A DNA stretch of 56,260 bases. It comes from an uncultured bacterium. Lineage in GTDB: Bacteria; Cyanobacteriota; Vampirovibrionia; Gastranaerophilales; Gastranaerophilaceae. Under the pieces are notes generated by a model, which worked only from the letters and a program-made list of their open reading frames with translations, ran no database searches and was not told where the DNA came from. Of the stretch, positions 1 to 56,260 are shown one piece after another. Each line of letters begins with the position of its first letter. Position 1 is the stretch's first letter. The translations under genes were made by a program, and so were the position numbers. The DNA lies in the NCBI GenBank assembly GCA_947361225.1, contig CANAIK010000004.1, positions 1-56,260 on the forward strand. Reading direction: 5' to 3'.

Positions 1-189
1 CACATTGACAATATTGAAATAAGAACAACTTTGTGGGGTGAGTGGTTCAATTATGGGAATATAAGTTTATACAGTTTCGGAGGGAAGATCAACCTTCCTT
101 TCCTCAAGGACCCTGACAGGATTTATGTTATTCTTAAGCACAAAATTGAAAGAAGGAAAAAGAAAGAGGATAAGGAATTTATATATTAA
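1..189 (+). CDS. C-terminal fragment of a bacterial PH-domain protein (partial)
   Basis: The frame is open from the window edge to a TAA at 187-189 (62 residues). The visible part runs from IDNIEIRTTLWGEWFNYG through SFGG to FLKDPDRIYVIL. This is the usual tail of a bacterial PH (bPH_2, YdbT-like) domain: a strand before a YG turn, then the G-G and DP positions, then a helix. It ends in a Lys/Arg/Glu-rich tail (KIERRKKKEDKE). Such proteins are usually small membrane-associated proteins of unknown role. Only the last strands and helix are present, so the rest of the architecture cannot be judged. It converges on the pyrophosphatase gene and shares a terminator with it. Confidence 0.6.
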   Translation, partial: HIDNIEIRTTLWGEWFNYGNISLYSFGGKINLPFLKDPDRIYVILKHKIERRKKKEDKEFIY

Positions 190-216
190 AAAACCCTGAA
201 ATTCAGGGTTTTTCTT
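187..216. terminator. Bidirectional intrinsic terminator
   Basis: Perfect stem accctga (193-199)/tcagggt (203-209) with loop aat, flanked by an A tract on one side and a T tract on the other. It works in both directions. It sits between the stop of the PH-domain gene (+) and the stop of hppA (-). Confidence 0.85.
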
Positions 217-220
217 TATT

Positions 221-2626
221 CTATTTTTCTTCGTTCGGGATTCTCATAAAGTAGAAGGATCGAATTACAAATACAAGGGCGATTAATAAAAATATTATTC
301 CTACGATTTGAGAAATTGTCTTAAATTGTTCACTTAAGGCAATTTTCATAGCCAGGAGCCCAAAGAGGGTTGTAAATTTAATAATCGGATTCATTGCAAC
401 ACTTGATGTGTCTTTAAAAGGATCCCCAACCGTGTCCCCCACAACAGTTGCGTCGTGCAAGGGGGTTCCTTTTTCCTCGAGATCCACTTCGACGATTTTT
501 TTAGCGTTATCCCAACAGCCACCTGCGTTTGCCATAAAAACAGCCTGGAACAAACCAAATACCGCAATTGCAACCAAATAGCTTATAAAAAACGACACAG
601 GAGCGTTGGTTTTAGTCGGAGAAGATAAAAACGCAAAGGAAAGAGCAAAGGAAAACAGGGCTACAAAGATATTAAACATCCCTTTTTGAGCGTATTTAGT
701 GCAAATTTTTACAACTTCCTTTGAATTCTCAAGATTTGCTTTTTTATCGTCTGTTTCACCAAGTTTAATGTTGTTTTTAATATATTGGGTAGCGCTGTAT
801 GCTCCTGTTGTTACAGCTTGCATTGAGGCGCCTGAAAACCAGTAGATTACAGCTCCGCCTGCAATAAAACCCAACAAAGTATAAGGATTTAATAAATTGA
901 GAATACTTTCGGGTGTAATATTAAGAACATCTTTAATAACAAGAATTAAAGAGAAAATCATTGTTGTAGCGCCAACTACGGCAGTTCCGATTAAAACAGG
1001 TTTGCTTGTTGCTTTAAATGTGTTTCCGGCGCCGTCGTTTTCTTCTAAGTATTTTTTTGCATTATCAAAATCGGGTTTAAAGCCGTATTCTTTTTCGATT
1101 TGCTCCTCAATTCCAGGTTGTTGTTCAACCAAAGACAACTCATAAACCGATTGAGCGTTGTCTGTAACCGGTCCGTAACTATCCACTGCGATTGTAACAG
1201 GACCCATTCCCAAAAACCCGAATGCAACGAGTCCAAAGGCAAAGACGCTCGGGTATATCATTATTGAATCAATAAATTGACTGGATAAATAAGCTAAACC
1301 CATTAGAACAACAATAATTAAACCAATCCAGAATCCTGAAAAATTCCCTGCTACAATTCCTGATAGAATTGTTAAGGACGCTCCGCCTTCTTTTGAGGCA
1401 GCAACAACTTCTTGAGTGTGTTTTGCTTTAGGACTTGTAAAAATTTTTGTAGCCTCGGGGATTAAAGCCGCCCCTAAGGTTCCAAGGGAAATTATGGAGG
1501 CTAAAGTGAGCCATAAATTATTGCCCAATGAGCTTAACAACCATTTGCTTGTAGCAAAAGTCATAATTATTGATAAAACGGATGTCATCCAAACAAGATT
1601 TGTTAAGGGGGTTTCAAAATCAAATTTTTTGCAATTATTCTCACAATTTCTGCAATATAAGTCACTTATTAAATTATTCAACCAAAAAGCGACGATTGAG
1701 GTAAGTATCATTAAGAATCTCATTGCAAAAATCCATCCTAAAAGCTGGATTTGATATTGAGGGAAAACCCCGAGCAGGATAAAACTTACAAGCGCAACTC
1801 CTGTTACACCATAGGTTTCAAAACCATCAGCCGAGGGTCCTATGGAATCTCCTGCGTTGTCACCTGTGCAATCAGCGATAACACCGGGGTTTCTCGGGTC
1901 GTCCTCTTTAATTCCGAATTGAATTTTCATTAAATCCGATCCAATATCGGCAATTTTTGTAAAAATTCCACCTGCAACTCTAAGTGCGCTTGCGCCAAGA
2001 CTTTCACCGATTGCAAAACCGATAAAACAAGCCCCTGCTAAATGCCCCGGGATAAAAAGAAGAATTACAAGCATTAAAATAAGTTCTAAGGAAACTAAAA
2101 GTACTCCAATGCTCATTCCTGCTCTTAAGGGAATATTTAAACATTGAATCGGTTTGGATTTGAGCGCTAGAAAAGAGGTTCTTGCGTTTGCTAGAGTATT
2201 CATTCTAATTCCAAACCACGCAACAAAATAAGACCCTAAGATTCCTATTATTGACCATAAAAGAATCAATCCGACCCCTTTTATTCCCAATCCTTGCAAA
2301 TACCCAAAATAATAAGCAATGCACAAACCGATTAGAACTTCTAAGAGGATTAAAAATTTCCCTTGTTGAACCAAATATGTTTTACAGGTTTCAAAAATAG
2401 TATTTCCAACGCTCTCCATTAAAGGATGAACTTTGATTTTTTTAATCTTGAAGAATTCTATTAATCCAAAAATTGAACCTAAGATTGCAACAAAAATTCC
2501 TGCTAAAAGAAGATTATAAGTAAAAGAATCACCCTTAAAATCAGGAACAACTAAGTTTGCTTCGTTTGCATAAACCAAGCTGTTTAAAAAAATCAACCCC
2601 AAAACACTTTTTTTACAATTTCCCAT
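221..2626 (-). CDS. hppA: Membrane-bound proton-translocating pyrophosphatase, K+-independent type
   Basis: This 801-residue polytopic enzyme hydrolyses cytoplasmic PPi and pumps ions across the inner membrane. The substrate loop EDDPRNPGVIADCTGDNAGD (about 241-260) matches the family's DDPRNP...D...GDN..D Mg-PPi site. The C-terminal GDTVGDPFKDTSS matches the second acidic site. At residues 534-540 the sequence is GNTFKAT. In the family, Lys at this place (K538) marks K+-independent H+ pumps, while Ala marks K+-dependent enzymes, so H+ pumping without K+ is inferred. The N terminus (about 1-22, ending VYANEA) looks like a cleavable signal peptide before the first core helix. ATG start with AAGGA about 5 bases upstream. 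Apparently monocistronic and closed by the 187-216 terminator. Confidence 0.93.
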   Translation of the reverse strand: MGNCKKSVLGLIFLNSLVYANEANLVVPDFKGDSFTYNLLLAGIFVAILGSIFGLIEFFKIKKIKVHPLMESVGNTIFETCKTYLVQQGKFLILLEVLIGLCIAYYFGYLQGLGIKGVGLILLWSIIGILGSYFVAWFGIRMNTLANARTSFLALKSKPIQCLNIPLRAGMSIGVLLVSLELILMLVILLFIPGHLAGACFIGFAIGESLGASALRVAGGIFTKIADIGSDLMKIQFGIKEDDPRNPGVIADCTGDNAGDSIGPSADGFETYGVTGVALVSFILLGVFPQYQIQLLGWIFAMRFLMILTSIVAFWLNNLISDLYCRNCENNCKKFDFETPLTNLVWMTSVLSIIMTFATSKWLLSSLGNNLWLTLASIISLGTLGAALIPEATKIFTSPKAKHTQEVVAASKEGGASLTILSGIVAGNFSGFWIGLIIVVLMGLAYLSSQFIDSIMIYPSVFAFGLVAFGFLGMGPVTIAVDSYGPVTDNAQSVYELSLVEQQPGIEEQIEKEYGFKPDFDNAKKYLEENDGAGNTFKATSKPVLIGTAVVGATTMIFSLILVIKDVLNITPESILNLLNPYTLLGFIAGGAVIYWFSGASMQAVTTGAYSATQYIKNNIKLGETDDKKANLENSKEVVKICTKYAQKGMFNIFVALFSFALSFAFLSSPTKTNAPVSFFISYLVAIAVFGLFQAVFMANAGGCWDNAKKIVEVDLEEKGTPLHDATVVGDTVGDPFKDTSSVAMNPIIKFTTLFGLLAMKIALSEQFKTISQIVGIIFLLIALVFVIRSFYFMRIPNEEK

Positions 2627-2756
2627 TAAAATTCCTTTTTTTATTTTTTATTTTCTATTATACAATTTGAATCAAAAAAAGACTCCCCCAATTGAGCCAA
2701 TTTACCTAGTTTAGTTGGTTATTTTAATTTTTATTCAAATGATAAAAAATTTTTGT

Positions 2757-4061
2757 ATGAAAAAAATATTAGTTTTTTTATTTCTTCTATTAACTCCTGC
2801 AAATGCGTATTATTCAGTTAATACGGACTTTTTTTCAAGATTTAATGATTGTTATTTGGACGAATACATTAAAAAAGCGCTCTACAACAATCATTCCTTA
2901 AAAGAAGCAAATTATAGAGTTGAACAGAATCGACAGGAAATTAGAAGGGTTTTTTCTAAGGAATTGCCCTCTTTAAGCGTTGCAAGCAATTATTTAGGAA
3001 CGCACTTTCCCAAGGGCGATGCGAATTTTTTTATAAGGGACAATTCTTTTATTCTTCCTTTTTCAGTTGCCTATGAACCCGATTTGCTCCTTAAAACCAA
3101 GGATAAAATTAATAGTTCCAAATTTTTATATAAAGCGCAAGTTGCAAACCAAAAAGCCACCTATATTTCCCTTTTATCGGATGTTGCCACTAATTATGTC
3201 AATTTAATTCTTTATGATTTTTTAATCCAACAACAAGAAAAAATCTTAGAATCCAAGGAAAAAAATTTATCTTATACTTTTAATAAATTCAACTTCGGCG
3301 TTGTGGATTTAATTAATTTGAATAATTCCAAAGAGGAGTTGAACGCTCAAAAGACAATTTATGAGAATTTAATTAAGAATCGAAATCAAACTCTTTATAA
3401 TTTTTGCACTCTTATCGGGGAAAGCGCTAATAACTATAAAGAAATTGAAAGAGGACGTTTTGAGGATTTTGAATACCTGGGATCAATCCCAACAACAATA
3501 AGTTCAGATGTAATATCGAATCGCCCTGACCTTAAAGAGGCGGAAGACAAGCTAAAAAGCGCCAGAATCGATATTACGGTTGCAAAAAAAGATTTTTTCC
3601 CGACTTTTAATATCCAAGGCTCAATAATTTTTGATACAGCAGGGCGGGGGAACTTTTTTTCCTGGAATTCTTCTTTTGCTTATCTTTTGTTGGGTGCAAC
3701 CCAGGATATTTTTCGAGGCGGGGAAAAACTTGCGAATTTAAGAATCAAAAAAGCACGCTATGAGGAACTTTTTGAGAATTATAAACAAAAGGATTTAGTA
3801 GCGATTAAAGAAATTAACAATGCCTTAAATATCATATCTCAAGACACAAAAGCGCAGAATCATCAAAAAAATCAACTTGATTTAGAGAAAAAAAATTTAA
3901 GAATTCAAGAAAAAAAGCTTTCTTATGGAACGATTTCAAAAATTGAATATTTGAATGATAAAAACTCATATCATCAACAAGAACAACTTTATGCCACCTC
4001 GAAAGCCCTTCGATTGGTTGATTATTTTACTTTATACAAAGCGGTCGGAGGGGAACTGTGA
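2757..4061 (+). CDS. TolC/NodT-type outer-membrane efflux channel
   Basis: Outer-membrane factor of a tripartite exporter, about 434 residues. I chose ATG 2757 because it gives a clean signal peptide (MKKILVFLFLLLTPANA). The frame is open back to a TTG at 2715 and an ATG at 2739, which would only add a poor leader, and no start has a strong Shine-Dalgarno. The protein shows the duplicated helical OEP pattern: long coiled-coil segments, and a repeated SNRPDLKEAEDKLKSARIDI/AKKDFFPTFNIQG region typical of NodT-type channels. It overlaps the following HlyD gene by a few bases, so it should serve the ABC exporter encoded downstream. One of three OMF genes in the window. Confidence 0.88.
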   Translation: MKKILVFLFLLLTPANAYYSVNTDFFSRFNDCYLDEYIKKALYNNHSLKEANYRVEQNRQEIRRVFSKELPSLSVASNYLGTHFPKGDANFFIRDNSFILPFSVAYEPDLLLKTKDKINSSKFLYKAQVANQKATYISLLSDVATNYVNLILYDFLIQQQEKILESKEKNLSYTFNKFNFGVVDLINLNNSKEELNAQKTIYENLIKNRNQTLYNFCTLIGESANNYKEIERGRFEDFEYLGSIPTTISSDVISNRPDLKEAEDKLKSARIDITVAKKDFFPTFNIQGSIIFDTAGRGNFFSWNSSFAYLLLGATQDIFRGGEKLANLRIKKARYEELFENYKQKDLVAIKEINNALNIISQDTKAQNHQKNQLDLEKKNLRIQEKKLSYGTISKIEYLNDKNSYHQQEQLYATSKALRLVDYFTLYKAVGGEL

Positions 4062-4906
4062 AAAAAAAGATATTAATTATAACTTTAATCTTAATTATCG
4101 CAATTCTAAGTTTTTTAGTGTTTTTAATTCTTAAAAAGCCGAAAAAAAGCACAATTACAACTTATGGGAATATTGAAATTCGAACCGTTGATTTGTCCTT
4201 TCAAGTAGCGGGGATTATTAAAGAAGTTTTGGTTGAAGAAGGCGATTACGTAAAACCCGGACAACTTTTGGCGGTCATTGACGATAGGGATTATAGAGCC
4301 AACTATAAAAAAGCGCTTTTTGAAGAAAAAGCCGCTCAAGCTCAGGCAAAAGAGGATTTATCGAAGTATAAAAGAAATTATCCTTTGTGTTTTGACGATA
4401 CCCTATCCAAACAAGAATGCACTACTTTGTTAAATCAAAAAGATTTATCGAATGCGCAATATCAAAAAAACGTGGCGAATAGAGAATTCCAAAAGCTTCA
4501 ATTGGACTACACAAAACTTTATTGTCCTCAAGAAGGGATTATTACAACAAGAGCTCAAGAAAAAGGCGCAAGGGTAAACGTTAATCAAACGGTTTATGTT
4601 ATGAGCTTAACAAAACCTGTTTGGGTTAGAACATATATTAAAGAAGAGGATTTGGGAAATATTAAATACGGGAAAACTGCCAATGTTTACACTGATTCAA
4701 TTGACCCTAAAACCGGCAAAAAAAGACAATATAAAGGTTTTGTAGGTTATATTTCACCAATTAGTGAATTTACTCCTAAAACCGTTCAAACAACGGATTT
4801 AAGAGTGGATTTGGTTTATAGAATAAGAGTTTATATAGAAGACGTTGACGAATATCTTCGTCAAGGGGCTCCTGTTACGGTTGAGATTGATTTAAACGAT
4901 GAATAA
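4058..4906 (+). CDS. HlyD/YbhG-like periplasmic adaptor (membrane fusion protein)
   Basis: Inner-membrane-anchored adaptor joining an ABC exporter to the TolC channel, 282 residues. It has an N-terminal anchor (about 4-26) and a first lipoyl half (VAGIIKEVLVEEGDYVKPGQLLAVID). A coiled-coil hairpin with a Cys pair (CFDDTLSKQEC) follows, then the second lipoyl half (YCPQEGIITTRAQEKGARV) and a beta-barrel region. The start is GTG 4058, overlapping the TGA of the OMF gene, with AGGGG seven bases upstream. The order OMF-adaptor-ATPase-permease-permease matches the E. coli YbhGFSR/YhiI-RbbA type of exporter. The substrate cannot be read from sequence. Confidence 0.88.
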   Translation: MKKKILIITLILIIAILSFLVFLILKKPKKSTITTYGNIEIRTVDLSFQVAGIIKEVLVEEGDYVKPGQLLAVIDDRDYRANYKKALFEEKAAQAQAKEDLSKYKRNYPLCFDDTLSKQECTTLLNQKDLSNAQYQKNVANREFQKLQLDYTKLYCPQEGIITTRAQEKGARVNVNQTVYVMSLTKPVWVRTYIKEEDLGNIKYGKTANVYTDSIDPKTGKKRQYKGFVGYISPISEFTPKTVQTTDLRVDLVYRIRVYIEDVDEYLRQGAPVTVEIDLNDE

Positions 4907-6380
4907 TTGTATTGTGACTAAAAATTTGACTAAAACTTTCGATAATGTTGTTGCGCTTGATAATATTAACCTAAAACTTACTAAAGGCAAACTAATTGCG
5001 CTTTTGGGTGCGGACGGAGCAGGTAAAACTACTTTTTTAAGAACAATTATAGGTCTTATTTGCGCAACCAACGGAACAATTTCAACTTTGGGGTTTAATC
5101 CAATTGAGGACAAAGAAAAAATTGTTAATCTGGTTGGATATATGCCCCAAAAGTTTGGATTATACGAGGATTTAACGGTTGAAGAGAATTTAAATCTTTA
5201 TTCTAAGTTAAAGAACGTTAAGGTAAATTTTGACAATTTACTTGAATTTACAACCCTAAAACCCTTTAAAAAAAGACTTGCAGGAAAACTTTCAGGCGGA
5301 ATGAAACAAAAATTAGGGATTGCGTGCGCAATTATCGGGGATCCGGAGCTTTTAATTCTGGACGAACCCTCGGTGGGGGTTGATCCTTTAAGTCGGATTG
5401 AATTATTGGATTTGGTTAAAAAAACAATAACCGATAAAACTACAGTAATTTGGTCAAGTTCCTATTTGGATGAATCCTACAATTTTGACCTAAGTATAAT
5501 TCTTGATAAAGGAAAAGTCATATTCGAGGGCGATACAAAAACCCTAGGGAATAATTTGGTTGAATTTGAGTCTAAAGTGATAAATTTAATGGGAGGATAT
5601 ATTGAAACTCCTTCAAGAATCGCTCAAAACTACCATATTAGTGACTATAAGGAATCTTGTGTTGTTGTAGCTAAAAATTTATCTAAAAGATACGGGGATT
5701 TTTGGGCGGTTAAGGATAATTCTTTCTGTATTAAAAAAGGAGAAATTTTTGGGCTTTTAGGTCCTAATGGCGCCGGAAAATCCACAACTTTTAAAATGAT
5801 GTGCGCTCTTATTAAACCAACGAGTGGGGAAGGGTTTATCCAAGGGGTGAATGTTGAAAAAAATCCAACCAAAGCAAGGAGCCATTTGGGATATATGGCA
5901 CAAAAATTCTCTTTATATTCAAGATTGTCCGTTTATGATAACCTTGATTTTTTCTCGGGTGTTTACGGGCTTAAGGGCGTTGAAAAAAAGAAAAGAATTG
6001 ATAGAATCTTAGAAATTTTTTCTCTTGAACCATATAAAAATTCCTTGTCTTTTGATTTACCCCTTGGATTTAAACAAAGATTATCCTTGGGTTGTGCTTT
6101 AATTCACGAACCCAGTGTTCTTTTTTTAGACGAACCCACTTCAGGAGTTGACGCCATTCAAAGAAAGGAATTCTGGAATCATATAAGACTTTTATCAAAA
6201 ATCGGAGTGAGTGTTCTAATTACAACACACTTTATGGACGAAGCCAGATTCTGTGATAACATTAGTCTTTTTTATCAAGGTGAAATAATTGCTCTTGATA
6301 CACCTTCGAATTTAATTCAAAAAGCAGGAGCACGTGATATGCAAGAAGCGTTTATTAATTTGATTAAGGAGAGGAAATGA
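4899..6380 (+). CDS. Duplicated ABC-type ATPase (YbhF-like), two nucleotide-binding domains
   Basis: A 493-residue ATPase with two complete NBDs, powering the exporter of this operon. NBD1: Walker A GADGAGKTT (37-45), signature LSGGM (131-135), Walker B LLILDEP (151-157). NBD2: Walker A GPNGAGKST (288-296), Walker B VLFLDEP. The halves are asymmetric. NBD1 lacks the switch histidine (WSSSYLDE), while NBD2 keeps it (TTHFMDE) but has a degenerate signature (LPLGF, 387-391). One composite ATP site therefore probably carries most of the hydrolysis. It overlaps the adaptor gene by eight bases and the next permease by four, indicating tight translational coupling. Confidence 0.92.
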   Translation: MNNCIVTKNLTKTFDNVVALDNINLKLTKGKLIALLGADGAGKTTFLRTIIGLICATNGTISTLGFNPIEDKEKIVNLVGYMPQKFGLYEDLTVEENLNLYSKLKNVKVNFDNLLEFTTLKPFKKRLAGKLSGGMKQKLGIACAIIGDPELLILDEPSVGVDPLSRIELLDLVKKTITDKTTVIWSSSYLDESYNFDLSIILDKGKVIFEGDTKTLGNNLVEFESKVINLMGGYIETPSRIAQNYHISDYKESCVVVAKNLSKRYGDFWAVKDNSFCIKKGEIFGLLGPNGAGKSTTFKMMCALIKPTSGEGFIQGVNVEKNPTKARSHLGYMAQKFSLYSRLSVYDNLDFFSGVYGLKGVEKKKRIDRILEIFSLEPYKNSLSFDLPLGFKQRLSLGCALIHEPSVLFLDEPTSGVDAIQRKEFWNHIRLLSKIGVSVLITTHFMDEARFCDNISLFYQGEIIALDTPSNLIQKAGARDMQEAFINLIKERK

Positions 6381-7495
6381 TTGTTTTTGCTCTTATTAAA
6401 AAAGAATTCTACCAAATTATAAGGGATCCATCGAGTATTTTAATTGCGTTTGTTCTTCCTTTAATAATTCTTGTTCTTTATCGATACGGAGTTAATTTGG
6501 ATACTGTAAAAATTACTTTAGGGATTAAAAACGATGATATTAACCCGAGGATTTCAACTTTGATTAATTCTTTCGATCATAGTGATTATATAAAAACCAG
6601 ATTTTTTAATTCCAAAGAACAAATGTATAAAGAAATTAAGAATTCAAAGTTAAAAGGAGCGATAATTATCCCTAATGACTTTACAAAAAATTTATTAAGA
6701 AACGAAACTTCGGATGTTTTTGTTATTACAGATGGATCCGAAGCGAATTTAGCTAATTTTGTTCAAAGTTATACAAATTCGATTCTTAATGATTGGCTGT
6801 ATTCGTCCGATTTTAAATATTCGCTTAATTCCCCGCTTATTTCCCCTCAAATTAGATTCTGGTACAATCAAGATATTAATTCTCATTATTTTATACTTCC
6901 TGGGTCCTTAGCGGTTACAATGAATTTAATCGGGATGTTATTAACAGCTCTTGTAATTTCAAGGGAATGGGAAAGAGGGACAATTGAAGCGATTTATTCA
7001 ACCAAAATTACAAAACTCGATTTTGTGTTGGGAAAATACATTCCCTATTTTACTTTAGGGATGTTATCTTTTATTTTTAATGTATTTTTGTGTATTTATG
7101 TTTTTAGAATCCCTTTTTTAGGCTCTTTGTTAATTTTATTCTTTGTCGGGGGTTTGTATCTTTTTTGTTGTCTTGGGGTGGGACTTTTAATAAGTTCAAG
7201 TTATAAAGAACAATTCTCATCCTCCCAAATGGCTTTATCGTTTGGATTATTGCCCGCTTTAATGCTATCGGGGTTAATTTATCCGATTTCTTCAATGCCA
7301 AAATTTTTTCAACTCCTAACTTCGATTCTTCCCCCAAGATATTTTATAACATTTATCCAAAGTGAATTTATGGCAGGAACGATTGCAAAAATTGTTTTAA
7401 TTAATTCTTTATTTTTGAGTCTTCTTGGGGTTGGGCTGTTTTTTATGGTTAAAAGAAATATTAATTTGAGGTTAGAGTCGTGCAAGGAAGTTTAA
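6377..7495 (+). CDS. ABC-2 type permease (YbhS/YbhR-like), first subunit
   Basis: Inner-membrane subunit of the exporter, 372 residues. One N-terminal TM segment (about 21-38) is followed by a large extracytoplasmic domain (about 45-175), then a block of five TM helices. This is the ABC2_membrane_3 layout. The REWERGTIEAIYSTKIT loop after the second TM is the usual cytoplasmic coupling segment (E-R-G-T). The start ATG overlaps the ATPase stop (ATGA), with GGAGAGG upstream. It pairs with the homologous permease that follows to make a heterodimer. Confidence 0.88.
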   Translation: MIVFALIKKEFYQIIRDPSSILIAFVLPLIILVLYRYGVNLDTVKITLGIKNDDINPRISTLINSFDHSDYIKTRFFNSKEQMYKEIKNSKLKGAIIIPNDFTKNLLRNETSDVFVITDGSEANLANFVQSYTNSILNDWLYSSDFKYSLNSPLISPQIRFWYNQDINSHYFILPGSLAVTMNLIGMLLTALVISREWERGTIEAIYSTKITKLDFVLGKYIPYFTLGMLSFIFNVFLCIYVFRIPFLGSLLILFFVGGLYLFCCLGVGLLISSSYKEQFSSSQMALSFGLLPALMLSGLIYPISSMPKFFQLLTSILPPRYFITFIQSEFMAGTIAKIVLINSLFLSLLGVGLFFMVKRNINLRLESCKEV

Positions 7496-8601
7496 CAAGA
7501 ATTAAAGCTTTAATTAAAAAAGAATTTTTGACGATTTTTAAAGACCCTAAAAATCGTTCCCTTATTATAATACCCCCGATTCTGCAGTTGTTTGTTTTTG
7601 CTCAAGCAATTACTTTAGAAGTTAGAAACATTGATATTTCGATTCTTGATTATTCAAAAACCCCGAGTTCAAGAGAATTAATTTCAAGGTTTCAAAATTC
7701 CCGCTGGTTTAATAGGATTTATTATCCCAATACAAAAGAACAACTAAAAGAAGATATTGATCTTAAAAAATCGCAATTGGGTCTTATTATTGAGAATGAT
7801 TTTGAAAAAAATATAAATCGAAGAAAAACGGCGCAAATTCTTGTTATAGCGGACGGAAGACAAACAAATTCAGCATCCATTGCTTCAAGTTATGTTTCTA
7901 ATATTATTGCAACTTATAACTTGGAACTTGAGGAAAAATTCGACATAAAAGCCCCGAAAATTAATGTTGTTATAAGAAATTGGTTTAATCCAAACATTGA
8001 ATATAAGTGGTTTTTGACTGTTAGTTTAATTGTAATGCTCGCTTTAGTGTTAAGTCTTTTGTTATCTGCTTTATCGATTGCAAGAGAAAGAGAATTAGGG
8101 ACTTTTAGCCAGCTTAGCGTTAGTCCTTTATCAAATGATGAAATCTTAATTTCAAAAACAATCCCTCCTTTAATTGTAGCTTTTGTTTCAAGTATTATTA
8201 TTACTTTAATTGTAGCAATTGTATTTAAAGTTCCTTTCTTGGGGTCTATTTTTCTATATTTAATTTCAACTTTAACTTCACTTTTTTCAATAATTGGAAT
8301 CGGACTTTTTATTTCTTCAATTTCCTACACCCAACAACAAGCAATTCTCGGGGTTTTTGCGTTTCAGACTCCCGCTGTGTTGTTATCGGGGTTTGTTTCT
8401 CCGGTTGAGGATATGCCTTTATTTTTCCAGTATCTGAGCGCAATAAATCCCATTCGATACTATATGTTAATTAACAAAGGAATTTATTTTAAATCAATGG
8501 ACGCAAAAACCGTTTTTGAAAACCTCGTTCCTCTAATTCTAATTGCATTCTTAGCACTTTTTGTTGCAAGATTAAGTTTTAAGTTAAAAACGGAGGAATA
8601 G
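7480..8601 (+). CDS. ABC-2 type permease, second subunit
   Basis: Paralogue of the preceding gene with the same plan, 373 residues: N-terminal TM, large external domain, coupling loop REREL-GTFSQLSVSPL, and five C-terminal TM helices. It begins at a GTG (7480) inside the 3' end of the first permease gene, an overlap of 16 bases, so translation is coupled. It is the last gene of the exporter operon. It converges on the 8613-9008 gene with only about a dozen bases between the stops and no obvious terminator hairpin. Confidence 0.88.
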   Translation: MQGSLTRIKALIKKEFLTIFKDPKNRSLIIIPPILQLFVFAQAITLEVRNIDISILDYSKTPSSRELISRFQNSRWFNRIYYPNTKEQLKEDIDLKKSQLGLIIENDFEKNINRRKTAQILVIADGRQTNSASIASSYVSNIIATYNLELEEKFDIKAPKINVVIRNWFNPNIEYKWFLTVSLIVMLALVLSLLLSALSIARERELGTFSQLSVSPLSNDEILISKTIPPLIVAFVSSIIITLIVAIVFKVPFLGSIFLYLISTLTSLFSIIGIGLFISSISYTQQQAILGVFAFQTPAVLLSGFVSPVEDMPLFFQYLSAINPIRYYMLINKGIYFKSMDAKTVFENLVPLILIAFLALFVARLSFKLKTEE

Positions 8602-8612
8602 TTGTTGCGCTT

Positions 8613-9008
8613 TTACTTTTCTTGTTCTAAATCCTTTTTTGTCATTAACCATAAATCAATGCAGTGTTTTTTTGCAACCAACTCCACTCTTTTAATGTAT
8701 TTTTCATCCCTAACCCAATCTTCAACAATAAGAACAACTCCTGGGGTTTTATTTAGAATTTCCCCGTAATAAAGAGATTGTCCTATTGATTCTGCCCATT
8801 TTTTTGCAAAATCGAATTCAATTGCGTGGGTTTTTGTAACACAATCCACACGGGTTCTATCGGGCAGTATAACTTCGGTTTGTCCGCAGTTTTTATAACA
8901 CCAGACTCTTTGATAATCTTTTTCATAATATTTATGAGTCGTAGGTGTTTGAGCTAATGCATTTAATGTAAATATAATTGATAATAAAAATATAAAAAAT
9001 ATTTTCAT
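8613..9008 (-). CDS. Small exported protein with a PD-(D/E)XK/RecB-like nuclease motif set
   Basis: 131 residues. A signal peptide (MKIFFIFLLSIIFTLNALAQ) precedes a compact domain. The core shows D55, then E64-F-D66, K69/K70, and a following QSLYY (Q77...Y81). This D...E-x-D..K plus QxxxY arrangement is what RecB-like PD-(D/E)XK domains show. The hydrophobic strands around it (TRVDCVTKTHAIEFDF, PGVVLIVE) fit the alpha/beta core. A Cys pair (WCYKNCG) in the mature N terminus could form a disulphide. The function is unknown and activity is not shown by sequence. A nuclease-like fold outside the cytoplasm is unusual. The start has a TAGAAT box six bases upstream and no Shine-Dalgarno. Confidence 0.6.
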   Translation of the reverse strand: MKIFFIFLLSIIFTLNALAQTPTTHKYYEKDYQRVWCYKNCGQTEVILPDRTRVDCVTKTHAIEFDFAKKWAESIGQSLYYGEILNKTPGVVLIVEDWVRDEKYIKRVELVAKKHCIDLWLMTKKDLEQEK

Positions 9009-9014
9009 AATTTT

Positions 9015-9020
9015 ATTCTA
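9015..9020 (-). promoter_or_regulatory. -10 box placed for a leaderless transcript of the 8613-9008 gene
   Basis: TGaTAGAAT (extended -10) ends six bases before the ATG at 9008 (read on the minus strand). The expected +1 falls on the start codon, and no Shine-Dalgarno is present. Confidence 0.55.
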
Positions 9021-9148
9021 TCAAAAAAATCAATTTTGCAAATTTCAACCCTCTTTTGTTTATTAGCCTGTTATCTTTTCGACTATTAATTTTTCCAATA
9101 AAATTTTTTATAATTCTAAAGTATCATTTTTAAAAGAAAGGTGAATTT

Positions 9149-9364
9149 ATGAATACTTTAAAATGGATAGCTTATAGTCTTGTTTTGGTTGGAGCGCTTA
9201 ATTGGGGGCTTGTTGGTGCGTTTCATTTCGATTTAGTAAGATTTTTATTCGGCGATATGACCCTTATTACAAGAATCATTTATATGACAATCGGTTTGGG
9301 TGCAATTGCTTCTTTAATTTTCTCTTTAAAAGATAGTTACGAATGTTCTAACTACGGTTGTTAA
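9149..9364 (+). CDS. DUF378-family small membrane protein
   Basis: 71 residues with two TM helices (about 5-25 and 38-60). The pattern LVLVGALNWGLVGAFHFDLV...LF is the DUF378 hallmark (GALNWGL.G..D.V). The molecular role of the family is not established. A good Shine-Dalgarno (AAAGGTG) lies before the ATG, and TATAAT at 9109-9114 is a plausible -10. It is monocistronic, with a strong terminator directly after the stop. Confidence 0.85.
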   Translation: MNTLKWIAYSLVLVGALNWGLVGAFHFDLVRFLFGDMTLITRIIYMTIGLGAIASLIFSLKDSYECSNYGC

Positions 9365-9372
9365 AAACCGAT

Positions 9373-9398
9373 AAAAGAGGGTGTTTTCACCCTCTTTT
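9373..9398. terminator. Bidirectional intrinsic terminator
   Basis: An eleven-base perfect stem aaaagagggtg/caccctctttt with loop tttt lies between the DUF378 gene (+) and rdgB (-), which converge here. A/T flanks on both sides suit termination in both directions. Confidence 0.85.
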
Positions 9399-9405
9399 AT
9401 TATAT

Positions 9406-9984
9406 TTATATTTCAAAATTTTTTAAGAATTCTAAGATATCCTTAATTGCTAAACCCCTGTGGGAAATTTTTGATTTTTCAAAATCCGATAGTTCAGCCA
9501 TTGATTTATTTAACCCTTTAACAAGAAAAATCGGGTCATATCCAAAACCGTTGTGCCCTTTTTCTTCCTGTAGAATTTCCCCGGGACAATCCTTTTGAAC
9601 CTGAAAAACAATTTCCCCTTCTTGATTAACTAGAACCATTGCGCAAACAAATTTTGCGTTTCTGTTCTCAATCCCTTTTAATTCTTCTAAAACCCTTTCA
9701 ATTCTCGCTTTTGGAGTATCTGCATAACGAGCGCTGTAAATCCCCGGGGCTCCGTTTAAAGCTTCAATACAAAGTCCTGAATCATCGGCTAAAAAAAGCT
9801 TTGTTTTCCCGTGTTTTCGAGCGCAATCCGCTTTGCAATAAGCGTTTTTTAAAAAAGTATTCCCGTTTTCTACAGGATTAAAAAATTTATCGGTCGGGAC
9901 AAATTCAATCCCGTATTCTTTTGCAATTAAGTTAATTTCATCTATTTTGTGTTTATTATTTGTTCCCAGTGTAATTTTTAACAT
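9406..9984 (-). CDS. rdgB: XTP/dITP diphosphatase (non-canonical purine NTP pyrophosphatase, RdgB/HAM1)
   Basis: Housecleaning enzyme that hydrolyses ITP, dITP and XTP to the monophosphate plus PPi. It is 192 residues, normal length. Family motifs: N-terminal TLGTNNKHKIDEI, the acidic DDSGL followed by GAPGIYSARY, FGYDPIF, and SHRGLA near the C terminus. The ATG directly follows the uppS stop codon, so the two genes are co-transcribed. Confidence 0.95.
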   Translation of the reverse strand: MLKITLGTNNKHKIDEINLIAKEYGIEFVPTDKFFNPVENGNTFLKNAYCKADCARKHGKTKLFLADDSGLCIEALNGAPGIYSARYADTPKARIERVLEELKGIENRNAKFVCAMVLVNQEGEIVFQVQKDCPGEILQEEKGHNGFGYDPIFLVKGLNKSMAELSDFEKSKISHRGLAIKDILEFLKNFEI

Positions 9985-10692
9985 CTATTTCCCCCAGCGT
10001 CTTTGACGATGCGCAAATTCTTTAATTGCCAGTGCAAGTTGTTCTTTATCAAAATCTGGCCAAAGTGTTTCTGTAATATAAATTTCACTATAAGCAATTT
10101 GATAAAGCAAAAAATTGCTAATTCTTTTTTCCCCACTCGTTCTTATTAATAAATCAGGATCGATAAGATTTTTTGTGTATAAATAATTGGAAAAATTCTT
10201 TTCACTAACCTCAACCTTATCTTGGACAATATTTTTTATCGCATTGATAATTTCTTCCCTTGCTCCATAATTAACTGCGACCGATAAAGTTACTCCTTTG
10301 TTGTTTTTTGTTAGTTCCTTAGAATCGGATAGAATTTTTTGCAAATTCGGATTTAAATTATTCAAATTCCCGATAAAGTTTAATTTGACTTGATTTTGAT
10401 TAAGTTCTTCGAGCTCATTTTTTAGGGTCGTTGCGAATAAATCCATTAAAAAATCGACTTCTTCTTTTTTTCGATTCCAATTCTCAGTTGAGAACGCATA
10501 AAGGGTTAAATACTTAATTCCAAAGTCATTGCAGGCTCTTGTTATGGTTTTTAAGGCATCAACGCCTTTTTTGTGACCCATCATCGAAGGAAGGTGCGCT
10601 TTTTTCGCCCATCTTCGATTGCCGTCCATAATTATTGCAATATGTTGCAAATTGGTTTTTTTGACAAGCTCGATAATTTCTTTTTCGTTCAT
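9985..10692 (-). CDS. uppS: Isoprenyl (undecaprenyl) diphosphate synthase
   Basis: cis-Prenyltransferase making the lipid carrier for cell-wall and surface-polysaccharide synthesis, 235 residues. Motifs: HIAIIMDGNRRWAK with the catalytic Asp, ALKTITRACNDFGIKYLTLYAFSTENW (shown here as its key stretch FSTENW), and RTSGEKRISNFLL near the C terminus, where the usual RxSGExRxSNFxLWQ is slightly changed (LLYQ). First gene of uppS-rdgB. Its start has TAGAAT six bases upstream and no Shine-Dalgarno. It is divergent from the PadR gene. Confidence 0.95.
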   Translation of the reverse strand: MNEKEIIELVKKTNLQHIAIIMDGNRRWAKKAHLPSMMGHKKGVDALKTITRACNDFGIKYLTLYAFSTENWNRKKEEVDFLMDLFATTLKNELEELNQNQVKLNFIGNLNNLNPNLQKILSDSKELTKNNKGVTLSVAVNYGAREEIINAIKNIVQDKVEVSEKNFSNYLYTKNLIDPDLLIRTSGEKRISNFLLYQIAYSEIYITETLWPDFDKEQLALAIKEFAHRQRRWGK

Positions 10693-10698
10693 TATCTA

Positions 10699-10704
10699 AT
10701 TCTA
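10699..10704 (-). promoter_or_regulatory. -10 box placed for a leaderless uppS transcript
   Basis: TAGAAT followed by six bases and then the uppS ATG. No Shine-Dalgarno is seen. It lies 33 bases from the opposed -10 of the PadR gene. Confidence 0.5.
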
Positions 10705-10737
10705 ACTTAAAAGACTCATAAATCAAATTTTTTATGA

Positions 10738-10743
10738 TAGAAT
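10738..10743 (+). promoter_or_regulatory. -10 box placed for a leaderless padR transcript
   Basis: Extended -10 TGaTAGAAT followed by six T residues and then ATG 10750. No Shine-Dalgarno is present. Confidence 0.5.
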
Positions 10744-10749
10744 TTTTTT

Positions 10750-11241
10750 ATGATAGAAATTGCAATATTATACATTCTAAATAAATATGATTGCACAATA
10801 TATAAACTCTCGAAATTAATTGAGGAATATTTTTTTGCTTATATTAAAACGAGCGCAGGAACCGTTCATCCGGCACTTGATAGGCTTTTGGATAAAAATT
10901 GCGTTAGTTTTGTTGAAAGAATGTCAAGCGGAGGATTAAAATCCAAAACTTTTTCTATTACAACAGCGGGGATAAAATATTTAGAAGACCTTTTAATTAA
11001 TTTTAGGGAAACTAATCCCAATCGAATAATTCAAGAGGCAAAAGTTGTTCTTTTTTGCTCCAATGTCTTAAGTGTGGGTCAATTAATCGAGTTTAGGGAA
11101 AATTTGTTGAATAATCTTGAATTATACAAATTGAAACTTGAAAAAGGCTTAAAAAACGAATATATTGACCTTAGTGAAACTCAAAAAAAACTTGCGCAAA
11201 ACTCAATTGAAGAAGTGGAAAAATTAATTAAGCTAATATGA
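10750..11241 (+). CDS. PadR-family transcriptional regulator
   Basis: 163 residues. An N-terminal winged helix carries the PadR signature: AILYILNKYDCTIYKL, then SAGTVHPALDRLLDKNCVSF, the usual xxGTxYPxLxRLxxxGxV. The wing and a C-terminal helical dimerisation part (about 95-163) follow. It overlaps the DUF512 gene by four bases (ATGA), so the two form an operon. The regulator may be autoregulatory, and its ligand is not known. The translation start lacks a Shine-Dalgarno. Confidence 0.85.
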   Translation: MIEIAILYILNKYDCTIYKLSKLIEEYFFAYIKTSAGTVHPALDRLLDKNCVSFVERMSSGGLKSKTFSITTAGIKYLEDLLINFRETNPNRIIQEAKVVLFCSNVLSVGQLIEFRENLLNNLELYKLKLEKGLKNEYIDLSETQKKLAQNSIEEVEKLIKLI

Positions 11242-12539
11242 AAATAATTGTTGATAATGTTGTTAAAGATTCAATAGCCGATGAATTGGGGATAAAAAAG
11301 GGCGATGAAATTCTATCTGTTAATAAAAAAGTCCCCAAGGATATAATCGAATACAGCTATTTAATTAACGAGGAATTAGTCGAACTTTTAGTTAAGAAAA
11401 CAAACAACGAATTGGAAGAATTCGAAATTGAAAAGGATTATTTCGAAGATTTGGGAATTATTTTTACTAACGCCGTTTTTGATTCAATAAAAAAATGTCA
11501 TAATCATTGTATTTTTTGTTTTGTCGATCAACAACCCAAAGGATTAAGAGACAGCCTCTATGTTAAAGACGACGATTGGAGACTTTCTTATATTCAAGGA
11601 ACATATATAACTTTAACCAATTTAAGCGAATCTGATTTTAATAGAATTGAAAAATACCATATTTCCCCCCTTTTTGTTTCGATTCACACAACAAACCCGA
11701 AATTGCGGGTGGAAATGACAAGAAATCCTAAAGCGGGGTTAATTCTAGACCAGCTTGAAAGATTCAAGAAAAATAAAATCCAAATTCACGCTCAAATTGT
11801 CCTGTGTCCCGGATACAACGACGGATTGGAGCTAAAGCGAACTTTAGATGACTTAAAAAAATTCAAATCGATTCTAAAATCGCTTGCGATTGTTCCTGTT
11901 GGGATTTCAAAATTTAGAGAAGAAAAATTCAAGCGTGTTAATAAAAAAATTGCCCTTGAAACAATAAAAATGGTGGAAGAATTTAATAAAGAAATTAAAA
12001 AACAAATCGCTTGTGTTTCAGATGAATTTTTTATCATTTCAAACCTTGATGTTCCTGATAAAAAGTATTATGGAGATTTTTTGCAAATTGAAGACGGGGT
12101 GGGCGCAATAAGATTGCTTAAGGATAGTTTTAATAAAGCGAAAAAGAAACTTAAGAAAAAAATTAAAAATAAGACAAAACTTACTGTTGCAACGGCGTCG
12201 AGCGCTGCTAAAATTTTTCTGGAATTTAGGGAAGAAATAAAAATCGAGAATTTGACCTTTGAAGTTATAGAAATTAAGAATAATTTTTTTGGATCCGATA
12301 TTAACGTTGCAGGATTAATAACAGGGTCGGATTTAATTGAAACGATTAAGGATAAAAATATCGAGAATTTGATAATTCCCTCGGTAATGCTAAAAAAAAC
12401 AGGAAATAGCTACGAGGAAGTTTTTTTAGACGGAATTACCTTAGACGAGGTTAGAAATTTAAATAAAAACACAAAAATCCACGTTTTATCGGATTATTAC
12501 AGTTTTAGCGAGATTCTAAAAATTATTAATAATTTATAG
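11238..12539 (+). CDS. PDZ/radical-SAM DUF512 protein (cyanobacterial-type FeS protein)
   Basis: 433 residues. The N-terminal PDZ-like segment (about 1-60, with SIADELGIKKGDEILSVN) is followed by a radical-SAM-like cluster motif with C87, C91 and C94 (CHNHCIFC, Cx3Cx2C). Next come QPKGLRDSLYVKDDDWRLSY and GTYITLTNL, which are diagnostic of DUF512 proteins. A C-terminal domain follows (about 300-433). The family occurs in Cyanobacteria and Clostridia and has no settled reaction. It is translationally coupled to the PadR regulator, which is a mild hint of regulated expression. Confidence 0.88.
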   Translation: MKIIVDNVVKDSIADELGIKKGDEILSVNKKVPKDIIEYSYLINEELVELLVKKTNNELEEFEIEKDYFEDLGIIFTNAVFDSIKKCHNHCIFCFVDQQPKGLRDSLYVKDDDWRLSYIQGTYITLTNLSESDFNRIEKYHISPLFVSIHTTNPKLRVEMTRNPKAGLILDQLERFKKNKIQIHAQIVLCPGYNDGLELKRTLDDLKKFKSILKSLAIVPVGISKFREEKFKRVNKKIALETIKMVEEFNKEIKKQIACVSDEFFIISNLDVPDKKYYGDFLQIEDGVGAIRLLKDSFNKAKKKLKKKIKNKTKLTVATASSAAKIFLEFREEIKIENLTFEVIEIKNNFFGSDINVAGLITGSDLIETIKDKNIENLIIPSVMLKKTGNSYEEVFLDGITLDEVRNLNKNTKIHVLSDYYSFSEILKIINNL

Positions 12540-12601
12540 CAATTTTTCTCCTCCAAAAAACTTTATATTATTATAAGAGATAATTAGGAGAGATAATTGT
12601 T

Positions 12602-12676
12602 ATGAGAATTATTAGTTTTTTTGTGTCTGTAATGAATAAAGTTAACGAATATGACAAAAAATATCGAATTGCTTAA
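12602..12676 (+). CDS. Possible 24-residue small protein
   Basis: An ATG at 12602 is preceded by AGGAGAG at a spacing of nine bases and opens 24 codons to a TAA. The N-terminal part is hydrophobic (MRIISFFVSVM) and the tail is charged (NEYDKKYRIA). It sits between the DUF512 gene and the large hypothetical gene. There is no homology evidence, only the good ribosome-binding site and the plausible amphipathic sequence. Confidence 0.3.
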   Translation: MRIISFFVSVMNKVNEYDKKYRIA

Positions 12677-12717
12677 TTTTTTAGCAATAAATATTATTAA
12701 GAAGTTTTTATTTAATT

Positions 12718-14697
12718 ATGGACAACGTTTCTTTTAAAAGTTCCAATACCAACAATATAAATTCTCCCCAAATTCAACAAAGATTGGATAGTAAGGAGAA
12801 TTTTACCGCACTTGATAAAGAGAAACTAAAACAAGACACAGCCGAGTTTGCATCCAAAGAAATCGAGAAAGAAAAGAACGGTTTTTTTGGAAGAATGATA
12901 AGAAATATTAATCCTAACGGGGTTAAAAAATTCCTAACCGCTTTAGGTTTGACTTTAGGAACCGTTTTTTTCGGCGCCGCTTTAGCTAATAAAAGTTCGA
13001 ATAAAATGGCGCAATTAGGATTAAAAATTGATGATTTATTGTTGAACAACAAAACTTATCAATCAATTACCGATGCGATTAAAAAACAGAAAGAAAAAAT
13101 AGGAAGATTCCTAAGAAAATCTGACACAATTAAAGATATAGAAGAAACTTTTAAAAATAGAAAAGCTAAACCAAGATGCAATGCTTTTAGAGGCTACGGA
13201 CAAGGTTTTGTTTCGATTTTTAGTTTAACTCCTGTTGATATTCTAAAAACAGGCTTGAAAAAGGCAGGGATTGATGAAAAAGATCCTAATTTAATAAAAA
13301 ACGCTGCTGGAAAATTGCACGCTTTACTTGGTGAAAACGCCGAGAAATTTGCGGAAGAATTATATGACAAAAATTCAAAATTAAGCAATAGAGAACTTTG
13401 TCAGAAATTATCCGGATATTTTAAAGATGGAAAAACGAACCAAGAATTCCTTGATTTTCTACAAAACATGCAAAAAGGAAAAGTCCCGGGTTCGGAATTA
13501 TTTACCAATGTCGATATGAAAGGCGGACCAATCGGGGGTTGGTGGCCTGTTAATTTGATTAATTCAATTGGGAAAAAATTCAACAAAGACTTCTCTTTTT
13601 GCAGGGGCAACCTTGGTGATTCTTTAGTTAAATTCAACGTCGTAGACGGCTCTTTAGCGCAAACTACTTTAGGGAAACTGACCCAAAAATCCTTAACCGT
13701 TCCAATGGAATCAATTACAAACTTTGTTAATGATAAATCAGGACTCGGATTTTTCTTAGGGCTACAAATTTTTGGTATGTACAATAACGCTCTTGATGCT
13801 CCTGAGGGTAAGAAAATTGCAACCGTGGCGGATGATTTTGTCGGAACCTTAGGATCAATTGCAATTGCAACACCTTTAGCTTTCGGAGCAACTTATGGAC
13901 TTGCAACTTTAGGTAATCTTAAAGGGACAACTTTATTATCGAAAATTCTAAAGCAGCCGGGGAAATTCTTTAGTATAGGTCTTAATAAATATGAAGGGGT
14001 GAATACTTTCAAACCCGGAAGTAAAAATATTATCCCGAGGGGTTTTGGTTTGTTGTTGAGATTTGCTCTTATTCAAAGGGTTTTTTCTCCAATGATTCAA
14101 AAACCGATTTATAACTTTATTCATAAAGTTTTTGGAAAACCCTATGATAAAAACGAAGAAGAACAAAAAAGATTAATAGAAGAACAAAAAAATACGCTTA
14201 TTCCTGAACTTGGAATAACTCAAGGACAATTGCTGGAAAAAATTCAAAGTAATCCACAAGTGTTAGAAAAAATCCAAAAAGACCCGATGTTACAACGAGA
14301 AGTTGCGTCGAATCCTAAAGTTTTGGTTGATTTATTAGACGGTAAAGAACCCGAAAAAAAACCGATAAAATTGTGCCCTGCAAACGAAGAATTGTTAAAA
14401 AAAGCGAAAATGAACCAAACAGCAGGAACTCAACAAAATAATATTGAATTAAATAAAACCGAACAACCGACAAATTTAGCTCAAAACAATAATTTAAATA
14501 AAACTGCGCCACAAACAAACGAAACAAATCCTTTCGATAATAAAACCGAAGAAAAACCGATTGATAGCGCAACTTATATTCCAAGCAGTGATTTTATTGC
14601 AAAAAATTCAATAAGTGATTCAAAAAACCAGGAATTAAACCAGGCATTTGCAAAAGCAGATAAAGTTCTATCCAAAGCGGAACAATTTATTCGCTAA
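12718..14697 (+). CDS. Hypothetical membrane protein with Asn/Gln-rich tail, lineage-type
   Basis: 659 residues, not recognised. It begins with a polar N/S/Q-rich leader containing VSFKSS, with no signal peptide. Then come a Lys-rich stretch and a hydrophobic segment (about 70-92), charged helices, and further hydrophobic segments (about 340-357, 380-405 and 440-456). A helical part with repeated SNPQVLEKIQKDP-like units lies at about 500-545. The last about 100 residues are N/Q/T/P-rich and look disordered. The SFK leader resembles that of the 44079-45527 protein. The stop codon overlaps that of the convergent TolC gene. No clear Shine-Dalgarno precedes the ATG. Confidence 0.75.
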   Translation: MDNVSFKSSNTNNINSPQIQQRLDSKENFTALDKEKLKQDTAEFASKEIEKEKNGFFGRMIRNINPNGVKKFLTALGLTLGTVFFGAALANKSSNKMAQLGLKIDDLLLNNKTYQSITDAIKKQKEKIGRFLRKSDTIKDIEETFKNRKAKPRCNAFRGYGQGFVSIFSLTPVDILKTGLKKAGIDEKDPNLIKNAAGKLHALLGENAEKFAEELYDKNSKLSNRELCQKLSGYFKDGKTNQEFLDFLQNMQKGKVPGSELFTNVDMKGGPIGGWWPVNLINSIGKKFNKDFSFCRGNLGDSLVKFNVVDGSLAQTTLGKLTQKSLTVPMESITNFVNDKSGLGFFLGLQIFGMYNNALDAPEGKKIATVADDFVGTLGSIAIATPLAFGATYGLATLGNLKGTTLLSKILKQPGKFFSIGLNKYEGVNTFKPGSKNIIPRGFGLLLRFALIQRVFSPMIQKPIYNFIHKVFGKPYDKNEEEQKRLIEEQKNTLIPELGITQGQLLEKIQSNPQVLEKIQKDPMLQREVASNPKVLVDLLDGKEPEKKPIKLCPANEELLKKAKMNQTAGTQQNNIELNKTEQPTNLAQNNNLNKTAPQTNETNPFDNKTEEKPIDSATYIPSSDFIAKNSISDSKNQELNQAFAKADKVLSKAEQFIR

Positions 14698-16046
14698 ATT
14701 CTTGCTCCGGTTGTTTTATACAAACCGATTTTATCAACATAACAATCCATTTTTGCACCAACCAAAAGTTGTTCGATATAATGCAGGGATTCTTTTTTCT
14801 GCAATAAATCAAGTTTGGATATTGCTCCTAAGTTAAATTTGGATTTTGAAAAACCATAGTCTTGTTGTTGAATTTCAAATGCTTTTTTGTTGTTAATAAA
14901 TTTTTTATTATCCATTTTTAAATTATACAAAGAATCATTAATTTCTTGAATTGCAACTAAATTCGTTTTTTGATAATCGTTTAATATTTGTTCATATTTG
15001 TTTTTCTTTAACTTTAAATTAGCAACTCTTTTAAATCCTGTAAATAAAGGCAAATTAGCACTTCCGCCCAGTAGAGAAAAAGCGTTGTTCCAATTAAAGT
15101 TAGAGCCGGAACTAGCGATAAAAGTCATTAGCCCCAGAATATTAATCGAAGGCAAAAACTCTTTTTTAGCAACCCTAATATCAATCCCGCTTGCCTCTAA
15201 TTGTTTTTCTAAAGCCTTGTAATCAGGACGATTGACAATAATTTGAGAATCAATTTCATTGGGGATATTAAAATTATTCCCTAAATTATCAAATGAAATT
15301 CTTTCATATTCTTTAATATTGTTAGCGCTGTCTCCGATTAGAACCGCAAGAGCATTAAGTGCGTTGGTTCTTGCTTTTTGGTAATCCAAAAGGTCGTTTT
15401 GCGCTAGAATATATGCTTTTTGAGCAAGAATTAAGTCATTAGTCGAAGTTAAACCTTCATTGTTGGAAATTTTTTGTAAATTATAAATTTCTTTTCTATC
15501 CTGCGTTAATTTTTCCTGAATTTCAATTAATTTATCAAGTTTTACGATATTATAATAAGTTGTTCCGACTTGAGATACAATAGCAATATTAAGAGCGTCG
15601 GTTTGATAAATAGTTCCTTTAAGAAGGGATTTTTGAACCTTAGTTTTATCGTAGTTTTTCCCAAATAAATCTAGCTCCCAACTTGCCATTAGGGGCATTG
15701 CAAAAGTCCCTTGGGATTTTGTCGAATCGGGAAATTTTCCAAGAATCGGGCTTGCTCCGATTGAAACCTGAGGCATTAAATCGGCTTTTTGCGCTTGAAG
15801 GTTGAGTTTAGCCTGCTCAATTTTAAGGGCTGCTGTTTTAATATCATAATTTTTTTCTAAAGCAGTCGAAATATAGCGCTCCAAATAAGGATCGTCGAGT
15901 TTTTTCCACCAATCGAAATTAATCGAATCAAGAATCGATTTTTGATTCTCAATTTTTTTGTCGAATTCAAGAATAGCACTTGTTGGACTCACTATAAAAG
16001 AAAAACTAAAGAATATTAATAAACTTATAATATAAATCTTTTTCAT
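14694..16046 (-). CDS. TolC/NodT-type outer-membrane efflux channel, partner of EmrAB
   Basis: Outer-membrane factor, about 450 residues from ATG 16046. This start has AAAGGA seven bases upstream and gives a signal peptide (MKKIYIISLLIFFSFSFIVSPTSA). The frame is open 30 codons further, but that extension is not a plausible leader. Two OEP repeats are visible (e.g. VNRPDYKALEKQLEASGIDI, AKKEFLPSINILGLM). It is divergently arranged to marR-emrA-emrB, so it most likely completes that tripartite drug pump. Its stop overlaps that of the 12718 gene. Confidence 0.88.
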   Translation of the reverse strand: MKKIYIISLLIFFSFSFIVSPTSAILEFDKKIENQKSILDSINFDWWKKLDDPYLERYISTALEKNYDIKTAALKIEQAKLNLQAQKADLMPQVSIGASPILGKFPDSTKSQGTFAMPLMASWELDLFGKNYDKTKVQKSLLKGTIYQTDALNIAIVSQVGTTYYNIVKLDKLIEIQEKLTQDRKEIYNLQKISNNEGLTSTNDLILAQKAYILAQNDLLDYQKARTNALNALAVLIGDSANNIKEYERISFDNLGNNFNIPNEIDSQIIVNRPDYKALEKQLEASGIDIRVAKKEFLPSINILGLMTFIASSGSNFNWNNAFSLLGGSANLPLFTGFKRVANLKLKKNKYEQILNDYQKTNLVAIQEINDSLYNLKMDNKKFINNKKAFEIQQQDYGFSKSKFNLGAISKLDLLQKKESLHYIEQLLVGAKMDCYVDKIGLYKTTGARI

Positions 16047-16104
16047 TTCTAATCCTTTTAAAATTTTATTTGCATTTTTTACAATAGAATGGTAGCATAT
16101 TAAT

Positions 16105-16118
16105 GTTGCAAAAGCAAC
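16105..16118. promoter_or_regulatory. Candidate MarR operator (inverted repeat) in the divergent tolC/marR promoter region
   Basis: A perfect 14-base inverted repeat gttgcaaaagcaac sits in the 96-base gap between the divergent TolC gene and marR. On the minus strand TTGCAA within it could act as a -35, with TATTGT about 19 bases further as a -10. A bound regulator would therefore block that promoter. MarR proteins typically bind such short palindromes between themselves and their target pump. Confidence 0.45.
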
Positions 16119-16142
16119 CTGTAATTTAAACAACATAAAATT

Positions 16143-16598
16143 ATGAAAACAAGATATGAAAACACCTTATTTTATCAAATAAACTCAACTGCCAAATATT
16201 TCGACAAATTATTTGAGCAAATATTCAAAAGTGCAAATTTTGGGGTGAGTGCAACCGAACATCTGGCTTTGTCGGTAATTTGCGAAACAAAAGACTGCTG
16301 TCAAAGGGATTTAGCAAGAATTATCCTAAAAGACAGGGCAAACACGGGAAAACTAGCTAAAAATCTGCAAGACAAGGGTTTAATTATAATTACACTTAGA
16401 ACAAAAAATAATAGACCCGTAAAAATTTTAAGCGCAACCGAAAAAGGACAAAAATTAATCGAGGAAACTTTAGTTATATTTAAACCCGTAATTGAAAAAA
16501 TTGAGCAGGAATTCTCAAAAGATGGACTCAATAATATTAAACAATCCTTGCAGAATTTTAGAAAAGTTGTTGAAAAATCAGTTAAAACGAATATATAG
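16143..16598 (+). CDS. MarR-family transcriptional regulator
   Basis: 151 residues with a central winged-helix domain: EHLALSVICETKDCCQRDLARIILKDRANTGKLAKNL (key parts QRDLA and RANTGKLAKNLQDKGLI), a wing with TKNNRPVKI, then SATEKGQKLIEE, followed by a dimerisation helix. It is the first gene of marR-emrA-emrB and is divergent to the TolC gene, the classic arrangement for local control of a drug pump. No good Shine-Dalgarno lies before its ATG. Confidence 0.88.
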   Translation: MKTRYENTLFYQINSTAKYFDKLFEQIFKSANFGVSATEHLALSVICETKDCCQRDLARIILKDRANTGKLAKNLQDKGLIIITLRTKNNRPVKILSATEKGQKLIEETLVIFKPVIEKIEQEFSKDGLNNIKQSLQNFRKVVEKSVKTNI

Positions 16599-16607
16599 GA
16601 GCAAACA

Positions 16608-17582
16608 ATGTCTAGTGAAGATGATAAAAAAGAAATAAAAAGCAAAAAAAGAAAATTTATAATCCCGATTGCACTTTTGGTGGGGATTTTAGGAGGTTTT
16701 TATTTATTCCACCAAAGTCAGTTTGAATCAACAGACGACGCTTATGTTGAAGCTGATATTATTCAGGTTACTCCAAAAGTAGCAGGTCATATCGTTGAAA
16801 GTTACATTGAGGATAACAAGGAAGTTAAAAAGGGCGATATTGTTGCTAAAATCGATGATGAAATTTATCTTCAAAAATACAACCAAGCCCGTGCTAATTA
16901 TCAAAAAGCGCTCCTGAATCAAAAAAACGCAAAAGCAAACTTAGCTGCGAGGGATTCGGAAATTAAACTTGCAAAAACGGATTTGGAGCGCTATAAAACC
17001 TTATATTCTCAAGGGGCAGTTTCAAAACAAGTTTTAGATCAAGCTCAAACGACTTATGACAGCGCTTTAGCTAATCAAACAAGAGCAAAAGAAGATATTT
17101 TTTCTAACGGAAACAATGTTGCAGACGCTGATTTAAAATCTTTGGAGGCGGTTTTAAAACAAGCAAAACTTAACCTTGAATATACAAACGTTGTTGCTCC
17201 TAACAGCGGAGTTGTTACAAACAGAAGAATTGAAAAGGGTTCTTATGTTTCAGTGGGGGCGCCTTTATTTGCGGTTGTTCCCGATAAAATTTGGATAGTT
17301 GCCAATTTTAAAGAAAACCAGGTCGGGAAAATGAAACCGGGTCAAACTGTTGAAATTAAGGTCGATGCTTATCCTAATCGAAAATTTAGGGGAAAAATTG
17401 ATTCAATTCAAAGGGCATCGGGTGCAAAATCAAGTTTATTTCCTCCTGAGAATGCAGTTGGCTCATTTGTTAAAATCGTCCAAAGGATTCCTGTTAAAAT
17501 TGTGTTTGACGAACCAATCGATAAACAAGAATACACAATTGTTTCAGGGATGAGTGTAGTACCTAAAGTAAGGGTAAAATAA
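16608..17582 (+). CDS. emrA: EmrA-like HlyD-family adaptor
   Basis: 324-residue periplasmic adaptor of an MFS multidrug exporter. It has an N-terminal anchor (about 16-36), then STDDAYVEADIIQVTPKVAGHI, the EmrA signature (key part TDDAYVEA). The lipoyl half EDNKEVKKGDIVAKIDD, a coiled coil (about 80-180), the second lipoyl half (NSGVVTNRRIEKGSYV) and a beta-barrel (FKENQVGKMKPGQTVEIKVDA, key part KPGQ) follow. A good Shine-Dalgarno (AGGAGC) lies before ATG. It overlaps emrB by one base (TAATG). Confidence 0.9.
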   Translation: MSSEDDKKEIKSKKRKFIIPIALLVGILGGFYLFHQSQFESTDDAYVEADIIQVTPKVAGHIVESYIEDNKEVKKGDIVAKIDDEIYLQKYNQARANYQKALLNQKNAKANLAARDSEIKLAKTDLERYKTLYSQGAVSKQVLDQAQTTYDSALANQTRAKEDIFSNGNNVADADLKSLEAVLKQAKLNLEYTNVVAPNSGVVTNRRIEKGSYVSVGAPLFAVVPDKIWIVANFKENQVGKMKPGQTVEIKVDAYPNRKFRGKIDSIQRASGAKSSLFPPENAVGSFVKIVQRIPVKIVFDEPIDKQEYTIVSGMSVVPKVRVK

Positions 17583-19141
17583 TGGCTCAAGAAGCTTGGA
17601 AACCTTCACATAATCCTTGGATTACCTGTATTCCTTTAATGGTTGCGGCATTTATGTTTGTTTTGGACGAAACCATTGCAAACGTTGCCCTTCCTTATAT
17701 GGCGGGTTCTTTTTCCGTCTCAAGACAAGAAAGCACTTGGGTTTTAACGAGTTATTTAATTGCGTCGGGGATTGCAATTCCTTCTGTTGATTTTTTTAGT
17801 AAATTAATGGGAAGAAAAAACTTTTTTATAGCAGGGATAATTTTATTTACAGTTTCCTCACTATTGTGCGGATTAGCAAACAGTCTTCCAATGATGGTTA
17901 TTACAAGAATTCTTCAAGGATTCGGGGGCGGGGTTTTATTGCCCTTGGCTCAGGCAATTAACCTTGAACTTTTTCCTGTTGAAAAAAGAGCTCAATCAAT
18001 GGCGTTATTTGGTCTTGTTGTTGTAATTGCGCCAATTATAGGACCTGTTTTAGGGGGCTGGATTACAACAAATTGGTCCTGGCCGTTTATTTATTTTATT
18101 AACATTCCAATAGGAATTCTGGCTGTTTATTTAGCCAAAGAATACATTGAAGACCCGCCGTATGCAAGAAAACAAGAGAATGTAAAAATTGATTCGATTG
18201 GTTTTTTTGCACTTATCGGTTGGTTAAGCTGCATGCAAATCGTTCTTGATAAAGGTAACGACGCTGATTGGTTCGGGTCTAATTGGGTTTGTTGGATGAC
18301 TTTTTTTGCAGTTGTTTTTGCCCTTTGGTTTTTTTATATCCAGGCAACCAAAAAAAACTCTCTTATTGACCTCAAAGTTTTTCAAGACGCCAATTTTTCA
18401 ATTGGAACATTGGTCCAAATTGTAATGCAAGGGGTTTTGCTTGCGTCTTTAGCGATTCTTCCTCAATTTTTGCAGGGTTTAATGGGCTACGACGCTTATT
18501 TATCAGGGCTTGCTATGATGCCAAGGGGAATTGGAGCGCTTTTAACGGTAATTTTCATTGGGACAATAGGATCAAAAATTGATAATAAAATTTTAGTAAT
18601 TACGGGATTATCTTTGTTAAGTATTGCAGGGTTTATGCTGTGCGAGCTCAATTTGCAAATTTCGACCTTAAATATTGCAATTCCTAATTTTATTATGGGA
18701 ATAGGTATGGCAATGAGCATGATCCCAATTATTACACTATCCACCATAACCTTAAAAAACGAACAAATGACAAATGCCTCAGGAGTGCAGAATTTGCTTA
18801 AGAATCTTGGCGGGGCAATAGGAACTTCGATTGTTACAACATTAATTTCAAGACGAGCACAAGCACATCAAAATTCTTTGGTTGAGAATTTATCTAATCT
18901 TAATGATAATTTTTTAGAAAGATTACAAAGCTACACAGGTGCGTTTATGAATCAAACTGACCCAATCGGAGCTCAGCACATGGCGCAGAATCTGTTGTAC
19001 AATCAAATGCTCCAACAAGCCAATATGGGTGCTTTTCGAGATACCTTTGAAATTTGTGCGCTTGCGTGTTTAGTTATTATTCCTTTAGTTTTCTTTATTA
19101 AAGGAATTAAAAAAGTTAAAAAAACTCAAAAAACTTCATAA
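17582..19141 (+). CDS. emrB: EmrB-like DHA2-family MFS multidrug transporter
   Basis: 519-residue, 14-TM proton-coupled antiporter. Motifs: LDETIANVALPYMAGSF (TM1, motif D1 LDxTIVNVALP), STWVLTSYLIASG, the loop 2-3 motif GRKNFF, RILQGFGGGVLLPL, and motif C GPVLGGW in TM5. With the EmrA-like adaptor and the divergent TolC channel it forms a complete drug-efflux pump. It ends just before a terminator. Confidence 0.92.
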   Translation: MAQEAWKPSHNPWITCIPLMVAAFMFVLDETIANVALPYMAGSFSVSRQESTWVLTSYLIASGIAIPSVDFFSKLMGRKNFFIAGIILFTVSSLLCGLANSLPMMVITRILQGFGGGVLLPLAQAINLELFPVEKRAQSMALFGLVVVIAPIIGPVLGGWITTNWSWPFIYFINIPIGILAVYLAKEYIEDPPYARKQENVKIDSIGFFALIGWLSCMQIVLDKGNDADWFGSNWVCWMTFFAVVFALWFFYIQATKKNSLIDLKVFQDANFSIGTLVQIVMQGVLLASLAILPQFLQGLMGYDAYLSGLAMMPRGIGALLTVIFIGTIGSKIDNKILVITGLSLLSIAGFMLCELNLQISTLNIAIPNFIMGIGMAMSMIPIITLSTITLKNEQMTNASGVQNLLKNLGGAIGTSIVTTLISRRAQAHQNSLVENLSNLNDNFLERLQSYTGAFMNQTDPIGAQHMAQNLLYNQMLQQANMGAFRDTFEICALACLVIIPLVFFIKGIKKVKKTQKTS

Positions 19142-19155
19142 TTAAACTCAACCAG

Positions 19156-19182
19156 GGAGCTTTTTTAGCTAAAAAAGCTCCT
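19156..19182 (+). terminator. Intrinsic terminator of the emrAB operon
   Basis: Eleven-base stem ggagctttttt/aaaaaagctcc with loop agct, followed by a T/C-rich run. It lies just after the emrB stop and before the convergent recR stop. Confidence 0.8.
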
Positions 19183-19187
19183 TTCCT

Positions 19188-19787
19188 TTATTCTATTTCA
19201 ACTCTTCCTTCAAGTGCTTTAGTTAGAGTCATTTCATCGACATATTCAAGTTCCGATCCCATTGGAAGACCGAATGCAATTCTTGTAATTCTAATTCTAA
19301 ACGGTTTTAGGAGTTTATTTAAATATAAACTCGTAGCCTCCCCTTCAACAGAAGGATTGAGTGCAAGAATCACTTCTTTAATATCTTCGTTTGTTATTCG
19401 ATAAAGCAATTCTTTAATTCTAATATCCTCAGGTCCGATTCCGTCTATCGGGGAAATTAATCCTTGCAAGACGTGATAAACCCCTTGATATTCGTTTGTT
19501 TTTTCTATCGCCATTAAGTCTTTTGTTTCAGCGACAACACAAATTAACCCTTTGTTTCTTTGATTGTCCGAACAAATTTCACAAGGATTCGAACAGCTCA
19601 TATTAAAACAAGTTTCACAATATGAAATTTTCGTCTTAGCCTCTAATAGCGCATTGGAAAAATTCGCTACTTCGTTTTCACTCATTTTAACAATATACAA
19701 AGCTAATCGGGCTGCGGTTTTTGGTCCGATTGAAGGAAGTTTTTGGAAACATTCTATTAATCTTGCTAAGGGTTTTGTATATTCCAT
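19188..19787 (-). CDS. recR: Recombination mediator protein RecR
   Basis: 199 residues, normal length, acting in RecFOR gap repair. N-terminal helix-hairpin-helix (LPSIGPKTAARLALYI), four-Cys zinc finger (CETCFNMSCSNPCEIC), then the TOPRIM domain (ICVVAETKDLMAIEKT) and a C-terminal ATP-site-like segment (IRITRIAFGLPMGSELEYVDE, key part GLPMGSELEYVD). It overlaps ybaB by one base, the classical ybaB-recR pair. Confidence 0.95.
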   Translation of the reverse strand: MEYTKPLARLIECFQKLPSIGPKTAARLALYIVKMSENEVANFSNALLEAKTKISYCETCFNMSCSNPCEICSDNQRNKGLICVVAETKDLMAIEKTNEYQGVYHVLQGLISPIDGIGPEDIRIKELLYRITNEDIKEVILALNPSVEGEATSLYLNKLLKPFRIRITRIAFGLPMGSELEYVDEMTLTKALEGRVEIE

Positions 19788-20122
19788 TAAAACAGCCCTG
19801 GAATTGAAATTCCACCTGTTATTGATTTCATTTTTTCTTCCATTTGAGCAGTTGCTTTAGTGGTTGCTTCACTTAGGGCCTGGTTTAATAAATCTTCTAA
19901 CATTTCAATTGTATCGTCATCAACGCTTTGCGGATTTTCTGGGTTAATTGCCTCTTTTTTAAGTTTAATTGATTTAAATTTTCCTTGACCGTTTAAAACC
20001 ACTTCAACAGCGCCATTTCCGGCATTTGCTTTAATTTCTGTATTCTCAAGTTCAGTTTGTGTTTCTTTAAATTTTTTCTGCATTTTTTGAGCTTGTTGCA
20101 TAACCTGCATCATATTCATCAT
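19787..20122 (-). CDS. ybaB: YbaB/EbfC family nucleoid-associated protein
   Basis: 111 residues. It has the N-terminal coiled helix MMQVMQQAQKMQKKFKETQ, a middle GNGAVEVVLNGQGKFKSIKL sheet, then PENPQSVDDDTIEMLEDLL and a C-terminal helix. The protein binds DNA as a dimer. Shine-Dalgarno AGGGG precedes the ATG. First gene of ybaB-recR. Its TATAAT overlaps the -10 of the divergent metzincin gene. Confidence 0.93.
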   Translation of the reverse strand: MMNMMQVMQQAQKMQKKFKETQTELENTEIKANAGNGAVEVVLNGQGKFKSIKLKKEAINPENPQSVDDDTIEMLEDLLNQALSEATTKATAQMEEKMKSITGGISIPGLF

Positions 20123-20165
20123 AATTATTATCCCCTAAATCTCTATTAATAACTACATTATATGA

Positions 20166-20171
20166 TATAAT
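20166..20171 (+). promoter_or_regulatory. -10 box placed for a leaderless transcript of the metzincin gene
   Basis: Extended -10 TGaTATAAT, then eight bases, then ATG 20180, with no Shine-Dalgarno. The same AT-rich patch carries the opposed TATAAT for ybaB. Confidence 0.55.
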
Positions 20172-20179
20172 ATTTTTAT

Positions 20180-20953
20180 ATGCAAATGACTTATTTACAA
20201 GATTGTCTAAGACAAGGAAAACTAGCCAGATGGGCTGATAATTTAATGCCTTTAAGTGTTTTTATCGGGAATTTTTCCTGGTATAAATCAAAAGGACAGC
20301 TGGACGAATACAAATACACCCAAATGATAATAGACGGGTTCAATTTATGGGAGAATTTATCAGGAGGACTTGTTTCCTTTACAAGAACAACGAATTTGTA
20401 CGATTCTCAAATTAATGTCAGCTGGAAAAGGGTTGATAGAAAATCCTTAGGGTCTTGCAGTTTTTGTTTTGATAAATTATCAAGATATTATTCGGCCGAA
20501 GTTTCAATCGGATTGTCAGACGGGATAATTCATCAAAAATATATGGATGAAAACGAAGTTTTCCACACAATTATCCACGAAATTGGTCATTCGGTCGGTT
20601 TGGGACATTCAAAAACCAAAGGGGATATTATGTATGTGCCCCACGAATACGGGGTTGTAAATATTTCAAAAAATGACCTTGAAACACTAAAGTGGCTCTA
20701 TAAATTCCCTGTTGGAAAAACCCAGGAGGAAATTCTAGCGCAATATTCCAAATACAAAGCAAAAAATATCGATGATCTGGTTCTAAAAATAAAAGCGGAG
20801 GATTCAAGGTCCGATTTTGAAAAAACCAAAGACGAACTTATTAATACAATGGAAAGCAAAGATTTATTAGTCGAGAATGAGAATATCGGGGATTTGAAGA
20901 AATATTTAATGCAGCTTAACAACATTAAAGTTAACTACAAACCGAAAAGATAG
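20180..20953 (+). CDS. Matrixin-like (M10-type) zinc metalloprotease without signal peptide
   Basis: 257 residues. Zinc motif HEIGHSVGLGH gives H133, E134, H137 and H143, followed by a candidate Met-turn (DIMY, M151), so this is a metzincin. The sheet before it (VSFTRTTNLYDSQINVSWKRVD) fits the M10 fold. There is no signal peptide and no visible prodomain cysteine switch. The protein starts straight in the catalytic domain (RWADNLMPLSVFI) and ends in a Lys/Glu-rich helical tail (about 190-257). Its site of action is therefore unclear: cytoplasmic, or exported by a route not visible here. Apparently monocistronic. Confidence 0.8.
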   Translation: MQMTYLQDCLRQGKLARWADNLMPLSVFIGNFSWYKSKGQLDEYKYTQMIIDGFNLWENLSGGLVSFTRTTNLYDSQINVSWKRVDRKSLGSCSFCFDKLSRYYSAEVSIGLSDGIIHQKYMDENEVFHTIIHEIGHSVGLGHSKTKGDIMYVPHEYGVVNISKNDLETLKWLYKFPVGKTQEEILAQYSKYKAKNIDDLVLKIKAEDSRSDFEKTKDELINTMESKDLLVENENIGDLKKYLMQLNNIKVNYKPKR

Positions 20954-21104
20954 CCGATTCGACTAATTTAAGAAGGCTAAATCTCTTTTATAATACAATT
21001 AGTTATGTTAAATTTTGTAAAAAATAAAAGGAATTCTCTAAAGTTTGTTTTCTTTGTACCGAATTAACAATTATAAGGTTAATAAAGAAAAAAGCGAGGT
21101 TTTT

Positions 21105-21260
21105 ATGCTTGAAATGATAAGTTTAGTATTTTTTGGTCTTGTTGTTTACACTTTTTTAGTGATAATTCCTACTGTGGTTGAAAAAATGACTTCCGAGGAA
21201 TTTAGAAATGCGTATTTTTCACACCTCTCCTCTATTCACGTAAATTCTTTTGGCAAATAA
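21105..21260 (+). CDS. Small single-TM protein, unknown function
   Basis: 51 residues from ATG 21105, chosen because GCGAGG lies upstream at good spacing. The frame is open 20 codons further, but no ribosome-binding site supports that. One TM helix (about 4-25, MISLVFFGLVVYTFLVIIP) precedes a short polar tail. TATAAT at about 20987-20992 could be its promoter, giving a long leader. It is closed by the terminator at 21273. Confidence 0.55.
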   Translation: MLEMISLVFFGLVVYTFLVIIPTVVEKMTSEEFRNAYFSHLSSIHVNSFGK

Positions 21261-21272
21261 CAACTAAAAGAC

Positions 21273-21300
21273 GCCCTAAAAGTTATTTTTAGGGCTTTTT
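21273..21300. terminator. Intrinsic terminator
   Basis: Nine-base stem gccctaaaa/ttttagggc with a five-base loop, then a run of six T residues. It ends the 21105 gene and lies within the 3' end of the convergent prfB. Confidence 0.8.
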
Positions 21301-22375
21301 TCTTAAAAAACTTTCAATAAAAATATCAATATTTCCATCTAAGACCGATTCGACATTGGAAGTTTCAGTGTTTGTCCTATGATCTTTAACCATTTTATAA
21401 GGATGGAGAACATAACTTCGAATTTGGGATCCAAAGTTAACATCCATTACTTGACCCTTTAGTTCGCTCATTTTTTTATCGTGTTCAAGTTGTTTTAACA
21501 TTAAAAGCTTGGAAGCCAGCATTTGAAGGGCTGTTTCTTTGTTTTGGAGCTGGGATCGTTGTTGCTGGCACTTTACAACAAGTCCTGTGGGAATATGTTT
21601 TATTCGAACCGCTGTTTCAACCTTATTAACATTCTGACCGCCTGCGCCTCCGGATCTCATTGTATCGACCTCGATTTCTTCGGGTCTAATTTCAATTTTG
21701 GATTCAATATTATCGACAATGGGTGAAACTTCTAAAGACGCAAAACTCGTTTGTCTTTTGCCATTAGCGTTAAAAGGGGAAATTCGAACTAATCTATGGA
21801 CGCCACGTTCTGCTTTTATATAACCATAAGCGTATTTTCCTGCAACTTTAATCGTTGCCGACTTTATCCCTGCTTCGTCGCCTTCTGATTTATCCAATAA
21901 TTCGACTTCATAATTCTTAATTTGAGCGTATCTTAGATACATTCGAAACAAAATATCCGCCCAATCTTGAGCGTCTGTTCCTCCGGCGCCTGCTGTAATT
22001 GTAAGAATAGCGTCCGAGGAATCATATTCTTTGGATAACATAAACTCTAAATCGAATTTATCTAATTCTTTTTCCAATTCTTCTAAATTCGACAAGGATT
22101 CAACAATTAAACCTTCGTCTTCTAATTCAAGTGCAACTACAGCATCGTTTAAGGAATTTTTCCAACAAGCAAGGTTATCAAGTTTTTGTTTAATATCTTT
22201 TTGTTCTTTTAAGAGCCTGTTTGCCTCTTTTTGATTGGACCAAGTTGATTCTTTTTTTAATTCAAGCTCAAGTTTGGATAAATTATTATCAAGTTTATCT
22301 TTGTCAAAGACACCTTTCTATTGAGCTGTAATGTTCTTGTAATGAGTTAATTTTTTGTTTAAGTTCGTCTATCAT
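21289..22375 (-). CDS. prfB: Peptide chain release factor 2, with programmed +1 frameshift
   Basis: Release factor for UGA/UAA, about 361 residues after frameshifting. Translation starts at ATG 22375 and reads 23 codons to an in-frame TGA at 22306-22304. The site reads AGGTGTCTTTGAC, with an internal Shine-Dalgarno-like AGG and the slippery CTT-TGA-C, exactly the classical autoregulatory prfB site. After a +1 shift, GAC at 22305 opens a frame of 339 codons to 21289. In it are the codon-recognition tripeptide SPF (RISPFN) and the catalytic GGQ (GGAGGQNVN). A simple ORF caller would start this gene at an internal Met and lose the first quarter. TAGAAT lies six bases before the start. Confidence 0.95.
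22082..22087 (-). other. Placeholder within prfB: coiled-coil N-terminal domain recovered only by frameshifting
   Basis: Between the frameshift site (22305) and the first downstream Met (22095) the shifted frame encodes an acidic coiled coil (e.g. [16 protein letters not shown]), as expected for RF2 domain 1. This confirms that the frame continues upstream of the internal Met. The interval marked is only a point in that stretch. Confidence 0.5.
22299..22315 (-). promoter_or_regulatory. Programmed +1 ribosomal frameshift site in prfB
   Basis: An AGG-containing element three bases before CTT, followed by TGA and C, in codon register with the prfB start. Low RF2 favours slippage, which restores RF2 synthesis. 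Confidence 0.92.
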
Positions 22376-22381
22376 AAAATT

Positions 22382-22387
22382 ATTCTA
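22382..22387 (-). promoter_or_regulatory. -10 box placed for a leaderless prfB transcript
   Basis: Extended -10 TGgTAGAAT, six bases, then ATG 22375, with no Shine-Dalgarno. Confidence 0.55.
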
Positions 22388-22440
22388 CCAAAAAAATTTT
22401 TATAGTAGAATATATTTAGTAAATATAAGGGTTTTTAATA

Positions 22441-22968
22441 ATGGAAGAAAAGATTAAAAAAATTAGAAGTATGATTCGAGACGTTCCGGATTTTCCCAAA
22501 AAAGGAATTCTGTTTAAAGACATAACAACCGCACTTTTAGACGCACAAACACTAAAACTCAGCGTTGATTGTATTTATGATGTTTTTAAAGACAAAAAAA
22601 TCGATTATATCGCAGGGATTGAATCCCGTGGGTTTATTTACGGGATGCCCCTCGCTTATAAGTTTAACTGCGGGTTTGTTCCGATAAGAAAACCAAACAA
22701 GCTCCCCTGTGAGGTAATTAGCGAAGAATATGACCTTGAATACGGGAAAGATAGAATTGAAATTCATAAAGATGCACTTAAAAAAACAGATAGAATCCTA
22801 ATTGTGGACGATTTATTAGCAACAGGAGGAACAGCGCTCGCTGCAATTAATTTAATTAAAAAAGTTGCAAATCCGGTTGGAATTTCTTTTGTTATCGAAC
22901 TTGAGAATTTAGGCGGAAGACAAAAACTCCCACAGGACGTTGAAGTTTTTTCATTGGTTAAATATTAA
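22441..22968 (+). CDS. apt: Adenine phosphoribosyltransferase
   Basis: 175 residues. It salvages adenine with PRPP to AMP. Motifs: IRDVPDFPKKGILFKDITT at the N terminus, GIESRGFIYG, VPIRKPNKLP, and the PRPP loop RILIVDDLLATGGTA. It has Shine-Dalgarno AAGGG and a TAGAAT box upstream. The VIT-domain gene begins 20 bases after its stop, so it probably heads the transcript that also carries the exosortase pair. No functional link to them is apparent. Confidence 0.95.
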   Translation: MEEKIKKIRSMIRDVPDFPKKGILFKDITTALLDAQTLKLSVDCIYDVFKDKKIDYIAGIESRGFIYGMPLAYKFNCGFVPIRKPNKLPCEVISEEYDLEYGKDRIEIHKDALKKTDRILIVDDLLATGGTALAAINLIKKVANPVGISFVIELENLGGRQKLPQDVEVFSLVKY

Positions 22969-22988
22969 TTTATAAGGATTCAGACATT

Positions 22989-25445
22989 TTGGATAAACTA
23001 AAAAAATTTTTGAATATTTTTTCCTATGTTTTTAACGCAATTTATCTGTTTTTATGCTTTCCTTTTGCCCTTTCTTTATTTGAAATGCAAAATACGGCTT
23101 TTAATTTAATGGCTCCTTTAGGTTTGGTTTTTTTATTGCCCTTGGGGTTTTTCCTTCTGGTTTCTTTTAAAAAAACAAGAGTGCAATCCCTTAAGTTCTT
23201 TTTTGGAGTAGAAATTCCACTTTTGTTTCTATCTTTATTTAGAATAATTTTTCTAAGGGAACTTACTTTTTTCTATATTTTCTTGCTTATAAGTATTATT
23301 CTTACAATTGCTCTTTTTTCGATTAATCTTTTTAATAATAAAAAATTCGAGAAAATTAGCGTTTATATATATGAAATCCCAGTTATTCTATGCGCTTATT
23401 TTTCAATTCTGGCGCTATTTTTCATTATTCCCTTATTAATTCTTTTAATAAAATCCTTATTAACTATAAATTATTTTAATTTAATTGCTCAATTTATGGA
23501 ATTTTTAGTTTCGATAGATTTTTCCGAAATTATCGGAGCTATTTATCTTATCCTTCTATTAATTTTCTTTCTATTAGTTACAGCACTTTTTTTCCTAAGT
23601 CCCATTACAAGTGTTATTGTTTATTGGAAACAATTTATTAGCGAATATAAAAAAACTAACAATAAGAAAAACTGCATTATTTTTGCTTTTATTTATATTG
23701 TCTTTTTCTTCCTAAGTTCGATTTATATTCCGGATTCCAGTTTTGATAAGGATTATAAAGCGCTTTTGAGTGCAAAAAACTATAATGAACTAAAAAAAGT
23801 GCAAATTAGTCCTATTAAAGAATTTTTCATTAAAAAAGCCTATTTAAACAACTACTTAGCCTCTCAAAGATTCGTTTTTGATGAGAATTCGGATTTTGTT
23901 GAATTTTTATTCGAAGAAGCTTTCGATTATAAACAAATAGGAACCTTTGCCCAATTTTTATTCAACAAAATCGCCTATCCTTTCTATTATCCCGAAAGTT
24001 TTAGGAATAATAGAATTAATGATAAATTTGTCGAGTTTTTTAACGACGATATTCAGGTTTATTATAAGGATTCAATAAAAAACAGTATTGATTCAACTTT
24101 CTTTAACAAAAACACAACCGCAACCCTTTTAGACATTGATTCTAAGGATGTTTTTGTTAAGAATCGAACAATAAAAATCAACAAAACAAAAACCGATTCA
24201 ATATATAAAGTTTCTTATCTTGAAAGTTACAAGAATCGAAAAAACGACCAAAAAGAAGTTTATTATGAATTCTCATTACCTAAAAACGCAGTTATTGTGG
24301 GTTTGAGCCTTGGCGATAAATTGCAATACAAAGGGGTTATCTCTCCTAAGAATGCTGCAAGAAAAACTTACTTAGCGCAAACTCAAAGAAGACAAGACCC
24401 GGCTTTGTTAGAAAAAAATGGCCCGATTCAATACACGCTAAGGGTTTTCCCAATTCCACCCAAAAGACAAAAGCAGAATCAAAAAGTAGAATTTGAATAT
24501 CTGGTTTATTCGCTGGACGGCGTTATTCCCCTGCCCAATTTTTCTCAAGTGAGAAACGCAAATTTTAATTATTTATCAAAAGAATCAATTATTTACAATA
24601 ATTCAATAAAATTAAAGAAAAAAGACAATAAAGTTTTTGTAAAAACCGCTAAATCCTCTGGAATTAACTATCCTAGGGATAAAAAAATCGCAATTTTATT
24701 CGATAGTTCATATTCTAACAAAACAAATTGGAAGGAATTTACAAAAAACGAATTATCAATGATTGAAAAAAATAATTCGGTTGATTATTACTTTTTTAAT
24801 AAATTCCTAAGTCCAAAACTTAATTCTTTGGATAATCAAAGGAATTATTCAAAAAGCGCAAGATACGACGCTTATTGTTCTTTAGATAATGACTATGATT
24901 TATCAATAATGTTTACAACAAACAGCGTTTTTGATTATTCTAAGTTTAATCCTTGCAAAAATAACTTCCCTTTATATGTTATCCATTTAAGTAAAACTAA
25001 TTCAATTCCTCCTTATACAAAAGCAATGAGCGAATTAATTTATCGCACTAAAGGCGCAATCGGGTCAAGTTTAGAAGAAGTTTTTCTCGATAATACAATA
25101 AAACCAGATTCAGGTTCAACTGAGACTCAAGTTTTTAATTCTAAAGAAAAAATTGATTCTTTGCTACCAGATAAAAAAGAAGAAATTTTCGATATTGCAA
25201 AAAAATACAATATTGTATCTGATTATTCCTCTTTAATTTCTTTGGTTAGCGAAAATCAAAAAAAACAACTTGAACTAAACGAAAAACAAAAGGATAAATT
25301 CGACGCCGATTTATTAATCGGAAAAGAAACGGGTTTCCAGGAAAAAAGCGATATTAAAACGGTTCCTGAGCCGCAGGAGTATTTGTTTATTATTCTTCTA
25401 TTCCTGTTTACAATAATTATCACGAAGAAAAAAAGAAAATGCTAA
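22989..25445 (+). CDS. VIT/vWA-like membrane protein with C-terminal PEP-CTERM-like sorting signal (dedicated exosortase substrate)
   Basis: 818 residues from a TTG start with AAGGAT upstream. The N-terminal half has about seven TM helices (within residues 10-245). A VIT-like domain (about 385-510) follows, with YYEFSLPKNAVIVGL, KNAARKTYLAQ, RRQDPALLEKNG and RVFPIPP. Next is a vWA-like region with a MIDAS-type DSSYS (D572, S574, S576). The tail is VPEPQEYLF: PEP at 793-795, a hydrophobic helix (about 798-812) and a basic end KKKRKC, the tripartite PEP-CTERM pattern. The next gene is an exosortase overlapping by seven bases, so this protein is very probably its target. VIT-domain proteins paired one-to-one with an exosortase have been described (XrtN-type systems, from memory). 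Confidence 0.82.
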   Translation: MDKLKKFLNIFSYVFNAIYLFLCFPFALSLFEMQNTAFNLMAPLGLVFLLPLGFFLLVSFKKTRVQSLKFFFGVEIPLLFLSLFRIIFLRELTFFYIFLLISIILTIALFSINLFNNKKFEKISVYIYEIPVILCAYFSILALFFIIPLLILLIKSLLTINYFNLIAQFMEFLVSIDFSEIIGAIYLILLLIFFLLVTALFFLSPITSVIVYWKQFISEYKKTNNKKNCIIFAFIYIVFFFLSSIYIPDSSFDKDYKALLSAKNYNELKKVQISPIKEFFIKKAYLNNYLASQRFVFDENSDFVEFLFEEAFDYKQIGTFAQFLFNKIAYPFYYPESFRNNRINDKFVEFFNDDIQVYYKDSIKNSIDSTFFNKNTTATLLDIDSKDVFVKNRTIKINKTKTDSIYKVSYLESYKNRKNDQKEVYYEFSLPKNAVIVGLSLGDKLQYKGVISPKNAARKTYLAQTQRRQDPALLEKNGPIQYTLRVFPIPPKRQKQNQKVEFEYLVYSLDGVIPLPNFSQVRNANFNYLSKESIIYNNSIKLKKKDNKVFVKTAKSSGINYPRDKKIAILFDSSYSNKTNWKEFTKNELSMIEKNNSVDYYFFNKFLSPKLNSLDNQRNYSKSARYDAYCSLDNDYDLSIMFTTNSVFDYSKFNPCKNNFPLYVIHLSKTNSIPPYTKAMSELIYRTKGAIGSSLEEVFLDNTIKPDSGSTETQVFNSKEKIDSLLPDKKEEIFDIAKKYNIVSDYSSLISLVSENQKKQLELNEKQKDKFDADLLIGKETGFQEKSDIKTVPEPQEYLFIILLFLFTIIITKKKRKC

Positions 25446-26470
25446 AAGTCCTAAGTTTTCTTGCTTTAACTACCTTAATCTTAAGTTTTTTTAGAAAAGA
25501 TTTGGAAAACAGGCTTTTTTGGCTTTTTTCGATTTTTTTTCTTTTGTTAACAAAAGAATATTTCCAAATTTTCCCAGGAACCCCTTTGCGTCTTATTTGC
25601 GCCAGCACGTTGGAAAAAATTTTCAATTTTTTTAATATCACTTCAATAACAGATAGCACAATTCTAATTTTTGAGAATAATATTCAACAAATCGATTACC
25701 CTTGCTCCGGGTCTTTAGTGCTTTTTTATAGTTTGTTGTTTTCGTTTTTGGTTTGTTTAATTTTTAATTCAAAACTCAATTTTTCCCTTATTGCAAAGTT
25801 AATTCTGGTTAGTTTATTATCAATTTATTTAAATACGTTAAGAATTTTTGTTCTCATTCTTCTTAATTTAAAAGGTTTTTTGTTTTTTAGCAATAAAATT
25901 CACGCACTTTTTGGAATTATTAACTATATTCTGGTTTTAGGGTGTTTTTGGTTTTTTATTAAAAATAATTCGAAAAAAAACGAATCCGACAACAAAAACT
26001 ATTTATCCAAATCGATTCTGGCTGTATTTTTTGTTGTTATAAGTTTTTTATATTATGTTAAGATAAAAACCCCTAATTCCAATCCTCAATTCGAAATTAT
26101 TAAACACGAATCTAAACAAAACCTTGATTTTTCGACCCAGGAAATTGTTTATTATAGAAAACAAGGGGCGAAGATTGAAAAATATAAAGAAGGAGAAAAA
26201 ATTGTAGTTAAAATCGCCTCCAATTCACCATTAACGATTCATAATCCTTTAATTTGCTTGAAGAATCAGGATTTTAGAATTATTGAACAAAAAACGATTA
26301 TGACAGACGAAAAGGGCTTTAAAAAACGCTTAACAACCAACAAAGGAATAATTTATTATTATTTTATCGAAGAAAACGGGAAAATTACGGACGATTATTA
26401 TAAAATCGCCTTTTTGTCGTTATTTAATAACAAAAAGGCGGTTCTTGTGGTTGAATATATTGTTAGCTAA
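25439..26470 (+). CDS. Exosortase with fused EpsI-like C-terminal domain
   Basis: 343 residues. The membrane part (about 1-175, multiple TM helices) carries the exosortase catalytic triad pattern: Cys in YPCSGS (C89), Arg in NTLRIF (R135) and His in KIHALFG (H155). This is a transpeptidase-like membrane enzyme thought to cleave PEP-CTERM tails. After a further TM (about 191-205) a soluble domain follows (about 210-343). It contains TIHNPLICLKNQDFRI, which resembles the H-x-P-x-x-C motif of EpsI domains often encoded beside or fused to exosortases. Its ATG lies inside the 3' end of the VIT-protein gene. Its stop overlaps the convergent adk stop. Confidence 0.85.
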   Translation: MLKVLSFLALTTLILSFFRKDLENRLFWLFSIFFLLLTKEYFQIFPGTPLRLICASTLEKIFNFFNITSITDSTILIFENNIQQIDYPCSGSLVLFYSLLFSFLVCLIFNSKLNFSLIAKLILVSLLSIYLNTLRIFVLILLNLKGFLFFSNKIHALFGIINYILVLGCFWFFIKNNSKKNESDNKNYLSKSILAVFFVVISFLYYVKIKTPNSNPQFEIIKHESKQNLDFSTQEIVYYRKQGAKIEKYKEGEKIVVKIASNSPLTIHNPLICLKNQDFRIIEQKTIMTDEKGFKKRLTTNKGIIYYYFIEENGKITDDYYKIAFLSLFNNKKAVLVVEYIVS

Positions 26471-27132
26471 TCTTCAAAGACTACTTTTTTCAAATTATCC
26501 CAAATTTCACTTATTGATTTATCAGCCTCTAATTCCTTAAGGATTCCAAGTTGTTTATAATATTCCTCCAAAGGAGCTGTTTCTTTTTCATAAGTTTCAA
26601 AACGGGCTCTTGCTGTTTGTTCGTTGTCATCGGCTCTTAGGGTTAGTTTTGTGTCACAAATATCACAGTAGTCCATAATTTTTGGAGGATTTGACAATAA
26701 ATTGTAAATCGTTCCGCATTTTGGACAAGAACGTCTGTTTATAAGCCTTTGAATCAAAATTTCGTTATCAATATCAAAATAAATTGCAACAGCGTCATTC
26801 TTTAAATTGAAAGTTCCTATTCTATCGAGGATTTTTTCAAGTTCCTGCGCTTGTTCGACCGATCGAGGAAAACCGTCTAAGATATAGCCTTGTGCACAGT
26901 CTTCTTTTCTAATTCTATCCTCAATAACGCTTGAAACAACACTCAAAGGAACCAGTTGACCTTTATCGATAAATCCTTTGGCAACAACTCCCAAAGGAGT
27001 GTTGTCTTGAATATTTTTTCTCAATAATGATCCTGTATCAATGTGCGGGATTGAAAGTTTGTCCGCTAATTTAGATGTTTGAGTTCCTTTGCCGGATCCA
27101 GGAGGACCTAAGAATATAAATATTTTCTTCAT
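26467..27132 (-). CDS. adk: Adenylate kinase, zinc-lid type
   Basis: 221 residues. P-loop GPPGSGKGTQ at the N terminus, DGFPR in the core, and a long LID with a four-Cys zinc site (CPKCGTIYN...CDICDTKL). Family role: AMP + ATP to 2 ADP. It lies 14 bases after secY at the end of the ribosomal/secretion operon, as in many bacteria. Shine-Dalgarno AAGGAT before ATG. Confidence 0.95.
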   Translation of the reverse strand: MKKIFIFLGPPGSGKGTQTSKLADKLSIPHIDTGSLLRKNIQDNTPLGVVAKGFIDKGQLVPLSVVSSVIEDRIRKEDCAQGYILDGFPRSVEQAQELEKILDRIGTFNLKNDAVAIYFDIDNEILIQRLINRRSCPKCGTIYNLLSNPPKIMDYCDICDTKLTLRADDNEQTARARFETYEKETAPLEEYYKQLGILKELEADKSISEIWDNLKKVVFED

Positions 27133-27146
27133 TTTTTTATCCTTTT

Positions 27147-28487
27147 TTATTGTTGCAAAAAGCTTTCATAGTTCTTCGCCAACAAATGGGTTTTAATTTG
27201 ATTAATAAAATCAAGTGCAACACCAACAAGAATTATAAGACTTGTTGCCCCGATTCCTTGAAAAGTTGTAATTGAGGTCACTTTTGTTGCAACCGTTGGA
27301 ATCATTGCAATAATTCCAAGTGCGACTGCTCCTATTAAAGTGATTCTTGATAGAATTTCATTCAATTTATCAGCCGTTGGTTTTCCTGGTTTAACCCCGG
27401 GGATAGCAGAACCGTATTTTTTCAAATTATTAGCAATTTCTTTAGGCTGCATACTTGGAATAATAGATGCATAAAAGAAAGTTAAAGTAACAATTAATAC
27501 AAAGTAAATTATATAATACCAGGGCGAGTTGGCGCTGAAAATTAAGCTTAATTTTTCAAAAATTCCCGCTAAAACAACATTTTCTACGTGCATTTGTTGA
27601 ACGAACCCTAAAACCGTAGCAGGGAAAAGCAGAATCGCAATAGCAAAGATAATAGGCATTACGCCGCCCGGGTTAAGTTTAAAGGGAATATTTGTGTTCT
27701 GTCCCCCATAAACTTTGTTCCCGACTTGTCTTCTTGCTGAGACAATAGGAACTTTTCTTGCTGCCTCGTGAAGAACTATAATAAAAAGTATTGTTGCGAT
27801 AAAAATTGCAATTAAAGCAACTAAGCCAAGTTGCAACATTGAATCCTGACTAACTAAAGTTGCGGTTCTGCTGCAATAAAGAGGAATACCTGCAATAATA
27901 CCAACAAAAATCAACAACGAAGCTCCGTTTCCAACCCCTTTTTCGGTTATCAACTCGGCTAACCACATTACAATGATTGCTCCTGCGGTAAGTGAGAATG
28001 CACTTCCAACAAAGAACATTATAGGATTAACCCCGGGGGTGATTGCTCCGGGAAGTTTGTAAAGTGCCAGAGCAAAGATAATCGATTGGAAAAGCGCCAG
28101 GGCAACGGCAAAAATTCTTGTCAACTGCTGAATTTTTCTTCTGCCCGCCTCCCCGTCTTCTTTTTGGGCACGCTCTAAACTTGGAATCACAACCGCCATT
28201 AGCTGCATTATAATAGAAGACGTAATAAACGGTCCTATTCCAAGAGCGAAAATTGAAACTTTTCCTAATGCCCCACCTGAGAACATATCTAAGAATCCAA
28301 TTAAATTGTTCCCGCTTGCAAGGTTTTGGAAAACTTCATTATTAATCCCATAAATGGGCAGCTGCGCTCCGAATCTGAATAGGGCTATTATCAAGAATGT
28401 GAAGAACAATTTTTGTTTAAGCCCGCTGCTTCTCCAGCTTGCTACCAGATTCTGTACAACTTGTTGTTGATCAATATTTTGTTGCAT
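27147..28487 (-). CDS. secY: Protein translocase channel subunit SecY
   Basis: 446 residues with ten TM helices. Typical segments: FRFGAQLPIYGIN after TM1, the plug region with GFLDMFSGGALGKVSIFALGIGPFI (key part SGGAL), IFVGIIAGIP, LNPGGVMPIIFA and KKYGSAIPGVKPGKPT. It forms the Sec channel with SecE/SecG. It overlaps rplO by one base and is followed by adk. Confidence 0.96.
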   Translation of the reverse strand: MQQNIDQQQVVQNLVASWRSSGLKQKLFFTFLIIALFRFGAQLPIYGINNEVFQNLASGNNLIGFLDMFSGGALGKVSIFALGIGPFITSSIIMQLMAVVIPSLERAQKEDGEAGRRKIQQLTRIFAVALALFQSIIFALALYKLPGAITPGVNPIMFFVGSAFSLTAGAIIVMWLAELITEKGVGNGASLLIFVGIIAGIPLYCSRTATLVSQDSMLQLGLVALIAIFIATILFIIVLHEAARKVPIVSARRQVGNKVYGGQNTNIPFKLNPGGVMPIIFAIAILLFPATVLGFVQQMHVENVVLAGIFEKLSLIFSANSPWYYIIYFVLIVTLTFFYASIIPSMQPKEIANNLKKYGSAIPGVKPGKPTADKLNEILSRITLIGAVALGIIAMIPTVATKVTSITTFQGIGATSLIILVGVALDFINQIKTHLLAKNYESFLQQ

Positions 28488-28927
28488 TATACTATTTCTG
28501 CCTTTCCTCCGGCTTTTTCGATTTTTTCTTTAGCACTTTTAGAAAAATAACTTGCCTTAACATTAATTGCTTTAGTAATTTCACCATTTCCTAAAACTCT
28601 TAAGGCAACTGCAGTCGAGCTTGCTTTTTTGTTTTGTTGTAAATAAGCAAGATCAACTGTTTCGGTATCTAGTTGAGCTAATCTTGAAACGTTAATTTCT
28701 GCTGATTCTTCTCTAAATCTGTTTTTGAAACCTTTTAATTTAGGCATTTGACGATAGGAGGGCATTTGACCACCTTCGAAACCACGTTTGTGAGAGTTTC
28801 CTGATCTTTGTCCTTCACCGTTATTTCCACGACAAGAAGTTTTTCCGTGTCCTGAGGCAATTCCTCTGCCTTTGCGTTTTTTAGCGTGAGTTGAGCCTTC
28901 ATTTGGTCTTATATCTTCTAATTTCAT
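28487..28927 (-). CDS. rplO: 50S ribosomal protein L15
   Basis: 146 residues. The N-terminal Gly/Arg/Lys-rich arm (RKGRGIASGHGKTSCRG) and FEGGQMPSYRQMPKLKGFKN are diagnostic. The C-terminal domain ends KASYFSKSAKEKIEKAGGKAE. It lies between rpmD and secY, the standard position. Confidence 0.97.
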   Translation of the reverse strand: MKLEDIRPNEGSTHAKKRKGRGIASGHGKTSCRGNNGEGQRSGNSHKRGFEGGQMPSYRQMPKLKGFKNRFREESAEINVSRLAQLDTETVDLAYLQQNKKASSTAVALRVLGNGEITKAINVKASYFSKSAKEKIEKAGGKAEIV

Positions 28928-28941
28928 TATTATAAACCTTC

Positions 28942-29127
28942 CTATTCTTCTACGATTGATACGATGTGAGGTATTTTGTTTGCCATACCTAAAATTGTAG
29001 CCGAAGCGCTGTGTTCAACTATTTGATCTTTTTTCTTAAGACCAAGGGCACGAACAACCTTAATTTGGTCTTTAGATGCACCGATTGTGCTTTTAACCTG
29101 TTTAATTTTTATTGTTTTATTACTCAT
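28942..29127 (-). CDS. rpmD: 50S ribosomal protein L30
   Basis: 61 residues with IKQVKSTIGASKDQIKVVRALGLKK and a C-terminal VEHSASATILGMANKIPHIV, typical of bacterial L30. From memory, many photosynthetic Cyanobacteria lack L30. Its presence would agree with a non-photosynthetic relative or another phylum. Confidence 0.93.
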   Translation of the reverse strand: MSNKTIKIKQVKSTIGASKDQIKVVRALGLKKKDQIVEHSASATILGMANKIPHIVSIVEE

Positions 29128-29144
29128 TTTCCTATACCTTTAAA

Positions 29145-29777
29145 TTATTTTTGTCCTAACATTTGTTTTACTTCTAAACCACGTCTTCTAGCCACTTCTT
29201 TAAAGGGTCTTAGAGATTTAAGCGCATTTAAAGTAGCGTTCGCAGCATTAAGAGGAGATTTTGAACCTAAAGATTTTGATAAGATATTCTCAACTCCGGA
29301 TAATTCAAGAACCGCACGAACTGCGCCCCCTGCGATAACTCCGGTACCTCTTGATGCTGGTTTTAATACAACTGAACCGGCTCCTGATCTTCCTTGAATC
29401 ATATGCGGAATGGTTGTGTTAAACAAAGGCACTGTAACAAGGTTTTTTCTAGCGTCTGCAACTGCTTTTTGAATTGCAATAATAACTTCAGCGGCTTTAG
29501 CTACGCCCATGCCTACTTGACCTTTTTTATTACCAACAATTACGATTGCACGGAAAGATAATTTTTTACCACCCTTAACAACCTTAGTTACACGACGAAT
29601 CTGAACAACTTGTTCTTTCCATTCGGATTCTTGCGGTTCTACAGTTTCAATTTTTCTTCTTTTTCCTTTTCTTTGGGGTCTTTTTTCTGTTTCTTCTTTT
29701 ACTTCAACAGTTTCTTGAACTACAGCAGTTTCTTTGGTTTCCTGTGTTTCTTGTTGAACTTCTTTGTTTTCTTCCAC
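29145..29777 (-). CDS. rpsE: 30S ribosomal protein S5 with Glu-rich N-terminal extension
   Basis: 210 residues against about 165-170 usual for S5. The conserved part starts near residue 52 ([20 protein letters not shown]) and contains [14 protein letters not shown] and [23 protein letters not shown]. The extra about 45 residues are Glu/Thr/Val-rich and then Lys/Arg-rich ([10 protein letters not shown]). ATG 29777 has AAAGG upstream, so the extension is probably translated. It is the first gene of rpsE-rpmD-rplO-secY-adk. The usual upstream neighbours (rplF, rplR) are absent. Confidence 0.95.
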
Positions 29778-29910
29778 GTTTATTACCTTTCTTAATAGTG
29801 TTTTTACGTTAATTTATTTTATTTTCCCTTAAAAAAATAAAGAATATCAAAATCCAGCTTTTTTAAAGCTAAAATTTCATATTCGACTGTTGGGATTTTC
29901 TGACAATATT

Positions 29911-29938
29911 ATTCTATAACAACCAAAAAAAAATGCAA
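29911..29938 (-). promoter_or_regulatory. Promoter of the rpsE-secY-adk operon
   Basis: -35 TTGCAT and -10 TAGAAT separated by 16 bases on the minus strand, about 130 bases before the rpsE ATG. The long leader (29778-29905) contains a short imperfect hairpin around tagctttaaaaaagct and could carry regulation. Confidence 0.55.
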
Positions 29939-29945
29939 TAGTTTT

Positions 29946-31331
29946 TTAATCTTGACTAACAACGACCCTGTTTCTTCCGGATTCTTTTGCTTGATAAAGA
30001 GCGCTGTCTGCTTTTTTGTAGAGAATTTCAGGGTTTTTGTCAGTTTTTTTAAATTCACTCACACCAATTGAAATTGTGACTTGAATTTCTTTTATTCCTT
30101 CAATTTTATAATCTTCAATATTAATTTTTTTCTTCTCAACCTTACTTCTCAACCTTTCTGCTACAACTTTCGCTTCATCAAGGTTTGTTTGAGGAAGAAG
30201 GAAGATAAATTCTTCCCCGCCGTATCTTGAGGGAATATCCGATTCTCTTAGTTCTTTTTTTATGGTTTTAGCAACATTCTTTAGAACGCAATCCCCGACA
30301 GCGTGACCATAAGTATCATTGACACGTTTAAAAAAGTCAATATCAGACATAATACAACACAAAGGCTGATTTTGTCTTTTTGCAGCTGCGGTTGTTTCTT
30401 TTAGTCTTTTTTCGAATTGATGACGATTGTTGTAGTTGGTTAGAGCGTCAAGGGTTGCGTGTTTTAGAACTTCAATGTATGATTTTGCCCTTGATAGGGT
30501 CATTTGCGCTTGAGCTTTAATTTCGTCCAAATAATCAAGTTCTTTATTTGTAATTTTATTAAAATGATTATAAGCAACAATTGCTCCATAGGGTTTGGAA
30601 TCGACAATTAGAGGAAAAATTCCCATTTTTCCTTCTCTTTTAATAATCATTTTTGAATTCTGGTTAATTTCCTCTAAATAATCATAAATTTCATTATCCG
30701 AACATTTAGAAGGCCAGATTAATTTGTATTCTTTTTTATTTTTATTCTTAATAAAAATATAAATTAAATGTTCACAAACAAATCTATCAATCATTTCACC
30801 TAAGATTGGAAGAATATAATCAAGATCGTATTGGGTTTGGGTAATTTGTGCGATATTCTTTAGTGTTTGATGAAATTTAGAAGTAACAGAAATTTGTTCA
30901 TCATTTTTTTTGGCATTGATTAACATTGAACATTGAGCTTTAATTAAAGGAAGAATTTTTATAAAATCGTTTTTTTGTTGAATTTTTTCTCTTGATTTAA
31001 TTTTTATAATCCCTAAAGTTTTATTCTCTTGCGCTAAGGGAAAATAAAGTGTGTTATCTTTAATTTCGAATTCACTTTTTTTGGTTAAAAAATTATCGAA
31101 ATAATTTCTAACTTCCGAATTCTCATCGTTTAAGGAAAGATTCTCCCAGGGTTTTATAAAATCTTTAAGTTGATATGAATATTCATCCATTAAATATATT
31201 CTTAATTCACAAATTGTAAAAAAAGCGCTAAAAGCTCTATAGAACCCATCAACTAAACTTTTTCTATCCGAAGTTGACTGATAACAGTTGGTTAGTGAAA
31301 ATATAAAATCATAAAGTTTAGCTACTTCCAT
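29946..31331 (-). CDS. Diguanylate cyclase (GGDEF) with GAF-like sensor region
   Basis: 461 residues. The N-terminal half (about 1-290) looks like one or two GAF-type sensor domains, with no TM helices or signal peptide, so the protein is probably cytoplasmic. The C-terminal GGDEF domain (about 300-458) has MSDIDFFKRVNDTYGHAVGD, active-site GGEEF, and an I-site RESD five residues before it. Active c-di-GMP synthesis with product inhibition is therefore likely. Shine-Dalgarno GGAGG lies upstream. The gene follows the two TPR genes on the same strand with a 5-base gap, suggesting one operon. Confidence 0.92.
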   Translation of the reverse strand: MEVAKLYDFIFSLTNCYQSTSDRKSLVDGFYRAFSAFFTICELRIYLMDEYSYQLKDFIKPWENLSLNDENSEVRNYFDNFLTKKSEFEIKDNTLYFPLAQENKTLGIIKIKSREKIQQKNDFIKILPLIKAQCSMLINAKKNDEQISVTSKFHQTLKNIAQITQTQYDLDYILPILGEMIDRFVCEHLIYIFIKNKNKKEYKLIWPSKCSDNEIYDYLEEINQNSKMIIKREGKMGIFPLIVDSKPYGAIVAYNHFNKITNKELDYLDEIKAQAQMTLSRAKSYIEVLKHATLDALTNYNNRHQFEKRLKETTAAAKRQNQPLCCIMSDIDFFKRVNDTYGHAVGDCVLKNVAKTIKKELRESDIPSRYGGEEFIFLLPQTNLDEAKVVAERLRSKVEKKKINIEDYKIEGIKEIQVTISIGVSEFKKTDKNPEILYKKADSALYQAKESGRNRVVVSQD

Positions 31332-31336
31332 TTTTT

Positions 31337-32395
31337 CTATTTTCCTCCTACAAAAAATTCTCTATTAGCGCAAGTTCTAAAGGTTTTTTCAAGTTCGTCA
31401 TTTTTTTTGTTTCGAGGTTCAACTACCACAAGTTTTCCTGCTTTATAAACTTGATTATCTTCTTCTTGTATTACTTCTTGTTCTTTTTTATTTAATTCGT
31501 TATGAATTGCGATTTTTTTGTTAACTTCATCAAGAACATTGTAAATATACTTTGTTTTTGTTCCTTCGCCTTTAGAATCCAATAAAAGCCCTGCTTTTTG
31601 GAATTCTTTTTGAGAATTTGTATAATCTTTCATATCATTCAACAAAACCGCCAGGTTAAAGTGAGCCTCATAATCCATAGGCGATAATTCAATTGCACGA
31701 CAATAATAATAGCCGGCTTGATTGTTATTTTTCAAAAGCTGATTAACTAAACCTAAATTATAGTTTGTGCTGTAATTATCAAGAATTTCGACCGCCTGTT
31801 CATAGGATTGGGAGGCTTGTTTTAAGTATTGTTTGCTAACTTGTTTATTCAAACCCGCCGTTAGGGATTTTGTTCGATATGCAAGACCCATATTATAATA
31901 TGCAACCCCTTTGTTATAAGTATAAGATTTTTTTGTATCAATCAAAAAAGGAATTTTATAAAAACGGGGTCGATTCTCAATTACTTTTTTGTATTCTTCA
32001 ATTGATTTATCAATATCATAAGTTTTAGTTAGAATTATCGCATAATCAATACGAGCGATTTCATATTCGGGTTTTACCAAAAGGGCTTTGTTGTAGTTTT
32101 TTAGCGCTTGATAATAATCTTCATAAACAACATAAATATTCGCAAGATTATACATTGCTTTATAATGTCCCGGATGAAGGACAATCCCTTTTTCATAGCA
32201 ATTTATAGCCGTTTGCAAATCCTGTTTTTTTAATGCTTTATCGCCCTTAAAAACCCACCAGTATCCTTTAATTTTGTTGTATTGGACTAAATAGAAATCG
32301 AAAAAGAAAAATCCGCTCAAAACAAAAGAAATGACAAGAACTGTGCTTATCACTTTGGTAGTTGTCGAATGAAGTATTTTTTTGAATTTGTTCAT
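31337..32395 (-). CDS. Membrane-anchored TPR protein
   Basis: 352 residues. One N-terminal TM helix (about 14-35) anchors a chain of TPR units. Examples are TAINCYEKGIVLHPGHYKAMYNL, then ALKNYNKALLVKPEYEIARI, and later YYYCRAIELSPMDYEAHFNLAVLL (key A-x-x-x-Y-x-x-A-L...P spacing). The C-terminal tail is charged. It is probably a scaffold, and its partners are unknown. It lies between another TPR gene and a diguanylate cyclase, with short gaps on both sides. Confidence 0.85.
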   Translation of the reverse strand: MNKFKKILHSTTTKVISTVLVISFVLSGFFFFDFYLVQYNKIKGYWWVFKGDKALKKQDLQTAINCYEKGIVLHPGHYKAMYNLANIYVVYEDYYQALKNYNKALLVKPEYEIARIDYAIILTKTYDIDKSIEEYKKVIENRPRFYKIPFLIDTKKSYTYNKGVAYYNMGLAYRTKSLTAGLNKQVSKQYLKQASQSYEQAVEILDNYSTNYNLGLVNQLLKNNNQAGYYYCRAIELSPMDYEAHFNLAVLLNDMKDYTNSQKEFQKAGLLLDSKGEGTKTKYIYNVLDEVNKKIAIHNELNKKEQEVIQEEDNQVYKAGKLVVVEPRNKKNDELEKTFRTCANREFFVGGK

Positions 32396-32398
32396 TTG

Positions 32399-34015
32399 TT
32401 AAGTTTCGAATAATTTGTGAAGCCTTTGGGTTATTATTTCTTCTTCCAGTTCTTGTTTTTCTTTGTTTAAATTAAGAGCTTTTTGATATTGTTTCGCTGC
32501 CGTTATTTTTTCTCCCTCAATTTCTTTGGTTCGGGCTAAGTTAAAATGAGCAAGAACATAATCGGGATTAATTTCAATTGCGGTTGTAAAATACTGCTGC
32601 GCTCTTTTTGCGTCTCCTAAACCGTCCAGGAATACAACACCTAAATTATTGTAGGCAATATAGTAGCTGGGGTCTAATTCTAAGGCTTTAGAGTAATAAA
32701 CAATTTATTTTTCAATATAATCTTGTTCCCAATAAAAAATTGCTAATCTTTAATAAAGTTTTTCGTTCTTAGAATCCTCATTGAGCGCTAATTCGTAGTA
32801 TTCTACAGCTTTATCCAATTCTTCCGTGTCATAGTAGATATCAGCTATCGCTTCATAAACCGGGGATTTTTTCTTGGTCAACAAAAGACTGTTTTCAAGC
32901 ATTGAAATTGCAGCTATTGAATTCCCTTTAATTTGATGATAAATCGCAGCTAAAGCTTGCGCCACAACTGCCGACCATTCGTTTTGAGGGTTTGCTTGAA
33001 GTGCTTTTTGATAAAGTTCAATCGCACTGTCGTATTGTTCAAGTTGAACATAAGCAAACGCAAGGGAATTTTGATAATAAGGATTGTCTTTATCGTATTT
33101 TAGCGCAAGTTTAAAAGCACTTAGCGCATTTATTTTTTCTTCTTTCTTTAAATAAAGATGTCCGAGTTCATAATAACATTTTGATAATTCAGGATATTTA
33201 TTAACTAAAACCGTGTAATAATCAATTAAAACATCCGTTTTATCGCTTTGATATTGCTCAACATATTCAATAGCGTTGATTACTTTATCAGCGTTGTTGT
33301 TGGATAGAATTACAACATTATTAATGCAATCAAAAGCAATGTCGTGTCTGTTTTTCTTAATTGCAATAGCTGCCATTTTTTCATATAAAACAATGGATTT
33401 TTTAGAATTATCACACGCATTAAGGTAAATATTGTAAGCTTTTTTTTGTGAGTTTATTTTTTCGAAAAACTCACCTTCTGCTCTTTTTTTAATATAATCA
33501 AAATCATTCTTAATGTTTTTCGCCAGCATTTTTATATTAACAGGATCAAAAACGCTCATAACACTTCCTGTTAAACCCCAATAAAAAGCACTTGCCCAAT
33601 CTTTTAAGTTTTTTTTGTCCTCGTTTTTAATTTTTTCAAGCATTGTTAAAGCAAGAATAAGTCTTGTTCTTGAGGTGTGCGGATTGAGTTTTAGCGCTTG
33701 TTTAAATTCGGCTTTTGCCTGTTTAAAATCTTGTTTTAAGGAAAGAAAATACCCTAAGTACATATGCGCATTAGGATCCTTAGGATTAATATTAACAGCC
33801 TTGGAGCATTGTTCAATAGCGCTATCCAGTCCGATTTGTCCGCTGTTGTGCAACAGTGTTGCAAGTCTATAGTAAGCACTTTGCGCTCTCGGGTTTTCTT
33901 TAATCGTTTCAATATAGCAGTTAATCGCTTTAGACAAATCTTCATTGTCTGCTTTAAGTAAGTATCTTTGATGGGCTTTAACCGCATTCTCTAAGCTTGT
34001 TTGAGCATTAGTCAT
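32399..34015 (-). pseudogene. TPR-repeat protein gene interrupted by two in-frame TAA codons
   Basis: From ATG 34015 the frame encodes 421 residues of TPR units and stops at TAA 32752-32750. The same frame then continues for another 117 codons with only one more TAA (32707-32705) before its final TAA at 32401-32399, four bases before the next gene. The continuation is clearly TPR (KALELDPSYYIAYNNLG, AIEINPDYVLAHFNLA). The two stops sit in the middle of one repeat (LY*RLAIFYWEQDYIEK*IVYYSKAL), each one substitution from a plausible Tyr and Ser/Ala codon. Without them the protein would be 538 residues. It may be a decaying gene that still makes a 421-residue product. Sequencing error or readthrough is less likely. 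Confidence 0.8.
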
Positions 34016-34104
34016 AATTCAATCTTTTCTTTATATGGGGAGTAAATTTACAATCTTTATAATATTATCGGACCTTTAGAAATTATGCTTTAACCAAATA
34101 ATAA

Positions 34105-34130
34105 AAAAATCATCTTGGAAGATGATTTTT
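34105..34130 (-). terminator. Intrinsic terminator of clpP
   Basis: Twelve-base stem aaaaatcatctt/aagatgattttt with a two-base loop directly at the clpP stop, followed by T residues on the minus strand. Confidence 0.8.
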
Positions 34131-34737
34131 ATTCTTTGGTTATGATTTTATCGATTAATCCGTATTCGAGTGCCTCCTGGGCAGTCATAAAGTTGTCTCT
34201 TTCCGTGTCTTTTTTTATCGTTTCGATATCTTGACCTGTATGGAGAGCTAAAAGTGAATTCAACATTTCTTTCATTCGAAGAATTTCTTTAGCCTCGATT
34301 TCAATATCGGTTGCTTGACCCTTTGCGCCCCCTAAGGGTTGATGAATCATTATTCTTGAATTAGGAAGAGCCAAACGTTTCCCTTTTTCTCCTCCGGACA
34401 ATAAAAACGCACCCATTGAGGCAGCATCGCCAAGACAAATTGTTGAAACGGGAGATTTAATAAGTTTCATTGTGTCATAAATTGCCATGCCTGCTGTAAT
34501 TACACCGCCGGGGGAATTAATGTACAGCATAATATCTTTTTCGGAATTTTCACTATCTAACAATAAAAGCTGTGCTACAATTGAGTTTGCAACTTCATCG
34601 TCGATTTCAGACCCCAAAAAAACGATTCTTTCTCTTAATAATCTTGAAAAAATATCAAAAGAACGCTCGCCCCTGCTTGATGCCTCAATAACGGTGGGCA
34701 TATAACTTAGAATTTTGTATTCGTTGATTCCTAACAT
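34129..34737 (-). CDS. clpP: ATP-dependent Clp protease proteolytic subunit
   Basis: 202 residues, full length. Catalytic Ser107 in GDAASMGAF, His132 in MIHQPLGGA, and an Asp in the C-terminal [16 protein letters not shown] region. The N terminus has [22 protein letters not shown]. It forms a tetradecamer working with ClpX/ClpC. Shine-Dalgarno AAAGGA, with TATAAT about 26 bases before the ATG. Confidence 0.96.
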
Positions 34738-34806
34738 AGTTTTTCCTTTTTATTTGATTATATTGCAAATAAAGTTAGTTAAAAAATCCTATATCTTAAT
34801 TATTTT

Positions 34807-35136
34807 TTATTGAAGTGCTTTTTTTTGTTTTGTATAAAAATCAATCTGACGATTAATTGAGTTTAACTGCAGTGTTCTTTGAGTTTCAGTTATATTTTTT
34901 TGTTGTTGTATGGTTGTTTTTTCTTTATTAAGTTCTATAAGTTTTGCATCTAATTCTTTAATTTTTTGTTCTTTTCGTGCGGTTGCTGCTGATTTATTTG
35001 CATCGTCCTGCGCTTGTTTTGCATTCTTTAAATCCTGTTTAACAGCGTTTTTAAGGTTATTTGTGTAAGTTGAAGCAGCTTGAGCACTAAAAGTTGTAAG
35101 AATAAGTGCGCTTAATACAATAAGTACTTTTTTCAT
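34807..35136 (-). CDS. Small exported coiled-coil protein, unknown
   Basis: 109 residues from ATG 35136, chosen for its strong AAAGGAG and clean signal peptide (MKKVLIVLSALILTTFSAQA). The frame is open 21 codons further into the MATE gene, which I reject. The mature part is one long charged coiled coil (about 25-109) with Q/K/E-rich heptads. It resembles OmpH/Skp-like periplasmic helices only in general character. It lies just downstream of the MATE gene. Confidence 0.7.
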   Translation of the reverse strand: MKKVLIVLSALILTTFSAQAASTYTNNLKNAVKQDLKNAKQAQDDANKSAATARKEQKIKELDAKLIELNKEKTTIQQQKNITETQRTLQLNSINRQIDFYTKQKKALQ

Positions 35137-35161
35137 AAAAAATCTCCTTTTTTGTATTATT

Positions 35162-36487
35162 CTACAACGATTTAGACATTTTTTCAAGGTTTTTAACAAC
35201 TCTTGTTGTTGTAATAACAGCGGCGAACAACAAAGCTAAGACAAGTCCTGACCAAAAGCCTTCCAGGATTATTCCTTTATAATAAGCAAGATAATATCCG
35301 ATTGGAATTGCAATACAAGCGTAAGCTAGAACCATTGTAATCATTATTATTTTTGTATCTTTTAAACCCTTTAAAACCCCGACGCTCGCTGCTTGAAGTC
35401 CATCGAAGAATAAGAATGCCATTGCAAATTTTAGAATTTTTTTAGATAAATTAATAACAAGGATATCTTTTGAAAAAATTGTCAATATAAAAGTCGATTT
35501 TAACCCGAGAATGATAAAAGTAGCTAAGCAAACAACAAAAGTTACAACCCAGTTTGCATATGAATATTTTTTAATATTCTCAATATCTTTTTTGCCGTTA
35601 AAATAACCGATTTTTATTGACGTTGCGCTTGAAATTGAAAGAACAATCATAAAGGTAAAGTTTCCGATGCATAGAATAATATTATGAACCGCTGCGAATA
35701 ATGAACTAAATTTCCCGATTAGAACAGCGGTTAGGTTAAAACCTAAAAATTCGAAAAAAATAGCACAGGAAATTGGCGATCCTACCTTAATTAAATCCTT
35801 AACATAGCTTTTGCAATTTAAAAAAGGCTTTTTAAACAAGGGAATACAATAAATTACAAGAAAAACACTAACTAAAGTTTTAGTTAATAAAGTTGCTATT
35901 GATAAACCGACAACTCCCAAAGAAGGAGTGGAAAAGAAGTAGAAATCATATCCGAAGGTAAGAACATAGTTTAGAATAAGGTTTAATATTACCATTACAA
36001 ACATTAAAAAGTTTGTGAACACAACTTTTTCATAGGCTTGCAAAAATTCTTTAATTGCAACAAAAACAATACTCGGGAAAATACTATAAGAACAAATATC
36101 AATATATTGTTTAGTAGGTTCAATCAAATCCGGACTTAAGCCAATATAATCGAGTTTCCATAGAATTATTCTAAGAATTATAAAAAAAGGAATTGAAACG
36201 ATTAAAGAGAATAGAATCGTTAATTTAAAATATCTTTTGCAAGGGACATTTTTTCCCCGTAAATTGGCAATTGTGGGACTAATTCCTAAAACAAGTCCAA
36301 TTCCGCCTATTATTGTTGTCATAACGATTGCGCTTGCAACGCTAATAGCGCCAAGAGCCAGCGTTGAATATCTTCCTGCTATTATTGTATCTGTAAAACC
36401 AATCAAAATTTGCGATAAATTCCCTGCTAGAATTGGCAGGGAAAGAGTTATCAAATCAATAATAATTTTTTTATATTCTTTTATCAT
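35162..36487 (-). CDS. MATE-family efflux transporter
   Basis: 441 residues, 12 TM helices. The N-terminal half has LSLPILAGNLSQILIGFTDTIIAGRYSTLALGAIS (key parts LPILAGN and DTIIAG), followed by GIGLVLGISPTIANLRGK, the MatE pattern. It is a cation-coupled exporter of organic cations or drugs. Its start overlaps the stop of the FAD oxidase gene by four bases, so the two are co-transcribed. Confidence 0.9.
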   Translation of the reverse strand: MIKEYKKIIIDLITLSLPILAGNLSQILIGFTDTIIAGRYSTLALGAISVASAIVMTTIIGGIGLVLGISPTIANLRGKNVPCKRYFKLTILFSLIVSIPFFIILRIILWKLDYIGLSPDLIEPTKQYIDICSYSIFPSIVFVAIKEFLQAYEKVVFTNFLMFVMVILNLILNYVLTFGYDFYFFSTPSLGVVGLSIATLLTKTLVSVFLVIYCIPLFKKPFLNCKSYVKDLIKVGSPISCAIFFEFLGFNLTAVLIGKFSSLFAAVHNIILCIGNFTFMIVLSISSATSIKIGYFNGKKDIENIKKYSYANWVVTFVVCLATFIILGLKSTFILTIFSKDILVINLSKKILKFAMAFLFFDGLQAASVGVLKGLKDTKIIMITMVLAYACIAIPIGYYLAYYKGIILEGFWSGLVLALLFAAVITTTRVVKNLEKMSKSL

Positions 36488-37860
36488 AAGCTTTTTTTAG
36501 GGTTAAAAATATTATTTTTATCCAATAAAATTTTTATTTTCTGCATTAACTCAAGTGCGTTTTTTTCAATTGCCAAGGGCAAATATTTCTTTTTAGTTAA
36601 ACCGATTCCGTGTTCTGCGGATAGGGTTCCTTCGTTTTTAATCGCAAAATTAAAAAGCTCATCCTTTAGTTTTTTGAAGTTTTCCGTTTCAATTACATCA
36701 TTAAAATCAAGTGCAAAATTAGGATGAATGTTCCCGTCTCCAATATGACCCATAACTGCTGTAATAATATTGTATTTTTTACCTAATTCCTGAATAAATT
36801 CGACCGTTTCAACGATTTTGGATTTAGGAACAACAATATCCTCCGTTACAACAGAAGGTTTTAATTGAGCTAGTGCTGAAAACGCACTTCTTCTGGTTTT
36901 CCAGATATTCTCATTCTCAAGTTCGTTTTTTGTTTGAATAATTTTTTTAGCATTTGATTCAATTAATATTTTTTCTAAGATTTTATTCTCATATTGAATA
37001 CATTCAAAAAATCCGTCCAATTCAATTAAAAGAGCGGCCTCGAAATCCGTACAAAGATTGGAAGGGTTGAATTTTTCAATTGTACACATTGTTGTTTTAT
37101 CAATTAAATCAAGAGTTGAAGGGATTAATCCGGATTGGATTATATTCTTTGCTCCTTGTGCTGCCTCTTTTAGGGAATCAAAATAACACAGGGTTAGCAG
37201 TCTTGTTTGTGGTTTTGGAATTAATTTGAGCGTTGCTTTAACAATAAGACCCAAAGTCCCTTCGGATCCTGTAAATAATGAAGTTAAATTGTAGCCTGTA
37301 ACGTTTTTTGCAATATTTTTCCCTGTTTCAATAATTGATCCGTCCGATAATACAACGGATAAATTAATGACCCAATCTTTTGTATTCCCGTATTTAAAAG
37401 TCCTTGGACCACCGGAACAAAGAGCAATTGCGCCTCCGATTGTTGAAACCGCAAGATTAGACGGATCCGGAGGGAAAAAAAGATTCAGTTTATCAAGTTC
37501 TTTATTTAAATCCCCGATTACAACTCCGGGTTCAACTTCAACGATTAAATTTTCTTTATCAATATTAATAATTTTGTCCATTTTTGAAAAATTAACAACA
37601 ATTGAGTTCTCGGTTGGTTTCGTTCCTCCGCAATGATTTGTGCCTTTGAGTCTTGGAACAATTGAAACCCCGTGTTTTAGCGCAAGTTTAACTATTGCTG
37701 AAACTTCAAGAGCGGTTTTTGGAAAAACAGCAGCAAGGGGAAGAATTATAATTTCTAAATTCTCCGATGTATCAAAAGAATAAACAAGAAGTTCTTCTTT
37801 TTTATCAATAAATCCCGAGGGACAAATTTTTTTTAGTTCTTTTAAGAATTCTTTAGTCAT
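36484..37860 (-). CDS. FAD-linked oxidase, GlcD/D-lactate dehydrogenase type
   Basis: 458 residues. The FAD-binding PCMH domain (about 35-215) has PRLKGTNHCGGTKPTENSIVV, EPGVVIGDLN, FFPPDPSNLAVSTIGG and TGYNLTSLFTGSEGTLGLI. The C-terminal FAD-oxidase domain has MGHIGDGNIHPNF and AEHGIGLTKKKYL. It should oxidise a 2-hydroxyacid such as glycolate or lactate, usually with an Fe-S CCG subunit. Such a protein is encoded 4.5 kb away at 40928-41956, not adjacent. TAGAAT lies six bases before the ATG and there is no Shine-Dalgarno. Confidence 0.9.
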   Translation of the reverse strand: MTKEFLKELKKICPSGFIDKKEELLVYSFDTSENLEIIILPLAAVFPKTALEVSAIVKLALKHGVSIVPRLKGTNHCGGTKPTENSIVVNFSKMDKIINIDKENLIVEVEPGVVIGDLNKELDKLNLFFPPDPSNLAVSTIGGAIALCSGGPRTFKYGNTKDWVINLSVVLSDGSIIETGKNIAKNVTGYNLTSLFTGSEGTLGLIVKATLKLIPKPQTRLLTLCYFDSLKEAAQGAKNIIQSGLIPSTLDLIDKTTMCTIEKFNPSNLCTDFEAALLIELDGFFECIQYENKILEKILIESNAKKIIQTKNELENENIWKTRRSAFSALAQLKPSVVTEDIVVPKSKIVETVEFIQELGKKYNIITAVMGHIGDGNIHPNFALDFNDVIETENFKKLKDELFNFAIKNEGTLSAEHGIGLTKKKYLPLAIEKNALELMQKIKILLDKNNIFNPKKSL

Positions 37861-37866
37861 ATAATT

Positions 37867-37872
37867 ATTCTA
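37867..37872 (-). promoter_or_regulatory. -10 box placed for a leaderless transcript of the FAD oxidase gene
   Basis: TAGAAT, six bases, then ATG 37860, with no Shine-Dalgarno. The same patch read on the plus strand gives TATAAT for the 37904 gene. Confidence 0.5.
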
Positions 37873-37903
37873 TAATAAAATAAAACAAAAAGGAGAATTT
37901 TTA

Positions 37904-38230
37904 ATGAAAAAAATTTTTTATTTACTTATCCTATCTTGTTCTATGGCTTTTGCTTGTGATGTTGTTATGCCCCACGAACCAACGGACAGTGAAATTAAAG
38001 AAGTAATTAAACAATTTAATCTTCCCCCTAATCAACAAGAACAAGTTTTTAGGGAAACCAAAAAAAATCTTAATCAAATGTACAAAAATCAAAAATGTTT
38101 GTTACCGCAAGTTGAACCGGTTGTAGAAACTATAGATAAAGAACCGCCTAAAAACCTTGAAAACAAAGGTTTTCAATCCAAAAAATTTGAATCAAAGAAA
38201 TTTCAATCAAAAAATAAAACCACCAAATAA
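37904..38230 (+). CDS. Small exported protein with FQSKK repeats, unknown
   Basis: 108 residues. Signal peptide MKKIFYLLILSCSMAFA with Cys right after, so possibly a lipoprotein-like or disulphide Cys. Then an acidic/Gln helix region (SEIKEVIKQFNLPPNQQEQVF), a second Cys, and a basic C-terminal tail of three short repeats FQSKK/FESKK/FQSKN. AAAGGAG precedes ATG. The basic tail could bind nucleic acid or acidic polymers, which is speculation. Confidence 0.65.
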   Translation: MKKIFYLLILSCSMAFACDVVMPHEPTDSEIKEVIKQFNLPPNQQEQVFRETKKNLNQMYKNQKCLLPQVEPVVETIDKEPPKNLENKGFQSKKFESKKFQSKNKTTK

Positions 38231-38243
38231 AAAAAAGGTGGTT
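38218..38243 (-). terminator. Probable terminator of hsp20
   Basis: Seven-base stem aaccacc/ggtggtt with a 12-base loop, followed on the minus strand by TTTATTTTTT. It overlaps the 3' end of the 37904 gene. Confidence 0.45.
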
Positions 38244-38286
38244 CTATAAGACAAAGAAAATTGAAATATCAAAAGAAAGGCAAAAA

Positions 38287-38751
38287 TTAGTCTATCTTTA
38301 ATTTTTTAATGTCTTCTTTTTTGTCTTCGTGAATTTTTGGAAGATTAATATATAAAACTCCGTTTTTGAATTCGCTTTTAGCATTATTAGAATCAACTTC
38401 GCAATCCAAGGGAATTACTCTATGGAATTTTCCATATCTAAATTCCGATGTTCTAATATTTTCTTCTTCTTTGCATTCTTCAAACTTGGATTCTGCTTTA
38501 ATTGATAAAAAATTATCCTTAAGTTCAACTTCTATATCTTCTTTGTTAACATTGGGAAGTTCAACTTTAATTTTGTATTCATTCTTTTTTTCCTTAACTT
38601 CAATTGCAGCTCTGTGAGCTTTTAGAATCGGAATATTTGTTTTATCGATATATTCAATATCTCCAAAAGTGTCTTTTAAGAAACGATTCAAATCTTCGTG
38701 GATATTCTCAAAAAAATATGAAGGTTCTCTTTTAATAATGCTAAATCTCAT
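38287..38751 (-). CDS. Small heat-shock protein Hsp20 (alpha-crystallin family)
   Basis: 154 residues. The alpha-crystallin domain (about 45-145) has YKIKVELPNVNKEDIEVELKDN (key part ELPNVNKEDI), then FRYGKFHRVIPLDCEVD and the NGVLYINLPK motif near the C terminus. It is an ATP-independent holdase oligomer. Shine-Dalgarno AAAGGAG precedes the ATG. A nine-base hairpin in the leader overlaps that Shine-Dalgarno. Confidence 0.93.
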   Translation of the reverse strand: MRFSIIKREPSYFFENIHEDLNRFLKDTFGDIEYIDKTNIPILKAHRAAIEVKEKKNEYKIKVELPNVNKEDIEVELKDNFLSIKAESKFEECKEEENIRTSEFRYGKFHRVIPLDCEVDSNNAKSEFKNGVLYINLPKIHEDKKEDIKKLKID

Positions 38752-38757
38752 ATTAAT

Positions 38758-38787
38758 CTCCTTTCAAAATGATAATTTATTTTGAAA
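38758..38787 (-). promoter_or_regulatory. Hairpin at the hsp20 ribosome-binding site, possible RNA thermometer
   Basis: Nine-base perfect stem TTTCAAAAT/ATTTTGAAA (38779-38787 with 38762-38770) and eight-base loop in the leader. Its 3' arm includes the AAA of AAAGGAG and abuts GGAG. An all A-U/G-C-poor stem at this place could melt on heating. Confidence 0.35.
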
Positions 38788-38832
38788 TAATCGATTAATT
38801 TTGACATTGCCAACTAGAATTAAACAGGGGAA

Positions 38833-40110
38833 TTAAATATTTTCAAGTTCTAAATTTTGAGCGCACATTGTACCTAAGAGTTCAGCATAGCTTGTGTAAT
38901 ATTCGCCTAAAGTCTCGTTATAGCCTAAAATTAGCTCTAAATAAAGTTTTTTTGAAACCAGATAGCTGGTTAAATCGATTTGTTTATTATCTAAACTTTT
39001 TTTGCTTGTTTCCAAAAGTTCTTTGGAGTTAACCAAAAGCTCCTCGTTGTAGAAATTGAGGTTGTTTTTAGCTATCGTATATTTTTCATAAGCATCTGTT
39101 ATGTTTCTTATAATATCAATTTCTAAATCCTCACGTTTTAGTTTTGCTTTGTCAATTTCGTGTTTTGCGTTCTTAATTTCAGGTTGATAATGATAAACTA
39201 AAGGAATATTGGTAATATTAATTGCGCCATATGCCCCTTGGGTGTAAGATCCTGAATCTGAAATCCCCGGGGTTAAATATCCATAGCCCCCTTGAAGTTC
39301 AACATCGGGAATTAAGTAGCTTTTGACTGTTTTTAAGTTTAACTCGGCGCTTTTAACGTCTTGATTTAATGCTTTAAGGTCAAAACGATTGGCTAGAGTA
39401 TAATTTTTAATTTTCTCAAAAGAAAGATTAACCTTAGGGTCTAAAGTTAGCAGTTTTTGATAGTTATTATCCAAAAAGTCTTCTTTAGTGTCATAGTTAA
39501 TATCGCTTGAGTTGAGAATTGTGTTAAAAGCATTCTGAGCGTAAATTACCTCGCTTTTTGCAATTCTTGAATACATTTGGTTTCTGTTGTAATCAATTTT
39601 TGCTTGAATGAGCTCAGTTTTAGGAATTGAACCCTTGTCAACTTCTAAACTAATTGTTTTCATAAGTTCTAAGGAAAGATTCTTTTGTTCTTCTACAATT
39701 TTTAAGTTTGTTTTTTTTAAGAGCAAATTAATATATGCTTTTTTTACTTCCAGAATTAGCATTTGTTCTTGGAATTTTTCGTTATTAATGTTCGATTGAA
39801 CCTTGGATTGAGCCTGGTTTTTTCTTTTCCCTCTTTTTAATATTTCAATTGTATAATCAACCCCTAATTGTTGGGGATTGCCTTTTGCAACCGATCCAAT
39901 ATTTTGAAAAGTTCCAATTGAGGGATTCTGGAGTTTATTTGCAATTTTTATGTCATTCTTTGATGTTTCAATATCCAAATTGAGAATTTTAATTTGAGGA
40001 TTTGTATTAAGAGCTAAATCAATTGCTTGTACTAAAGATATTGATTTATCCTCAACAATAGCAAAAACATTGGAACTTAGAAAAAACAAAAGTAATAAAA
40101 TTTTTTTCAT
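38833..40110 (-). CDS. TolC-family outer-membrane efflux protein (CzcC-like), orphan
   Basis: 425 residues. Signal peptide MKKILLLLFFLSSNVFA, then the OEP pattern (SLVQAIDLALNTNPQIKILNL, key part ALNTNPQI) and a GKRKNQAQSKVQSNINN coiled coil typical of CzcC-like channels. The C-terminal repeat carries long helices. No adaptor or pump gene is adjacent, so it may serve a pump encoded elsewhere. TATAAT lies seven bases before the ATG and no Shine-Dalgarno is seen. Confidence 0.85.
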   Translation of the reverse strand: MKKILLLLFFLSSNVFAIVEDKSISLVQAIDLALNTNPQIKILNLDIETSKNDIKIANKLQNPSIGTFQNIGSVAKGNPQQLGVDYTIEILKRGKRKNQAQSKVQSNINNEKFQEQMLILEVKKAYINLLLKKTNLKIVEEQKNLSLELMKTISLEVDKGSIPKTELIQAKIDYNRNQMYSRIAKSEVIYAQNAFNTILNSSDINYDTKEDFLDNNYQKLLTLDPKVNLSFEKIKNYTLANRFDLKALNQDVKSAELNLKTVKSYLIPDVELQGGYGYLTPGISDSGSYTQGAYGAINITNIPLVYHYQPEIKNAKHEIDKAKLKREDLEIDIIRNITDAYEKYTIAKNNLNFYNEELLVNSKELLETSKKSLDNKQIDLTSYLVSKKLYLELILGYNETLGEYYTSYAELLGTMCAQNLELENI

Positions 40111-40117
40111 AATAAAT

Positions 40118-40123
40118 ATTATA
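40118..40123 (-). promoter_or_regulatory. -10 box placed for a leaderless transcript of the orphan TolC gene
   Basis: TATAAT, seven bases, then ATG 40110, with no Shine-Dalgarno. Confidence 0.5.
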
Positions 40124-40177
40124 CATAAAAATAAAAGTAATTATATTGAATTTGCATTAAAATCATCTAAAAACGTC

Positions 40178-40198
40178 ACCCTGAACTAGTTTCAGGGT
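40178..40198. repeat. Hairpin repeat copy A
   Basis: Stem accctgaa/ttcagggt around ctagt, within the 40111-40229 spacer. It shares the core TGA(A/G)CT(A/C)GTTTC with the hairpin at 40895-40929. It may act as a terminator or be a dispersed repeat. Confidence 0.4.
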
Positions 40199-40229
40199 CT
40201 TTTAGGATATAATTGTCAAAATAAAATCT

Positions 40230-40255
40230 AAAACCGGCTTTTTTGAGCCGGTTTT
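40230..40255 (-). terminator. Terminator of the 6S-like RNA
   Basis: Ten-base stem aaaaccggct/agccggtttt with a short A-rich loop, followed by a T-rich run on the minus strand. It directly follows the closing helix of the RNA at 40262. Confidence 0.8.
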
Positions 40256-40436
40256 AAGCAATCATATGAGCAATTTTGTTTCCCGACCAAAAAGCCAGGT
40301 GGGTGAGCGCCAATTGTGCTGCCGTTTCCTTTAAATAAATGTTTTATTAAAAACACCAAGGTATACTTTAACACACTTGAGCTTGCAAACCCTGTTTAAA
40401 TAAATGTAGGAACAAAATTTAAACTCATATGATGCT
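40230..40436 (-). ncRNA. ssrS: Probable 6S RNA (SsrS-like), about 175 nt plus terminator
   Basis: There is no protein frame here. Read on the minus strand, the 5' segment (40432-40409) and the 3' segment (40283-40262) pair into a long terminal helix. TCATATGAG pairs with CTCATATGA, then AATTTTGTT with AACAAAATT. Inside, AGCTCAAGTGTG pairs with CACAATTGGCGCT with one bulge and one mismatch, and an apical hairpin TGTTTT/AAAACA follows. Between the helices lie large unpaired strands, one with CACCCACCTGG. Rod shape, closing helix and central bubble are the 6S RNA plan, in which the bubble mimics an open promoter and binds RNA polymerase. TATAAT (40448-40443) is ten bases before the helix. 6S is a structural call by eye; another structured RNA is possible. 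Confidence 0.62.
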
Positions 40437-40442
40437 AATTTT

Positions 40443-40448
40443 ATTATA
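40443..40448 (-). promoter_or_regulatory. -10 box of the 6S-like RNA
   Basis: Consensus TATAAT placed so that +1 falls at about 40436, just outside the closing helix of the RNA. Confidence 0.6.
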
Positions 40449-40462
40449 ACACAATTTTATGG

Positions 40463-40468
40463 TAGAAT
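40463..40468 (+). promoter_or_regulatory. -10 box of the parvulin gene
   Basis: Extended -10 TGgTAGAAT, 21 bases before ATG 40490, with AAAGGAG between. A normal leadered transcript is expected. It is divergent to the 6S-like RNA promoter 15 bases away. Confidence 0.5.
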
Positions 40469-40489
40469 GATAAAAAAAGGAGTTTACAA

Positions 40490-40858
40490 ATGAAAAAATT
40501 TTTATTATTATTTGTCCTTGTTATAGGAATTGTTTTTGTAGGAACTACACAGATAGGAGCGAAAATGAACAACGAAATTACCCAGGTTAAAGCAAGCCAT
40601 ATTCTGGTTACAACTGAAAAAGAGGCAGCAGAAATTAAAGATAAAATCGATAATGGTTCAATAACTTTCGAACAAGCTGCAAAAGATTATTCAAAATGTC
40701 CTTCTAAAGCGCAAGGCGGGGATTTAGGGTATTTTGGAAGAAAAATGATGGTAAAAGAATTCGAACAAGCCGCTTTTGACGCACCAAAAAATACAGTTGT
40801 AGGACCAATTGAAACTCAATTTGGCTGGCATTTAATTAAAGTTGTTGATAAAAAATAA
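40490..40858 (+). CDS. Parvulin-type peptidyl-prolyl isomerase (exported)
   Basis: 122 residues. N-terminal signal/anchor (about 1-24), then a single rotamase domain with VKASHILVTTEKEA, the YSKCPSKAQGGDLGYFGR loop (key parts CPS and GGDLG), FDAPKNTVVGPIETQFGWHLIKV (key part GWHLIKV). It catalyses prolyl cis-trans isomerisation, here probably on envelope proteins. It lacks the SurA/PrsA chaperone parts. Shine-Dalgarno AAAGGAG. It is followed by the 40895 hairpin. Confidence 0.92.
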   Translation: MKKFLLLFVLVIGIVFVGTTQIGAKMNNEITQVKASHILVTTEKEAAEIKDKIDNGSITFEQAAKDYSKCPSKAQGGDLGYFGRKMMVKEFEQAAFDAPKNTVVGPIETQFGWHLIKVVDKK

Positions 40859-40894
40859 GGGATTTATATAGCAAACTACGCTAAAAATTCTTAA

Positions 40895-40929
40895 AATCGT
40901 CGTGTTGAGCTCGTTTCGACACGACGATT
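40895..40929. repeat. Hairpin repeat copy B / terminator between convergent genes
   Basis: Eleven-base perfect stem aatcgtcgtgt/acacgacgatt, extended by further pairs, with core TGAGCTCGTTTC like copy A at 40178. It lies between the parvulin stop (+) and the Fe-S gene stop (-), so it can also act as a terminator. Confidence 0.5.
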
Positions 40930-41956
40930 ATAAAGTCAATTCTTTATCAATAAAATCTCTAAGTTCAAGAGTTTTTTTATAACCACCAAAAAACAACTGC
41001 GAAAATCTTAATCCTAACACGCAACTGGGACAAGCACTTAAGATTAAATCGCAGTTTGTTTTTTTGATTAATTCCGCTTTTTTTTGTGCAATTTTTGTAC
41101 TTATTATCGGATGGAACATAAAATAGCTCCCTCCAAACCCGCAGCAGCTGTTAAGATCCTCAGTCGGAACATAGTTTATTCCTTTAATTGATTTTAAGAA
41201 TTCTTCAATTGCAAAAAAGTCGCTATCCGACATATGACAGGGTTTGTGGAAGGTTATTGTTTTGTTTTTATATTTAGATTTATCTTTAATTCTATATTTT
41301 TTCTTCTTAAAGAATTCACTAAAGAAAACGAGTTTTTCTTTTTGGAAATAATACTCCTCAACCGTGCTTTTGCAACTTGCACAATCAAAAAGCACAAGAT
41401 TTGCTTTATTTAGAAGTTGAATATTTTTTTTCTTAACTTTCTCGTAATTCTTAAGATCGCCCCCTGCTAAATAAGGCAATCCACAGCAAGAAACATTGAG
41501 ATTTTTAAAAAGTTTATCTAAGAATGTAATTTTATGTTGAGATTTAGCAACACACCCTTTAAAATAAACAATTTCACTGTTGGGTGTAAATTTTGGGTGT
41601 TTTTTAAAAAAATTAATGCAATAAAGAATTTTAATAGGCAAAAGTTTAGCTGCTAAAAAAAGTCTCTGACTCAATTTAGAAGGATAAAGCTCAGCGTTTT
41701 TATAAGTAAAAATTTTTGTCGTTTCAACTTTTGATGGGCAATTTTTTTCACATTTTCCGCAATAAAGACAAATTTTTAAGTCTTTTTTAATTTCTTTTTT
41801 ATTAAGAATTTTTTTCTTGTAAGCTAAAAGTTTACAAATAAGACCCCGGGCTGTGTTGTTGTCGTCTTTTGTAATATCGTAAACAGGGCAATTTTTAAGA
41901 CACAGAGCGCATCTTGAACATTTTTCAATATTATCGTTTATTTCTTTATCAACCAT
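40928..41956 (-). CDS. Fe-S CCG-domain protein (GlcF/LutA-like oxidoreductase subunit)
   Basis: 342 residues from ATG 41956. The frame is open 80 codons further, but that part overlaps the divergent gene and is not protein-like. Two 4Fe-4S motifs lie near the N terminus: CSRCALCLKNCP and CLYCGKCEKNCP. Two CCG domains follow: FKGCVAKSQ...SCCGLPYLAGG and FHKPCHMSD...SCCGFGGSYFM. Such subunits pass electrons from FAD-linked 2-hydroxyacid oxidases. The GlcD-like gene at 36484-37860 is a candidate partner. Confidence 0.88.
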   Translation of the reverse strand: MVDKEINDNIEKCSRCALCLKNCPVYDITKDDNNTARGLICKLLAYKKKILNKKEIKKDLKICLYCGKCEKNCPSKVETTKIFTYKNAELYPSKLSQRLFLAAKLLPIKILYCINFFKKHPKFTPNSEIVYFKGCVAKSQHKITFLDKLFKNLNVSCCGLPYLAGGDLKNYEKVKKKNIQLLNKANLVLFDCASCKSTVEEYYFQKEKLVFFSEFFKKKKYRIKDKSKYKNKTITFHKPCHMSDSDFFAIEEFLKSIKGINYVPTEDLNSCCGFGGSYFMFHPIISTKIAQKKAELIKKTNCDLILSACPSCVLGLRFSQLFFGGYKKTLELRDFIDKELTL

Positions 41957-41984
41957 AGCTATATTTATAGTATAATTTAAAATT
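41957..41984. promoter_or_regulatory. 28-base divergent promoter with overlapping -10 boxes
   Basis: TATAAT (41971-41976, +) ends eight bases before ATG 41985. On the minus strand TATAAA (41969-41964) ends seven bases before ATG 41956, with TATACT (41974-41969) as an alternative. No Shine-Dalgarno for either gene fits in this gap, so both mRNAs should be leaderless or nearly so. Confidence 0.55.
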
Positions 41985-42956
41985 ATGAAAAGTGCAAAAT
42001 TCGACGGTGAAAAAATTTCTGTTATACAAACCCAAAAGCCTCTTTTGGATTCACAAGGAGCGATAATTAAAGTTCTTGGATGCGGGTTGTGCGGATCGGA
42101 TTTGGTTAAGATTAAACACAAAGATAAAACTGCAATTCTAGGGCACGAAGTCGTTGGAATTATTGATGAAATCAATGTTTTTGATGATAAATTCAAAAAA
42201 GGAGATATAGTTTCTTTGACCCATCATTATCCTTGTTTTGAGTGCGATTTTTGCAAAAATGAATCATATTCAATGTGCAGAACTTTTAAGAGTTCAAATA
42301 TTTATCCTTGCGGGTTTAGCGAATTTATAAAAATCGACAAAAATCACCTTCAATACACGGTTTATAAAATGAACACAGATTTAAAAGAAGACGAAATGGC
42401 GTTTTTGGAGCCTCTGGCTTGCGTTATTAGGGCGATTCGAAGATCGGGACTTGTTTATAATAATGATAACTCCAAAAAAAGCGCACTTGTAGTTGGTTTG
42501 GGTTCAATCGGACTTTTAATGCTAAAAGCGCTAAAAGCCTTTGGAGCAGAAACTTTTGGGTTCGATATTTCTTCCAATCGCACGGATTTAGCTAAAAAAC
42601 ACGGATTTTCTTTTAGAGAAGATAAAAAATTCGATATAGTTTTTTTATGTGCGGGTTCTTCAAAGTCTCTTGAAACGGCACTTAATTTAGTTATTGACGG
42701 GGGAAAAATCGTTGTTTTTTCATCAATTGAAAAAGACGATATCGGGTTTAATAATAACGAAATTTATTATCGGGAATTGTCGATTATTGCAAGTTATTCA
42801 CCCTCTGTTGAGGATATTAAACTTTCAAGTGAACTTTTGAATTCAAAAAAAATCGACGTTAAGAATATTAGCACATATTACAATCTTGACAATTTGGCTT
42901 GTGCGGTTGATGATAGTTTAAACAACAGAGTATTTAAGGCATATATAAAAATATGA
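41985..42956 (+). CDS. Zinc-dependent MDR dehydrogenase (alcohol/polyol type), first of two
   Basis: 323 residues. Catalytic zinc site CGLCGSD...GHEVVG, structural zinc loop with four Cys (CFECDFCKNESYSMC), then a Rossmann fold with VVGLGSIGLL (GxGxxG). Zn/NAD(P)-dependent oxidation of an alcohol or polyol is expected. The substrate is not known. It overlaps the next MDR gene by four bases. No Shine-Dalgarno, and TATAAT lies eight bases before ATG. Confidence 0.88.
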   Translation: MKSAKFDGEKISVIQTQKPLLDSQGAIIKVLGCGLCGSDLVKIKHKDKTAILGHEVVGIIDEINVFDDKFKKGDIVSLTHHYPCFECDFCKNESYSMCRTFKSSNIYPCGFSEFIKIDKNHLQYTVYKMNTDLKEDEMAFLEPLACVIRAIRRSGLVYNNDNSKKSALVVGLGSIGLLMLKALKAFGAETFGFDISSNRTDLAKKHGFSFREDKKFDIVFLCAGSSKSLETALNLVIDGGKIVVFSSIEKDDIGFNNNEIYYRELSIIASYSPSVEDIKLSSELLNSKKIDVKNISTYYNLDNLACAVDDSLNNRVFKAYIKI

Positions 42957-43990
42957 AAATGAAAGCAGTGCGTTTTTATGCACCTTTAGATATTAGATAC
43001 GAAGAAGTTAAAATCCCTGAATTACAAGAAGGGGAAATCCTTGTTAAAGTAGAGGCAGCGCTCACTTGCGGGACGGATGTTAAAACTTATCGAAGAGGAC
43101 ATCCTGTTTTAATTAAAAAAGTCCCTTCCGGATTTGGACACGAATTCTCGGGAACGATTTATAAAAAAGACGAAACAGTAACAAACTTTGAAATCGGGGA
43201 TAGGGTAGTTTGTGCGAATTCTGCTCCCTGCGAGGAATGTTTTTATTGTAAACGTGGGGATTATGAACTTTGCGAGAATTTGGAGTTGTTAAACGGAGCC
43301 TACGCTCAATATATTGTTGTGCCTAAAAGAATTGTCCAAAAAAACACACTTATTATTCCCAATAATCTTAGTTTTGAAAAAGCTGCTTTTTGCGAACCTT
43401 TATCCAATGTTGTCCACGGAATTGCAAAAACTCCCATAAACAAAGGCGATACAGTAGGAATTATGGGAATAGGTCCAATTGGTTTAATGTTTGCAAAATT
43501 GGCTAAACTAAAAGGAGCAAGAGTAATTGCATTGGGTAGAAATCCTTTAAAATTGCGTCTTGCAAAAGAGTTTGCTAACGCTGATGTTGTTGTTGATTTA
43601 AAAAAATATCCCGATCCGACTGATTTTATTCTAGATTACACGGAAGAAAAAAGAGGATTGGACGTTGCGATTGAATGTGTCGGTTTGCCTGAAATTTGGG
43701 AAAAAATGTTCTCTTTGGTTCGAAAAGGCGGCTATGTGCATTTTTTTGGAGGATGTGCGCAGGGGACATCTGTTAATATTGACACAAGAAGACTTCATTA
43801 TGATGAAGTAAAAATTATAAGTTCGTTTCACCACACTCCCCGATACTTTAAACAAGCCCTTGATTTAATCGCATCAGGGGAAGTTGAGGTTGAAAAACTA
43901 ATAACTAAAAAAATGGATATGAAATACGCAAAACGGGCAATTGAAATGCATAAAGACGGTGAAGCTATAAAAATTTTACTTAAAAATTAA
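42953..43990 (+). CDS. Zinc-dependent MDR dehydrogenase (threonine/sorbitol dehydrogenase type), second of two
   Basis: 345 residues. Catalytic site TCGTDVK...GFGHEFSG, structural zinc loop PCEECFYCKRGDYELCEN, catalytic-zinc Glu in FCEPLSNVVHG, and Rossmann motif IMGIGPIGLM. It is only distantly similar to its upstream neighbour, so this is not a fresh duplication. The two probably act in one short pathway, oxidising and reducing related polyols or sugars. Confidence 0.88.
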   Translation: MKMKAVRFYAPLDIRYEEVKIPELQEGEILVKVEAALTCGTDVKTYRRGHPVLIKKVPSGFGHEFSGTIYKKDETVTNFEIGDRVVCANSAPCEECFYCKRGDYELCENLELLNGAYAQYIVVPKRIVQKNTLIIPNNLSFEKAAFCEPLSNVVHGIAKTPINKGDTVGIMGIGPIGLMFAKLAKLKGARVIALGRNPLKLRLAKEFANADVVVDLKKYPDPTDFILDYTEEKRGLDVAIECVGLPEIWEKMFSLVRKGGYVHFFGGCAQGTSVNIDTRRLHYDEVKIISSFHHTPRYFKQALDLIASGEVEVEKLITKKMDMKYAKRAIEMHKDGEAIKILLKN

Positions 43991-44078
43991 CATTTCGAAA
44001 CATAATTGACAAAAAATTTTATTCCCCTGTTTTATAAGTGTATAAGATACATTCTCTTTGTGAAAGGTGCCCCCGTTT

Positions 44079-45527
44079 ATGAAAATTGCCTCATTTCAAA
44101 GCCCAAAAGCTTTTAGTTTAAATACAAACAAAACTTTGAGTTCCAATAATCAACAGAACAATGAAAACAGAAAATCTTATCAATTGTTGGGTTCTAATTT
44201 TGCCCCTTCCTTTAAAGCTTTAATTGTTAAATACGATAAAAACTCGGCTTTAGCATTGGATGATAAGGATAAAGAAGAAATTAAAAGAGGAATTAACGAT
44301 ATAATTCTTACATCGAGAGAAAAACACAGAAACGAAACCTTGCTTGGTTTATTTGATAAATACAAAAATAATGAGAGTGCAATGCGCTATATTCTTGTTG
44401 AAGGCTGCGAGAATTATGGAAGATATAAAATTTGCGCAAGTGATTTTATGAGAATTTATCTTGATAATATTGAAACCTATTTTAATGACAATAAAACATT
44501 AAAAGAAGGATATATTAAACAAACTTTATTAGCGAAAAACGATTCAGACAGAACGCTTTTGGAAACTTTTATGTCAACCCCTAAAGAAACCGATAATGCC
44601 ATTCATTGTGCTTTTAATTACACCGAAGAATTTCCCGAACTTCAAGCTCAAATATTAACCAAAAAAGAAGAAGGAACAAACAGAAGTTTGATTGATATGT
44701 ATAAAGAAACCGGGGCGGAACTGGATATTGAATTTCAGAAAAGATTGTTTAAAATAGCTACAAGAATGGATATATTGGACAGGGAAAAATCAATCGAATT
44801 ATTAGAAGCAGCGAAAAGTGCGATTGACAAGGACGACGACAAAGATCTTATTAAACAAGCACTGGAAGCGCTAAAATCCAAGGATTGCTATTGTTCAAAT
44901 GATTATTTCGGAAAAAATCCTTCTAAATCATTTGCTACTATTAATTCTGAAAAAATGAAGGAATTAGATAAAATTAGCGATGAAATTTTCCAACAAGGAG
45001 ATGAATTCGAACTTGATACCCCGTTTTCTTTGACGCCCGTCCAAATGGCTTATTTGTGTTTGAGAAAAAGAAAATCATACACGGATTCTACAGTTAGAAC
45101 AACTGCAATTTCTGATTATATTACAAAACATACAACAAAAGAAAAACTTGCTCAATTCTACACAATTGAAGATAATTTAGGAAAACTCCCCGCAAGCGCC
45201 TATATTAAAGATAAAAATCAGCTTGAGAAAATGAATGGAATGCTCGCTAAATTTGATGTCAAAACACTGTATGATATCTATATGCACAAAGATAAACAAG
45301 GAAAAACTTTAGCTGACTATGTCCTTGAAACTCCAAAAATGGACGAAAGTGTCGTGGACGAGATAAATAACGGGCTTATCGATATTTGTAATGCAAATTA
45401 TAAAATAGGTCAAGAAAAATTAAAAGAATTATTTGACACTTATGAAGTTCTGTTTAATCCTATGATGGAACGAGTGCAAAATAATATTTTGTCGGATAAT
45501 AAAGAAGAACTTGGCGTAATAGCATAA
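44079..45527 (+). CDS. Unknown helical repeat protein, lineage-type
   Basis: 482 residues from ATG 44079 (AAAGG upstream); a GTG at 44067 is less likely. Not recognised. It has a polar N-terminal leader with SFQSP and SFKA and no signal peptide, followed by all-helical sequence. A short motif recurs four times: NETLLGLFDKYKNN, DRTLLETFMSTPKETD, NRSLIDMYKETGAELD and GKTLADYVLETPKMDE. That is, R/N/K-(T/S)-L-x-(D/E/G)-x-(F/Y)-x-x-(T/K)-x(2)-(D/E/N), like a degenerate ankyrin- or HEAT-type repeat. A Cys pair (CYC) lies near the middle. It is followed closely by the 45547 gene. Confidence 0.7.
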   Translation: MKIASFQSPKAFSLNTNKTLSSNNQQNNENRKSYQLLGSNFAPSFKALIVKYDKNSALALDDKDKEEIKRGINDIILTSREKHRNETLLGLFDKYKNNESAMRYILVEGCENYGRYKICASDFMRIYLDNIETYFNDNKTLKEGYIKQTLLAKNDSDRTLLETFMSTPKETDNAIHCAFNYTEEFPELQAQILTKKEEGTNRSLIDMYKETGAELDIEFQKRLFKIATRMDILDREKSIELLEAAKSAIDKDDDKDLIKQALEALKSKDCYCSNDYFGKNPSKSFATINSEKMKELDKISDEIFQQGDEFELDTPFSLTPVQMAYLCLRKRKSYTDSTVRTTAISDYITKHTTKEKLAQFYTIEDNLGKLPASAYIKDKNQLEKMNGMLAKFDVKTLYDIYMHKDKQGKTLADYVLETPKMDESVVDEINNGLIDICNANYKIGQEKLKELFDTYEVLFNPMMERVQNNILSDNKEELGVIA

Positions 45528-45546
45528 TCAAAGGAAGGTTTTTTAA

Positions 45547-45819
45547 ATGAGAGTTAAATTACCACAAATTAATAATTTTTTTAAAAAAATTGACAACAAT
45601 CAAAATAATAACAGTAATTCTGTAAAATATCCCAAAAAGTCTGACGTTATGGTTATTAAGAACGTTCCAATCGAACACGATGTTTATGATGTTGTATTAT
45701 GCAAAAAAGAACCCCAAGATTCAGATTTTGTAGATGCAAATTTTTATATAGACGATTTCGACTTTGATGTAAACAACGAAGACAGTCCTTATTTCTACAG
45801 TGATCCTGAAGGTTTTTAA
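45547..45819 (+). CDS. Small acidic protein, unknown
   Basis: 90 residues with AAGGAAGG upstream. A basic N terminus (MRVKLPQINNFFKKID), an Asn-rich linker, and a very acidic Phe/Tyr/Asp C terminus (FYIDDFDFDVNNEDSPYFYSDPEGF, key part DDFDFDV). Not recognised. It lies 19 bases after the 482-residue unknown protein and probably shares its transcript. Confidence 0.6.
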   Translation: MRVKLPQINNFFKKIDNNQNNNSNSVKYPKKSDVMVIKNVPIEHDVYDVVLCKKEPQDSDFVDANFYIDDFDFDVNNEDSPYFYSDPEGF

Positions 45820-45834
45820 AAAAAAGACAAATAC

Positions 45835-45862
45835 TTGACTGATTTTTTTGATTTGATATGAT
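45835..45862 (+). promoter_or_regulatory. Promoter of tRNA-Phe
   Basis: -35 TTGACT and -10 TATGAT separated by 16 bases, 27 bases before the mature tRNA 5' end. Near-consensus, as expected for a stable RNA gene. Confidence 0.7.
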
Positions 45863-45889
45863 AAGAAAGTCAAATTATTAAAATAATTT

Positions 45890-45965
45890 GCCACAATAGC
45901 TCAGTTGGTAGAGCAAGGGACTGAAAATCCCTGTGTCCTTGGTTCGATTCCGAGTTGTGGCACCA
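45890..45965 (+). tRNA. trnF: tRNA-Phe (GAA anticodon), CCA encoded
   Basis: Acceptor stem GCCACAA/TTGTGGC, D-arm GCTC...GAGC, anticodon stem AGGGA/TCCCT with loop CTGAAAA (anticodon GAA), and T-arm CTTGG-TTCGATT-CCGAG. The discriminator A and CCA are encoded. All cloverleaf arms pair. A terminator follows directly. The defence cassette begins 245 bases downstream. Confidence 0.97.
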
Positions 45966-45969
45966 TTTT

Positions 45970-45995
45970 AAAAGCTGGTCTATACCAGCTTTTTT
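45970..45995 (+). terminator. Terminator of tRNA-Phe
   Basis: Ten-base stem aaaagctggt/accagctttt with a four-base loop, then a T run. Confidence 0.85.
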
Positions 45996-46209
45996 GTTGG
46001 TTTTTAAAGTCTAGCTTGATTATCAATGGGGGGGTATCCCATAAAATTTATTGTAAATTAACACGAAAAAGCAGAAAAAGTAACAAACATTTCCAGAATT
46101 TTACAAATTTAAAAATTCAAAATTTTTATCAGCCATTCATTAAATTTATTTTACAAACATCCAAATAACAATGTTTATGCTAGTATAAATATGTTAGCGA
46201 GGGTTAGGT

Positions 46210-48498
46210 ATGGCATTAAATTTGGAAGTTCAGATAGACGGAAACAAGATATATTCGCCTTTAAGAGATAAATGGTTAGTCCAAACTCCAGAAGAAACAG
46301 TTAGACAAAATTATATATGTCGACTTGTTAATGTATATGGTTATAGTCTTGAACAAATGGACGAAGAAGTTGTTGTTAGTAATTCTCGAAGAGGGTTAGG
46401 AAAAGCAAGAGCAGACATTATTGTTTGGGCATCAAAAGAAGATAAAATCAAAAAAGAAGATGCTCTAATTGTTGTTGAATGCAAAGCGGAATGCATTAAA
46501 ATTCATCCCGAAGATTACTACCAAGGTGCAAATTATGCTTCAATGTCACGAGCAAAATTTTTTGTAACCACCAATGCAAAAGAGACTAAATTTTTTAAGG
46601 GACCCAAAAATCTTCCAAATAAATTGGATGAAATTATTGATATTCCAAATGCTTCGATAATTAATGACCAAAAGAAAATTGATAAATTATTATCGCAAAC
46701 AAAAACATTTTCTAGAGATGAATTTGCAAAACTACTTCAAAAATGCCACAATATTATTAGAAATAATGATAAACTTTCTCCTGAAGCAGCTTTTGATGAA
46801 ATTAGTAAAATTTTGTTCATGAAAATAAGGTATGAAAGAAATCCGGATGAAGAAGTTCTATTTTCACTAGAAAAATTTCAACGTGACGAAAAACATTATG
46901 AAAAAAATATTAAAAATTATTTGCCAAAAGAATCACGACTTCCATATATGCAATATTTATTTATGCAAACAAAAGATGAGTTCAAGGAAGATAGATTATT
47001 TGATTCTTATGAAACTATTAAAATTAAACAATATAGCTTTGAACAAATTGTAAAAGAGCTTGAAAAATATAACTTATCGGCAACATCTGATGACGTTAAA
47101 GGAATAGCATTTGAACACTTTTTAGGAACGACCTTTAGAGGCGAATTGGGACAATTTTTTACACCAAGAACAATAGTAGATTTCATGGTTGAAGTTCTTG
47201 ACCCACAAGAAGGTGAAACAATTTGCGATCCAACTTGTGGCTCTGGTGGTTTTTTAATAAAAGCTTTTGAATACGTTAGAGATAAAATTGAAAAAGATGT
47301 AGAACAATACAAAAAAGACTTAAAAACCAAACTTTTTGATGAAGAATATGAAAAATTGTCAGAAAAAGAACAAATTAAAGTTAATGAAAAATATAGCGAT
47401 TATATCAGAAAATTGACAATTGACATTAGTGTCCCAAATAAATCGTATTCAAAACAATCTGACGCAGAAAAAAACAGAAGAATTTCAAAATTATCATCGA
47501 ATTGTATTTATGGGACAGACGCTAATCCAAGAATGGCAAGAACTTCAAAAATGAATATGATAATGCACGGAGATGGTCACGGTGGAGTTCATCATCATGA
47601 CGGTTTAATTAATGTTAATGGAATTTTTGAAGGCAGGTTTGATGTAATTCTTACTAATCCTCCGTTCGGTGCAAGAATTGAAAAAGACTACAAATTAAGC
47701 GATGCAGATCGTTTTTATGATGAAGAAAAACTAAAAGAATATGAAAAACGATACGGTGAAGAATGCGTAAAGCAAATAAAAGAATTAAATGAATCTATTG
47801 AAAACGGACAAAAAATTCTTGACAGATTTAAATTAGGTAAAACCAGCGGTCTAACCGAAGTTTTGTTTATGGAAAGGTGTTTAAGATTACTTAAACCCGG
47901 TGGTAGAATGGGTATTGTGCTTCCAGAGGGTGTATTAAACAATTCAAATTTACAAAAAGTTAGAGATTATTTTGAATCCAAAGCAAAAATATTGCTTATA
48001 ACTTCAATTCCACAAGATGTATTTGTCGCTTCAGGCGCTACAATTAAACCGAGTTTGCTTTTCTTTAAGAAATTTACAGAAGAAGAAGACAAACAATATA
48101 ATTCTATTGTTGAAAAAGTAAAAAATAAAATAGATGAAAAATATAAAATAGAAATTCTTGAAATTGAAAAACAATTGTCGGGAGATAAAAAAGCTTTTCA
48201 AAAAGCTATGAAAGAAATTGAAAAGAAAAAAGAACAAGAATTTGATACAATTGGTAAAGATAGAATAAAGGAATTATTTGATTATCAAATACCTATTGTA
48301 GAGGTTAAACAAGCCGGAATTACAACAACAGGTGGCAAGTGTGATAATGAGCTTGTTGGTGTTGCACAAGAATTTAAAAAATACAGATTAGAAAACAATT
48401 TATGGAAAGATAATAAATTAAATATTACATACAAAATTCAAAACGGTAATTTAGTGCGCACAATTAACGATGAGGAACAAGTTATCGATGAGTATTGA
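46210..48498 (+). CDS. Fused PD-(D/E)XK nuclease (HsdR_N-like) and type I DNA adenine methylase (HsdM)
   Basis: 762 residues. The N-terminal domain (about 1-150) is HsdR_N-like: D69 in RADIIVW, E90-x-K92 in VVECKAE, then Q105...Y109 (YQGANYA), i.e. a PD-(D/E)XK site with the QxxxY motif. The HsdM part (about 170-660) has GELGQFFTPR, SAM motif I DPTCGSGGFL (340-349) and catalytic NPPFG (483-487), preceded by YGTDANPRMAR. The C-terminal part is charged helix. One protein thus carries both modification and a possible cutting domain, and no helicase domain is present here or nearby. SD GAGGGTTAGG. The gene overlaps hsdS. Codon use is AT-richer than its neighbours, which suggests transfer. Confidence 0.88.
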   Translation: MALNLEVQIDGNKIYSPLRDKWLVQTPEETVRQNYICRLVNVYGYSLEQMDEEVVVSNSRRGLGKARADIIVWASKEDKIKKEDALIVVECKAECIKIHPEDYYQGANYASMSRAKFFVTTNAKETKFFKGPKNLPNKLDEIIDIPNASIINDQKKIDKLLSQTKTFSRDEFAKLLQKCHNIIRNNDKLSPEAAFDEISKILFMKIRYERNPDEEVLFSLEKFQRDEKHYEKNIKNYLPKESRLPYMQYLFMQTKDEFKEDRLFDSYETIKIKQYSFEQIVKELEKYNLSATSDDVKGIAFEHFLGTTFRGELGQFFTPRTIVDFMVEVLDPQEGETICDPTCGSGGFLIKAFEYVRDKIEKDVEQYKKDLKTKLFDEEYEKLSEKEQIKVNEKYSDYIRKLTIDISVPNKSYSKQSDAEKNRRISKLSSNCIYGTDANPRMARTSKMNMIMHGDGHGGVHHHDGLINVNGIFEGRFDVILTNPPFGARIEKDYKLSDADRFYDEEKLKEYEKRYGEECVKQIKELNESIENGQKILDRFKLGKTSGLTEVLFMERCLRLLKPGGRMGIVLPEGVLNNSNLQKVRDYFESKAKILLITSIPQDVFVASGATIKPSLLFFKKFTEEEDKQYNSIVEKVKNKIDEKYKIEILEIEKQLSGDKKAFQKAMKEIEKKKEQEFDTIGKDRIKELFDYQIPIVEVKQAGITTTGGKCDNELVGVAQEFKKYRLENNLWKDNKLNITYKIQNGNLVRTINDEEQVIDEY

Positions 48499-49855
48499 TT
48501 ATAAGCACCTTTCATTTGTTCCTTTTTCACAAATTTATAATTGGAGTGTTCAATATGCACAAAAATGTGATCAATTTTTTAATAATAAATATGATTGTGT
48601 TAAAATAGGTTCCTTTTTGTTGCGAATAAAAGATCCTATTGATATTGTTGATAGTGAAAATTACAAAAGAGTTTCAATAAAATTATATAATGGCGGAATT
48701 ACATTAAGAGATGTTGAAAAAGGTGTTAACATTGGAACTAAGAAACAATTTCTTATAAAGCAGGGTCATTTACTATTATCCAAAATAGATGCAAGAAATG
48801 GTGCAATAGGTATAGTTCCAAAGTCTTGTGATAAAGCAATTATTACGGGAAATTTTTGGGATTTTGAAATAAATACCAATATAGCAGAACCGGAATTTTT
48901 GACTCTTTTAATGACTACTCCATATTTTGTTAAATTATTTGATAAAGCGAGCAATGGCACAACAAATAGGCATTATCTTCAAGAAGATTTATTTTTAAAC
49001 ACAGAAATCCCATTGCCATCATTAGATGTTCAAAAAGAATTGGTTGAAAAATATAATAAAAGAATAAAATTTGCAGAAGATCAAGAACATGATGCTGAAA
49101 ATATTAATAACGAAATTGATAATTATATACTTGAAAACTTGAATATTATAAAAATTAATAATAATGAATGCAAAACAAATAAATTTTGTTTTGTAAATTA
49201 CAAAAATTTATCACGTTGGGGTGTTGAGTTTTTACAAAATAATTCTTCAAGTAATTTAATTTTAAATTCAAATACTTTTTCTATGCGGAAATTGGGAACT
49301 CTTGTTAATATTGATCCTCCAAACGATTTCTCAAAATTAGACTCCGAGTTAAAAATGTCTTTTATTCCAATGCCTTGCATTTCTGATGAATATGGAGAAG
49401 TTCTAAAATTGGAAGAAGGAATAAATTGTAATTCAAAGGGTTATACAAGATTTCAAGAAGGAGATTTACTATGGGCAAAGATAACTCCTTGCATGCAAAA
49501 TGGGAAATCAGCTATTGTTAAAGGTTTAATGAATGGTTATGGCTATGGTTCAACAGAATTTTTTGTAATTAGGAATAGTAACAAAGAAATATGTTTAGAC
49601 TATATATACCATATATTACGCATGAAAATTGTCCGAGAAACGGCAACAAAATACTTTACTGGATCTTCTGGTCAACAAAGAGTTCCTAAAAGCTTTTTAC
49701 AAAATTTGTTAATTCCGCTTCCTAATTATGAATTTCAAAAACAAATTTCAGATAAAGTCTACAAAAAAAAGAAGCAATTTAAACAATTAAAACAACAGGC
49801 AGAACAAAACAGACAATTAGCTCAAGAAGAATTTGAAAAGGAGCTATTTGAATAA
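48488..49855 (+). CDS. hsdS: Type I restriction-modification specificity subunit
   Basis: About 455 residues from ATG 48488 inside the 3' end of the methylase gene; ATG 48470, six codons earlier, is an alternative. Two target-recognition domains are visible, each followed by the conserved helical spacer. The central spacer has IPLPSLDVQKELVEKYNKRI and the C-terminal one LIPLPNYEFQKQISDKV then a long coiled coil. The TRD ends contain RHYLQEDLF and QQRVPKSFL, as usual. It would direct the methylase, and perhaps its fused nuclease, to a bipartite site. The stop overlaps the next start (TAATG). Confidence 0.9.
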   Translation: MSIDYKHLSFVPFSQIYNWSVQYAQKCDQFFNNKYDCVKIGSFLLRIKDPIDIVDSENYKRVSIKLYNGGITLRDVEKGVNIGTKKQFLIKQGHLLLSKIDARNGAIGIVPKSCDKAIITGNFWDFEINTNIAEPEFLTLLMTTPYFVKLFDKASNGTTNRHYLQEDLFLNTEIPLPSLDVQKELVEKYNKRIKFAEDQEHDAENINNEIDNYILENLNIIKINNNECKTNKFCFVNYKNLSRWGVEFLQNNSSSNLILNSNTFSMRKLGTLVNIDPPNDFSKLDSELKMSFIPMPCISDEYGEVLKLEEGINCNSKGYTRFQEGDLLWAKITPCMQNGKSAIVKGLMNGYGYGSTEFFVIRNSNKEICLDYIYHILRMKIVRETATKYFTGSSGQQRVPKSFLQNLLIPLPNYEFQKQISDKVYKKKKQFKQLKQQAEQNRQLAQEEFEKELFE

Positions 49856-52026
49856 TGGATAAACAAACATTACGTTATACTTATTTAGAATATTTTCGAA
49901 ATCAAATAGTCAATGATCAATTTATTGATGTCAATGTTCTTTTAAATATGGCACAAAACTCTCATATTGCAAAATTGGTATTAGATGAGTTAGTACAGGA
50001 AGGATTTATTGAAGGAATTGAATATATAGAAAGCAGCGATAACTCATTAGCTTTTATATCAAATGAACCAATTAAATTAACAGAAAAAGGATATAAAGAG
50101 TTGTTGAATCAAATTGAATCAGAGCAGCAAGCTATGATAGGTAAATTTAAAGCACAGTTACCTGGTAACAATTCCGAATTTCCTTTTGCGAAAATGGAAC
50201 AACTTATAAAGTTTAAAGAACAATTAATTCAAAAAAATAATGAGTTAAGAAAAGATAAAAAATATAACACATCTTTTAAATTATTATATATTTATTTAGA
50301 TGGTTTTAAAAATTTAAAAAATATCGAGATAAATTGCAATGATAAAGATAATTTCCTATTGATTATCGGCAATAATGCTAGTGGAAAAAGTAATATTTTA
50401 GAAGCCATTAGTGCAATTTTTACAGAGGTTTATACAAGAAAAAGGACCCCTGGTTTTAAATACGAATTAAAATATGTAATCGAAAATAAAGAAATTACTA
50501 TTAAAAGAGATGATGAATCTCCACACTATGAGATTAATAAAGAAAGAACCAGCAGACAAAAAATTATTCAGGATAACTTATTGCCATCTAAAATTTTAGC
50601 AATATACAGTGGTGAAGAAACACGACTTTGGGAAGAATACTATGAAAAATTTTATTTTCCGTATCTTCGAGATTTAACAAGTAATACTTATGACACTTTT
50701 GGCAGGAAAATGTTATATATCAATAAGTACTATTGGAATATTGCATTGCTAACCTTACTATTATCTGACAAAAAAGACCATGTTGAGTTTACAGAAAATA
50801 AATTGCATATTGATAAAAATAGTGTAAAAATAAATTTTGATTTTAACTTAGCCTTTTTAACAAAAAATAAAAGCAAAGAATTAGAAGGGTTTATAAATGA
50901 AATAAATCCTGATAAAAAAGAAACTATAAATTTTTCATTAAATGAATTAAAAAATATATTATTGCCGGATTTTACATTTGAAAAACAGCAGTTTGTTGAA
51001 AAATATACTTTGGAGCAGATTTTTGAAATTTTTGTTTATGCTTCAATGCCTAAATTTAAAAAAGCCTTTAAAAATTTAGAAATTAGTTTTAATAATGGTT
51101 TATCAATTAAATCTTTAAGTGAAGGAGAGAAAAAGTATATATTAATTTATACAATTGTAGAAATATTGGCAGATGAAAATTCTATTGTTTTGATGGATGA
51201 ACCAGATGCTCATATACACGAAACAGGAAAAGAGATTATTTGTGATTTATTTGAAAAATATAGCAAAGAATATAATCGTCAAATAATTGTCACCACTCAT
51301 TCTCCAACATTAGTACATTGCATCAACGATAATCATATTATAATGATTGAAAACAACAAGGGAACAAGTTCTGTTATAACCCAGGATAGGAAGGATAAAA
51401 TAAAAAAACTTACAGGCGGAATTTGGACAGAAACTCAACAGAATATATTTTTAAATTCAAATAATACTTTGATTTTGTTTGAAGGTATGGGAGATATTAA
51501 ATATGTTAAAACTGCCATAAAATTATTTAAAAAGGAATTTCCGAATCTAAGAAATTTGGATTTTTTACCTTTTGGCGGTGCGCAAAATGCTTGTGAGTAT
51601 ATAAAAGAACTTAGATCAATTACTTCATCAAATAAAAAAATAATAGTAATTTTTGATAGAGATGAAGGAGGCTATGAGGGTTTAAAAAAATGTCTACCAC
51701 CAGGCTCTTTAAAACAGGGACGAAATGATAACACTTCATATCGTAAAAAAGACTGCAACATTGTATATTTAATGCTACCTAAGACGGAGTTTCACAATTA
51801 TAAGGATTTTTTAATAGAAGATTACTTTTCAACTGATTTAAAAAAACAATTTGCGCAAAACAAAATAGATGAAGCAAATGGAATTTTTAACTTATATTCG
51901 AAAGATTTGAAAAATTTTATAAAAAATCAACTCGCTAAACAAGAATATCATACAAAAGAAAATATGGTTGGTTTTAAATTGTTACTAAAAAAAATTGAAA
52001 ATATTATTAACCAAGAGCCATTATAA
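49855..52026 (+). CDS. OLD-family ATPase-TOPRIM nuclease with N-terminal winged helix
   Basis: 723 residues. The N-terminal about 90 residues look like a winged helix (LVLDELVQEGFIEGI...LTEKGYKELL). The ABC-type ATPase has Walker A GNNASGKS (172-179), signature LSEGE (421-425), Walker B VLMDEPDAH (445-453) and a switch His in TTHSP. The C-terminal TOPRIM domain has E543 in FEGMGD and D601/D603 in FDRDEGG. This is the domain set of OLD/GajA-type ATP-controlled nucleases, which act in phage defence. It overlaps hsdS by one base, so it belongs to the same operon. No UvrD-like GajB partner is present. Confidence 0.88.
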   Translation: MDKQTLRYTYLEYFRNQIVNDQFIDVNVLLNMAQNSHIAKLVLDELVQEGFIEGIEYIESSDNSLAFISNEPIKLTEKGYKELLNQIESEQQAMIGKFKAQLPGNNSEFPFAKMEQLIKFKEQLIQKNNELRKDKKYNTSFKLLYIYLDGFKNLKNIEINCNDKDNFLLIIGNNASGKSNILEAISAIFTEVYTRKRTPGFKYELKYVIENKEITIKRDDESPHYEINKERTSRQKIIQDNLLPSKILAIYSGEETRLWEEYYEKFYFPYLRDLTSNTYDTFGRKMLYINKYYWNIALLTLLLSDKKDHVEFTENKLHIDKNSVKINFDFNLAFLTKNKSKELEGFINEINPDKKETINFSLNELKNILLPDFTFEKQQFVEKYTLEQIFEIFVYASMPKFKKAFKNLEISFNNGLSIKSLSEGEKKYILIYTIVEILADENSIVLMDEPDAHIHETGKEIICDLFEKYSKEYNRQIIVTTHSPTLVHCINDNHIIMIENNKGTSSVITQDRKDKIKKLTGGIWTETQQNIFLNSNNTLILFEGMGDIKYVKTAIKLFKKEFPNLRNLDFLPFGGAQNACEYIKELRSITSSNKKIIVIFDRDEGGYEGLKKCLPPGSLKQGRNDNTSYRKKDCNIVYLMLPKTEFHNYKDFLIEDYFSTDLKKQFAQNKIDEANGIFNLYSKDLKNFIKNQLAKQEYHTKENMVGFKLLLKKIENIINQEPL

Positions 52027-52150
52027 GAAGTATGAATATGTTATAAGAAAGTTTCGGGCTTGGGAATTTATCTAAAGTTAACTCAAATTCTTTTTTGCCT
52101 AAAGAAACTGTTCTATCGTGGAAAATAAAAGAATCTCCATTTGATATTAC
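52007..52150 (-). pseudogene. Remnant: C-terminal 47 codons of an unidentified gene at the right edge of the defence cassette
   Basis: After a TAA at 52153-52151 the minus-strand frame is open for 47 codons to TAA 52009-52007. It reads like real protein (DSFIFHDRTVSLGKKEFELT, then LDKFPSPKLSYN), but has no start codon or ribosome-binding site. It overlaps the end of the TOPRIM gene on the other strand. I do not recognise the family. A chromosomal gene cut by insertion of the cassette is the simplest reading. Confidence 0.35.
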
Positions 52151-52197
52151 TTAATTGCACTATAAACATTATAAGTTTTAGTTACTTAAAGGTGGGA

Positions 52198-52491
52198 TTA
52201 TAATTCTTTTTTTAAATAAATCATATCGATTAGTTGTTTGTTATTCTCAAAAATCGGATTGGGGTAGTTATCTATAAAAAAATTTTCAATTCTATATATT
52301 TCAACAAAACCTTTGTTTTTGTAGAATTCTAAAGTAGTTTCGTTTTCTCCTGTTCCTAAGATTATATTTTTAAATCCCTCTTTTTTATATTTATCGAAAA
52401 CAAATTCCAATAGTTTTGTTGCGCAGCCTTTATTTTGAAATTTTGGATAAGTTGCAAGATTTTTAATCTCAACAGATTCCCTATTAATTTT
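52198..52491 (-). pseudogene. N-terminally truncated GNAT acetyltransferase
   Basis: The frame from just after the stop of the 52492 gene to 52198 encodes the C-terminal two thirds of a GNAT domain. It has the IEIKNLATYPKFQNKGCATKLL strand-P-loop (shown as key part PKFQNKGCATKLL, the R/Q-x-x-G-x-G/A acetyl-CoA loop), then NIILGTGENETTLEFYKNKGF and FIDNYPNPIFENN. The first 50-60 residues of a normal GNAT are missing. The only in-frame start is a TTG within the domain. It lies in the same frame as the upstream small gene, separated by one TAA. Confidence 0.65.
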
Positions 52492-52791
52492 TTATCGTGG
52501 AATTACATAGCCCCAGAAGGGTTTGGCGTTAATATTGTATAAACAAACATATGAAATTTTTGTTTTTTTATTCTTCCCTATTCTCATATATCCTATGCCA
52601 TATACAACCGAAGGAACCATTATTTCGCCGACTTTTTGCTCGTATCTGTCAATATATTCTTTTGTCGATATAATTTCAACTCCTGATTTATATTGGACAC
52701 TATAAATTTCGCTTAAATAATGAGTAGATTCACTTGCGGATACTGAATGTGGAATTATAAGTAAAACAAATGCAAGAATTAATTTTTTCAT
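52492..52791 (-). CDS. Small exported protein, unknown
   Basis: 99 residues. Signal peptide MKKLILAFVLLIIPHSVSA, then a short beta-rich mature domain ending GYVIPR. Not recognised. Its start lies three bases after the autotransporter stop, so it is the last intact gene of that operon. No strong Shine-Dalgarno is present, which suggests translational coupling. Confidence 0.6.
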   Translation of the reverse strand: MKKLILAFVLLIIPHSVSASESTHYLSEIYSVQYKSGVEIISTKEYIDRYEQKVGEIMVPSVVYGIGYMRIGKNKKTKISYVCLYNINAKPFWGYVIPR

Positions 52792-52794
52792 AGT

Positions 52795-55700
52795 TTAAAG
52801 TTTTTCTTTCCTATTTTTTCCAATTGCCCAATTTAAACCGCCTTGCATTCCAATGCCGTTTCTTCCGCCGTTTGTAACATAGGCTTGGAGGAATCCTGTT
52901 AGATTTTCACTAAAAATTCTTCTTATGCCCAAACCGTATTTAACAAAAGGTTTAATGCTCATATCAGCTAAACTTATATTATTAATTTTATAATTAGATC
53001 CATTCATTATATTAAATATCATTGAAGCTCCTAAGTATGATTGCCAGCCTGATTTTGAGTTTACAATAAATCTTAATCCGGGCTCCATTTGAATTGCGTG
53101 CAAGGGATCCGAGTTAATTCTAACATTCGCTGAATCAGTATAATCGGATGTTTTAACGAACGAATATGACATTAAATAACTCGGTTGAATTATGAATTTT
53201 CCTTCTTTAAATTCAAAATTATAACCGAGTTTTGTTGCAACCCCTGAATTTAACATTGCAAATGAGTCATTTCCGTTAAATGTATTAGCGTAAACTCCGC
53301 TCCCTCCAACGTTTATGGTCAAACCCTGGAAAAAGTTTCCTTTGTATAAATTAGACGACAATCCAAAGGTTCCGCCATTTTGATACATTGAAATTCCGCT
53401 ATAACTTTGACGGGAACCGTTGTATCCAACATAAGCGCCCCATTGGTGTTCCCAGCCTTTCCCTATTTCTTTAATTTGTGTTTCACCGCCAAAATAAGAA
53501 CCATATGCAACATTATTTACCTTAGGTCCGTTTTTCAATCGAACACTTTCAATTGTTGTGTATGGTCTCATCCAACTTTGTGAATTTCCTTGTTCGTAAA
53601 GGACAGGCTCAGTTTCTAAAACCGCATATTTATTCTTTAATCGAAACGCAAGTCTTTTTGCTTTTGGCAATAACATATAATTATCCAAATTATAGAAAGC
53701 CTCGTCATATGATTGGAGCTGGTTTAGATAACCGCCAATATTAGCAGCGCTTGGAGCAGCAAGAACAGAAGGATTTAAATCCAAATAGCTGTTTGAACCG
53801 CATCCATAGTGTCTTATAAAATTAAATTGTCCGCTATCTTTATTGTATTGAACCCGGTATTTATAAACAGGTGAATAAGCAACCTCACTAACCGAAGTTG
53901 TAACAAATTGACGTAAATTCTCATCTGCAAATTGAATATTGGTTTCATCTTTAAGTGCGTCTGACAATAGAATCATTTCCGCTACGTTAATTATATGATT
54001 GTTGTCATTAACAAAATTATTAGCGCTTATTGTATCCATTTTTTCGTTTTTCAAATCAACATCAACTTTTAAGTTAATATCGTTGTTCAATGTTAATAAA
54101 TTATAGTTAATATTACTTGTAACGTTGTTAATAAAGTTTAAAGTCGGGGTTGATCCGTTTTTTGATTCATTAATTGTCAAATTAGAACCATTGAGAATAT
54201 TATCGTCTTTAAAAGCTACGTTTGCGTCTTCAATTATTGTTTCGTTCGATGTTATTTTTTTATAAAGATTAACCAAACCCTGTTTAATTGAAACTTTATC
54301 TCCTTTTAATTCATCGTTAATGTTTATTGTTTTCCCTTTTGCATCAAGAGTAATAGCGGATGTTGTTTCAATTCCCGTGCCGTTGTTTTCAATTGTTGAA
54401 TTTCCAAGAATATTTATGTCCCCCGCTATTTTAATCCCTTGAGCGTTATTGGAAATTACAGAATCAGCTATGTTAATCACCGCAAGGTCGTTTGATCCAA
54501 TTGCAACCGATTTTGCGTTTGTTATTTTAATATTATTCAAATTAAGGGTTGTTTCGTTGTCTAAGTTAAAAAGAGTTTTATCGTTTCCGTTAATTACGGA
54601 AAAAGTTCCTTCAACTCCTTTAATGTTTAGAATCCCCGCTCCTGTTTGAGATAAATCCGAAATTACCGTATAAGAATCATTTTCTTTAAAAACAAAGTTT
54701 CTTTGAGGATCATTGGAAGAATTTATCAAATCCAGTGAATTATATATTTTTCCTGTAATTTCAATCGCATTATCAGTTTGTCCATCCACTGAAACGACGT
54801 TAATTGTATCAGGTTCTGATACAATTGTGTTGCTGTATATTGTATCTTTGATTTCTTCTTTTGTTATAACATCAGCGTCAAGTTCCAATCGAACATTACT
54901 GTCATTTGCGTCAATTACTTTAATAATGCGTGTTGTGTCATCTTCGAACGAATCAACAAAATTGATTTTATTGATTTTAATAACTCCTAAAGAATTACTA
55001 GAATCAAGAATAATAAATTTATCGGACGATCCTTTATTCTCGTTTCCCTTTAAACTTAAATCGATTCTAAATTTAGTGTCATTTTTCGTATTCAAAGACA
55101 AAATATCATAATCTTTAATAACACCATCTGCAAAATCAAGCAAAACATTATCCGCAACAATATTTGCGTGTTCAATATCATTGTAGAATGAAACTGTTCC
55201 TGTTTTATCGTTACTTAGAATATTTATATTATATCCGTTTGTATTACCTGAAATAGAGTCGTAGAAAACAATTTTCCCTTGTTCGTCAGCCGTTAGATTC
55301 AATGTTGAATCCTGTGTTTTCATAAAAATTGCATTGTTGGTTATTGTGTCTCCAACTTTAGTGTAGTTCCCTTTGAATTCACTTGTTTGTTTGTCGTCTG
55401 CTTTAATATTTAAATCCGTAGTTGAATAAATTGCTCCGCCTTTAGTTGACGATTCTTGTCCAACTTTTCCTTCTACGGAATTATTATAAAAACTTGAGTT
55501 TTTAATGATAGAAATTGTTCCGGAGTTATAAATCGCTCCTCCTTGAGCGTATTTGTCATTTGATTTTGCACTGTTGTTGGTAAATTTGGCTTGAATTGAA
55601 CTAAATATTTTTCCTGTGTTATAAAATACACCGCCCCGGGCTTCGTTTTTTCTGGTTGCGTATACTTTGTTGTTTGTAAAATCTCCTGTTATAGCGGTGT

Positions 55701-56260
55701 CTGTGTTTTGACCGATTGTACCGTTGTTGTAAATCGCCCCGCCAAGAGAAAATATTGATTCAACATAATTATCCGCAAAATCGGCGTTTATATTCCCGTT
55801 TATAGTGCCTGAATTAAAAATCGCCCCGCCATATCCGTATTTTTCTTGCGATATTGCTTGATTTCCTATGAATTTACCTGTAATATCTCCGTCAATGTGA
55901 GCCTTTTGACTTGCGCTCGTGTCTTTTTGATAAATCGCCCCGCCCAAGGCGTTTTCATTAATTGATTTAGCGTAGTTCCCGATAAAATCACTTTCTATAT
56001 TTCCGTTAATATTGCCTCCATTAGCTATTGCACCACCTTCTGTGTGTCTGTCTTTAGAATAAACAAAGTTCCTGATAAAGTTGCCTTTTATGTTGTCAAT
56101 CCCTGTTATTAGACTACCAAAAGGTTTATTATAAATCGCTCCGCCGGTTGCTTTAATGGCAGAACTCGATACCGTCATTGTAAAATCTTCATCACCTGCT
56201 TGAGTGTAGTTTCCAATAAAATCTCCTTCGATTTCATTGATTTTTCCCTGATTATAAATC
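52795..56260 (-). CDS. Autotransporter-type outer-membrane/surface protein (5' part beyond the window)
   Basis: The frame is open from the window edge, so the N terminus is missing; an internal Met at 56178 is not the start. The passenger begins with many imperfect repeats of about 25-30 residues built on GGAIYNSGTINGNI.(A/S)DF..N (a beta-helix, Pmp/adhesin-like pattern). Longer repeats with N/D-rich strands follow, then a C-terminal autotransporter beta-barrel (about the last 280 residues). Barrel strands include WGAYVGYNGSRQSY, FFQGLTINVGGSGVY, KLGYNFEF and GIGMQGGLNWAIG. The barrel ends with a short basic tail instead of the usual terminal Phe. It is probably a surface adhesin. Confidence 0.88.
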   Translation of the reverse strand, partial: IYNQGKINEIEGDFIGNYTQAGDEDFTMTVSSSAIKATGGAIYNKPFGSLITGIDNIKGNFIRNFVYSKDRHTEGGAIANGGNINGNIESDFIGNYAKSINENALGGAIYQKDTSASQKAHIDGDITGKFIGNQAISQEKYGYGGAIFNSGTINGNINADFADNYVESIFSLGGAIYNNGTIGQNTDTAITGDFTNNKVYATRKNEARGGVFYNTGKIFSSIQAKFTNNSAKSNDKYAQGGAIYNSGTISIIKNSSFYNNSVEGKVGQESSTKGGAIYSTTDLNIKADDKQTSEFKGNYTKVGDTITNNAIFMKTQDSTLNLTADEQGKIVFYDSISGNTNGYNINILSNDKTGTVSFYNDIEHANIVADNVLLDFADGVIKDYDILSLNTKNDTKFRIDLSLKGNENKGSSDKFIILDSSNSLGVIKINKINFVDSFEDDTTRIIKVIDANDSNVRLELDADVITKEEIKDTIYSNTIVSEPDTINVVSVDGQTDNAIEITGKIYNSLDLINSSNDPQRNFVFKENDSYTVISDLSQTGAGILNIKGVEGTFSVINGNDKTLFNLDNETTLNLNNIKITNAKSVAIGSNDLAVINIADSVISNNAQGIKIAGDINILGNSTIENNGTGIETTSAITLDAKGKTININDELKGDKVSIKQGLVNLYKKITSNETIIEDANVAFKDDNILNGSNLTINESKNGSTPTLNFINNVTSNINYNLLTLNNDINLKVDVDLKNEKMDTISANNFVNDNNHIINVAEMILLSDALKDETNIQFADENLRQFVTTSVSEVAYSPVYKYRVQYNKDSGQFNFIRHYGCGSNSYLDLNPSVLAAPSAANIGGYLNQLQSYDEAFYNLDNYMLLPKAKRLAFRLKNKYAVLETEPVLYEQGNSQSWMRPYTTIESVRLKNGPKVNNVAYGSYFGGETQIKEIGKGWEHQWGAYVGYNGSRQSYSGISMYQNGGTFGLSSNLYKGNFFQGLTINVGGSGVYANTFNGNDSFAMLNSGVATKLGYNFEFKEGKFIIQPSYLMSYSFVKTSDYTDSANVRINSDPLHAIQMEPGLRFIVNSKSGWQSYLGASMIFNIMNGSNYKINNISLADMSIKPFVKYGLGIRRIFSENLTGFLQAYVTNGGRNGIGMQGGLNWAIGKNRKEKL

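Follow-up and report, generated by a model that had tools for sequence, protein, structure and literature searches.

Exosortase catalysis is poorly characterised biochemically, partly since most systems have many targets. A one-to-one arrangement is known for XrtN, where a single exosortase goes with a VIT-domain target in a pairing like that described here, and in the marine proteobacterial system defined by TIGR03788 a VIT protein also lies beside a dedicated sorting enzyme, which is a true sortase and not an exosortase. In photosynthetic cyanobacteria the exosortase XrtO is encoded next to a TIGR02921 protein, a polytopic substrate with VIT and vWA-like regions and a PEPxxW tail, and both of these families have already been modelled by NCBI. 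The cyanoexosortases CrtA and CrtB belong to the same phylum and superfamily, and CrtB serves many PEP-CTERM proteins (PMC12188702). The approximately seven transmembrane helices ahead of the VIT domain are a defining oddity of the modelled family TIGR02921, and Haft (2006) mention one family, of three members, in which the PEP-CTERM proteins are integral to the membrane (PMC1569441); a polytopic PEP-CTERM substrate is therefore not new in itself. Our search of a limited literature for XrtO, TIGR02921 or exosortases in melainabacteria found no relevant paper.

We describe here a locus in the window, the whole 56,260-nucleotide stretch of DNA that was analysed, from an uncultured bacterium of the Gastranaerophilaceae. 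We consider it likely that its two genes are a dedicated exosortase–substrate pair of the XrtO/TIGR02921 kind, in which the enzyme would process the tail of the substrate. What is new is the occurrence of such a pair in a non-photosynthetic relative of the cyanobacteria, where it is the only exosortase system, together with a reversed gene order, a clade of shortened enzymes and a tail motif linked to XrtO.

The two genes and their products

The positions of both genes and of their overlap are as originally predicted, as is the identity of the products, an exosortase adjoining a PEP-CTERM protein with a VIT domain (Table 1).

Table 1 Features of the locus, with positions in the window
Feature	Position	Strand	Basis
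apt-like gene, 20 bases 5' of the pair	22441..22968	+	ORF list and translation
Gene for the substrate, an 818-aa TIGR02921 (PEP_integral) protein	22989..25445	+	233.4 bits, cut-off 200
Seven N-terminal transmembrane segments, residues 10-247	23016..23729	+	hydropathy and loop charge; pattern repeated in four relatives
VIT domain, residues 395-494	24171..24470	+	PF08487, 59.1 bits
DSSYS, MIDAS-type DxSxS of the vWA-like domain, residues 572-576	24702..24716	+	invariant in 30 aligned proteins
Third-loop MIDAS aspartate, lost in the window copy alone	24915-24920		IMFTTN, against IMLTD kept in 29 relatives
PEP-CTERM tail: VPEP (792-795), hydrophobic helix, KKKRKC	25362..25442	+	direct reading, second TIGR02921 stretch, relatives
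ATGCTAA, 7 bases shared by the substrate stop and the exosortase start	25439..25445	+	sequence reading
Exosortase, XrtO-related, 343 aa, without ~110 N-terminal XrtO residues	25439..26470	+	profiles, alignment, tree
Catalytic Cys89 codon, IDYPCSG	25703..25705	+	alignment
Arg135 codon, LNTLRI	25841..25843	+	alignment
His155 codon	25901..25903	+	alignment
Exosortase C-terminal non-membrane domain, residues 210-343, HNPxxC	26066..26467	+	alignment

The substrate gene starts at a TTG with an AAGGA about 10 bases 5' of it. Its product matches TIGR02921 with an E value of 5e-69, and a second matched stretch (model positions 836-922) takes in the tail. Both traits of this family, several N-terminal transmembrane helices and a PEP-CTERM tail, are found, and the seven hydrophobic segments ahead of the VIT domain bear out the earlier reading of a polytopic protein. 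An eighth hydrophobic helix spans residues 794-812. Positive charges alternate from loop to loop, which predicts a cytoplasmic location for the N-terminus and the KKKRKC end and a periplasmic one for the 546-residue VIT region, and the same helix layout recurs in relatives from genera g5 and g20 and in two cyanobacterial members. The C-terminal tail, IKTVPEPQEYLFIILLFLFTIIITKKKRKC, has PEP at 793-795 followed by the hydrophobic helix and basic end, as had been read directly from the letters.

The description of the protein as vWA-like holds in part. DxSxS is a motif typical of vWA metal sites and is invariant in the alignment. The T/S-D found about 70 residues further on in 29 of the 30 aligned members is T-T in the window copy, so that the third-loop aspartate is lost there. 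The Pfam scan gave no vWA match in the substrate, and the label "vWA-like" therefore rests on motif and spacing. AlphaFold2 models of the two proteins from three-sequence alignments had mean pLDDT values of 42.6 and 35.2, too low to be of use.

The downstream protein belongs to the exosortase/archaeosortase superfamily (PF09721, 41 bits, cut-off 25.7; TIGR04178, 27.2 bits, cut-off 23), and C89, R135 and H155 of the proposed triad are invariant, with no exception, in the alignment with its relatives. Among NCBIfam models XrtO (TIGR04489) ranks first at 93.9 bits and XrtN (TIGR04476) second at 64.7 bits, both below their cut-offs of 250 and 200; the relatives score 117-154 bits against XrtO and are likewise below its cut-off. 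These scores, the tree and the passing of TIGR02921 by the substrate place the pair with XrtO/TIGR02921 and not with XrtN, to which it had been likened. A reading as a marine sortase target was also rejected, the substrate scoring 31.7 bits against the TIGR03788 cut-off of 551.65. A weak, sub-threshold DUF3485/EpsI match (PF11984) in the C-terminal domain was confined to two relatives, the proteins of L083 and L085.

The match to the XrtO profile does not begin until position 112 of its 451, and the full N-terminal membrane half is not present. Of the ~110 residues, which form four hydrophobic segments in the g5 relative, little or nothing is left, and the open frame 5' of the exosortase start offers just 23 further residues, without a helix. 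The enzymes of g20 are equally short (333 aa) and those of g5 and g193 have ~464-485 aa, so the short form is confined to two genera including that of the window. The short forms cluster together in the tree (support 99/88), for which reason the shortening probably happened once. Neither the short N-terminus nor the rarity of the pair, even in its own genus, was part of the original prediction.

The ATGCTAA overlap suggests translational coupling of substrate and exosortase. The gene just upstream, which from its sequence resemblance we take to encode an adenine phosphoribosyltransferase (apt), possibly shares one transcript with the pair, and the 3' end of the exosortase gene reaches four bases into a convergent adk-like gene. 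The neighbours in the window are housekeeping genes. The GC content of the pair is 27-28%, against 35-37% for the adjoining genes, which would fit transfer but also the base composition that genes for membrane proteins have where the genome is AT-rich.

Genome-wide search for other targets

The genome of 1.9 Mb (95% complete, 98 contigs) yielded a single exosortase, a single TIGR02921 protein and a single recognisable PEP tail. The generic PEP-CTERM models TIGR02595 and PF07589 did not match the tail of the window, and the sub-threshold match of TIGR02595 elsewhere in the genome sits inside an unrelated transporter-like protein. Since TIGR02595 missed the true tail, a custom model was used, built from 14 tails with the window tail among the seeds. 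Its sole strong match in the genome was that tail (E 9e-13, the tail being itself a seed); the others were weak matches to the hydrophobic part, with E of 0.3 and above. The genome has eight VPEP-coding sites, a number equalled by chance with a reversed control pattern, and only at that of the substrate do hydrophobic residues and then a basic end follow, closing a real gene; the seven others are not tails. Neither the pattern searches nor the custom model thus found a second PEP-CTERM tail or another exosortase target in the genome. On these counts the pair looks dedicated, as was originally proposed, and appears to be the whole exosortase system of the genome; given the completeness of the assembly and its 98 contigs, a further target could be missing from it.

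Distribution and inheritance of the pair

The pair is carried by 9 of 383 genomes of the same family, in four genera, and in all nine the substrate gene comes first with the exosortase gene directly 3' in an overlapping frame. Some of these loci end at a contig or locus edge, yet both genes are visible. Among the genomes listed for the window genus at least 20 are without the pair and only G475 has it; since this copy, found on a small contig, shares 98.8% DNA identity with one from g5, it may be contamination or misbinned. At the adk loci of the same genus other than that of the window, the pair was absent within ~1.5 kb of adk in all 19 examined. The chromosomal setting of the pair differs between genera: the window has apt and adk beside it, g20 has an mtnN-like gene, g5 has rpoB and an asd-like gene, and g193 has a tpiA-like gene. 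In another genome of the genus, G481 (L148:5122-9427), the two genes that lie 5' of the pair in the window are inverted beside adk; the region 3' of adk is therefore rearranged within the genus. A protein of 226-241 aa with a signal-peptide-like start and no assigned function (L061:5013-5735, minus strand) is conserved divergently 5' of the pair in G110, G178, G553 and G475.

VPEP is conserved in seven of the eight other family carriers. The eighth, G657, a genome 84% complete, has STVQEPQDW (L159:1-1221), with the first P of PEP replaced by Q, and its near relative G600 has VPEP. The VQEP is either a natural variant or an error in an incomplete genome. Neither of the two conditions named beforehand as refuting the original prediction, a triad that fails to align with exosortases and a PEP tail not kept in orthologues, was thus observed.

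In the enzyme tree the exosortases of the family form one clade (100/99), sister to cyanobacterial XrtO (100/96), although the tree program flagged long branches in this and the substrate tree and the sister placement carries a long-branch warning. They are set apart from CrtA/B and from the exosortases that the other families of the class possess. The substrates of the family also form one clade, and both trees share the branching order of window plus g20 against g193 plus g5, so that the pair has been inherited, or travels, as a unit. A scan of viral contigs gave no match, and among plasmids the one TIGR02921 protein detected, from Nostoc, had no exosortase next to it.

Among the g20 pairs computed, dN/dS ranges from 0.13 to 0.18 in the short enzyme and from 0.11 to 0.18 in the substrate, so that selection maintains the short enzyme within this genus. 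This bears on an alternative in which the pair is decaying, with enzyme helices and MIDAS aspartate lost, so that the window copy would be nonfunctional and the copies of the relatives would work. The ~110 residues missing by comparison with XrtO and the g5 and g193 enzymes, the loss of the aspartate in the window protein alone of 30 and the long end branches in both trees all fit such decay, but both frames are open, the start/stop overlap is intact, triad and VPEP are retained, equally short enzymes are under purifying selection in g20 and the two genes remain together at ~40% identity to those of g20. We regard decay as improbable.

Proposed function

For a working, dedicated pair we infer cleavage, an acceptor and a biological role along the following lines. 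Coupled translation would bring the two proteins together in the inner membrane, the substrate being inserted by its seven N-terminal helices with the VIT/vWA-like domain on the periplasmic side and the PEP tail serving as an eighth, temporary helix. The exosortase, using Cys89 with Arg135 and His155, would cut at or near VPEP, so that the tail helix would be removed or replaced and the new end possibly transferred to an acceptor. The product would stay anchored by its N-terminal helices, with its periplasmic C-terminus freed or newly linked. Because seven helices remain, the processed substrate could not be released, unlike ordinary PEP-CTERM proteins, and processing would therefore switch or anchor the VIT/vWA-like domain rather than export it. 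A further proposal, which we find doubtful, is a minimal self-contained system: a two-gene unit handed on among non-photosynthetic relatives, with one shortened XrtO-like enzyme (minus four helices) and one seven-helix target whose membrane domain may replace the missing helices.

The pair might also work by attaching the processed substrate to exopolysaccharide, as proposed for EpsH/XrtA and CrtB, in line with the linkage of exosortases with exopolysaccharide genes (PMC1569441, PMC12188702). We think this quite improbable, in that the search of the genome found no Wza-type exporter (PF02563), the neighbours of the pair are housekeeping genes and a seven-helix protein would be unable to leave the inner membrane. 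A two-gene system with a single short enzyme and a single target offers a convenient setting in which to follow the effect of an exosortase on a C-terminus.

Relation to the cyanobacterial pair and the tail motif

The locus extends the XrtO/TIGR02921 pair to a non-photosynthetic sister group of the cyanobacteria. The window shares with the cyanobacterial systems the adjacent genes, the polytopic VIT/vWA-like substrate, the tail (PEPQEY in place of PEPxxW) and, in the enzyme, the C/R/H triad and C-terminal domain. It differs in that cyanobacterial XrtO is encoded 5' of its substrate and has ~510 aa, whereas the window enzyme is 3', overlapping and shorter, and in that most cyanobacterial XrtO genomes also have CrtA/B-type exosortases.

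Outside the family, 22 genomes of the phylum sample carry TIGR02921 above its cut-off. Twelve have an XrtO-like exosortase, directly 5' of the TIGR02921 gene in 11 and apparently split from it by a contig end in one; the other ten have CrtA/B-type enzymes only. The two cyanobacterial TIGR02921 neighbours that were scanned scored 547 and 387 bits against XrtO, above its cut-off of 250, and are true XrtO. Of the 12 TIGR02921 proteins encoded in genomes with XrtO, 11 carry PEPxxW, as against 1 of the 11 encoded where XrtO is absent (Fisher p 1e-4, uncorrected for relatedness). Within the family the motifs are PEPQEY in the window, PEPEQW in g5, PEPEDW or PEPQDW in g20 and PEPKEQ in g193, so that W or Y stands third after PEP in the window and in all g5 and g20 tails. 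Since PEPxxW follows the presence of XrtO, these tails suggest recognition by XrtO of an aromatic residue at the third position after PEP, and the motif is a likely recognition feature; in the limited literature we know of no report of this. That the tail is a mere membrane anchor and the exosortase acts on another target is very unlikely: our literature search found no paper on TIGR02921 or XrtO and hence no recorded cleavage, but this tail motif tracks XrtO in cyanobacteria, the genes are linked in nine of nine carriers and the genome searches gave no other tail or target.

In the ten photosynthetic cyanobacterial genomes with TIGR02921 and without XrtO (L063-L067, L071-L074, L084, L086), the tails are mostly VPEPG or VPEPSGGW in place of PEPxxW, and another exosortase, perhaps CrtB, may therefore serve these proteins. 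In a second family of the class of the window organism, f3, with large genomes (L005-L026, L028-L051), exosortases of 460-560 aa occur with at least one VIT protein. The majority of these enzymes form a clade of their own near XrtO, and in the one genome compared (G036) the exosortase and VIT genes lie far apart.
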